From Actinomycetota bacterium (GTDB lineage: Bacteria > Actinomycetota > Acidimicrobiia > Spongiisociales > UBA5794): a stretch of 36,805 nt of DNA. The DNA lies in assembly GCA_013151445.1 (NCBI GenBank), contig JAADIG010000033.1, positions 1-36,805 of the forward strand. Direction: 5' to 3'. A program made the position numbers and the translations under genes. The notes beneath the pieces are model-generated. The model did not search any database and was not told where the DNA came from. It saw only the letters and a program-made list of their open reading frames with translations. This document shows positions 1-36,805 of the stretch, in pieces (the stretch's first letter is position 1; each line of letters opens with the position of its first letter).

Positions 1-250
1 ATTCGCCGGATGATGAACCAACACCGCGGAAGTTGAATCGCAACACCCCGAAGCCGGCTTGTACCAGTTCGGCGGTCACGCCGACCATCAGTGGAGCGGT
101 CATTGTTCCCCGGTGCTGTGGATGGGGGTGGCAAAAGATAACGAGCGAAGAGGGCTCGACTGGCATGTCCCAACGAGCCTCAAGGCGCACATCGTCGGAT
201 GACTCGATCGAGAAACGAGCGATAACCGGAGCAAGCGGAGATTCAGCCAT
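1..250 (-). CDS. alpha/beta hydrolase, N-terminal part (cut by the left window edge)
   Basis: Reading the minus strand from ATG at 250-248 gives 83 residues before the edge. The visible part begins MAESPLAPVIARFSIE and contains CHPHPQHRGTM around residues 40-50, then GVLRFNFRGVGSSSG near the end. The CHPHP..G.M and FNFRGVG.S.G pattern is typical of small alpha/beta hydrolases of the dienelactone-hydrolase-like or COG2945 type, where it forms the oxyanion-hole strand and the loop before the nucleophile elbow. The nucleophile and the rest of the triad lie outside the window, so substrate and activity cannot be judged. The start overlaps the stop of the upstream 131-residue gene by 8 bases, which suggests translational coupling in one minus-strand operon. 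Confidence 0.75.
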   Translation of the reverse strand, partial: MAESPLAPVIARFSIESSDDVRLEARWDMPVEPSSLVIFCHPHPQHRGTMTAPLMVGVTAELVQAGFGVLRFNFRGVGSSSGE

Positions 251-638
251 GGATCGCACCCTCGACTCCCGCCGAGCGTGCTGCAAACGCCATTTCCGAG
301 AGAACCGGGACCGAATCGATCGTGACACGCACAATGACGAGGTCGCCGGGACCCGGAGATATGAAAACGTGCCGCGAGGCCCCAGCTTCGGGGTCGAGCA
401 TGGCGGCTGGGTGTACGCCGGTAACTGTCCCAACTGCCGAGACTCGCGTCACGGTGTTTGCCGTACGACGGTACGCCGGTTTGAGTAGGTCCGGATCTGT
501 GGTTCCCTCGGACACGACATCGAACTCGTCACCTTCGGTGAACATCCCGCGGCGAGCGAACAGCGTGATGATCTCTCCCTTGACGAGAGCCGCGACGACG
601 GCATTGCTCAGGGTTTCGGGGCCGAGCCCTTTGCTCAC
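243..638 (-). CDS. conserved-looking hypothetical protein, 131 aa
   Basis: I do not recognise this protein. It starts with GTG at 638-636, overlapping the stop of the upstream 33-residue gene in a GTGA arrangement, and its own stop lies inside the start region of the downstream hydrolase. There is no signal peptide or membrane segment. The N-terminal half reads like a compact beta-rich fold (GEIITLFARRGMFTEGDEFDVV), faintly reminiscent of PUA/ASCH-type small domains; this is a weak impression, not an assignment. Reality as a gene is supported by the overlaps at both ends, by the lack of any better frame on either strand, and by a normal amino-acid composition. Function unknown. Confidence 0.6.
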   Translation of the reverse strand: MSKGLGPETLSNAVVAALVKGEIITLFARRGMFTEGDEFDVVSEGTTDPDLLKPAYRRTANTVTRVSAVGTVTGVHPAAMLDPEAGASRHVFISPGPGDLVIVRVTIDSVPVLSEMAFAARSAGVEGAIHG

Positions 639-736
639 GTGAAACTCATTCGCATCACAATGACGAACGAGGCAAGTATCACCAGCCCGGTGATTAACGA
701 GGCGAGGATGAGGTAGCGGGTCTGCATGCCGAGCAT
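635..736 (-). CDS. small single-pass membrane protein, 33 aa
   Basis: ATG at 736-734 opens a 33-residue frame beginning MLGMQTRYLILASLITGL and ending VIVMRMSFT. Residues about 8-28 form one hydrophobic helix with a positive charge (Arg7) before it and another (Arg29) after it, as expected of a tiny integral membrane protein. A second ATG four codons in (MQTRYL) is an alternative start. Its stop codon TGA overlaps the GTG start of the 131-residue gene (GTGA), the sort of coupling that argues for real translation. It would be the first gene of a minus-strand operon divergent from the dihydrolipoamide dehydrogenase gene. Function unknown; membrane association is predicted from sequence only. Confidence 0.5.
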   Translation of the reverse strand: MLGMQTRYLILASLITGLVILASFVIVMRMSFT

Positions 737-846
737 GGTACCTGGGTCGAAAGCCCTCACGGTGGGTGCGTCGCTGGAACGCCCGCAGGCGCTACCATAG
801 GGCATCATGGCGCAGCTCGAAAAGGTGCGTGTTACCGGAGGCCGAA

Positions 847-2217
847 GTGTACGACGTTGTAGTAATTGGCGGTGGTCCTGGCGGGTATGCGTCAGCCCTC
901 TACGCACACAATTTTGGGCTCAGCGTTGCTCTCATAGAAAAGGACCGTGTCGGTGGCACCTGTCTGGTGAGGGGCTGTATCCCCGCCAAGACATGGCTGC
1001 ATGCAGCCGAGGTATTCACAACCGTGAAGTCCGCCGCTACCTTCGGTGTGACCACCTCCGATGTGACCGTTGATTGGCCCACCGCACTTGCTCGCAAGAA
1101 TCAGGTCGTTGATCAACTCGTCAAGGGTCTCTCTGGCCTGTTGAAGGCGCGGAATGTGGATGTGCTCGATGGTTTCGGACGTCTCGTTGATGGAGGCGTC
1201 AGCGTGGTGCTGGCAGATGGTTCGGAGCAGACCCTCGAAGCGAAGAATGTCATTCTCGCGACTGGCTCGGTACCGCGGGCCATTCCAGGGTTCGACTTCA
1301 ACGGGACGACGGTCATCAGCTCTAACGAAGCTCTCGATTGGGAGTCACAGCCGGGCCGTGTCGCGATCGTCGGTGGTGGTGTCATAGGGTGTGAGTTTGC
1401 ATCGATGCTTGCTGACTTTGGGTCCGAAGTACACGTCTTTGATGTTGCACCGCAGCTGCTCCCCGGCACCGATGCCGACGCCGTCAAGGTCCTGTTGAGA
1501 GAATTCAAGAAGAAGAAAGTAAAAGTACACACGGACACGTCGGTTTCTGCGCCCGAGATCGTGGACGGTGGTGTGCGTCTTTCTTATGGTGACGACAGCG
1601 TCGAGGTTGATGTTGTCCTTGTGTCCGTCGGGCGTGCCCCTTTGACGGAGAATGTCGGTATTGAAGAAGCCGGCATTGCTCTCGATCGTGGATACGTTCC
1701 CGTTGATCTTGAGACCATGCAGACATCAAAACCAGGGGTCTATGCGGTCGGCGATATTGTTGCCGCGACACCACAACTCGCGCATGCCGGTTTTGCCGAG
1801 GGAATTGCGGCGATCGAACATATCGCAACTGGCATCGCTAAACCTGTTGACTACAACGCCATCCCGCTCGTCGTGTATACCCATCCCGAGGTCGCATCCG
1901 TCGGCCTCAGCGAACAGGCCGCTCGGGACAAAGGGCTCGACATCGAGGTCACTACCCACGGGATGCGCGGTATCGGGCGGGCCATTATCCAGGGACAGGT
2001 CAGCGGGATGGTGAAACTCATCAACGAGACCGACGGTCCGATCCTCGGTGCCACCGTTGTCGGCCCTGGTGCCGGCGAAATGATTCACGAACTGATGTAC
2101 ACCGTTGCGTGGGAAGCCCTGCCTGGGGAGGCAGCGGCACTAATTCACGCACATCCGACGGTTGCGGAGTCGATCGGAGAGACTCTATTGTCAGCTTCTG
2201 GCAAGAGTCTCCACTGA
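847..2217 (+). CDS. lpdA: dihydrolipoamide dehydrogenase (E3)
   Basis: A 456-residue class I flavoprotein disulfide reductase that reoxidises dihydrolipoyl groups of 2-oxo acid dehydrogenase complexes or the glycine cleavage system, passing electrons via FAD to NAD+. The FAD site GGGPGG is at residues 8-13, the redox pair at Cys39 and Cys44 (GGTCLVRGC), the NAD-binding GGGVIGCEFA motif lies mid-protein, YAVGDI is the second FAD contact, and the C-terminal HAHPTVAE supplies the catalytic pair His436 and Glu441. GTG at 847 is chosen because GGAGG at 837-841 sits five bases upstream and the protein then begins exactly at the first beta strand; a longer frame from 766 has an Arg-rich extension unlike the family. 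The acyltransferase gene follows, which suggests service to that complex. Confidence 0.93.
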   Translation: MYDVVVIGGGPGGYASALYAHNFGLSVALIEKDRVGGTCLVRGCIPAKTWLHAAEVFTTVKSAATFGVTTSDVTVDWPTALARKNQVVDQLVKGLSGLLKARNVDVLDGFGRLVDGGVSVVLADGSEQTLEAKNVILATGSVPRAIPGFDFNGTTVISSNEALDWESQPGRVAIVGGGVIGCEFASMLADFGSEVHVFDVAPQLLPGTDADAVKVLLREFKKKKVKVHTDTSVSAPEIVDGGVRLSYGDDSVEVDVVLVSVGRAPLTENVGIEEAGIALDRGYVPVDLETMQTSKPGVYAVGDIVAATPQLAHAGFAEGIAAIEHIATGIAKPVDYNAIPLVVYTHPEVASVGLSEQAARDKGLDIEVTTHGMRGIGRAIIQGQVSGMVKLINETDGPILGATVVGPGAGEMIHELMYTVAWEALPGEAAALIHAHPTVAESIGETLLSASGKSLH

Positions 2218-2284
2218 TGGCTGTGGCAATCGATTCGTCGTTGCGAAAGAACTCACCGCAAGCGCGGTCCGAGTTAGAGATTTT

Positions 2285-2303
2285 CGTGTCAGACGCTGAC
2301 ACG
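2285..2303 (+). promoter_or_regulatory. 8-bp inverted repeat just upstream of the E2 gene
   Basis: CGTGTCAG and CTGACACG form a perfect 8-base stem around the 3-base loop ACG, ending 19 bases before the E2 start and just upstream of its Shine-Dalgarno sequence (AAGGAG at about 2308-2313). It could be an RNA hairpin that tunes translation or mRNA processing between lpd and E2, or a DNA operator for a separate promoter. No T-run follows, so it is not a classical terminator. Function inferred from position only. Confidence 0.4.
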
Positions 2304-2321
2304 CACGAAGGAGCATGAGGC

Positions 2322-3914
2322 ATGCCAGTAACTGTCACAATGCCACAACTCGGTGAGACCGTAACCGAGGGCACCATTCTCTCGTGGGCGAAAGCAGCGG
2401 GCGATCAAATCGCGGAGGATGAAGTCCTCCTTGAGATCTCGACCGACAAGGTTGATACGGAGATTCCCTCGCCGGCCGCGGGAGTAGTCCAGGAGATCCT
2501 GGTTGCCGAAGGTGAAACTGTGGAGGTAGGTGCTGCCCTCGCCATCATCATCGAAGCGGGCGAAGCAGCGGCTCCTGTCCCAGGTGAGTCGGTCGTTGAG
2601 ACACCCGCCACGAGCGCTGCACCGGAAGCCCCGGCACCGGAAGCCCCGGCACCGGAAGCCCCGGCACCGGAAGCCCCGGCACCGGAGGGCGAAGGCGCCA
2701 CAACCGAGGCCGTCGCACCTCAAGGGGAGTCGGACCAGGTCAGCAGCGGCGGCGATGATTCTCGGCGCGGCAATCTTTCGCCGATCGTACGCAAACTCGC
2801 AGCCGAGCACTCGATTGATCTCGATTTAGTACCAGGTACTGGCGAGGGTGGTCGGATTACCCGCACGGATGTCATGCAGTTCGTTGCAGGATCGACATCC
2901 CAGCCCGAGCCGGCAGCGACGGACATCCCACAAGCCACGACAACACGTGTCACCTTTGAACCGGCGCCCGACGCTCCGGTGGCACCAACATCGTCGGCCG
3001 CGGGACCCGCTCCTGCCGCGGTACCAACGGCTCCGGCCCCTGTCGCGTCTGCACCTGTCAAGCCTGCTCCGGCGCCACCAACGGTTGCTCCGACAGCACC
3101 GGCTCCAACCCCCGCCCCTGCTCCTGCGGCCGCTGCACCCCCTGCGGCCGCTGCACCCCCTGCGGCCGCTGCTCCGACGCCAGCTCCAACGCCGGGGACC
3201 AGCGAGGTCCCGATTGGGAGACTGCGCAAGCGCATCGCGGCGAACATGGTCGCCGCAAAGGCAACTGCGGCTCATGTTTGGACGGTCATGGAGGTCGACT
3301 TCGAGCGGGTGGAGAGGGCCCGCTCGGCTCACAAGAGTGAGTTCAAGAACCGCGAGGGATTCAGCCTCACCTACCTGCCATTTATTTCTCGGGCGACGAT
3401 GGACGCACTTGCCGCCTTCCCCGTGGTCAACAGCGCATTCCATCTCGAAGAGGGCACGCAGGTGTTCAACGCCAACGTGAATCTTGGAATCGCCGTCGAC
3501 ATGAACCAAGAGGGTCTTGTCGTTGTCACCGTCAAGAACGCCGATAATCTCCGGCTCAAGGGATTGGCGCGTGACATCCGCTCGAAAGCCGTAAAGGCGC
3601 GCGACGGCAAGTTAGATCCCGACGACATCTCCGGCAGCACGTTCACTATCACTAACCCCGGCCCGTTCGGATCGTTCATGTCAGCACCGATCATCAACGT
3701 GCCGAACGTTGCGATTCTTTCCACCGATACGGTGACCAAACGAGCGACCGTAATTACCTTGCCGGACGGCTCGGACTCCATCGCGATCCACCACATTGGG
3801 ATGCTCGGCCTCACCTGGGACCATCGTGCGTTTGATGGCTCGACCGCTGTGAAGTTTCTTGGTCGGATCAAGAACAACCTCGAAACCTGGGATTGGGACC
3901 AGGAGCTGTCGTGA
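2322..3914 (+). CDS. sucB: dihydrolipoamide acyltransferase (E2) of a 2-oxo acid dehydrogenase complex
   Basis: A 530-residue E2 core enzyme that carries acyl groups on a swinging lipoyl arm and transfers them to CoA. One lipoyl domain spans residues 1-77 with the lipoylated Lys43 in STDKVDTEI. A Pro/Ala-rich linker holds four EAPAP units. The peripheral E1/E3-binding domain is at about 148-190 (NLSPIVRKLAAEHSIDL..VPGTGEGGRIT). A second long Ala/Pro linker leads to the catalytic domain (about 295-530) with the active-site motif DHRAFDG at 500-506. ATG 2322 follows AAGGAG. The gene lies after lpd and overlaps lipBA by GTGA, as expected for co-supply of lipoylation enzymes. Pyruvate, 2-oxoglutarate and branched-chain E2s are hard to separate by eye; in mycobacteria the E2 next to lipB-lipA is shared. 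The symbol is therefore provisional. Confidence 0.88.
   Translation: MPVTVTMPQLGETVTEGTILSWAKAAGDQIAEDEVLLEISTDKVDTEIPSPAAGVVQEILVAEGETVEVGAALAIIIEAGEAAAPVPGESVVETPATSAAPEAPAPEAPAPEAPAPEAPAPEGEGATTEAVAPQGESDQVSSGGDDSRRGNLSPIVRKLAAEHSIDLDLVPGTGEGGRITRTDVMQFVAGSTSQPEPAATDIPQATTTRVTFEPAPDAPVAPTSSAAGPAPAAVPTAPAPVASAPVKPAPAPPTVAPTAPAPTPAPAPAAAAPPAAAAPPAAAAPTPAPTPGTSEVPIGRLRKRIAANMVAAKATAAHVWTVMEVDFERVERARSAHKSEFKNREGFSLTYLPFISRATMDALAAFPVVNSAFHLEEGTQVFNANVNLGIAVDMNQEGLVVVTVKNADNLRLKGLARDIRSKAVKARDGKLDPDDISGSTFTITNPGPFGSFMSAPIINVPNVAILSTDTVTKRATVITLPDGSDSIAIHHIGMLGLTWDHRAFDGSTAVKFLGRIKNNLETWDWDQELS
2625..2684 (+). repeat. 15-bp tandem repeat, four units, in the E2 linker
   Basis: The unit GAAGCCCCGGCACCG occurs four times head to tail without a mismatch and encodes EAPAP each time. 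It lies in the flexible linker after the lipoyl domain. Perfect nucleotide identity, including synonymous positions, implies recent slippage expansion; copy number changes would keep the frame. Confidence 0.9.
3123..3176 (+). repeat. 18-bp tandem repeat, about three units, in the second E2 linker
   Basis: CCTGCGGCCGCTGCACCC is present twice exactly and a third time with changes in the last few bases. Each unit encodes PAAAAP, part of the mobile Ala/Pro linker between the subunit-binding and catalytic domains. Length variation would be in frame. Confidence 0.85.
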
Positions 3915-5578
3915 CCTCCGTGACGCCGGAGCATGCGGACCTTCTCCGGGTCCGGTGGCTAGGTCGTCTGCCATACGCCGAGGCCTGGGATCTGCAACGC
4001 GCCTTCTGGGAAGGACGTGCCACAGGGCGGTCGAATGATGACTACCTCCTCCTGCTCGAACATCCTCACACGTACACGGTCGGTCGCAACGGCGACGGTT
4101 CGAATCTGCTTGCCGGGCTCGATGACCTTGGAGCCATCGGCGCGGAGATCCACCACGTCGATCGCGGCGGTGACATCACCTACCACGGCCCGGGGCAGCT
4201 CGTTGGGTACCCCATTGGAGCGGTGAGACGACTTCCCCGCGGCTACGACATGGTTGGTCTGGTCAGGCTCATCGAAGACATGTTGATCGCCACCGTTGCG
4301 GAGTTCGGGATCGAAGCCTGGGCAGAAGAGGGTTTCACCGGGGTCTGGACACAACAGGGGAAGCTCGCAGCTATCGGGATACGCGTCGCCCGCGGCGTCT
4401 CCATGCACGGATTCGCCCTCAACGTCGACACGGACCTGTCGTTCTTCGAGCACATCGTGCCCTGCGGTATTGCGGATCGACCGGTGACGACCATGCGCGA
4501 TATCCTCGGACGGGACGTCTCGCTTGAAGAAGTCACCGAGGTGCTCCTGCGTCACGTCGACAAACTCTTTGCCAGCGCCGATGTCGAGACACAACTCGGT
4601 GCTTTTGCGCGTCGCTCGGGTAAACCGTTCGAAGTCGACGCCATGATCGCGAACGGTGTTTTCTCGCCCGCCAAACGCAACGAGATTCCGATCACGATTC
4701 GCGGTCTCCTCGCCGGCGAACCCGAACGGCCCGACTGGATGAAAGTCAAGGCGGACTTTGCATCCGAGGGGTATCGCGACATGAAGAAACTCATGCGTTC
4801 CGAGGGGCTGACAACGGTGTGTGAAGAGGCCGGGTGCCCGAACATCTACGAGTGCTGGACGTCCGGCACCGCGACACTGATGCTGCTCGGGGAGCGGTGC
4901 ACACGGGCATGTTCGTTCTGTGACGTACTCACCGGGAAACCCGGCGAGGTCGACTGGGACGAGCCGCGCCGTGCCGCCGAAGCAGTTGCCGCACTGAATC
5001 TTGACCACGCCGTTCTGACGTCAGTGAATCGAGACGACCTCGACGACGGCGGGTCCAGGGTGTTTGCCGAGACCATCGAACGCATCCATGAACTCCGTCC
5101 GCACTGTGATGTCGAGGTCCTCATCCCCGACTTCAAGGGAGACGAGGAGGCACTCAAAACGGTCATGAAGGCCAACCCGGCCGTCCTCAACCACAACACG
5201 GAAACAGTATTGCGGTTGCAGCGCGAGATTCGCACCGCGGCGAGTTACGGACGCAGCCTCGCTCTACTCGCCCGTGCGAAGTGGCTTAACCCGCTGGGAG
5301 CGGTCAAGTCGGGTCTTATCGTCGGGATGGGGGAGAGCGAATCCGAGGTCCTCGGTGCGTTGGCGGACCTGTGCGCCGTGGGAGTCGACATCATCACGAT
5401 CGGTCAGTACCTGCGGCCTTCTCCACGGCATCGGCGTATCGACCGCTACGTACATCCCGACGAGTTCGTTCGTTATCGCCGGGAGGGAGATCGGCTCGGC
5501 CTTCCACACGTCGAGGCCGGTCCGCTGGTGCGGTCCTCGTATCACGCGAAGGATGCCCACACCCAGGCCAAGGCCTAG
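3911..5578 (+). CDS. lipBA: LipB-LipA fusion: octanoyltransferase plus lipoyl synthase in one chain
   Basis: One uninterrupted 555-residue frame encodes both steps of lipoate synthesis. Residues about 1-225 are LipB (octanoyl-ACP:protein octanoyltransferase), with RGGDITYHGPGQ at 85-96 and the catalytic pair Lys151 (QGKLAAIGIR) and Cys185 (VPCGI). Residues about 260-555 are LipA, the radical-SAM enzyme inserting two sulfurs: the auxiliary cluster cysteines 304, 309 and 315 (CEEAGCPNIYEC), the SAM-cluster cysteines 330, 334 and 337 (CTRACSFC), NHNTETV, and the conserved C-terminal RSSYHA at 541-546. The start is GTG 3911, overlapping the E2 stop, with AGGAG five bases upstream. Usually these are two adjacent genes. 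Both halves keep their key residues, so a working bifunctional enzyme is expected. The E2 lipoyl domain encoded just upstream is an obvious substrate. Confidence 0.95.
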   Translation: MTSVTPEHADLLRVRWLGRLPYAEAWDLQRAFWEGRATGRSNDDYLLLLEHPHTYTVGRNGDGSNLLAGLDDLGAIGAEIHHVDRGGDITYHGPGQLVGYPIGAVRRLPRGYDMVGLVRLIEDMLIATVAEFGIEAWAEEGFTGVWTQQGKLAAIGIRVARGVSMHGFALNVDTDLSFFEHIVPCGIADRPVTTMRDILGRDVSLEEVTEVLLRHVDKLFASADVETQLGAFARRSGKPFEVDAMIANGVFSPAKRNEIPITIRGLLAGEPERPDWMKVKADFASEGYRDMKKLMRSEGLTTVCEEAGCPNIYECWTSGTATLMLLGERCTRACSFCDVLTGKPGEVDWDEPRRAAEAVAALNLDHAVLTSVNRDDLDDGGSRVFAETIERIHELRPHCDVEVLIPDFKGDEEALKTVMKANPAVLNHNTETVLRLQREIRTAASYGRSLALLARAKWLNPLGAVKSGLIVGMGESESEVLGALADLCAVGVDIITIGQYLRPSPRHRRIDRYVHPDEFVRYRREGDRLGLPHVEAGPLVRSSYHAKDAHTQAKA

Positions 5579-5584
5579 GCCCGC

Positions 5585-6676
5585 ATGGTGTTTGACTACG
5601 CAGCCCGGATCGCTCGAGTCACCGCAGCCATGGGGCGCTCGGGTGTCGACACACTGCTACTTTCGGTCGGCTCTGACATGCCGTGGTTACTCGGATATGA
5701 GGCAATGGACCTTGAACGGGTGACGATGGCAGTTGTCCGACCCGATTCCCGCCCGACGCTCGTCGTTCCCCGCCTTGAGGCACCGCGGGTTGACGATCGT
5801 GGCGAGATTTTCGACGTTGTTGCGTGGGACGAACTTGAGGACCCCATCGGAATCATCGTTGACCTCGTGGGGGCCGGTTCCGCGCTCGCAGTGGGCGATA
5901 GGACGTGGTCCATGTTCACGCTGGCGTTACAGGCTCGCCTCGGAGGTCGGACCTGGGAGAGCGCTGGTCCGATCATGGCCGAGATGCGGATGGTGAAGGA
6001 GGCCGAGGAGCTTGACCGGCTTCGCGCGGTGGGGGCCTCGGCCGATCGAGTTGCAGAGCGACTCGCTGGTTACCTGTTCGGGGGGAAGACCGAACGGCGT
6101 GTCGCCGCGGACATCGCGGCCATGCTCGTCGAGGAAGGTCACGACTCGGCCTGGGACGTGATCGTCGCGTCCGGCCCGAATGGTGCGTCACCTCATCATG
6201 AACCGGGTGACCGGGTTATCCAGATTGGCGACCCGGTTGTTTGCGATTTCGGTGGCACGATGGACGGATATATCTCGGACACGACGCGAAACTTTGTTGT
6301 CGGCGAGCCAGCCGCGGAATACGTCGCAATGTTCGCCGTCCTTCGCGAAGCCCAGGAGGCTGGGGTAAGAGCTGCGACGGTCGGGACACCCTGCCAGGAC
6401 GTTGACCGGACCACCCGCAAGGTGATCCAAGACGCAGGGTATGGCGAATACTTTGTGCACCGAACGGGTCATGGAATTGGGCTTGAGGTGCATGAATCTC
6501 CGTACATCGTTGAGGGCAACGAGTTGCCGCTAGCGGCTGGGATGGTGTTCTCAGTTGAACCCGGAATCTATGTTCCGGGACAGTTCGGAATGCGTATCGA
6601 GGACATCGTGATTGCCACGGATGCCGGCCCCGAACGTTGCAACAACTCACCGCACGAATTCGTCTCCGTTCGCTAG
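5585..6676 (+). CDS. pepQ: M24 family metallopeptidase (Xaa-Pro aminopeptidase/dipeptidase type)
   Basis: A 363-residue cytoplasmic pita-bread-fold peptidase expected to cleave peptides with proline in the second position. The N-terminal creatinase-like domain covers about 1-130. The catalytic domain holds the two-metal ligand set: two aspartates in VVCDFGGTMDGYISDTTR, the histidine of HRTGHGIG, the glutamate of SVEPGIY and the last glutamate in MRIEDI. The start ATG 5585 lies seven bases after the lipBA stop, with only a weak purine stretch before it, so translation may depend on the upstream gene. Length and motif order fit PepQ/PepP; exact substrate (dipeptide or longer peptide) cannot be told from sequence. 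The link to lipoate genes appears to be simple operon neighbourhood. Confidence 0.88.
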   Translation: MVFDYAARIARVTAAMGRSGVDTLLLSVGSDMPWLLGYEAMDLERVTMAVVRPDSRPTLVVPRLEAPRVDDRGEIFDVVAWDELEDPIGIIVDLVGAGSALAVGDRTWSMFTLALQARLGGRTWESAGPIMAEMRMVKEAEELDRLRAVGASADRVAERLAGYLFGGKTERRVAADIAAMLVEEGHDSAWDVIVASGPNGASPHHEPGDRVIQIGDPVVCDFGGTMDGYISDTTRNFVVGEPAAEYVAMFAVLREAQEAGVRAATVGTPCQDVDRTTRKVIQDAGYGEYFVHRTGHGIGLEVHESPYIVEGNELPLAAGMVFSVEPGIYVPGQFGMRIEDIVIATDAGPERCNNSPHEFVSVR

Positions 6677-6738
6677 CGGACCCCCGGCGTAGTCGCCTCA
6701 CAGTCTTGTACCCTATGGGAATCCACAGTGGAGGAATA

Positions 6739-8694
6739 GTGAGTCAGACCGTCGAGCAACGTGCAGCCAATACGATCCGCACCCTGTCTATCGACGCCGT
6801 CCAGAAGGCAAACTCGGGGCACCCCGGGGCACCGATGGGGATGGCCGATATGGCTGTTGTGCTGTGGACTCAATTCCTGAAGGTCGACCCCACGGATCCG
6901 ACATGGATCGATCGTGATCGGTTTGTGCTGTCCGCCGGCCACGCCTCGATGCTGTTGTACTCAACCCTGCACATCGCCGGATTCCCAATCACGATCGACG
7001 ACATCAAGGCGTTTCGGCAGTGGGGGTCGGTGACCGCCGGACATCCCGAAATCGACCACCCGCTCGGGATCGAAATGACAACCGGACCGTTAGGCCAGGG
7101 GTTTGCCTCGGGTATTGGGATGGCGATCGCGGAAGAACGTCTCCGTGGTATTTTTGGGGCCGATCTCGTTGACCACCGAACCTACGCCTTTGTTTCGGAC
7201 GGTGACCTGATGGAGGGTATTACGTCCGAAGCGGCTTCATTCGCCGGCCATCAGGAGCTCGGGAAAATCGTCTACCTGTACGACGACAACAGTATTTCTC
7301 TCGTCGGACCGACATCATGGTCGTTCACCGAAGACATCCCGCAGAAGTTCGATGCCGTCGGTTGGCACACCATTACCGTCGACGGACACGACCACCAGGC
7401 GCTTGCGGAGGCCATAACGGCAGGCAATGACGAGGCTGGGAGACCAACGCTGATCTCTTGCAAGACACACATCGGGTATGGATCACCGAACAAGCAAGAT
7501 TCGGCGGCCTCGCACGGATCGCCGCTTGGTGAAGAGGAGATCGTTCTCACCAAGGAACGTCTCGGATGGGACTTCCCGCCGTTCACGGTACCGGACGATG
7601 TCAGGGATCTGTTTGTACGGTCACTTGCTGTGCGAACCGCCGAGCGCGAGGCGTGGGAGCAGCGTCTCGCCGCCGCACGAGATGACAACGACACTGCAAT
7701 GTTGTGGGACGCCCACTTCTCGCCACAACCGGTGAATCTCTCGCCACCGCCCTTAGATGCGGGAGCAAAAAAGGCAACTCGTGCGCTCTCGGGCGCCGTC
7801 ATCCAGGACCTGGCACAGGTCCGGCCCGACGTGGTTGGAGGCTCAGCCGACCTCGCATCGTCGAACAACACCCAGATCAAGAGCAGTGGGGATTTCACTC
7901 CCGAAGACCGCACAGCGAGAAACATCCGATTCGGTGTGCGCGAACACGCCATGGGTGCGTTCACCAACGGATTGGTTATTCACGGTGGTGTCCGCGCATT
8001 TGCGGGGACCTTCCTTCAATTCAGCGACTACATGCGCGGTGCGGTACGTCTCGGTGCCTTGATGGGGGTGCCATCGATCTGGGTCTTCACCCACGACTCG
8101 ATCTTCCTTGGTGAGGACGGACCCACTCATCAGCCCGTGGAGCACGTCGCGGCACTGCGTGCAATACCCAACCTATGGGTGATCAGACCCGCCGATGCTG
8201 GGGAAGCGGCCGGTGCGTGGCAGGTTGCGATGAACCGGACCGAGGGACCGACCGCGCTGATACTGACCCGGCAGGGCGTTGCAGAGCCGTCCGTGACAAC
8301 CGACCCCGCGGTTGTTGGTCGCGGAGCCCACGTCGTTCGAGACGGGGGCGAGGTCGTCATTATCGCGACCGGCTCGGAGGTATCCCTCGCACGGGACGCC
8401 GCCGACCTCCTCGCTGAGCGCGGTGTGTCAGCGGGTGTTGTGTCGATGCCGTGTGTCGAGGCCTTTAACGAACTGAGCCGCAGCGATCAGAAGGACATTA
8501 TCGGTCGCGGCACACCCCGGGTATCCCTTGAAGCAGGGGTTACTCAGGGGTGGGCAGAGATCACCGGTCGCAGGGGTCTCCGCATCGGAATCGATACCTT
8601 CGGGGCATCGGCTCCGGCCAGCGTCCTAGCGCAACAGTACGGGTTCACCGCAACCCAGATTGCTGATCGTGTCGATGAGTACTTGAAGGCCTAG
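6739..8694 (+). CDS. tkt: transketolase
   Basis: A 651-residue thiamine-diphosphate enzyme that moves two-carbon ketol units in the non-oxidative pentose phosphate pathway. Recognisable features are the N-terminal NSGHPGAPMGMADMA segment, the ThDP/metal motif VSDGDLMEGITSEA with DDNSISL, the GSADLASSNNT sugar-binding segment in the pyrimidine domain, the GVREHAMGAF motif with the catalytic glutamate, and the C-terminal transketolase domain (about 515-651). GTG 6739 is chosen because GAGGA lies a few bases upstream and the protein then starts SQTVEQRAANTIR as is normal for the family; a frame from 6637 would overlap the pepQ gene by 40 bases with an Arg-rich extension. The stop shares a base with the next start (TAGTG). 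Confidence 0.95.
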   Translation: MSQTVEQRAANTIRTLSIDAVQKANSGHPGAPMGMADMAVVLWTQFLKVDPTDPTWIDRDRFVLSAGHASMLLYSTLHIAGFPITIDDIKAFRQWGSVTAGHPEIDHPLGIEMTTGPLGQGFASGIGMAIAEERLRGIFGADLVDHRTYAFVSDGDLMEGITSEAASFAGHQELGKIVYLYDDNSISLVGPTSWSFTEDIPQKFDAVGWHTITVDGHDHQALAEAITAGNDEAGRPTLISCKTHIGYGSPNKQDSAASHGSPLGEEEIVLTKERLGWDFPPFTVPDDVRDLFVRSLAVRTAEREAWEQRLAAARDDNDTAMLWDAHFSPQPVNLSPPPLDAGAKKATRALSGAVIQDLAQVRPDVVGGSADLASSNNTQIKSSGDFTPEDRTARNIRFGVREHAMGAFTNGLVIHGGVRAFAGTFLQFSDYMRGAVRLGALMGVPSIWVFTHDSIFLGEDGPTHQPVEHVAALRAIPNLWVIRPADAGEAAGAWQVAMNRTEGPTALILTRQGVAEPSVTTDPAVVGRGAHVVRDGGEVVIIATGSEVSLARDAADLLAERGVSAGVVSMPCVEAFNELSRSDQKDIIGRGTPRVSLEAGVTQGWAEITGRRGLRIGIDTFGASAPASVLAQQYGFTATQIADRVDEYLKA

Positions 8695-9356
8695 TGGAGT
8701 TCACCCCCGTAGCGATCCTGGCCATCTTGTCGGGTGGCATGGCCCTGGGATCGGCTCTCGTCGCCTATTGGCGTATCGTCGGTCCCGGGTTCGTGTGGCT
8801 CGGTGCGGCGACGATCGCCTTGATGGGCGCCGCGACCGCTGCCGCCGGTGGAGGAGCGGTCGCCGTCGGAGCATCAGTAGCGGCCGCGGCAGCACTCTTC
8901 TTCGGAAAGAGTCAGCTCAAGGCCACGGCGCTGTTTGGTGTCGCGACCATTGGGTTCGTCGGTGTCGCCGCGAGTAACGGGACAGCCGTTGCTGCCGTCA
9001 CCGGGACCATCTTCCTCGGTGGGATCGTGTCGGAGATGCTGCTCGGTCACTGGTATCTCGTCGACCCCCAACTACCACGATGGGCACTCCAGAGGCTCGC
9101 GCTCCTTGGTGGGATCGGTCTTGTTGCGGACACGTTGTTCGTTGTGGCAGGGGCGTCCGACTTCATGGCCGACCCCTTCCTCGGGTATGCGTTTGTTGCG
9201 CTCAGCGCCATGACCGGTCTCCTGGTCCTCGGTGTGTGGTTCTCGCTAAAGGAACCCAACTACACCGGTGTCATGGCGGCAACCGGCCTGTCCTATCTTG
9301 CGGTGCTGACGGCGCTCGGCTCGTCAGTCGTAGGCCGTATCATTGTTACTGGGTAA
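8694..9356 (+). CDS. multi-pass integral membrane protein of unknown function, 220 aa
   Basis: The frame begins with GTG overlapping the tkt stop by one base (TAGTG). The protein consists of about seven hydrophobic segments rich in Ala, Gly and Val. Between segments four and five lies a short polar stretch GHWYLVDPQLPRWALQRLA; the GHWYLVDP part is the only distinctive motif and probably sits at a membrane surface. There is no signal peptide, transporter signature or enzyme motif that I recognise. Coupling to transketolase makes joint expression likely, but says little about role. It could be a small permease-like or redox-associated membrane protein; nothing decides this. Confidence 0.75.
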   Translation: MEFTPVAILAILSGGMALGSALVAYWRIVGPGFVWLGAATIALMGAATAAAGGGAVAVGASVAAAAALFFGKSQLKATALFGVATIGFVGVAASNGTAVAAVTGTIFLGGIVSEMLLGHWYLVDPQLPRWALQRLALLGGIGLVADTLFVVAGASDFMADPFLGYAFVALSAMTGLLVLGVWFSLKEPNYTGVMAATGLSYLAVLTALGSSVVGRIIVTG

Positions 9357-9425
9357 GAACCCTTCACAAGACGACCCCGTCGTCAACTACCGACGAGTGG
9401 AGCCTCCGCGCGTCAAGGAGGAAAC

Positions 9426-10871
9426 ATGATCACTGTTTCGAGCGGGAATGCTCTGCTCGAGGAATCGGGCGACGCACTTGTGGTGCCCGTCTTCTCGGAC
9501 CTGGCTTGGGGACCTGGCGCGAGTGACATTGCCGAACAGCTTGGCGATTGGCTCGAGGACGAACTTGCGGCACAGAAGTTCTCCGGGAAGGCCGGAAAGG
9601 CCGCGACGGTCCCTGGGATTGGGACCAGTTTCGGGCGCATCGTATTTGTCGGGTTGGGCGACGAAGTCGATGCCGAGTCGTTGCGCCAGGCAGCCGGCCT
9701 GGCCGCAGGCATCACCTCGCGATCCGCACGCGTCGCCACCTCCTTGCATGCTGTTGATATTGATGGAGCCGCCAGCGCAGTGACTCTAGGTTTCCTGCTT
9801 GGTGCCTACTCCTTCACCGACCGCAAGTCCGAACCGGAGGCACCGCTCACCGAGGAACTTGTTCTCGTTGGAGGCGCAGACAGTGCTGAGATGTCACGTG
9901 GCAAGATTCTCGCCGGTGCGGTGGCCTTTGCTCGAACCATGGTGAACGAACCAGCAAACCACAAGAAACCCTCCGTGTTGGCAGACCACTTTGCGGCTGT
10001 GACCGAACCCTTCGGTGTGCAGGTAACGGTGTTTGATGAAGCCGCGATTGCCCAGGAGCGCTTCGGCGGGCTCGCCGCGGTCGCGCAGGGGGCGACAAAC
10101 CCGCCCCGCATGGTCGTTATGAAGTACTCGCCGGCGGGGGCGAAGCGGACGGTGGCATTCGTTGGCAAGGGCATCGTGTTTGACTCCGGCGGTCTTTCGA
10201 TCAAGCCCGCTGCGGGTATGGAGACAATGAAGACGGACATGTCGGGGGCAGCCGCAGTCGCTGGGGCCGTGAGCGCGATTGCGCAGCTTGGGTTGGCCGT
10301 GAACGTCATCGGTATCACCCCAATTACCGAGAACATGACCGGTGGTGCGGCACAACGCCCTGGCGATGTCTTCACGGCTCGCAACGGCGCAACCGTCGAG
10401 GTACTCAATACAGATGCCGAGGGGCGCCTCGTGCTCGCCGACGGTCTGGCGCTCGCCGTGGAGTCTTCTCCGGATGTGGTCATCGATGTTGCCACTCTCA
10501 CGGGCGCCTGCATGGTTGCGCTCGGGAAGGACATCGCAGGCGTGTGGGCGAGCGACGAGGAGGTCGCTGCGACGGTGACGGCGGCGGCGAACGCAGCAGG
10601 GGAGAAATTCTGGCACATGCCACTTGAGGCCGACTATCGCTCGCTGCTCGACTCCGATATTGCCGACATCAAGAACACCGCGGGGCGCTGGGGTGGTGCG
10701 ATCACGGCTGCATTGTTCCTCCAGCACTTTGTCGGGGACCAACCCTGGGCACATCTCGACATCGCCGGCCCGGCTCGCGCAGAGAAGGCAAAGCACTACG
10801 TCAAGAAGGGGGGCACCGGGTTCGGTGTCCGGACGATGGTCGCCATCGCGGAGGCCTATACGGAGCGGTAA
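9426..10871 (+). CDS. pepA: leucyl aminopeptidase (M17)
   Basis: A 481-residue cytosolic aminopeptidase that removes N-terminal residues using two metal ions. The variable N-terminal macro-like domain covers about 1-165; the catalytic domain follows, with VGKGIVFDSGGLSIKPA and MKTDMSGAAAV providing Lys and Asp ligands, and the family signature NTDAEGRLVLADGLA providing Asp and Glu ligands plus the catalytic Arg. PepA family members are hexamers and some also bind DNA; no evidence on that here. ATG 9426 follows a strong AAGGAGG (9417-9423). It is the last gene of the plus-strand run starting at lpd, followed by a hairpin. Confidence 0.95.
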   Translation: MITVSSGNALLEESGDALVVPVFSDLAWGPGASDIAEQLGDWLEDELAAQKFSGKAGKAATVPGIGTSFGRIVFVGLGDEVDAESLRQAAGLAAGITSRSARVATSLHAVDIDGAASAVTLGFLLGAYSFTDRKSEPEAPLTEELVLVGGADSAEMSRGKILAGAVAFARTMVNEPANHKKPSVLADHFAAVTEPFGVQVTVFDEAAIAQERFGGLAAVAQGATNPPRMVVMKYSPAGAKRTVAFVGKGIVFDSGGLSIKPAAGMETMKTDMSGAAAVAGAVSAIAQLGLAVNVIGITPITENMTGGAAQRPGDVFTARNGATVEVLNTDAEGRLVLADGLALAVESSPDVVIDVATLTGACMVALGKDIAGVWASDEEVAATVTAAANAAGEKFWHMPLEADYRSLLDSDIADIKNTAGRWGGAITAALFLQHFVGDQPWAHLDIAGPARAEKAKHYVKKGGTGFGVRTMVAIAEAYTER

Positions 10872-10900
10872 CCGAACAGCCTCGGCCGCACCAGCGGAGG

Positions 10901-10932
10901 AACGACCGTCACCGATAGTGGTGGCGGTCGTT
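10901..10932 (+). terminator. putative terminator after pepA
   Basis: AACGACCGTCACC and GGTGGCGGTCGTT pair over 13 positions with one A/G mismatch around a 6-base loop. The downstream sequence is only mildly T-rich (ACTTTCTG), so termination efficiency is uncertain. It stands 29 bases after the pepA stop and before an independently transcribed exported-protein gene, which fits an operon end. Confidence 0.5.
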
Positions 10933-10980
10933 ACTTTCTGTGGCAATTCATTCAAGAAATCACAAGACTGACCGATAACG

Positions 10981-11005
10981 GAGAGTGGTCAAGGACAGCA
11001 CTCTC
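10981..11005 (+). promoter_or_regulatory. 7-bp inverted repeat in the leader of the CAP-domain gene
   Basis: GAGAGTG (10981-10987) and CACTCTC (10999-11005) form a perfect stem around an 11-base loop, ending 11 bases before the ATG at 11017 and next to the purine-rich GGTGG that may act as ribosome binding site. It may be an operator or an RNA structure affecting initiation. Position is the only support. Confidence 0.3.
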
Positions 11006-11016
11006 GGTGGTTTCGG

Positions 11017-11688
11017 ATGAACAAGCGGTTTCGTAAAGTCTTAATAGTTGGTCTGGTGACTGCTGTTATGTTCGTTGGGTTCGCTCCGTCTGCCCTCGCG
11101 GGACCCGGTGAAGGAAGTTTTCTGGCGAGTATGAACGCCGAACGCGTAGCTCGCGGATTGGCACCCCTTGAGATGTACTGGGACCTGCGAGATGATGCGC
11201 GTGCCCACTCCGCGACCATGCAATCCGAGGACGCTCTTCGTCACAACCCCGGCCTCGGGTCGGTGACATCGGGGTGGATAACACTCGGTGAGAATGTTGG
11301 TGTCGGGCCCGATGTATCAACTATTCAGGCCGCCTTCATGGCATCGGCGACGCATCGCGGCAATATCCTCGGTGACTACAACTACGTCGGAGTCGGAACC
11401 GCACAAGCGGATGGCAAGATGTGGGTCACTGTCGTCTTCATGAAGGGACCTCCCGGACTCGTGACCCCGGTGGAACCGGAGCCAGCTCCCGAACCACCGC
11501 CAGAGGAACAACCGGAGCCACAACCGGAGCCGACTCCGAAACCGCCGCCCGCGACGACCTCAAACCCGGGAACAGTGCAGACGGTCTCAACGGGGCACAC
11601 ACAACGCTCGGCCGTGGTTAGTGTCGAGGTCCAGTTGCCGGTGAGGTCATACGGCCGCACACCGGGTCTTCGCCCCTACCACGTGTAG
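11017..11688 (+). CDS. secreted CAP (SCP/PR-1-like) domain protein
   Basis: A 223-residue exported protein. Residues 1-28 form a Sec signal peptide (KRFRK basic start, hydrophobic core, SALA then GPGEGS, cleavage probably after Ala28). The CAP domain spans about 34-143 with the family marks HN (76-77), LGENVG (90-95), THRGNIL (112-118) and VGVGTA. After it come a Pro/Glu/Gln-rich tail (151-180) and a short C-terminal segment without recognisable fold. Bacterial CAP proteins such as YkwD and actinobacterial SCP proteins are extracytoplasmic and of largely unknown activity; His76 and His113 are the usual pocket residues. The gene stands alone between a terminator-like hairpin and a convergent operon. 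Confidence 0.88.
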   Translation: MNKRFRKVLIVGLVTAVMFVGFAPSALAGPGEGSFLASMNAERVARGLAPLEMYWDLRDDARAHSATMQSEDALRHNPGLGSVTSGWITLGENVGVGPDVSTIQAAFMASATHRGNILGDYNYVGVGTAQADGKMWVTVVFMKGPPGLVTPVEPEPAPEPPPEEQPEPQPEPTPKPPPATTSNPGTVQTVSTGHTQRSAVVSVEVQLPVRSYGRTPGLRPYHV

Positions 11689-11698
11689 GCCGGTTTTT
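11675..11698 (+). terminator. putative terminator overlapping the CAP gene stop
   Basis: CCTAC and GTAGG pair around CACGT, and a run of five T (11694-11698) follows four bases later. The short stem overlaps the TAG stop codon and lies just before the end of a convergent operon. A 5-bp stem is weak, so this is tentative. Confidence 0.35.
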
Positions 11699-11709
11699 CG
11701 GGGCGGAAA

Positions 11710-12879
11710 CTACGGCAATCTCGCCGCTGGCTGACACCGATCGTCATAGTCAACTAGAGGTGGCGGAGTACCGCCGATACCGCAGGCCGGACAATCGGCG
11801 TTCCGCCGCAGTCGCAGTTCCATGAACCGTTGATCAAGGGCGTCGTACGTCAGCAGGCGCCCGGAGAGCGTATCACCAAGGTTCAAGAGAAGTTTGATGG
11901 TTTCCATGGCTTGGATCGAACCGATGATGCCGGGAAGCACCCCCAGTACACCTGCCGTAGCGCAGTTGGGTGCGAGTTCAGGGGGTGGAGGCTCAGGAAA
12001 CAGACAGCGATAGCACGGCCCCGTCCATGGCGAGAACACGGTTGCCTGCCCCTCGAAGCGAAAGATCGAGCCGTGCACAACCGGGATGGTGGCATGCAAT
12101 GATGCATCGTTCAGGAGGTATCGTGTTGGGAAGTTGTCGGCGCCATCGACAATGACATCGTAACCCTCGATGCGATCAAGGACGTTGCTGGCGTCGAGCC
12201 TCTCGGGGTGGCGAACGACGGTGACATCCGGGTTGATCGCCGCGATCGCCTGGCTCGCCGAATCGACCTTGAGCTGTCCGACACTGTGCGTCGTATGGAT
12301 GATCTGTCGTTGCAGGTTGGAGAGGTCGACACGATCGAAGTCGATAATTCCGATGGTCCCGACACCCGCAGCAGCGAGGTACAGCGCGACGGGAGACCCC
12401 AGGCCGCCGGCACCAACGAGTAGCACTCTCGAGTCGAGCAGAGTCTGTTGCCCGTCGAGGCCCACTTCGGGGAGTCTGAGATGTCGTGCGTACCGGGTTC
12501 TCTGGTGCTCGGTGAGACCACCGGGGATGCTCCAGGGATGACCATCGGACTTCCATCCGTCAAAACCACGGGCGAGCGATCGGGTGTCGGTGTATCCCAT
12601 GGCAGTGAGGTCGCGGGCTGCCAGTGCGGAACGATTACCCCCCGCGCAATACAACACCACGGTGGTTTCCGGGTCGGGTACGGCTGTTGCGATTTCCCCT
12701 TCGAGGATGCCGCGAGGCAAGAAGATGGCGCCGTCGATGGAGCCCTGACGGTATTCGTCTAGCTCGCGCACGTCGATCAACACCGCACCCTCATTGATCA
12801 GGCGCTCCACATCGGATGTGTGTATCTCGACGATCGTCCGACGGGCATCGGCGACAATCTCTTGGTACGTTCGGCCCAC
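11710..12879 (-). CDS. moeZ: rhodanese-ThiF/MoeB adenylyltransferase
   Basis: With GTG 12879 as start the protein has 389 residues. Residues about 15-118 are a rhodanese domain with active-site loop CAGGNRSA (Cys78). Residues about 122-389 are an E1-like adenylyltransferase: GAGGLGSP at 156-163 (ATP loop), DFDRVDLSNLQRQ, DGADNF, and the zinc cysteines 289/292 (CYRC) and 363/366 (CPAC). Such proteins adenylate the C-terminal Gly-Gly of a ubiquitin-like sulfur carrier (MoaD, ThiS or CysO) and load sulfur. The common MoeZ/MOCS3 layout has rhodanese at the C-terminus; here it is at the N-terminus. The start is uncertain: an upstream TTG at 12927 would add 16 residues. No sulfur-carrier gene is visible in the window, so the pathway cannot be named. 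Confidence 0.85.
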   Translation of the reverse strand: MGRTYQEIVADARRTIVEIHTSDVERLINEGAVLIDVRELDEYRQGSIDGAIFLPRGILEGEIATAVPDPETTVVLYCAGGNRSALAARDLTAMGYTDTRSLARGFDGWKSDGHPWSIPGGLTEHQRTRYARHLRLPEVGLDGQQTLLDSRVLLVGAGGLGSPVALYLAAAGVGTIGIIDFDRVDLSNLQRQIIHTTHSVGQLKVDSASQAIAAINPDVTVVRHPERLDASNVLDRIEGYDVIVDGADNFPTRYLLNDASLHATIPVVHGSIFRFEGQATVFSPWTGPCYRCLFPEPPPPELAPNCATAGVLGVLPGIIGSIQAMETIKLLLNLGDTLSGRLLTYDALDQRFMELRLRRNADCPACGIGGTPPPLVDYDDRCQPAARLP

Positions 12880-12936
12880 GGATAATCTCTTGCTCGGGGC
12901 CAAGCATGGTAGTTCGTTGCCACCCAACCGGGGCCG

Positions 12937-13401
12937 CTAGCGGGGATGTTGGATCCGCCAGGCGGCGTGCATCCGCCGAACCGATGGTGTGAGTCGCATG
13001 ACTTGGGCTACCGACAGGGGTGGGACGGTCATCCGCACTTCAAGCCCTTGCTTGGTGACCCGGGCAAGCTGGTGGCGAGCCAGGCTGGCGAGTGACCGGG
13101 GTCGCTTGATCGCCGAATCCTTTTCGGCGGCGCGCACCAGCCGCAGGTAGTCAGCTACCGCGGATGGTCCGACGTATGCGGTCCAGAACGTGCGCACGTA
13201 TGGATGGGTGGCCTCGAATTCGAGCGGGTTCTCCGGGTCCCAGGGGGCCGGTGCCACGAGGATGCGCGGCCGGGCTGTTCGGCGGATCGACGTGGGGGAA
13301 TCGACAGCACTCGGACACCCTGCGGATCTCGTCGCGATGGGAGGACGGGTTGCATCTCGACGGTGTGTCCGAGGTGCTGTCGAAAGAGGTGAGGTAGCCA
13401 T
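12937..13401 (-). CDS. conserved-type actinobacterial hypothetical protein, 154 aa
   Basis: The first 45 residues are Arg/Thr/Ser/Pro-rich and probably disordered. The remainder (ILVAPAPWDPENPLEF, HPYVRTFWTAYVGPSAVADYLRLV, VPPLSVAQVMRLTPSVRRMHAAW) resembles, from memory, a family of actinobacterial hypothetical proteins with the layout HP-x-VR-x-(F/Y)W-x4-GP-x-A ... (L/V)PPL-x3-Q. I recall those as possible winged-helix regulators, but I would not assign a function. The start ATG 13401 is supported by a near-consensus promoter whose predicted start point falls at the ATG (see 13408-13437), so the mRNA is probably leaderless. The gene sits between the LON-domain gene and the rhodanese-adenylyltransferase gene on the same strand. 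Confidence 0.65.
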   Translation of the reverse strand: MATSPLSTAPRTHRRDATRPPIATRSAGCPSAVDSPTSIRRTARPRILVAPAPWDPENPLEFEATHPYVRTFWTAYVGPSAVADYLRLVRAAEKDSAIKRPRSLASLARHQLARVTKQGLEVRMTVPPLSVAQVMRLTPSVRRMHAAWRIQHPR

Positions 13402-13407
13402 GCTCTA

Positions 13408-13437
13408 GTTATAGGTGATTACCGTAGATAGAGTCAA
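13408..13437 (-). promoter_or_regulatory. sigma-70-type promoter giving a probably leaderless mRNA
   Basis: On the minus strand TTGACT (13437-13432), an 18-base spacer and TATAAC (13413-13408) match the housekeeping consensus well. The -10 box ends six bases before the ATG at 13401, so the expected transcription start is at or next to the start codon. No ribosome binding site could fit. Leaderless mRNAs are common in actinobacteria. Confidence 0.65.
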
Positions 13438-13464
13438 TAGCGATGAAGTAGAGCGCGAAACAAA

Positions 13465-14106
13465 CTACTGCTGCGACCCGAGGCGGCGTTCAAGATCGTC
13501 GATCCGTAGATCCAGGAGGGCCGTCAGACGAATCATCCTTTCGGTCGAATCGTCAATGGTCAGGAGTGTTTGGCGGTCATACGCTGGCAACGGAGCGGCG
13601 TTGCAGAGATGCCAGGACGCGGCGAGAGGATCGTCGCCGATGTCGATCTCAATTGGCCCGGATGTCCCTCCCAGTTCGATGGCAAGCCCGACCAGCCGCT
13701 GCCGGCGTCGCCGTGCGGTATCTACCATCGGGGCGAGGCTCGGGGTCGCTGATGGATCCTCGAACACTGTGACGTCGGCGATTGGGTACGGGTCGTCATC
13801 GAACCATCGGTTCACTGAAATTCGATGAGTTCCGATCGCCAGGATCGCAAGACGGCCATCATCGATCGGACCCGAGGATGCGATCGATGCCAACGTGCCC
13901 GCATCGAAGCGCACGTCCCCGCCACCAACCTCGTGGCCACGTTCGATCAGCACGATTCCGAATGGGCCGTTCTGGTCCAGGCACTCCTGCACCATGACCA
14001 GATACCGAGGTTCAAAGACCTGGAGGGGGAGTGCCCCATGGGGGAACAACACACTCCCGAGCGGGAACATGGGGCATCGTTCGATTCGTCGACCCTTCGA
14101 ATCCAT
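13465..14106 (-). CDS. stand-alone LON substrate-binding (N-terminal) domain protein
   Basis: A 213-residue protein beginning with the typical LON_substr_bdg strand pattern MFPLGSVLFPHGALPLQVFEPRYLVMVQECL, then FGIVLIERG, and IGTHRISVNRWFDDDPYPIADVTVF around the middle, followed by a helical C-terminal part. There is no AAA+ ATPase or Ser-Lys protease domain, so it is one of the short LON-domain proteins found apart from Lon protease. Their biochemical role is not established; binding of unfolded proteins or adaptor function is often proposed. ATG 14106 is the start taken; the conserved fold begins about 12 residues in. It follows the penicillin-binding protein gene by 56 bases on the same strand. 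Confidence 0.85.
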   Translation of the reverse strand: MDSKGRRIERCPMFPLGSVLFPHGALPLQVFEPRYLVMVQECLDQNGPFGIVLIERGHEVGGGDVRFDAGTLASIASSGPIDDGRLAILAIGTHRISVNRWFDDDPYPIADVTVFEDPSATPSLAPMVDTARRRRQRLVGLAIELGGTSGPIEIDIGDDPLAASWHLCNAAPLPAYDRQTLLTIDDSTERMIRLTALLDLRIDDLERRLGSQQ

Positions 14107-14162
14107 GGGTCACAGTGTGGCGCAACCGTATCTCCTTGGGAAGGACTGCAGTTATTCGACCA

Positions 14163-16664
14163 CTACTCCGAGAGAACACCGACGAAGAGCGTGATGGATT
14201 GTTCGAACTGAATCTCGGCGCCGGGTGGTGGGTTCGTGACGACGACCTTGCCGGCCGCGATCGGGTCACCCACGACGAAGTCTTGAACGGTCCAGGTCAC
14301 CGCGGCGCCGGTCTCCTCGTTGAAGGCCTCGAGTGCGGCGATCGCATCGGCGAGTGTCTTGCCGGTGAGGTTCGGCAGAGCGGGCAGCTCACCGGAGGCG
14401 ATGTTCACCGTCACGCTCGACCCTTGTTTCACCGTCTCACCAATCTCAGGTTCCGTCAGCAGGACCGTGCCCATTTCCTCGACCGATGGGATCGTGATGA
14501 CCTCCACGTTGAGACCGGCGAGGTGGATCGTGTCGATGATCTCCTGTTCATCGGTGAGCTCGGAGATGTCGGGGATTTCGGTGTTCGGTGTCTTGTAGTA
14601 CGCCGCGGTTCCTTCGGGTCTGAAGAAGTCTTCGACCGGGAGATCCTCCGTGACCCACAACATGAACTGCTTCCAGATCGGAGCTGCGACCGTACCACCG
14701 AAGGCCCGCTTGATGAACTGAGGCTCCTGGGTGGCGTCGTTGAAGATCGTGAATCTCTCCATCTCGATCTGCCCATCCGGATACCCGACCCACACCGCAG
14801 TTGTGTATTGCGGGATGATCCCCATGAACCAGACATCACGGAAGTTCTGTGCCGTTCCGGTCTTGCCAGCCTGCGGGCGGCCGATCTGTGCACGTCTCGC
14901 AGTCCCGATCGACACGACCTTTTCCATCGCCTCGCGGGCGGCTCCGACGAGGGCGGCATCAAGGACCCTCTCCCGTTTCACCTCGTGCTGATAGATCACG
15001 TTGCCGTCGGAGTCTTCGATGCGTTCAATGAGGTAGGTCTCCACCTTCTCGCCGGTGTTGGCGATTGTGGAATAGGCCGAAGCCATCTCAAGTGGTGACA
15101 CACTTTCCACACCTAGTGCAATCGACAACACGGGGTTGAGCGGAGACTTGATGCCGATGCGGTGCGCCATTTCAACAATATTTTCGGGACCGACCTGGAG
15201 TGAAACCTGGGCGTAGACGGTGTTTGTTGAGGAGTAGGTTCCCCGTTCGAGGGTCCTGATGCTGCCCTTGCTTGTGCTTCCGTTGCGAACCGTCCACGTT
15301 GACGACCCGTTGGCGGCACATGGCGAACCACACTCAATGTCGAGGGGTGATGCGTCTGCGAACCAGGAACCGAGTGTGATAGGTCGTCCGTCCTTCGAAC
15401 CCTGTTCGAGGGCCGTGAGCAAAGCGATGGGCTTGAACGCCGACCCGGCCTGGCGCCGACCCTCGCGGGCAAGGTCGTAGGTACGCTCACCAGCCTCAAA
15501 GTTCTCGCCAAATGTGAGTCCCGACGACATCACGCGTACCGCACCCGTTGCGTTGTCGATCATGGCAATGGCCCCGGTCGGACCAGATGTGTCGCGGAAC
15601 GTAGAGAGCAGCAGCCGATTCGCTTCCTGTTGCATCTTGTTGTTGACGGTGACGAAGATTTTGAGCCCACCACCGCCTTCGCAGTCAGCAGCCGAGGCTG
15701 CGCATCCGAACATCGCCCGTTTGCGCTCCGAGTACGTTTCGCCAAGTCCGTACTTCGCAGACGACAGCACCTCTTCCCTCGCAGCAATAATGACTCGTGG
15801 GGAGATTTCGTCGAAACCCTTGTGGGGGATCGGGTCAAGAGGCTCGGCTTTCGCAGCCTCTCCCTCGGCGGCCGTGATGAACCCGTTGTCCACCATCTCA
15901 TCGATGATGCGATCCCTGGCGGGAATCACGTCGTCGGGATTGTCACGGAGGTTGTAGAGCGACGGGTTCCGGATGGGTGTGACGATTGATGCCGCCTCGG
16001 CGATCGAGAGTTGGCTGAGAGGCTTGCCGTAATACTCCTGAGAAGCCGCCGCGATCCCGTAGGCATTCTCACCGTAGAAGTTGAAGTTGAGGTAGAACTC
16101 AAGGATCTGATCCTTGGTGTAGCGGCGCTCCAGCTCGCCGGCGACGAGAGCCTCGCACACCTTGCGTTCGAGCGTAAGTTCGTCGGTGAGGAAGTTCTTC
16201 TTGACGGTCTGCTGGGTGATCGTCGACCCACCTCCACCATCGAGGTTGCCGGAGGTCGCAACGGTCAGGACGCTGCGCAGGATGGAGGCGTAGTCGATGC
16301 CGTTGTGGTTATAGAAGTCAGCATCCTCGGCCGAAAGGACAGTATTGATGACGAGGTCCGGCACTTCTGAGAGTGGGACCGGCTGGCTGTTGCGTTCGGT
16401 GAGTGTTCCCAACAGCACATTGTCCTGCGTGTATACCTCAGACAATCGACCAAGGTCGGGGAAGTCCAGCGCAAGGTTCTGGTAGTCACAGAAGTACTGG
16501 TCCTCAACAGTCTTGAATGTCCCGAACGCGGCGTTCGAACCGAGGAACAGGAAAAGGCCAAGCCACGTCGATGCGAGGATCGCCGTGGTGGCCAGAAGAG
16601 CTGCTGAGGTAAGTCGTTTGCCGCGACGATCGCGTCGCTCGACTTGTTGAATGCTTGGTTCCAT
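14163..16664 (-). CDS. ponA: class A penicillin-binding protein with two PASTA repeats
   Basis: An 833-residue bifunctional peptidoglycan synthase. A cytoplasmic basic start is followed by a membrane anchor at about 18-42. The glycosyltransferase 51 domain (about 75-270) carries the catalytic Glu113 in [12 protein letters not shown] and [10 protein letters not shown] at 147-157. The transpeptidase domain (about 335-680) has SAFK with Ser408 and Lys411, STN at 479-481 and KTG at 601-603. Two PASTA repeats follow at about 697-765 and 766-833. A Gly-rich insert with two cysteines (321 and 328) precedes the transpeptidase. ATG 16664 is chosen because the longer frame would run into the divergent mutase gene. 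PASTA modules typically bind muropeptide or beta-lactam-like ligands. The gene opens a minus-strand run with the LON-domain gene next. Confidence 0.94.
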
Positions 16665-16698
16665 GGTTCTGTCAGTAAGACGGTTTTTGGTCCGAAAT

Positions 16699-16723
16699 GG
16701 TTCCGATGCGTACCATCGGTACC
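16699..16723. promoter_or_regulatory. inverted repeat between divergent ponA and mutase genes
   Basis: GGTTCCGATG and CATCGGTACC pair over ten positions with one mismatch around CGTAC. It lies in the 79-base gap between the two divergent starts and could be a shared operator. No strong -35/-10 pair was found for either direction here. Confidence 0.3.
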
Positions 16724-16743
16724 GAACTGGAGGCATGTTAGGT

Positions 16744-18333
16744 ATGTCTGGGAAAGAACCGGATGTTTTGCGCTCAACGAGCGGCATCCCAATACAGGCC
16801 GTCTACGACGAGTCGGCGCTTGCCGGATGGGATGCGGCCGCCCAAATTGGGGAGCCGGGGGAGTACCCGTACACCCGTGGACCATATCGGTCGATGTACC
16901 GCGGGCGTCGGTGGACCATGCGCCAGTACGCTGGATTCGGATCGGCAGCGGCGACCAACGCGCGATTCAAGGGGCTTCTTGAGGCAGGGCAGACCGGTCT
17001 TTCGGTTGCGTTCGATCTCCCGACACAGATGGGTATCGATTCAGATCACGCCCTCGCACGCGGCGAGGTCGGCAAGGTCGGGGTCGCGATTGACTCGATA
17101 GAGGACATGCGGGCATTGTTCGCCGGCATCCCGCTCGGTTCCGTGAGCACGTCGATGACGATCAACGCCACGGCACCAATGTTGTTGTTGCTTTACCAAC
17201 TTGTTGCCGAGGAGCAGGGTGTCCCAACCAGCGAGATTCGCGGCACGGTGCAAAACGACATTCTCAAGGAATACATCGCCCGGGGCACATACATTTTCCC
17301 GGTGGCACCCTCGATGCGCCTCGTCACCGACGTGTTTGCGTATTGCAACACCAACCTGCCCGCATGGAACACGATATCGATATCGGGCTACCACATACGC
17401 GAGGCGGGTTCCACTGCCGCTCAGGAGCTTGCCTTCACCATCGCGAACGGTCTCGCCTACGTCGAAGCTGCGATCGAGGCCGGACTCGACGTCGACGAGT
17501 TCGCGTCACGGCTCTCCTTCTTCTGGAACAGTCACAACAACCTTTTCGAAGAGGTTGCGAAGTTCCGTGCGGCACGAAGAATGTGGGCGCACCTGATGAG
17601 GGAGCGCATCGGAGCCGCCGACCCGGCATCGTGGCGTATGCGTTTCCACACTCAGACCGCGGGTTCGACACTCACCGCTCAGCAACCACTTGTCAACATC
17701 GTGCGTACGACAGTGCAAGCCCTCGCGGGTGTGCTCGGGGGAACCCAGTCTCTTCACACCAATGCGTTCGATGAAGCATTGGGTCTCCCCACGGAGCTTT
17801 CCGCAATGGTTGCATTGCGCACTCAGCAGGTCCTTGGCTACGAATCTGGAATTGCCGACACGGTTGATCCACTTGCTGGTTCCTATTTCATGGAGTCGAT
17901 GACGGATGCGATTGAAGAAAAGGCGTACTCCCTCATCGCCCAGATCGACGAGCGGGGTGGTGCGGTCCAGGCCATTACGGAGGGTTTCCCCCAGCGTGAG
18001 ATCGAGGACGCCGCCTACGCGACTGCTCGAGCTCAAGACGCAGGCGAGCAGATCGTGGTAGGCGTGAATGAATTTACCGTCACTGATGAGGAACCGATCG
18101 ACATTCTGCACATCGATCCTCACATTGAAACTGACCAGGTCAATGGGTTGCTCGCCCTCCGAGAAGATCGCGACAGCGACGCTGTTGCCAAAGCTCTTGC
18201 GGACGTGAGGCGTGTTGCGCGCTCAGATGCAAACCTCATGGCTTCGCTGAAAGTGGCGCTCGCCGCGTCCGCAACCGTTGGGGAAGTATCCGACGTGTTA
18301 CGGGACGTGTTCGGCGTCTACCGCCCGATGTAG
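16744..18333 (+). CDS. mutA: methylmalonyl-CoA mutase, catalytic chain without B12-binding domain
   Basis: A 529-residue TIM-barrel mutase chain of the type that needs a separate cobalamin-binding subunit; the usual C-terminal B12 domain (DxHxxG) is absent, the protein ending FGVYRPM. It opens with [11 protein letters not shown] and [27 protein letters not shown]. Two positions separate methylmalonyl- from isobutyryl-CoA mutases: the equivalents of Tyr89 and Arg207 of the Propionibacterium enzyme. Here they are Tyr62 (RQYAGF) and Arg180 (EYIARGTY), with the same 118-residue spacing, so methylmalonyl-CoA is the favoured substrate. ATG 16744 is preceded by GGAGG with ten bases spacing; ATG 16735 would leave one base. 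The carboxylase genes in the window could supply methylmalonyl-CoA. Overall layout also resembles IcmA-type chains. Confidence 0.87.
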
Positions 18334-18361
18334 TAGTGCACTCATCCACAACCTGATCCTT

Positions 18362-18390
18362 TTGACGGTGTCATGCGTGCCGGATAAGGT
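18362..18390 (+). promoter_or_regulatory. sigma-70-type promoter of the lipoprotein gene
   Basis: TTGACG (18362-18367), a 17-base spacer and TAAGGT (18385-18390) make a plausible promoter 46 bases before the ATG at 18436. A GGAGGAG ribosome binding site follows near 18422-18428. This suggests the lipoprotein gene is transcribed independently of the mutase gene. Confidence 0.5.
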
Positions 18391-18435
18391 CGCGCATCCA
18401 GTTGGTTCTTCACTCGTCTTCCGGAGGAGATTCCG

Positions 18436-18840
18436 ATGAATGCAACAAAATTGATTGTCGCTGTCGCGTTCGCAGTTGTGGTGTCGGCCTGTGGGACTTC
18501 GGAATCCGAGTCCTCTTCGTCTATCCCAACCACGGTCGCTCTAGCAACGACCTCCACCACAGTGGGATCGACGGCGAGCGGGTCGCGCGATGTGGGTTTT
18601 GAGCTACTCGATGTGTGTCTTGGTGCAATAACCAAAACCGCGGCGGACGTTGATCTCGAGGATCCCGAGGTGGACGCCCTCCTCGCGGACGTCTTCGTTG
18701 ACGGTCTCCCGAGCGAATGCGACCTTCTCGATACGACTTCTCCGGAGGACTTCGGTCTTACCCAGGATGAGGTCGCAGCGAGACTTGAAGCCGAGCTCCC
18801 GGCCCGACTGCTGGAGTTCTTGTTGAGTCCCGTCGAGTGA
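18436..18840 (+). CDS. small lipoprotein of unknown function, 134 aa
   Basis: The first 19 residues form a lipoprotein signal peptide with lipobox VSAC (Cys19), then a Ser/Thr-rich spacer (SESESSSSIPTTVALATTSTT) typical of a tether in the cell envelope. The remainder (about 50-134) is acidic and helical: FELLDVCLGAITKTAADVDLEDPEV and LTQDEVAARLEAELPARLLEFL, with two further cysteines (Cys61 and Cys95) that could form a disulfide outside the cell. No family recognised. ATG 18436 follows GGAGGAG by seven bases. It stands between the mutase and a flavoprotein gene with its own apparent promoter. Confidence 0.8.
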   Translation: MNATKLIVAVAFAVVVSACGTSESESSSSIPTTVALATTSTTVGSTASGSRDVGFELLDVCLGAITKTAADVDLEDPEVDALLADVFVDGLPSECDLLDTTSPEDFGLTQDEVAARLEAELPARLLEFLLSPVE

Positions 18841-18923
18841 GCCTTCAGCTTCGTGTCCGACAACCCGTCAAACGGGGTACGGCCACCGATCGGCCGGAAA
18901 CCTAGCAGCTGCGGAGCATTCGA

Positions 18924-18955
18924 TCTGAGGCCTGTTGATGCCTAGTCTGAGGCCT
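18924..18955 (+). promoter_or_regulatory. 10-bp direct repeat upstream of the flavoprotein gene
   Basis: TCTGAGGCCT occurs at 18924-18933 and again at 18946-18955. The centre-to-centre distance is 22 bases, about two DNA turns, so both copies face the same side of the helix. Each contains the palindrome AGGCCT. The second copy ends 20 bases before the preferred GTG start at 18976. This is a reasonable candidate operator for a regulator binding as tandem protomers. Confidence 0.4.
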
Positions 18956-18975
18956 CTCGGATCGTGAGGAAACCT

Positions 18976-20337
18976 GTGCAGAATCACAATGACACGCGGC
19001 TACTTGTGATTGGCGGTGGCCCGGCTGGTCATTCGGCGGCCACCGTTGCCGCCACTATCGGAGCTCAGGTCACCGTTATCGAGGACAAGGTGATTGGCGG
19101 TGCCGCCCACCTATGGGACTGCATCCCTTCCAAGGCGATGGTGGCCAGCTCGATGCGGATTTCAGCGATCCGCAATGCGGGGCGTCTCGGAATTGACGAG
19201 GTTGGTCCGGTTCATCTCGACATGGGCGTTCTGTCTGCCCATCTCCACTCGATCTCGTCAAAGATTGAATCCAGCATGGTGGACCTGCTCGACTCCCAAG
19301 GGGTGGAGATGATTCGCGGGCACGGCCGCTTGACGGGTCTCAACACTGCGGTCGCCGAGACGGATGACGGCGACATCGAAATCGAGTTCGACAAGGTGCT
19401 GTTGTCTACTGGTTCGCGGCCCTGGGTACCGGATTGGGCCACCCCCGATGAGCGGATCTTTACGACCCGCGAGGTGTACTCGCTTCCCGAACTCCCCGAA
19501 CACGTTGTGGTGGTGGGCTCCGGGGTGACCGGGGTCGAGATGGTGCACATTTTCTCCAGTCTGGGTTCGAAGGTCACCCTGCTGGTCAGTCGACACCACG
19601 TACTGCCACATCGCGATGCCGAGGTCGCCATGGTCCTGGAAGACTCGTTTCTTGAGCGCGGGGTTGCGTTGCTCAAGGGCAGTCGTGCATCCGGCGTTGA
19701 AAGAACCGCAGGTGGAGTAGTGGTGCACACCGAGGACGGTCGATCGATCGAGGCATCGCACTGCCTTCTTGCCGTCGGGTCGGCACCAAACTCTGAGAAT
19801 CTTGGACTCGAGACGGCAGGCATTGAGACATCTCGTGGGTACATTCCCGTCAACGAGTACAACGTAACCAACGTTGCGCATATCTACGCCGCTGGCGATG
19901 TCTGCGGCGAACTCCCCCTTTCGTCGGTAGCGACCATGCAAGGGCGCAAAATCGCCCGACACCTGCTCGGTCACGATGTCGCACCTCTCGATTACCGCAA
20001 GGTGGCGCAAGCCATTTTCACCGAGCCGGAAATCGCATCGGTCGGTCTAGAAGAGGTTCACGCTGCAAGCGAGGGACGCAAGGTGCGGATCACCAAGGTT
20101 CCGCTTGCGGCCAATCCTCGGGCGCTGATCCAGGGTAACGCCCACGGTTTTGTGAAGGTGATTTCCGACCCGGCTACCCGGATCGTGCTCGGTGGAACGG
20201 TCGTTGGTCATCACGCCAGCGAGCTTATCGCTCCAATCGCCCTGGCAGTGACCGCACATCTCCGGGTTGATGTGCTGCTCGAAACCTTGATGGTGCATCC
20301 GTCTCTCGTGGAGAGCATTGCCGAAGCCGCCGAGTAG
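18976..20337 (+). CDS. FAD-dependent disulfide-reductase family protein lacking the first redox cysteine (LpdA/quinone reductase-like)
   Basis: A 453-residue flavoprotein with FAD motif GGGPAGHSAA (13-22), NAD(P) motif GSGVTGVEM, AAGDV FAD contact and a C-terminal dimerisation domain ending VHPSLVESIAEAAE. The redox-active segment reads GGAAHLWDCIPSK: the second cysteine remains (Cys49) but the first is Ala44, so the CXXXXC disulfide cannot form and dihydrolipoamide dehydrogenase activity is not expected. The C-terminal His-x4-Glu pair is retained. The mycobacterial LpdA protein (Rv3303c) is a family member with an altered redox site that reduces quinones; that is the closest analogy I know. 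GTG 18976 is preferred because AGGAAA lies five bases before it; GTG 18964 would add four residues. Confidence 0.85.
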   Translation: MQNHNDTRLLVIGGGPAGHSAATVAATIGAQVTVIEDKVIGGAAHLWDCIPSKAMVASSMRISAIRNAGRLGIDEVGPVHLDMGVLSAHLHSISSKIESSMVDLLDSQGVEMIRGHGRLTGLNTAVAETDDGDIEIEFDKVLLSTGSRPWVPDWATPDERIFTTREVYSLPELPEHVVVVGSGVTGVEMVHIFSSLGSKVTLLVSRHHVLPHRDAEVAMVLEDSFLERGVALLKGSRASGVERTAGGVVVHTEDGRSIEASHCLLAVGSAPNSENLGLETAGIETSRGYIPVNEYNVTNVAHIYAAGDVCGELPLSSVATMQGRKIARHLLGHDVAPLDYRKVAQAIFTEPEIASVGLEEVHAASEGRKVRITKVPLAANPRALIQGNAHGFVKVISDPATRIVLGGTVVGHHASELIAPIALAVTAHLRVDVLLETLMVHPSLVESIAEAAE

Positions 20338-20353
20338 ACGCCCGACGAGGCAC

Positions 20354-20394
20354 CACTTTGTGTGTTGACGCTTTCCGTCACCTCTGTGTACTCT
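20354..20394 (+). promoter_or_regulatory. array promoter 1
   Basis: CACTTTGTGTG (a degenerate CACT-N3-AGTG, 20354-20364) directly abuts the -35 TTGACG (20365-20370); an 18-base spacer leads to the -10 TACTCT (20389-20394). The same layout precedes the other three units. An imperfect inverted repeat (CTCC...GGGAG) overlaps the expected transcription start. Confidence 0.75.
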
Positions 20395-20452
20395 CCGCAG
20401 TCGCGGGAGCGCGCTGCTTCCGGTGTTGTGATTGAAAAGGTAGGGAGCACCA

Positions 20453-21094
20453 ATGAGTGATGCGCGTAACGATGCGAGCGATCAGGTCGAAGCCGAGGGT
20501 TCTGGTCGTCGGGAGTTTTTGAAGAAGGCGGGGAAGATCGCGTTTGTGGTTCCCGCAATTCAGGTGTTGTCGATGACACCAGCCGGGGCGCAGTCGAATG
20601 GTTCGGTGGTGACGACGTCGATGCCACCGGGGTCGACGATGCCGCCGACAAGTACGACGTCCTCGACGACTTCCAGCACGACGTCTTCAACGACGAGTTC
20701 AACCACAACCAGTTCAACGACGACGACGACGGAAGTGCCGTGCAACGAAGTTCGCTACCGAGTCAAGGGCAACTTTTTGTCCGACGTGGTGACGTGGACG
20801 ACGGGTGTGGAATCCGGAGACTGCCTCACCGATCCGAGCGATTGGGATTCTGAAGCCATGGGCGATGCGGTCGGAGTGACCATCGATGCGACCATTACTG
20901 GTCCCGGAGTTGCGTCCCTGGTGCGCGTACGAGCGCCAGAGGGCTGCTGGTTCGACATTGTCGCCGGGAAACTCCTGAATCCGAGTTCCTCGCTGTGTCG
21001 GACGAATGAGAGCGGATCGGACTTTGTCGTTATGGCCGCGGGCGCCAACGGTGCAATCACCCAGGTCGAAGCGATCCTGGTCTGCTGCGAGTAG
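20453..21094 (+). CDS. Tat-exported six-cysteine protein, array copy 1 (intact)
   Basis: A 213-residue protein. Residues 1-18 are an acidic N-terminus. GRREFLKKAG (18-27) matches the twin-arginine consensus with Arg19-Arg20, followed by a hydrophobic stretch and PAGAQS (43-48), a likely signal peptidase site. A low-complexity Thr/Ser/Pro linker runs from about 50 to 93. The C-terminal domain (94-213) has six cysteines at 97, 124, 165, 182, 211 and 212, the last two almost at the end (VEAILVCCE), and shared motifs RYRVK, W-T-T-G-V, DCLTD and W-D. Tat export suggests folding, perhaps with cofactor or disulfides, before or during export. I do not recognise the domain. ATG 20453 follows TAGGGAG. 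This is the only copy with leader and domain in one frame. Confidence 0.88.
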   Translation: MSDARNDASDQVEAEGSGRREFLKKAGKIAFVVPAIQVLSMTPAGAQSNGSVVTTSMPPGSTMPPTSTTSSTTSSTTSSTTSSTTTSSTTTTTEVPCNEVRYRVKGNFLSDVVTWTTGVESGDCLTDPSDWDSEAMGDAVGVTIDATITGPGVASLVRVRAPEGCWFDIVAGKLLNPSSSLCRTNESGSDFVVMAAGANGAITQVEAILVCCE

Positions 21095-21226
21095 CAACTG
21101 CGCGGCGATCGGACCGTTCCTTCCCCGTAGTGCAGAGACCGTTGGTCGCGCTCGGAACTGACGGTGGGTCCGCGATATCAGAGTGCGTTGGCGGATCGAC
21201 GGCAAGAACGAGCCTCCAATAAGTAC

Positions 21227-21283
21227 CACTGTGAGTGTTGACGCTTTCGGTGGTCGGCTGGTACTGTCTCGCCGTCTGGCGAG
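21227..21283 (+). promoter_or_regulatory. array promoter 2 with start-site palindrome
   Basis: CACTGTGAGTG (21227-21237) abuts TTGACG (21238-21243); after 18 bases comes TACTGT (21262-21267). Immediately after the -10 lies the perfect palindrome CTCGCC-GTCT-GGCGAG (21268-21283), which would cover the transcription start and could serve as an operator or a 5'-end RNA hairpin. Confidence 0.75.
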
Positions 21284-21328
21284 AGGGCTTTCGTCTGGGC
21301 TCAAGATCAACAAAGGTAGGAAACACAT

Positions 21329-22008
21329 ATGGGTGATGGGTATCGCGACGTAGATGGTCAGCTTGATGGCCAAGTCGATGGTCAGGGTTCTGGGCGTCGG
21401 GAGTTTTTGAAAAAGGCGGGGAAGATCGCGTTCGTGGTTCCCGCAATCCAGTTCTTGTCAATGGCGCCTGCCGGAGCGCAGTCGAACGGTTCGGTGGTCT
21501 CCACGTCAATGCCACCACGATGCCGCCGACGAGCTCTACATCCAGTACGAGCTCGTCGACGACTTCAAGTAGCACGTCGTCCACCACATCTTCCACGACG
21601 AGTTCGACAACGTCATCTACCACATCTTCCACGACCACGACCACCGAGGCCCCCTGCGATGGCATCCGATATCGTGTTAAGGCCGTCTGGGATGCGGATC
21701 AAGGCGCTCTGGTGTGGACAACCGGCGTCGAGGATGATGACTGTATTACAGACTCGAGCCTGTGGGACTCTGAGGCTGTTGGCAGCGCAATTGGATTCAC
21801 TTTCAACGCTAACCAAACCAGTCCATCGGGTGTGGTTTCTGCGTTCATACGCGCACCCGAGGATTGCGAAATCGATCTCATGGGCATTACGTACCTGGAC
21901 AGGCCATGTCAGGTATTCACGATCGGCGGCCCGATCACGTCTTTCGCCAACGCCAACCCGCCGCTCGTTCAGTTTGAGGCAATAGTCGTCTGCTGTGACA
22001 CGGTCTAG
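21329..22008 (+). pseudogene. Tat-exported six-cysteine protein, array copy 2, frameshifted
   Basis: The leader frame from ATG 21329 encodes an acidic start with DGQ-type repeats (VDGQLDGQVDGQ), SGRREFLKKAGKIAFVV and PAGAQSNGSVVSTSMPP. Compared with copy 1, seven bases (GGGGTCG) are missing between 21516 and 21517. After that point the linker (TSSTSSTSSSTT) and the cysteine domain lie in the -1 frame, ending VVCCDTV at 22008. The domain keeps all six cysteines and the RYRVK, WTTGVE, DCITD and LWDSE motifs, with no internal stop. As read, the leader frame continues into an Arg/Pro-rich nonsense stretch to 21985. This is either a recently broken gene, a switched-off variant or a sequence error; conservation of both parts argues against old decay. 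Confidence 0.8.
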
Positions 22009-22106
22009 TTGGTTCGACAGCGGAAATAGTTCGGCTCCGTGCCTCGACCGGCCGCTCGAACTGGGGGTCACCGGAGCGGTGAATAGGTTCGTAACTCCAC
22101 TATTGC

Positions 22107-22163
22107 CACTGAGAGTGTTGACGTTTTCGGTGGTCGGCCAGTACTGTCTCGCCGTCTGGCGAG
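22107..22163 (+). promoter_or_regulatory. array promoter 3 with start-site palindrome
   Basis: CACTGAGAGTG (22107-22117), TTGACG (22118-22123), an 18-base spacer, TACTGT (22142-22147) and the palindrome CTCGCC-GTCT-GGCGAG (22148-22163) repeat the arrangement of promoter 2 almost base for base. Confidence 0.75.
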
Positions 22164-22208
22164 AGGGCGTTCGTCTGGACTCAAGATCAACAGAGGTAGG
22201 AAACACAC

Positions 22209-22855
22209 ATGGGTGGTGGGGTTCGTGACGTAGATGGTCAGCTTGATGGCCAAGTCGATGGTGAGGGTTCTGGGCGTCGGGAGTTTTTGAAGAAGGCGGG
22301 GAAGATCGCGTTTGTGGTTCCCGCGATTCAGGTGTTGTCGATGGCGCCAGCGGGGGCGCAGTCGATTCGGTGGTCTCCACGTCAATGCCACCGGGGTCGA
22401 CGATGCCACCGACATCTTCCACATCTACGTCGTCTACGACTTCGAGCACCACCTCGCCGACCACATCAAGTACGACCAGTTCGACGACGTCGACGACCGA
22501 GGCGCCATGTGAAGAGATACGCTACCGCGTCAAGGCCGATTGGGACTCCGATTCGGCTCAGATGGTTTGGTCCTCTGAAGTCCTCGCAGGTGACTGTTTG
22601 ACAGATACCAGTGCCTGGGACGAGGCCGTCCTCGGCGACGACCTTGTTGCGTTCGACATATCTGACAGCGATCGCAGCGGGGTCATCTCCGCCACGATAT
22701 CTCTTGCCGACGGTTGTAACTTCGAGTTCGTGCAGCAGCGGCGGTTTGGCGTTGTTACCTGTTCCGGCGGTCCGGTGACCGGGCCGTCAGCCTCGGTGGG
22801 TAACTTGGTACCGCGAATGGCTCATTTTGAGGCGATCATCGTCTGTTGCGAATAG
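22209..22855 (+). pseudogene. Tat-exported six-cysteine protein, array copy 3, frameshifted
   Basis: The leader from ATG 22209 encodes GGGVRDVDGQLDGQVDGEG, then the same SGRREFLKKAGKIAFVV and PAGAQS segment as its neighbours. Relative to copy 1 four bases (ATGG) are missing between 22365 and 22366, right after the AQS codons, so linker and domain continue in the -1 frame (VVSTSMPPGSTMPP onwards), open to 22855. The cysteine domain has the six conserved cysteines, RYRVKADWD, DCLTD, SAWDEA and the terminal AIIVCCE. No ribosome binding site precedes the downstream frame, so separate translation is unlikely. Status is as for copy 2, but the lesion is different in place and size. Confidence 0.8.
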
Positions 22856-22997
22856 TGGTCCGTCTGGCGCCGACGTGCCGAACCTCCGGTGGGATCGGTA
22901 CGCCTACGACGGCATGAGCACGGGTGGCTCCCGCAGCGAACGAGCGGCAATCCGACACAATCGCGGGAAAGACTGTTCCCTGGGTACCATCAATTGC

Positions 22998-23038
22998 CAC
23001 TGTAAGTGTTGACGTTTTGGGTAGTGGGCTGGTACTCT
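22998..23038 (+). promoter_or_regulatory. array promoter 4
   Basis: CACTGTAAGTG (22998-23008) abuts TTGACG (23009-23014); after 18 bases comes TACTCT (23033-23038). The palindrome of units 2 and 3 is not preserved, though CTCTC...GAGAG can still pair around the start site. Confidence 0.75.
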
Positions 23039-23098
23039 CCGTGGTCAGGCGAGAGGGCTTTCGTCTGGACTCAAGATCAATAAAGGTAGGGAGCAACA

Positions 23099-23768
23099 AT
23101 GGATGACGGGGTTCGTGACGTGGATGGCCAGGGTTCTGGCCGTCGGGAGTTTTTGAAGAAGGCGGGGAAGATCGCGTTTGTGGTTCCCGCGATTCAGGTG
23201 TTGTCGATGGCGCCAGCGGGGGCGCAGTCGAGGTTCGGTGGTGACGACGTCGATGCCACCGGGGTCGACGATGCCACCGACGAGTACGACCTCCACTTCC
23301 TCGACGAGTACGTCCTCGACGACATCGAGCACGACTCCACCAACGACGACGACCACCTCGTCGACGACCACGACCACCGAGGTTCCATGCGTTGAGACTC
23401 GCTACCGACTCAAGGCAGTGTGGGACGAGACCACCCGCGAGTTAACCTGGACAACCGGTGTTGGGCCGAACGACTGTTTGACCGATTCCAACACGTGGGA
23501 TGAAGAGGCTTTCGGGAACGACATTGGGGACATCGGGGTCAACATCGATTCACTCGACTTTGATTCCGATACCGGTGAACTGTTTGGCGCCCGTATCTGG
23601 ACCGGGGGCGAATGTTATCTCGACTTTGCCTCCGCCAAGGTTGGCTCTGAGTGCGTTATCTACAACCTCTTTGGGCCAATAACGATCTTCACCGACGTAA
23701 CAACCCCGGAGAACCCATCTATCTCCCAGTTTGAAGTTATCGCGGTGTGCTGCGAGCCACCCGAGTAG
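23099..23768 (+). pseudogene. Tat-exported six-cysteine protein, array copy 4, frameshifted
   Basis: ATG 23099 opens a shorter acidic N-terminus (MDDGVRDVDGQGSG, lacking the extra DGQ units) followed by the same twin-arginine segment and PAGAQS. Two bases (AT) are missing between 23231 and 23232 compared with copy 1, so linker and cysteine domain lie in the +1 frame, to the stop at 23768. The out-of-frame continuation of the leader ends at 23395. The domain is slightly longer than in the other copies, with RYRLKAVWD, WTTGV, DCLTD, TWDEEAFG, six conserved cysteines and the end IAVCCEPPE. Shift direction is opposite to copies 2 and 3, so one shared ribosomal frameshift rule cannot restore all three. 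Confidence 0.8.
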
Positions 23769-23793
23769 ACCGGCTTCGGCCGAATCAGAAATG

Positions 23794-23824
23794 AGAAATG
23801 GGAGCCCAACGGGCTCCCATTTCT
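23794..23824. terminator. strong hairpin terminator between the array and the carboxylase operon
   Basis: AGAAATGGGAGCCC and GGGCTCCCATTTCT form a perfect 14-base stem around AAC. The T-rich flank on either strand (ATTTCTGTT rightward; ATTTCTCATTTCTG leftward) suits termination in both directions, as expected between convergent transcription units. A smaller CGGC-TTCG-GCCG hairpin with a UUCG-type loop sits just upstream (23771-23782). Confidence 0.8.
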
Positions 23825-23866
23825 GTTCCAAGGGTCACAGGGATGATAGACGCGGCGGCGGGGTCC

Positions 23867-25615
23867 CTATTTGATGATCATGATCACGCCACCCGCAGTG
23901 ACCGTGTCACCCGGTTGCACCCGCAGATCGACGATGGCTCCGTCGATGGGGGCCTTGATCTCGTTCTCCATCTTCATGGCTTCGAGGACGGCGATCGGCT
24001 CGCCAGTCTTGACAGTCTGCCCTGCTGAGTAGTGCACTTTCACGATCGTTCCCTGCATCGGTGCGGTGACGACACCGTCGCCGGTCGAGGGGCCAGCAGC
24101 ACGTCCGAGTTTTGGTGGACGGCGACGAGGAGCCGCCTTCTGCCCGGTCATCGATGAGGCGAACACCGGTGACCAGTAGGTGACACCGAATCGGCGTCCT
24201 CCCACTTCGACCGTCATAGTGCGCCGCTCCAATTCCTCGTCCTCGGGAACTGCGGCAGCCATCGGCTGGGGAATGTCAGTGAGGTCGACCTCGTTCTCGA
24301 CGAACGTCGTGTAGTGCGTTCCGGACCGGAACCTCTCCGTCTCTAGGAAGATGAGGTGTGCCGGTGTCGTTGTGGCAATACCGGTGATCACAAACTCGTT
24401 GAGGGCTCGTTTCCCGCGCTCGAGCGCCTCCTCCCGGTCGCGTCCCCAGACGATGAGCTTGGCGATCAGGTTGTCGTAATACTGCGAGATTGCCGAACCA
24501 GCGGTGACACCGGAGTCCACGCGAACTCCGAGACCTCCCGGCTCCTCATATCGCACGATGACGCCGGGTGTCGGAAGGAAGTTGCGCCCCGGATCTTCGG
24601 CATTGATTCTGAATTCGATCGAGTGTCCAAACGGCTCGTAGACGCTTTCGATGGAGAGAGCGTCACCGCGGGCAACACGGAGTTGCTCCTTCACGAGATC
24701 GACACCGGTGACCATCTCCGTGACACTGTGTTCGACCTGGATGCGGGTGTTCATCTCGAGGAAGTAGAACGTGCCATCTTCGTCGAGCAGAAACTCGATC
24801 GTTCCGGCGTTGACATACCCCGACGCCTTGCACAGCTTCATCGCCGCTTCACCGAGTGCGGTGCGTTGCTCGGCAGTGAAATTGGGTGCCGGGCTCTCTT
24901 CGATCAGCTTCTGGTGGCGGCGTTGCATCGAGCAGTCGCGGTCCCCGAGGAACACCGCGGTTCCGTGTGTATCGACGATCATCTGCGCTTCGATATGGCG
25001 GGGACGGTCGAGGTACCGTTCGACGTAGACATCGGGATTGGCGAACCAAGCATCGGCTTCGCGCCGGGCGCTCTCAAAGGCATCGTCGAGGTCGTCCATC
25101 GTTCGCACGACCTTGAGACCCTTGCCACCACCGCCATGAGCGGCCTTGATCGCGATGGGGAATCCGTGCTCCTGCACAAACGATCGCACGACGTCAACCG
25201 ACTCGACGGGGTCGGTCGTTCCCGGCACGCTGGGTACTCCGGCCGCTGTTGCTGCTTTGCGTGAGGCCACCTTGTCGCCCATGGTGGCGATCACCGACGG
25301 TGGGGGACCCACCCAGATGAAGCCGGCATCGATGACGGCCTGTGCAAATCCGGCGTTCTCCGCAAGAAACCCGTACCCGGGGTGGATCGCATCGGCCTTC
25401 GATTCCTTAGCCGCCTTCAGTACGTTCTCAACCTTGAGGTATGACTCCGCGGCGGGTGAGCCGCCTATGTAGTACGCCTCATCGGCGAGCTGGGTGTGGA
25501 TCGATTCGCGGTCGAGTTCCGAGTACACCGCAATCGTACGGAGCCCAAGCTCGCGCGCAGCCCGAATGACGCGCACGGCAATTTCGCCGCGGTTAGCAAT
25601 GAGTACCGATTTCAC
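23867..25615 (-). CDS. accA: acetyl/propionyl-CoA carboxylase alpha chain (biotin carboxylase plus biotin carrier)
   Basis: A 582-residue chain joining biotin carboxylase (about 1-450) and a C-terminal biotin carrier domain (about 510-582). It opens MKSVLIANRGEIAVRVIRAARELG, carries the ATP-grasp loop HGGGGKGLK and the catalytic EMNTRIQVEHSVTE segment, and ends with the biotinylation motif EAMKMEN in the last fifth. It carboxylates biotin with bicarbonate and ATP, and the beta chain passes the carboxyl group to the acyl-CoA. ATG 25615 has AGGATGG just upstream. The beta-chain gene lies upstream on the same strand with a 67-base gap, and the ligase that attaches biotin is divergent to that. 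Acyl-CoA preference is set mainly by the beta chain. Confidence 0.93.
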   Translation of the reverse strand: MKSVLIANRGEIAVRVIRAARELGLRTIAVYSELDRESIHTQLADEAYYIGGSPAAESYLKVENVLKAAKESKADAIHPGYGFLAENAGFAQAVIDAGFIWVGPPPSVIATMGDKVASRKAATAAGVPSVPGTTDPVESVDVVRSFVQEHGFPIAIKAAHGGGGKGLKVVRTMDDLDDAFESARREADAWFANPDVYVERYLDRPRHIEAQMIVDTHGTAVFLGDRDCSMQRRHQKLIEESPAPNFTAEQRTALGEAAMKLCKASGYVNAGTIEFLLDEDGTFYFLEMNTRIQVEHSVTEMVTGVDLVKEQLRVARGDALSIESVYEPFGHSIEFRINAEDPGRNFLPTPGVIVRYEEPGGLGVRVDSGVTAGSAISQYYDNLIAKLIVWGRDREEALERGKRALNEFVITGIATTTPAHLIFLETERFRSGTHYTTFVENEVDLTDIPQPMAAAVPEDEELERRTMTVEVGGRRFGVTYWSPVFASSMTGQKAAPRRRPPKLGRAAGPSTGDGVVTAPMQGTIVKVHYSAGQTVKTGEPIAVLEAMKMENEIKAPIDGAIVDLRVQPGDTVTAGGVIMIIK

Positions 25616-25682
25616 ATGTCCATCCTAAAACTGTTGAACCCCTGTCGTGCCACACTGAGACGCGATCGTTGTGCCATTACCA

Positions 25683-27266
25683 CTAGAGCGGGATGTTGCC
25701 GTGCTTTTTCGGGGGCATCTGTTCCCGCTTCGTTCGTAGGCTTTCCAGTCCACGGATCAGCACGGTCCTCGTCTCGCGGGGCTCGATGACCTGGTCAATC
25801 CACCCGCGCTCGGCGGCTATGTATGGATTGGAAAACTTCGCCTCGTACGCCGCCACCAGTTCCGCTCGTTTGGCGTCCGGATCCTCGGCGTTTGCGATGT
25901 CGCGACGGTTGATGACGTTCACTGCGCCCTGTGCCCCCATCACCGCGACCTGGGCACTGGGCCACGCATACACGAAGTCTGACCGCAGTGAACGGGCACT
26001 CATGACGATGTAGGCGCCACCATATGCCTTGCGGACCATCACGGTGAGCTTGGGGACGGTTGCCTCGGCGAAGGCGTACAGCAACTTGGCGCCGTGGCGA
26101 ATAATCCCTTGGTGTTCCTGGTCGATACCGGGCAGGAATCCGGGGACGTCGACGAATGTGACAATGGGGATGTTGAACGCGTCACAGAACCGGACGAAAC
26201 GGGCTGCCTTCTCCGAGGCGTGGATGTCGAGTGTGCCCGCAAGCACGGCGGGTTGATTGCCGACAATTCCGACGGCGTATCCGTCGAGACGTGCGAAACC
26301 GACGACGATGTTGCCTGCGAAGTTCTCGTGGACCTGATAGAACTCGCCATCATCCACCACGTACTCGATAAGCTCCACCATGTTGTACGGCTGGTTGGGT
26401 GCGTCCGGGACGATTGTTGTGAGTTCTTCGGCCATGCGATCGGGCGTGTCCATCGGTGTGAAGTACGGTGGCAGCTCCTGATTGTTCTTCGGTAAGAATG
26501 ACAGGAGGTAGCGAACCGCTTCGAGCGCTTCCTCCTCCGACTGTGTCACGAAGTGCGTAACTCCGCTCTTCGTGGAGTGGACCGTTGCCCCGCCCAGCTC
26601 CTCCATGGTGATGTCCTCACCAGTGACAGTTTTAATAACGTCCGGACCCGTGATGAAAAGGTGCGACGTACCCTCGACCTGGTAGACAAAGTCGGTGATC
26701 GCGGGGGAGTAGACGGCTCCACCTGCACACGGCCCCATGATGACGGATATCTGTGGGATCACGCCCGATGCCCGTACGTTGCGCTCGAAGATTTCGCCAT
26801 ACCCGTTGAGGGCGGCTACTCCCTCCTGGATCCGGGCGCCACCACTGTCTTTCAGCCCGATAAGCGGTGCACCGTTTCGCAGGGCCAGATCCATGACTTT
26901 GATGATCTTCTCGGCAACCACTTCACCGAGTGATCCACCGAACGCGGTGAAGTCCTCTGCAAAAATGAACACGTTGCGTCCGTCGATGCTGCCAAAACCG
27001 GTGACCACGGCATCACCGAGGGGCCGAGTGTGTTCGATATCAAAGCCGGTCGCCTGATGGCGGGCGAGTGCATCGAGTTCCTGGAACGAACCCTTGTCGA
27101 GCAATAGGTTGACTCGTTCGCGGGCAGTGAGTTTTCCCTTGTCGTGCTGGCGGTCCGCGGCGCGCTGGCTTGCGGGTTTCGCCGCTTCCTCCTGCATCCG
27201 GCGGAGTTCTTCGATTTTCTGTTCGATTGACACGCGTTCCCCAGGTACGATCAGCTTCTCGTTCAT
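25683..27266 (-). CDS. pccB: propionyl-CoA carboxylase beta chain (carboxyltransferase)
   Basis: A carboxyltransferase of about 527 residues made of two crotonase-like halves. Typical segments include [79 protein letters not shown] and the C-terminal KKHGNIPL. This pattern is the propionyl-CoA carboxylase/AccD5 kind; propionyl-CoA to methylmalonyl-CoA is the likely reaction, though acetyl-CoA use is possible. The start is uncertain: ATG 27266 is taken, GTG 27278 would add four residues, and neither has a clear Shine-Dalgarno, so a leaderless or short-leader mRNA is possible. Only 23 bases separate it from the divergent biotin ligase start. Confidence 0.92.
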
Positions 27267-27289
27267 TGTTTGACTCACGGGAGGTCAGT

Positions 27290-28006
27290 ATGGATACACC
27301 CTACGTGATCGAGCGCAGGAAGCGAGTCGAATCCACTCAGGACATCGCCCGAACTCTCGCAGAGTCTTGTGGCGGGAACGTACTTGTCACGGCTGATGAA
27401 CAGGTCGCTGGTCGTGGGCGTTCGGGGAACCCATGGTGGCAGGCAGACAGCAATCTTTTCATGTCACTCGCCTTTCGGCCGAGATGGCCGGTCGCGACCT
27501 GGGGGCGAATTCCGCTTGTCGTTGGTGGCGTCGTAGCGGACGCCATCGATGAGGTGCTCGAAGTCGCTGTTGGTTTGAAGTGGCCGAACGACATCCTGAT
27601 AGACACGAACAAAGTTGGGGGCGTTCTGGTGGAAGCGAAGGACGGTGTCGTCGTCGCGGGCTGTGGTCTCAACCTGACCTGGGTAGATCCGCCCAGCGGT
27701 GCAGCCGGGATCGTGGACACCACAACCGAGGAAACAAAGAACCGACTCGCAGATAGCATTGCGGGCCGCACGTTGGCGATCTTGCAAGGTGACCCGGATT
27801 CGTGGCCACTCGCCGCGTACAAGATCCGGTGTGTCACTCTTGGAGAGCAGGTGACATGGCACCGCGGCGGTCCCGCTGCGGCGATCGACGTACTTGTCAC
27901 CGGCGAACTGCTGGTCCGCACCGTCACCGGCGATGTGCCGCTCGTGGCAAGCGAGGTGCGTCATGTGCGAGCGGCTACCCTGTTGCGCGACGGCAGTGAT
28001 TCGTAG
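27290..28006 (+). CDS. birA: biotin-protein ligase (BirA, no DNA-binding domain)
   Basis: A 238-residue enzyme that forms biotinyl-AMP and transfers biotin to the carrier lysine of carboxylases. It begins close to the catalytic domain (RVESTQDIARTL) with the ATP/biotin loop DEQVAGRGRSGNPWW, the LKWPNDI motif and KVGGVLVE, then a small C-terminal beta domain. There is no N-terminal winged helix, so this is a monofunctional group I ligase and not a biotin-operon repressor. ATG 27290 has GGGAGG five bases upstream. Its neighbour on the other strand encodes a biotin-dependent carboxylase whose carrier domain is the expected substrate. Confidence 0.93.
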   Translation: MDTPYVIERRKRVESTQDIARTLAESCGGNVLVTADEQVAGRGRSGNPWWQADSNLFMSLAFRPRWPVATWGRIPLVVGGVVADAIDEVLEVAVGLKWPNDILIDTNKVGGVLVEAKDGVVVAGCGLNLTWVDPPSGAAGIVDTTTEETKNRLADSIAGRTLAILQGDPDSWPLAAYKIRCVTLGEQVTWHRGGPAAAIDVLVTGELLVRTVTGDVPLVASEVRHVRAATLLRDGSDS

Positions 28007-28026
28007 ACAGCGAGGAGTTCGATACC

Positions 28027-28749
28027 GTGGTTAGTGTCCTGAAGGGTGAGGGGAAAGCTCCCATCTTGTTCGGAACAACGAATATCACCCTTGGAGCAAA
28101 ATCCGAGATTGGGTATCTCGCCCGTCCCGACCTGTCGGGTGAGTGGCCGACAGTTGTGATGGTTCCCGGTGGGAGGGGTAACACGTCGGCGATGAAGGAC
28201 GTTGCTCGTCGTCTCGCTCGTCACGGGGTTGCCGTTGTGATTCCGGATGTGTACCGCGGAGAGGTCGCACCAGAGGACACTTCGACCCGGGAGGCCAACG
28301 AGGCACTCGGCCGGGTTCCGCTGGAGCGCGGACTCGCAGACATCGATCACGTGGTTTCGTTTATTCGCAATCCCGGTTCGCATTGGTCGTCGGCCCACAA
28401 CGCCTTCGGTATCCTTGTTCTCGGAGCGGGCACTCGGTTCGGGGCTGCACTTTCGATGTTTGAACATGTCGGTGCGATTGGCCTCGTCGGTGCGCATCCG
28501 GCGGATGAATACGCCGCTGCGGGCATACCGGTGCTTGCTCTTGCAGGCAAGGAAGACGAGTTCGTTGCTGCGGATGCGGTGCGATCGTTGCGCGACGCCG
28601 GACCACATATCGAGGTAGTCCTGTACGGTGGTGTCGGAGCCGAGTTTCTCGACGATGCTCTTGACGAGTACGACTATCCAACCGCAAAGGATGCCATCGA
28701 GCGGCTCGCAGAATTCTTCTCCGAGCATCTTCCCGGGGCCACTGTTTAG
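28027..28749 (+). CDS. dienelactone-hydrolase-fold protein with degenerate active site
   Basis: A 240-residue alpha/beta-hydrolase-like protein. The dienelactone hydrolase layout is visible: GYLARPDLSGEWPTVVMVPGGRG (29-51), VAVVIPDVYRGE (68-79), LADIDHVVSFI, a strand-elbow-helix FGILVLGAGTRFGAAL (127-142), VLALAGKEDEFV and a final helix AIERLAEFFSE. In active family members the elbow carries Cys or Ser (G-x-C-x-G-G) and a His follows the last strand (HGF). Here the elbow reads GAGTRFG and the His position reads GAEF, so both nucleophile and base seem lost, while Asp177 remains. It may be a pseudoenzyme or binding protein. GTG 28027 has GAGGAG upstream and follows birA by 20 bases. Confidence 0.75.
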   Translation: MVSVLKGEGKAPILFGTTNITLGAKSEIGYLARPDLSGEWPTVVMVPGGRGNTSAMKDVARRLARHGVAVVIPDVYRGEVAPEDTSTREANEALGRVPLERGLADIDHVVSFIRNPGSHWSSAHNAFGILVLGAGTRFGAALSMFEHVGAIGLVGAHPADEYAAAGIPVLALAGKEDEFVAADAVRSLRDAGPHIEVVLYGGVGAEFLDDALDEYDYPTAKDAIERLAEFFSEHLPGATV

Positions 28750-28756
28750 CAGCGGG

Positions 28757-29845
28757 TCATGAACCTTGGCCGCGCTGCCGATCCTTGATCTGTGCACGAA
28801 CCCGTTTCGCAGCTTTCCTGGCCCGGAATGCGTCGGCCATCTCGGATTCTCGGAGACGGCCCCGTACTGAATCCTTGGGGCGCGCAATGGGAGCGCGTTT
28901 TGGTGGTTTCTTCACCGTCTTGGCAACCGACGACGTCTTGACGCGTTGACCGACCGAAGGCCCCTTTACCCGTTGGCGTCTTCCCAGTCCGGAAATTCCG
29001 GTCATGTCGGTGAGCCACTGGCCCAGGGTGCGTCGGCGTCCATACTGACTTCGTGAGACAACACCGCCGTTGCGGACGGCTCGGAAACGAGCACCAAACC
29101 CGGCCTGGTCGGGACGCAGGCTAATGAGTGCTCCACCCAACGCCACAACGAGTACGAACCCCAGGATCGGGAGAATTGGCGGATTGGAGCCCCCGTCGAC
29201 GGGGGCGGTCGGTCCCGCTGCGGTCGCGACCGTTGTTGGCACAACCACGAGCGGTTCGGTTGTCGTTGTCGTGGTCGGTGGCGGCACAGTCGTGGTCGGT
29301 GGCACGGTCGTGGTCGTCGTCGGTGGCATAGTCGTGGTCGTTGTGGTGGTTGTCGTCGGCGGTATGGTTGTGGTGATGACCGGCGGCCGAGTTGTGGTCG
29401 TTGTGGTCGTTGTGGTCGTGGTCGGTGGCGACGTAGTTGTTGTCGTGGTGGTTGTAATGACCTGGACACTCTGGGAGCAGGTGTCTGCGCCCGGTACTCC
29501 GATTTCAGCGAGCTGAATTGTGAAACTCCCTGGAGTCGCCGCAGCGGATGCCCCCACTGTCAGCGTCGTGTTCCAGGTGTCTGTCCCTGAACTCTTGGAG
29601 AGACTTGCGTTTACGCCTCCCGGCAACGAGCTCGTGATCTGAAGGCCGGCGGCACCGTCGTTCACGATCGTGTAGGTGCGGGCGCCACCGTTGCCCCCGG
29701 CCTCGACGGTGATGGTGCCACCGCAGTTGTTGATGATCGCCTCGGCGCTCGCATTCGCAATGACGCTGACCCCAATGAGGGTAATCGCAAGCGCCCGGAG
29801 CACTCGTACTCCAAGGCTGTGCCGTTGTGTTAGCACCCGTGTCAT
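28757..29845 (-). CDS. Thr-rich, membrane-anchored surface protein with Ig-like domain and basic tail
   Basis: A 362-residue envelope protein read from ATG 29845. Residues about 1-35 are a signal sequence (VLRALAITLIGVSVIANASA). Residues about 37-130 form a beta-rich, Ig-like domain with two cysteines (NNCGGTITVEAGGNGGARTYTIVN ... GADTCSQSVQV). A mucin-like tract of Thr and Pro runs over about 130-200. A membrane helix follows at about 225-247 (PILPILGFVLVVALGGALISL), then a strongly basic tail of about 115 residues (GRRRTLGQWLTDM, VKKPPKRAPIARPK). The order implies an extracellular domain on a Thr stalk, probably glycosylated if the cell has O-mannosylation, and a cytoplasmic or membrane-bound basic tail. 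It closes the polysaccharide operon and converges with the preceding gene, seven bases apart. Confidence 0.75.
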   Translation of the reverse strand: MTRVLTQRHSLGVRVLRALAITLIGVSVIANASAEAIINNCGGTITVEAGGNGGARTYTIVNDGAAGLQITSSLPGGVNASLSKSSGTDTWNTTLTVGASAAATPGSFTIQLAEIGVPGADTCSQSVQVITTTTTTTTSPPTTTTTTTTTTTRPPVITTTIPPTTTTTTTTTMPPTTTTTVPPTTTVPPPTTTTTTEPLVVVPTTVATAAGPTAPVDGGSNPPILPILGFVLVVALGGALISLRPDQAGFGARFRAVRNGGVVSRSQYGRRRTLGQWLTDMTGISGLGRRQRVKGPSVGQRVKTSSVAKTVKKPPKRAPIARPKDSVRGRLRESEMADAFRARKAAKRVRAQIKDRQRGQGS

Positions 29846-29906
29846 TGTGGCAGTCTCCCGAGCCGGCTCAGCGCCAGCCTAAAGCAGGTTGTATCCGTAC
29901 ATTCCG

Positions 29907-31151
29907 TCATAGTTGTCGATTTTCCAGATAACCGTGCTCTTGCATTGTCTCCAGGCTCTTATCGGCAAGCGCGACGATTGCCATGAGCGGAACCATGTAC
30001 TCCAACGCCGTCAGTGGGTTCCAGAAACCGGAGAATATTCCGAGTGTTCCGATGCCAGCGAGGGCCGCAATACCGATCCTCGAGTTGGATCGGGCACCGA
30101 GAAGCGAGAACGAGCGTGCGACCGAAAAGAGCGCAAACCCGATAAGGAGGAGAAGTCCCGGCCCGATATCGCATCCGAATCGGAGAAACTCGTTGTGGGG
30201 GTCGGGGAATCCTTCGTTGGCCGTGCGCGCCACGGTGTTCGAGAACCCGGTCCCCTCGCCCCAGCTCCACGAATCACAAGCATTCCACGTTGCTGACCAC
30301 ACGTCGGCCCGACCCGTGGTTACAGCCTGGAGTGTGTCGCCACCGGCGATCCGATTCTGCAGGGCCGGTGCGAGTACCGTCAAGGCAAGTCCGGCAACGA
30401 GGACTATCGTCCCCAGCGTCCTGATCCGTGGGGTCACCCAGGAAACCCCGATTGCAATCATGACGAGCAGTAACGCAACCAGTGCGGTACGGGCTTCCGA
30501 GACCAGGGTTCCGACGAGTAGCGTGAGGGCTCCGAGTCCGGCGAGGCGTCTGCCCTTGCGGGTGGTCAGAGAAAGTGCCGCCAACGCGACGCCAGCCATC
30601 GCGGCATGTCGGATTGGCCAGTCCCATTCGACGCCCTTGATGGAGTGCGGTATTGATGAGACAACGACGAGACCGATACCAATTCCAAAGGTCCATACCG
30701 TCGCAACGACGCGTAAGATTCTCGTAAGCCGGTGGTCCTGTGCAGCAGCGGAGACACCCAGGTACGTCACGACCCAGATCGTGAGAGCCGTTGCGACGGG
30801 TATACCAGCGGTGCGCTGCGGGGACCACAACAGAGAAAGAGCGGTGTACGTAGCAGCGAGTGCAGCCAGACCGATGTTGATCGCTGCCCGACGCGTGATG
30901 GGTCCAAGAATCGTCGCCACCAGCATCAACGCACCGACAACGAACCAGACATCATCCCATGGACCCATGACACCGATCGGGGCCAGACCGACGCCGATGA
31001 CGACCGCCCATAGACGCACAGCAGCGAGTCTCGGGAACAGCTCCCACAGTATCGGCTCAGCTTCGCTGGTCCGCGTGGATCGCTGGTCAGCCTCGACCCG
31101 AGTGGCTCTGTGTGATTGCCCGTGTACCAAGCGGCGAAGACGACGTTTCAT
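29907..31151 (-). CDS. O-antigen ligase/polymerase (Wzy/WaaL-like) membrane protein
   Basis: A 414-residue protein with about ten to eleven membrane helices after a basic, disordered start of 35 residues. The central periplasmic/extracytoplasmic loop holds TTGRADVWSATWNACDSWSWGEGTGFSN and later PHNEFLRFGCDIG, the arrangement (S/T)GR-x-W ... G-x-G-x-G ... PHN known from the Wzy_C O-antigen ligase family. Such enzymes polymerise or transfer lipid-linked glycans at the cell surface. The start ATG overlaps the stop of the SLC13-type gene by four bases (ATGA). With the Wzz-type kinase upstream it indicates Wzy-dependent assembly of a surface polysaccharide. Polymerase and ligase functions cannot be told apart from sequence. 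Confidence 0.82.
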   Translation of the reverse strand: MKRRLRRLVHGQSHRATRVEADQRSTRTSEAEPILWELFPRLAAVRLWAVVIGVGLAPIGVMGPWDDVWFVVGALMLVATILGPITRRAAINIGLAALAATYTALSLLWSPQRTAGIPVATALTIWVVTYLGVSAAAQDHRLTRILRVVATVWTFGIGIGLVVVSSIPHSIKGVEWDWPIRHAAMAGVALAALSLTTRKGRRLAGLGALTLLVGTLVSEARTALVALLLVMIAIGVSWVTPRIRTLGTIVLVAGLALTVLAPALQNRIAGGDTLQAVTTGRADVWSATWNACDSWSWGEGTGFSNTVARTANEGFPDPHNEFLRFGCDIGPGLLLLIGFALFSVARSFSLLGARSNSRIGIAALAGIGTLGIFSGFWNPLTALEYMVPLMAIVALADKSLETMQEHGYLENRQL

Positions 31152-32917
31152 AGTCCACGCGTCACAGCAGTCAGAACCGGTACCCCGGCAACCACGATCG
31201 CCGCGATGGGCGCACCGAGGCGAGCGTAGTCGCCGTAGCGGTAACCACCGGGGCCGTACACCATGGTGTTGGTCTGATACCCGACCGGGGTGAGGAAGGA
31301 GGCGGAGGCCGCAATCGCGATGGCGATAGCAAACGACCGTGGGTCCGCGCCAACGGCGAGTGCGGTCGACACTGCAACCGGGTACACCATCACGGCCGCG
31401 GCCGTGTTCGAGACAACTTCGGTCAACAGCACGGTAAGGGCCACGAGTCCGATCAGCACAGTGAGTGGCCCAAAGGACCCGAGGTACCGATCGACGGTGC
31501 GTGCTGCGCTGTCAGCGAGTCCGGAGTTGGTCATCGCTGCTGCAAGTCCGAATCCGCCGGCGACAACAAGGACCACGTCGAGGTCGATGGAATCCCTCGC
31601 TTGGGCCACTGTGATAAGTCGCAGGCCGAGAACAACAAGAACCCCGAGCATCGCGGCCTTCAGTATGGTGAGGACACCTGTCGCTGCGAGTATGACGACG
31701 ACGCTGAGGATGAGCACCGGGACGAGTGAAGAGGTCGGGTTTGCGGGCGGCGAGTCGGAGACCTCAGCGATCAGGAGAAAGTCGCGACGGTCGCGCCAGC
31801 GTTCCTTGAAACCAGAGTCGCTGAGGACGATAAGCGTGTCCGCGGTTCGCACGGGCACGTCTCCGAGCTTGCCATGGATCCGGTGACCCGCACGGTGGAT
31901 CGCAACGACGGCACCCTGATAGGTCGATCGGAATCGAGCCTGTTTGAGTGTTCTGCCAACAAGCGGCGACGTGTTGCCAACGACAACTTCGACAAACGCC
32001 GACCGGCTGAGATCGAATCCGCTGAACTGGTCACTTTCCGTGCTTGTGAGCCCTCCCATAGCGTGCAAGTCAAGCACATCATCGGCCCGGCCAACGAACC
32101 GCAGGCGATCACCCCCATCGAGAACGAGATCTGGCCCCACGGGCTCTATCAAGGTATCGCCGCGGTGCACCTGCACCAGAAACACACCCGCAAGGTTGCG
32201 AAGCCCGCCACGCTCGACCGTTACCCCGTCGAGTGGTCCACCGATGTCGACGTTCATGTCGATCACGAACTCACGCATCGCCTCCGAGGAGATGTCGAGT
32301 GCTGAGGTTCTTGTCGGTAACACCGACGGTGCGAGGACCAATACGGCCGCAAGTCCGGCCAATGCAAGTGGCAGGCCAATGGGGGTCACCTCGAAGAATG
32401 ACAGCGGCTCGTTGCCGGTCTCCTGGAGCAGACCGGAGATGACCAGGGTCGTCGATGTTCCGATGAGGGTGACGACTCCACCGAGGATCGCCGCAAACGA
32501 GACCGGCATGAGGAGCGACGAAACCGCGCGGCCCCGTCTCTTTCCCCAGGAGACCAGTTCCGGAGCGAGGAGAGCGACGATCGGTGTGTTGTTTAGCACC
32601 GCCGATGAGAACAAGACGGGCGGGAGCAGGCGTAGGAGCGCTCTCCGAATCGGGATATCGCCGGGGAGCAGTCGATCGACGAGTCTGCGGACACCGCTTG
32701 TACGCGCCGCCGCGCCCGCGAGTATGTACAGGGCTGCAATGGTGAGCGGAGCCGGGTTTGAGAACCCGGCGAAGGCCTCGGTGGCATCGATGACATCGAC
32801 TAGAAAGAGGACGACAACCGCCCCAAGAATGGCGAGAGCGGGAGGCATGAGGCTGCGGACCAGCGCCGCCAGCATGATCGTCAGGACCGCAAGCGTGACC
32901 CACGCGTCAGTTGTCAT
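31148..32917 (-). CDS. SLC13/DASS-family transporter with two TrkA-C (RCK_C) domains
   Basis: A 589-residue membrane transporter. The N-terminal half (about 1-200) has four to six helices with SSAVLNNTPIVALLAPEL and GTSTTLVISGLL, the paired NT-type and GTST signatures of divalent anion/sodium symporters. Residues about 205-375 are cytoplasmic and carry two TrkA-C-like domains (IDMNVDIGGPLDGVTVERGGLRN; VEVVVGNTSPLVGRTLKQARF). The C-terminal half (about 395-589) repeats the helical pattern (TEVVSNTAAAVMVYPVAV; FLTPVGYQTNTMVYGPGGY). Known members move sulfate, phosphate, dicarboxylates or citrate; substrate here is open. Its place between an HprK-like kinase and Wzy suggests sulfate or another anion used in glycan synthesis, but this is inference. 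Confidence 0.85.
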   Translation of the reverse strand: MTTDAWVTLAVLTIMLAALVRSLMPPALAILGAVVVLFLVDVIDATEAFAGFSNPAPLTIAALYILAGAAARTSGVRRLVDRLLPGDIPIRRALLRLLPPVLFSSAVLNNTPIVALLAPELVSWGKRRGRAVSSLLMPVSFAAILGGVVTLIGTSTTLVISGLLQETGNEPLSFFEVTPIGLPLALAGLAAVLVLAPSVLPTRTSALDISSEAMREFVIDMNVDIGGPLDGVTVERGGLRNLAGVFLVQVHRGDTLIEPVGPDLVLDGGDRLRFVGRADDVLDLHAMGGLTSTESDQFSGFDLSRSAFVEVVVGNTSPLVGRTLKQARFRSTYQGAVVAIHRAGHRIHGKLGDVPVRTADTLIVLSDSGFKERWRDRRDFLLIAEVSDSPPANPTSSLVPVLILSVVVILAATGVLTILKAAMLGVLVVLGLRLITVAQARDSIDLDVVLVVAGGFGLAAAMTNSGLADSAARTVDRYLGSFGPLTVLIGLVALTVLLTEVVSNTAAAVMVYPVAVSTALAVGADPRSFAIAIAIAASASFLTPVGYQTNTMVYGPGGYRYGDYARLGAPIAAIVVAGVPVLTAVTRGL

Positions 32918-32953
32918 CGGCTCCCTTCCCTTCCTTGCCCCGCCGTACCCGGA

Positions 32954-33793
32954 TCAGGTGGCTGCAGCTTCGATCATCTCCACCAACGCATCCGTACCTT
33001 CATCGAATAGGTCCCAATCCTGGGGGCGTACGAAGTTGTAGGCAGGATACCGTGCAAGACGCATGGCTTCGTGGGGGTCCATGGGATCGACCTGGACGGA
33101 ACGACCATTGACGAACGTATCCAGTCGATCCGTGAGCGGACACTCAGTCACTGAGATTGTATCTCCCCAGGAAGGGAAGATGAATCCACCGAGTGGCAGG
33201 CTCGGCTCGGCGTCGGGGAGGTCGAGGCGCCATCTCTCGCGCATTCCAACGACACCGAGACCGCGACCCTCCTTGAGATACTCGGCCGCTCCCGGGCGCA
33301 GGTCAAGAGTTCGTGGACCCGAGAACACTGCCGCGTCATCGATGACCATCAGATCGTCCGCACCGATTGGCAGACCCTTGATTGCGAGTCCCGCCATGAG
33401 GGTTGATTTGCCCGCTTCACGGGCTCCAACAACACCCCACGCCTTGCCAGCGATATGAACAATCCCGGCGTGCAATACCGTGTGATCGAGCCAGTCTGCA
33501 AAGACGGACGCTATCGGAGCAAGGTACGGGTGGGCGAGCTCGTCTGCGGTGAGGTCATTCGGAACCTCAAGGATTCCGACCCCCGTGTCCCGCTCCATGA
33601 TGGCTGCACCGCCGCCGATCAGGGGGATCTCGATGAGTCCATCCTCGTTTACCACCTCGTAGTGCTCGCGCGTGAGGTCGCGGCGGATGATCCGGATAGT
33701 GGGGCGGTCTTGTGGAACCGGGTTGTACAAGGCCGAGTCGACACTATCTCCGACAATCTGGAACCCGTATGCGCCGCGTGCGGTGGAACTCAT
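32954..33793 (-). CDS. HPr kinase-like (HprK-related) P-loop protein
   Basis: A 279-residue protein whose second half resembles the C-terminal catalytic domain of HPr kinase/phosphorylase. HTVLHAGIVHIAGKAWGVVGAREAGKST contains His108 and the P-loop GAREAGKST (123-131), followed by LPIGADDLMVIDD with paired Asp residues (146-147) as in the HprK metal site, and a Pro-rich middle. The N-terminal 100 residues are a beta-rich domain with no clear match. Stand-alone HprK-related kinases occur near PqqD-like and nucleotidyltransferase genes in glycan or peptide clusters; their targets are not known. No PTS HPr gene is in the window. ATG 33793 lies three bases after the preceding gene's stop, which indicates tight co-translation with the Wzz-type kinase. 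Confidence 0.78.
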   Translation of the reverse strand: MSSTARGAYGFQIVGDSVDSALYNPVPQDRPTIRIIRRDLTREHYEVVNEDGLIEIPLIGGGAAIMERDTGVGILEVPNDLTADELAHPYLAPIASVFADWLDHTVLHAGIVHIAGKAWGVVGAREAGKSTLMAGLAIKGLPIGADDLMVIDDAAVFSGPRTLDLRPGAAEYLKEGRGLGVVGMRERWRLDLPDAEPSLPLGGFIFPSWGDTISVTECPLTDRLDTFVNGRSVQVDPMDPHEAMRLARYPAYNFVRPQDWDLFDEGTDALVEMIEAAAT

Positions 33794-33796
33794 GTC

Positions 33797-35605
33797 CTAG
33801 GACCGACTCGGTTCGGCCTCGTCCGTCCCGAGCACGTCCTTCATGGAGCCCTCGGTGAGTGTCATCCCAAGGTTGAGTGGTGCCATGTTGTAGACGTAAC
33901 CCAGCAATGGGGAACCGATGAGTTCGAGCCGATCCTCAAGCTCGGTCAGGTTCGAAACTGAGGAGCGGTGGGGAACGACGACGAGAACCTTCTCGGCGAT
34001 CGACAGGATGGTTGATGCATAGGCAACCTGGAGGAGTGGTGGTGCGTCAACGACGATGAGATCGTAGTGTTCGGCCACTCGCTTGAGGAACGCCTTTGTG
34101 GCGGGCAGGCGGAAGAACTCCGGGGCCGTCGTCTCGCGCCAACCGCGGGCCAACAGGTGGAGGCCAGACTGCCCGTCTCCCTCGATAGTCACAGCAGCGT
34201 CGCGCATGGCGCTGCCACCCTCAACGACCTCGGTAATCCCCAGCTCGGGTGGAGCGTCAGGCAGGAGCATTGCGGTGGTCGCCTGGTTGCCAAAGTCGGC
34301 ATCGATGAGCAGTACCCGTTTCCCCTCGCGGGCCGCGGCAACGGCCGTGTTGACCGCGACGACGGTTTTGCCCTCGCTCACCGATGATGATGTGACTCCA
34401 AGGATGAGTCCGTGATCTGAGGGATCGGCGTTCATGCGCGCATCGAGCGCGGCTGCCGCAAACCGGAAGGACTCCGCGCTGGCTGATCGTGGTGCGGCGC
34501 GCACCGGGAGACCAGACTTGATTCCCTCGTGTCGGAAGTTCGGGATCTCTGCGATGAGCGGAGCATTCAAGACCCGTTCCGGCTCATTCTTATCCGAGAA
34601 GACTCGATTCCGCAGGGTCAGGCTGTATGCCAGAGTTGCCGCCAGGACGAAACCGATGAGGCCACCGAGTACACCGAGGCGGGTTTCATTCGAGGGAATC
34701 TGGCGGGCCCCTTCGGCCTTGGTCGCAATGGTGACACCGTCTCCGAGCAGGAGACGGTCGATCTCGCGGGTCTCGCGGCGCTCCTCGAGGGCCTGGGTAC
34801 GATCGATCAAACGGGACTGTTCCTGGAGGAGGTCGACCAGTTCGGGGTCGGTCGGAGTGAGACCTTGGATCGAGGCGATGGTTGAGATCTGACCGTTGAT
34901 GTCGCCGACCTGCTGGCGAAGCTCGGCCTTGAGCTCCAAATCGGGCTCCGCAAGAATCGCGTCATACAGGGTGATCAAACGGGGAACGGAGTTTGCAAGG
35001 AAGGTCTCGAGTTCTCTTGTCTGGTTGTTTGGGAGAACCGTGATCTGGGCAATCTTGCGCTGGTTGGCGGCTATCTCTTTGTTGAGGACTTCCACCCGGT
35101 CATCGAGAACTTCTACCGAGTCCGCAAACGTCGTTTGGAATTCCTCTTTGAGTAGATTTCGATAGGCAACGACGATGGCATTCGCCCCTGCGGTTGCCTC
35201 AAGAGGCGTGTCGCCGCGTAATACGATGAAGATAAGGCTTGATCCCTGTGAGTTCGAAACGCTGAGACCGGCTGCGATGTCGAAGGCCGTGAGGTCAACG
35301 CCATCTACGCCCGACGCAAGAGCAGCCGCCCGGTTCGCTATTTCTGAGGACCGGAGGATCTCGATCTGATCACTCACGTAGTCCGTACGTCGGATCGCTC
35401 CACCCGAATCGAACAGCACTGTCGCAGTCGGATCCTGGACCGACATGGTTGCCTGGGCCTCGTACCGTTCCACATACGTGGAAGTCGCAAAGTAATACGC
35501 AGCACCCACGCTGAGCGCGGTGATGAGCAAGACGAACCAGCGATAGCGCAGCACGGCGCCCGACACGGTCGGCTCAAGCGTGCGGTTTGTTTCGAAGGTT
35601 TCCAT
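33797..35605 (-). CDS. Wzz-type chain-length determinant fused to BY-kinase-like ATPase
   Basis: A 602-residue polysaccharide co-polymerase. A first membrane helix lies at about 22-40 and a second at about 310-330, bracketing a coiled-coil-rich extracytoplasmic region (Wzz domain). The cytoplasmic part has Walker A GVTSSSVSEGKT near residue 400-411, Walker A' VLLIDADF and Walker B DLIVVDAPP, the P-loop layout of bacterial tyrosine kinases of the Wzc/CapB kind. The C-terminus ends GTDEAEPSRS and lacks the usual tyrosine cluster, so autophosphorylation as in Wzc is doubtful. It is the first gene of the minus-strand cluster with HprK-like kinase, transporter, Wzy and the Thr-rich protein, and should set glycan length with Wzy. 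Confidence 0.9.
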   Translation of the reverse strand: METFETNRTLEPTVSGAVLRYRWFVLLITALSVGAAYYFATSTYVERYEAQATMSVQDPTATVLFDSGGAIRRTDYVSDQIEILRSSEIANRAAALASGVDGVDLTAFDIAAGLSVSNSQGSSLIFIVLRGDTPLEATAGANAIVVAYRNLLKEEFQTTFADSVEVLDDRVEVLNKEIAANQRKIAQITVLPNNQTRELETFLANSVPRLITLYDAILAEPDLELKAELRQQVGDINGQISTIASIQGLTPTDPELVDLLQEQSRLIDRTQALEERRETREIDRLLLGDGVTIATKAEGARQIPSNETRLGVLGGLIGFVLAATLAYSLTLRNRVFSDKNEPERVLNAPLIAEIPNFRHEGIKSGLPVRAAPRSASAESFRFAAAALDARMNADPSDHGLILGVTSSSVSEGKTVVAVNTAVAAAREGKRVLLIDADFGNQATTAMLLPDAPPELGITEVVEGGSAMRDAAVTIEGDGQSGLHLLARGWRETTAPEFFRLPATKAFLKRVAEHYDLIVVDAPPLLQVAYASTILSIAEKVLVVVPHRSSVSNLTELEDRLELIGSPLLGYVYNMAPLNLGMTLTEGSMKDVLGTDEAEPSRS

Positions 35606-35786
35606 GGCCCCACATCATCGGATAGACGGCTGAACGGTAGCTGACGCGCAAATCTACGGAAAGTCGGTCATTACCGTCCCTTCTTATCGGCGGTAGCTGC
35701 GCGCCGCTTGAAGCATCTGTGAGGGTTCAGAAAGGTCGCCAGCACGCCGACACTCTCTACAATTGGGTTGAGACAACGAGGTAGTT
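35606..35786. promoter_or_regulatory. divergent control region between Wzz-kinase and nucleotidyltransferase genes
   Basis: This 181-base gap must drive both directions. A consensus-like -10 TACAAT stands at 35758-35763 for the rightward gene, without a clear -35, giving a leader of about 18 bases. CGGTAGCTG occurs as a direct repeat at 35635-35643 and 35691-35699. No gene is seen. Confidence 0.45.
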
Positions 35787-36805
35787 TTGGCAAAGGTAGA
35801 ACCGGCTCTCACCGACGTGGTGACTGGCCGCGCAATACGCGACGCGATCGATCCTGCCGCGCTCGTCACGACTGCGGCCGAACACCGTGTCACTGGTCTT
35901 CTCTGGCAAGCGGTGCAGGCGGAGGCGCTCACTCTCGATGAAGTACAGAAGAAACGGATGGCGATCGGTCAGGTCCGTCTCCGGACACGCCAGGGCGCCA
36001 TCGTCGGCGCGCTTCCACAGTTGTTGGCACACGCCGAGTCAGTCGGTGTCCGGTTGGTTCTGTTCAAGGGTGCCGCTCTTGAGAACCAACTCTATGGTGA
36101 GTCGGGGCTCCGCCCATTCACCGACCTCGACGTTGCCGTGGCACCGGAATCAAGGTCTCGGTTTGGTGATCTGGTGACCGCTATCGATCCTTCCCACGCC
36201 CTGGCGGGCAAGGCCCAACGATTCGTGGATTCCGGAATACTCGATTCCGTAGACATCCAAATCGGTGATATCTGGGTCGACCTGCACGTCGATCCGTTCA
36301 AGGTTGGCCTGGATCTCCTCCAGCCGCATCTCGTGTGGGATTCGACCACCGTGGTGAACATCGCGGGAATCGATGTTGAGGTTCTGGGGCTTGAATCAGC
36401 GCTGCTGCAAATGATGTTGCACGAACTGAAGGATCGGTTCGCCTTCCTGATCGGGCACTCTGATCTGATGCGGCTGTGCACCCATCCCGATCTTGACCAA
36501 CGGTTGCTCACCGAGATGCTTGCCGCCGAGGGATACGATGCGCTCTTCACTTTCGTGATGGATGTCGTTGAGCGGGACCTGGGTGTCGCGGTGCATCCAA
36601 CCAAGCCGGTGCGGGGTTGGCGGCATGCCATCGCTCGCCGTGTGTGGCCGGCTGTTATTCGACTTGGTGGTAACCAGGGGCGCCGCGACCACCACCGACG
36701 TCAGCAATTCATCCCGTTCCTCGCCAAGGGCCGATTGCGCGAAGCGTTCCACTGGTGGCGGCGAGTGGTGTTCCCACCAACCGAACTGTTGGAATATTGG
36801 GGCGA
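35787..36805 (+). CDS. nucleotidyltransferase-family protein (NTP_transf_5-like), cut by the right edge
   Basis: TTG at 35787 with GAGG five bases upstream opens a frame of 339 codons that runs off the window. An in-frame stop at 35769 excludes a longer N-terminus. The protein starts AKVEPALTDVVTGRAIRD and contains LVLFKGAALENQLYGESGLRPFTDLDVAVAP at about 90-120, the KG-A-x5-Y ... R-x3-D-x-D signature of the uncharacterised nucleotidyltransferase family often found in exopolysaccharide clusters. Later segments include VDIQIGDIWVDLHVDPF and LHELKDRFAFLIGHSDLMRL, also as in that family. The first Asp of TDLDV and the one after Leu would bind metal. Substrate is unknown. It is divergent from the polysaccharide operon and probably part of the same locus. 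Confidence 0.82.
   Translation, partial: MAKVEPALTDVVTGRAIRDAIDPAALVTTAAEHRVTGLLWQAVQAEALTLDEVQKKRMAIGQVRLRTRQGAIVGALPQLLAHAESVGVRLVLFKGAALENQLYGESGLRPFTDLDVAVAPESRSRFGDLVTAIDPSHALAGKAQRFVDSGILDSVDIQIGDIWVDLHVDPFKVGLDLLQPHLVWDSTTVVNIAGIDVEVLGLESALLQMMLHELKDRFAFLIGHSDLMRLCTHPDLDQRLLTEMLAAEGYDALFTFVMDVVERDLGVAVHPTKPVRGWRHAIARRVWPAVIRLGGNQGRRDHHRRQQFIPFLAKGRLREAFHWWRRVVFPPTELLEYWG

Follow-up and report, generated by a model that had tools for sequence, protein, structure and literature searches.

The window, a stretch of 36,805 nucleotides that constitutes contig C87 of a metagenome-like assembly (3.07 Mb, 159 contigs) from an uncultured actinobacterium, probably of the class Acidimicrobiia, carries four adjacent paralogous units at positions 20354-23768. 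With roughly even confidence, we interpret them as a lineage-specific array whose products are secreted, Tat-exported proteins, probably folded and with disulfide bonds, that share a fixed export module. Comparison within the window assigns to each unit its own promoter; the coding part then runs from an acidic N terminus through a twin-arginine leader and a Ser/Thr/Pro linker to a six-cysteine domain of about 120 (118-129) residues with a terminal CC. Unit 1 (20453-21094, plus strand, 213 aa) contains all of these protein segments, with a Ser/Thr linker. A sequence-only reading of the same DNA had claimed four neighbouring paralogues with a near-invariant twin-arginine segment followed by a Thr/Ser linker, and C-terminal domains that align over six common cysteines, RYR(V/L)K, DC(L/I)TD and a terminal CC; both descriptions hold. 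Additional array copies are absent from the rest of the 3.07-Mb genome. The array adjoins a flavoprotein gene upstream (18964-20337, NAD(P)H-quinone or lipoamide dehydrogenase type), and a biotin carboxylase gene (23867-25615), convergent with the array, lies beyond unit 4. Between the array and the latter gene is a symmetrical, terminator-like hairpin of 14 bp (23794-23824), listed without strand and reported on the minus strand in a search whose count is not above chance; the only two Rfam matches, both sub-threshold, fall on it. A few kb from the array, positions 28757-29845 encode a long, Thr-rich, secreted-looking and mucin-like protein with a C-terminal membrane segment. Elsewhere in the window, LipB-type (octanoyltransferase) and LipA-type (radical SAM) domains share one open frame of 561 codons (3893-5578), a possible LipB-LipA fusion.

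The six-cysteine domains are located on the plus strand at 20732-21091 (unit 1) and, including the stop codon, at 21646-22008 (unit 2, in a frame different from that of its leader), 22499-22855 (unit 3) and 23379-23768 (unit 4). The suggestion that the domain lies outside known families is supported by the curated-family scans: no match exceeds the curated cut-off in Pfam and NCBIfam (15 members) or in PHROGs (5 members), and the scans of these collections and of PADLOC returned low-complexity linker or chance matches only. A profile search of PDB sequences with the domain gave no match, and no paper on a six-cysteine family of this kind was found in the literature. Within the window the paralogous domains are 36-43% identical and near synonymous saturation (pS 0.69-0.85). 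The sole clear orthologous pair, unit 4 and the second copy of the sister genome G002, has a dN/dS of 0.13 and evolves under purifying selection.

An AlphaFold2 model of the unit 4 domain (mean pLDDT 88.8, pTM 0.83) predicts an eight-strand beta sandwich whose last strand ends in the CC motif, and the model of a distant family member (pLDDT 87.9, pTM 0.80) is similarly all-beta. Foldseek found no match with E < 0.001 among the solved and viral structures of PDB and BFVD. The best structure-comparison scores, with immunoglobulin, MATH/TRAF, TNF and resistin superfamilies considered, are Z 5.7 and 5.5 and indicate no functional relative; the Ig, MATH, TNF, resistin and SOR-like rows of VIA-align (Z 3-6) lie in the range of common beta arrangements. 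In a G070 paralogue both C79 and C124 (unit-4 numbering) are missing, and genus g12 has acquired both members of a further cysteine pair. Such coordinated loss and gain supports internal disulfides, with the pairing itself putative. The six-cysteine domains belong to a family not described before, with a fold predicted confidently and a narrow taxonomic range.

The domain profile matches 8 of the 50 genomes of the family, and the same 8 among 395 genomes of the class; close relatives are limited to one family of the class. Tandem arrays occur in three of its genera (4, 2, 3 and 3 copies). In the sister genome G002 (Bacterium BMS3Bbin02, BDTL01000114.1) the corresponding position holds two tandem copies, both intact and in frame. 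Genome G001 has a single domain directly after the stop of the flavoprotein gene (L040 5985-6373), without promoter or leader, and the leader was not found elsewhere in that genome. Genus g12 (G028, G013, G036 and G070) has one to three copies behind the same flavoprotein, with three intact tandem copies in G028. Behind the copies of this genus come a PqqD-family gene (in G028) and genes that read, from their sequence, as Tad-pilus-like. Loci L041 (10380-10718), L042, L043 and L070 of this genus place the Tat gene between the flavoprotein on one side and, on the other, genes resembling PqqD, a LuxR-type regulator and a Tad pilus operon (TadE/TadG, CpaB, CpaE, CpaF). Genome G010 also has three intact tandem copies, in a different genomic context: its locus L068 (6488-8440) holds three tandem, divergent Tat-leader genes that end in ISHVE(I/V)VICC, two of them 87% identical in the domain. 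Arrays beside the flavoprotein thus recur in related genomes, G010 being the exception, whereas the four-copy arrangement is not kept, with two copies in G002 and one leaderless copy in G001.

All units encode GRREFLKKAGKIAFVVPAIQVLSMAPAGA|QS or near variants thereof, comprising a twin-arginine motif, a moderately hydrophobic segment and AxA, and the genome encodes TatC of the Tat translocase (193.6 bits). By sequence, the leaders are twin-arginine signal peptides with an AGA|QS-type cleavage site, for which export and cleavage are predicted. The products end 1-4 residues past CC, with neither an LPXTG-type sorting signal nor a hydrophobic C-terminal tail; a sortase-anchored surface protein was rejected on this ground. 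Since no cell-wall or membrane anchor is visible, a surface location is a guess, and the products may simply be secreted.

The claim of one promoter per gene is confirmed, as a shared motif consisting of GTGTTGACG, a 17-nt spacer and GTACT precedes every unit, together with a Shine-Dalgarno-like GGTAGGRAR. The motif has 4 matches in the window (0 in 100 shuffles), all before array units, and a scan of the 3.07-Mb genome adds none to these 4. The unit 1 promoter region (20354-20447, plus strand) combines an imperfect CACT-N3-xGTG dyad, the -35 box TTGACG, a 17-nt spacer and a GTACTCTC -10 region, and its Shine-Dalgarno-like sequence is GGTAGGGAG. The promoters of the other units, likewise on the plus strand, are found at 21227-21265 (unit 2, a perfect CACTGTGAGTG dyad over the -35 box), 22107-22145 (unit 3, a perfect CACTGAGAGTG dyad) and 22998-23036 (unit 4, a CACTGTAAGTG dyad). 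In units 2-4 and both G002 copies the -35 box is partly covered, on its upstream side, by the dyad CACTNNNAGTG, which looks like an operator. A search for other regulon members in three genomes gave no perfect dyad-promoter outside the arrays.

The leader is conserved as DNA. An island of 91 nt (RREFLKK...AGAQS in unit 1; plus strand) is found at 20507-20597, 21395-21485, 22275-22365 and 23141-23231 in units 1-4, and also at L039 2462-2552. Among the paralogues of the window the leader segment is 89-100% identical; units 2 and 3 are about 90% identical across 260 nt of leader and promoter tract, and units 3 and 4 are 100% identical in the leader versus 51% in the domain. Between unit 4 and its G002 orthologue the leader is 98% identical, with a difference at only 1 of 23 synonymous sites, compared to 63% for the promoter and 85-86% for the domain. 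Of 1435 background windows of equal length, taken from three flanking genes, none reaches this level of conservation (minimum pS 0.155, median 0.61): adjacent genes are near synonymous saturation between species that share the frozen leader. Less-used codons such as TTT and TTG are retained in it. In other genera the synonymous divergence of leader and domain is similar, therefore the freeze is special to the genus of the window. RNA structure is unsupported as its cause (shuffle z -0.05 to -2.70, with structures that disagree between units), and within-genome concerted evolution by gene conversion was rejected as the sole cause, because unit 4 and G002 copy 2 are closer than most within-genome pairs. 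The freeze may result from selection on the leader DNA or RNA, or from recombination between species. A synonymous-site freeze confined to the signal-peptide segment is not well covered by any standard explanation.

A point underplayed in the first reading is that the array does not encode four intact proteins: only unit 1 has an intact single open frame (213 codons), and the leader and domain of units 2-4 lie in different frames. The leader frames, all on the plus strand, start at 21329 (unit 2, to 21516), 22209 (unit 3, to 22365) and 23099 (unit 4, to 23231). The breaks are located at 21516/21517, 22365/22366 and 23231/23232, with gaps of 7, 4 and 2 nt, respectively, relative to unit 1. Each of these units is broken once, no more than about 30 codons from where the leader ends, and reads openly on both sides of the break. 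The remaining window genes that can be compared with two sister genomes are all full-length and in frame, which makes random sequencing error unlikely. We note that the unit 3 and unit 4 breaks fall exactly where a 91-nt exact repeat stops (copies at 22275-22365 and 23141-23231), that the right side of the unit 4 break starts a 44-nt exact repeat shared with unit 1, and that a 27-nt match between units 2 and 3 stops at the unit 2 break. Had short reads been used, the assembly graph would branch at such repeat ends. The multi-copy opa genes are reported to pose this problem too, as short reads cannot resolve their copies (PMC13183285). As there is a single lesion per unit, and two of them fall at the end of the 91-nt exact repeat, the breaks are either recent or assembly joins, with assembly error slightly ahead. 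The break in unit 2 may nevertheless be real, because a short-read assembler should pass a 27-nt repeat, and the leaderless G001 copy, from an independent assembly, suggests real decay or switching. Repeats with a unit that is not a multiple of three are absent at the breaks; the repeat periods of the leader region are 3, 6, 9, 12, 15, 18 and 24 nt, and none of these repeats spans a break. Real breaks would point to a switching system without slippable repeats, and artefactual ones would be a clear warning on frame status read from repeat-rich metagenome assemblies.

According to our favoured interpretation, each protein would fold in the cytoplasm, pass through Tat and be cleaved, and its domain, displayed or released on the Ser/Thr/Pro-rich stalk, would act in binding or adhesion. 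The array would have grown by old duplications, the domains diverging under purifying selection and the 91-nt leader staying almost unchanged as DNA. Stalked binding domains, either secreted or kept at the surface, are the most economical reading, with a putative role in adhesion or recognition. Of the surface or secreted variant family proposed initially, the fixed leader, the divergent outer domain and the promoter of each unit stand, and the antigenic sense of "variant" is weakened by the dN/dS of 0.13 and by breaks without slippable repeats. Were the breaks real, the array might be an on/off repertoire with a logic like that of the Neisseria opa genes: units would be expressed singly, and gene conversion through the near-identical leader tract would break and repair their frames. 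A single unbroken unit beside three that are broken once each near the leader end, the homogenised leader and promoter tract (units 2/3 and units 3/4) and the leaderless copy in G001 are all consistent with it. We regard it as unlikely, however, since slippage cannot switch such frames, G002 has both of its copies in frame, an assembly graph would probably branch at two of the breaks, and the orthologous domain pair is under purifying selection. A stronger form, in which the frozen leader would double as export tag and recombination tract, with a single unit in frame at once and the others kept as intact out-of-frame reserves with their own promoters, is very doubtful. Pseudogene decay, in which units 2-4 and the G001 copy would be dead and on their way to loss, is also quite unlikely: the three broken frames and a G001 copy with no leader anywhere in its genome fit such decay, but several lesions per unit would be expected where exactly one and no other stop is found, the promoters and leaders of units 2-4 are intact, and unit 4 retains the low dN/dS against its orthologue.

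Two further readings concern the function of the domain. As structural subunits, beta domains would be cross-linked by their CC ends into a fibre or coat, analogous to Bacillus endospore appendages. The CC motif that closes the last strand, the several similar copies and a weak match to Ena1C (Z 3.6) could be cited for this assembly, which we hold to be improbable: a Z of 3.6 is noise, C79 and C124 were lost jointly, which speaks for an intradomain bond, and the Cys-Cys motif of Ena fibres sits at the N terminus, unlike the terminal CC of the array. A set of secreted toxins or effectors of the polymorphic-toxin type shares with the array a fixed export leader and a divergent C-terminal domain. 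It is highly improbable, since the spacers (200, 234 and 243 nt) contain the promoters and leave no room for an immunity gene, and no toxin or defence family is matched; the toxin-like role named among the initial suggestions is disfavoured by the same spacers, which lack immunity-like genes. Likewise, a polymorphic toxin or contact-dependent system was rejected, as no immunity gene follows the modules.

Several known systems resemble parts of the array. Known Tat substrates have the same RR motif, hydrophobic core and AxA site, but the leader DNA of the array is conserved at synonymous sites across species, exceeding the needs of the Tat motif. Same-style leaders with other outer domains are spread across the class: other Acidimicrobiia-type Tat-leader proteins (RRxxLKRGAxxGxxWATPVIQ) have a similar leader and Thr-rich linkers, and several end in SH(V/S)E(I/L)VxC, yet their outer domains differ and are barely detectable by the six-cysteine profile. 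The C-terminal Cys-rich domains of resistin and PCSK9, small disulfide-rich jelly rolls, rank first among the structural rows of the G028 domain (Z 5.5; rmsd 3.0 for 64 residues), with a partial overlap, no sequence similarity and a Z within chance for beta sandwiches. In pilE/pilS-type variation the silent copies are without promoter and 5' end, whereas every unit of the array has a promoter motif, a ribosome binding site and a start codon, and silent-cassette variation was rejected. The opa genes of Neisseria likewise exist in several copies with a conserved leader, diverse outer domains and a frame decided near the leader (PMC13183285). They are dispersed, whereas the array units are in tandem, and their frames switch by CTCTT pentanucleotide repeats, which the array lacks (PMC13183285); the array thus shares the pattern of copies, leader and domain, and opa-like slippage was rejected as its leader region has no non-triplet simple repeat.
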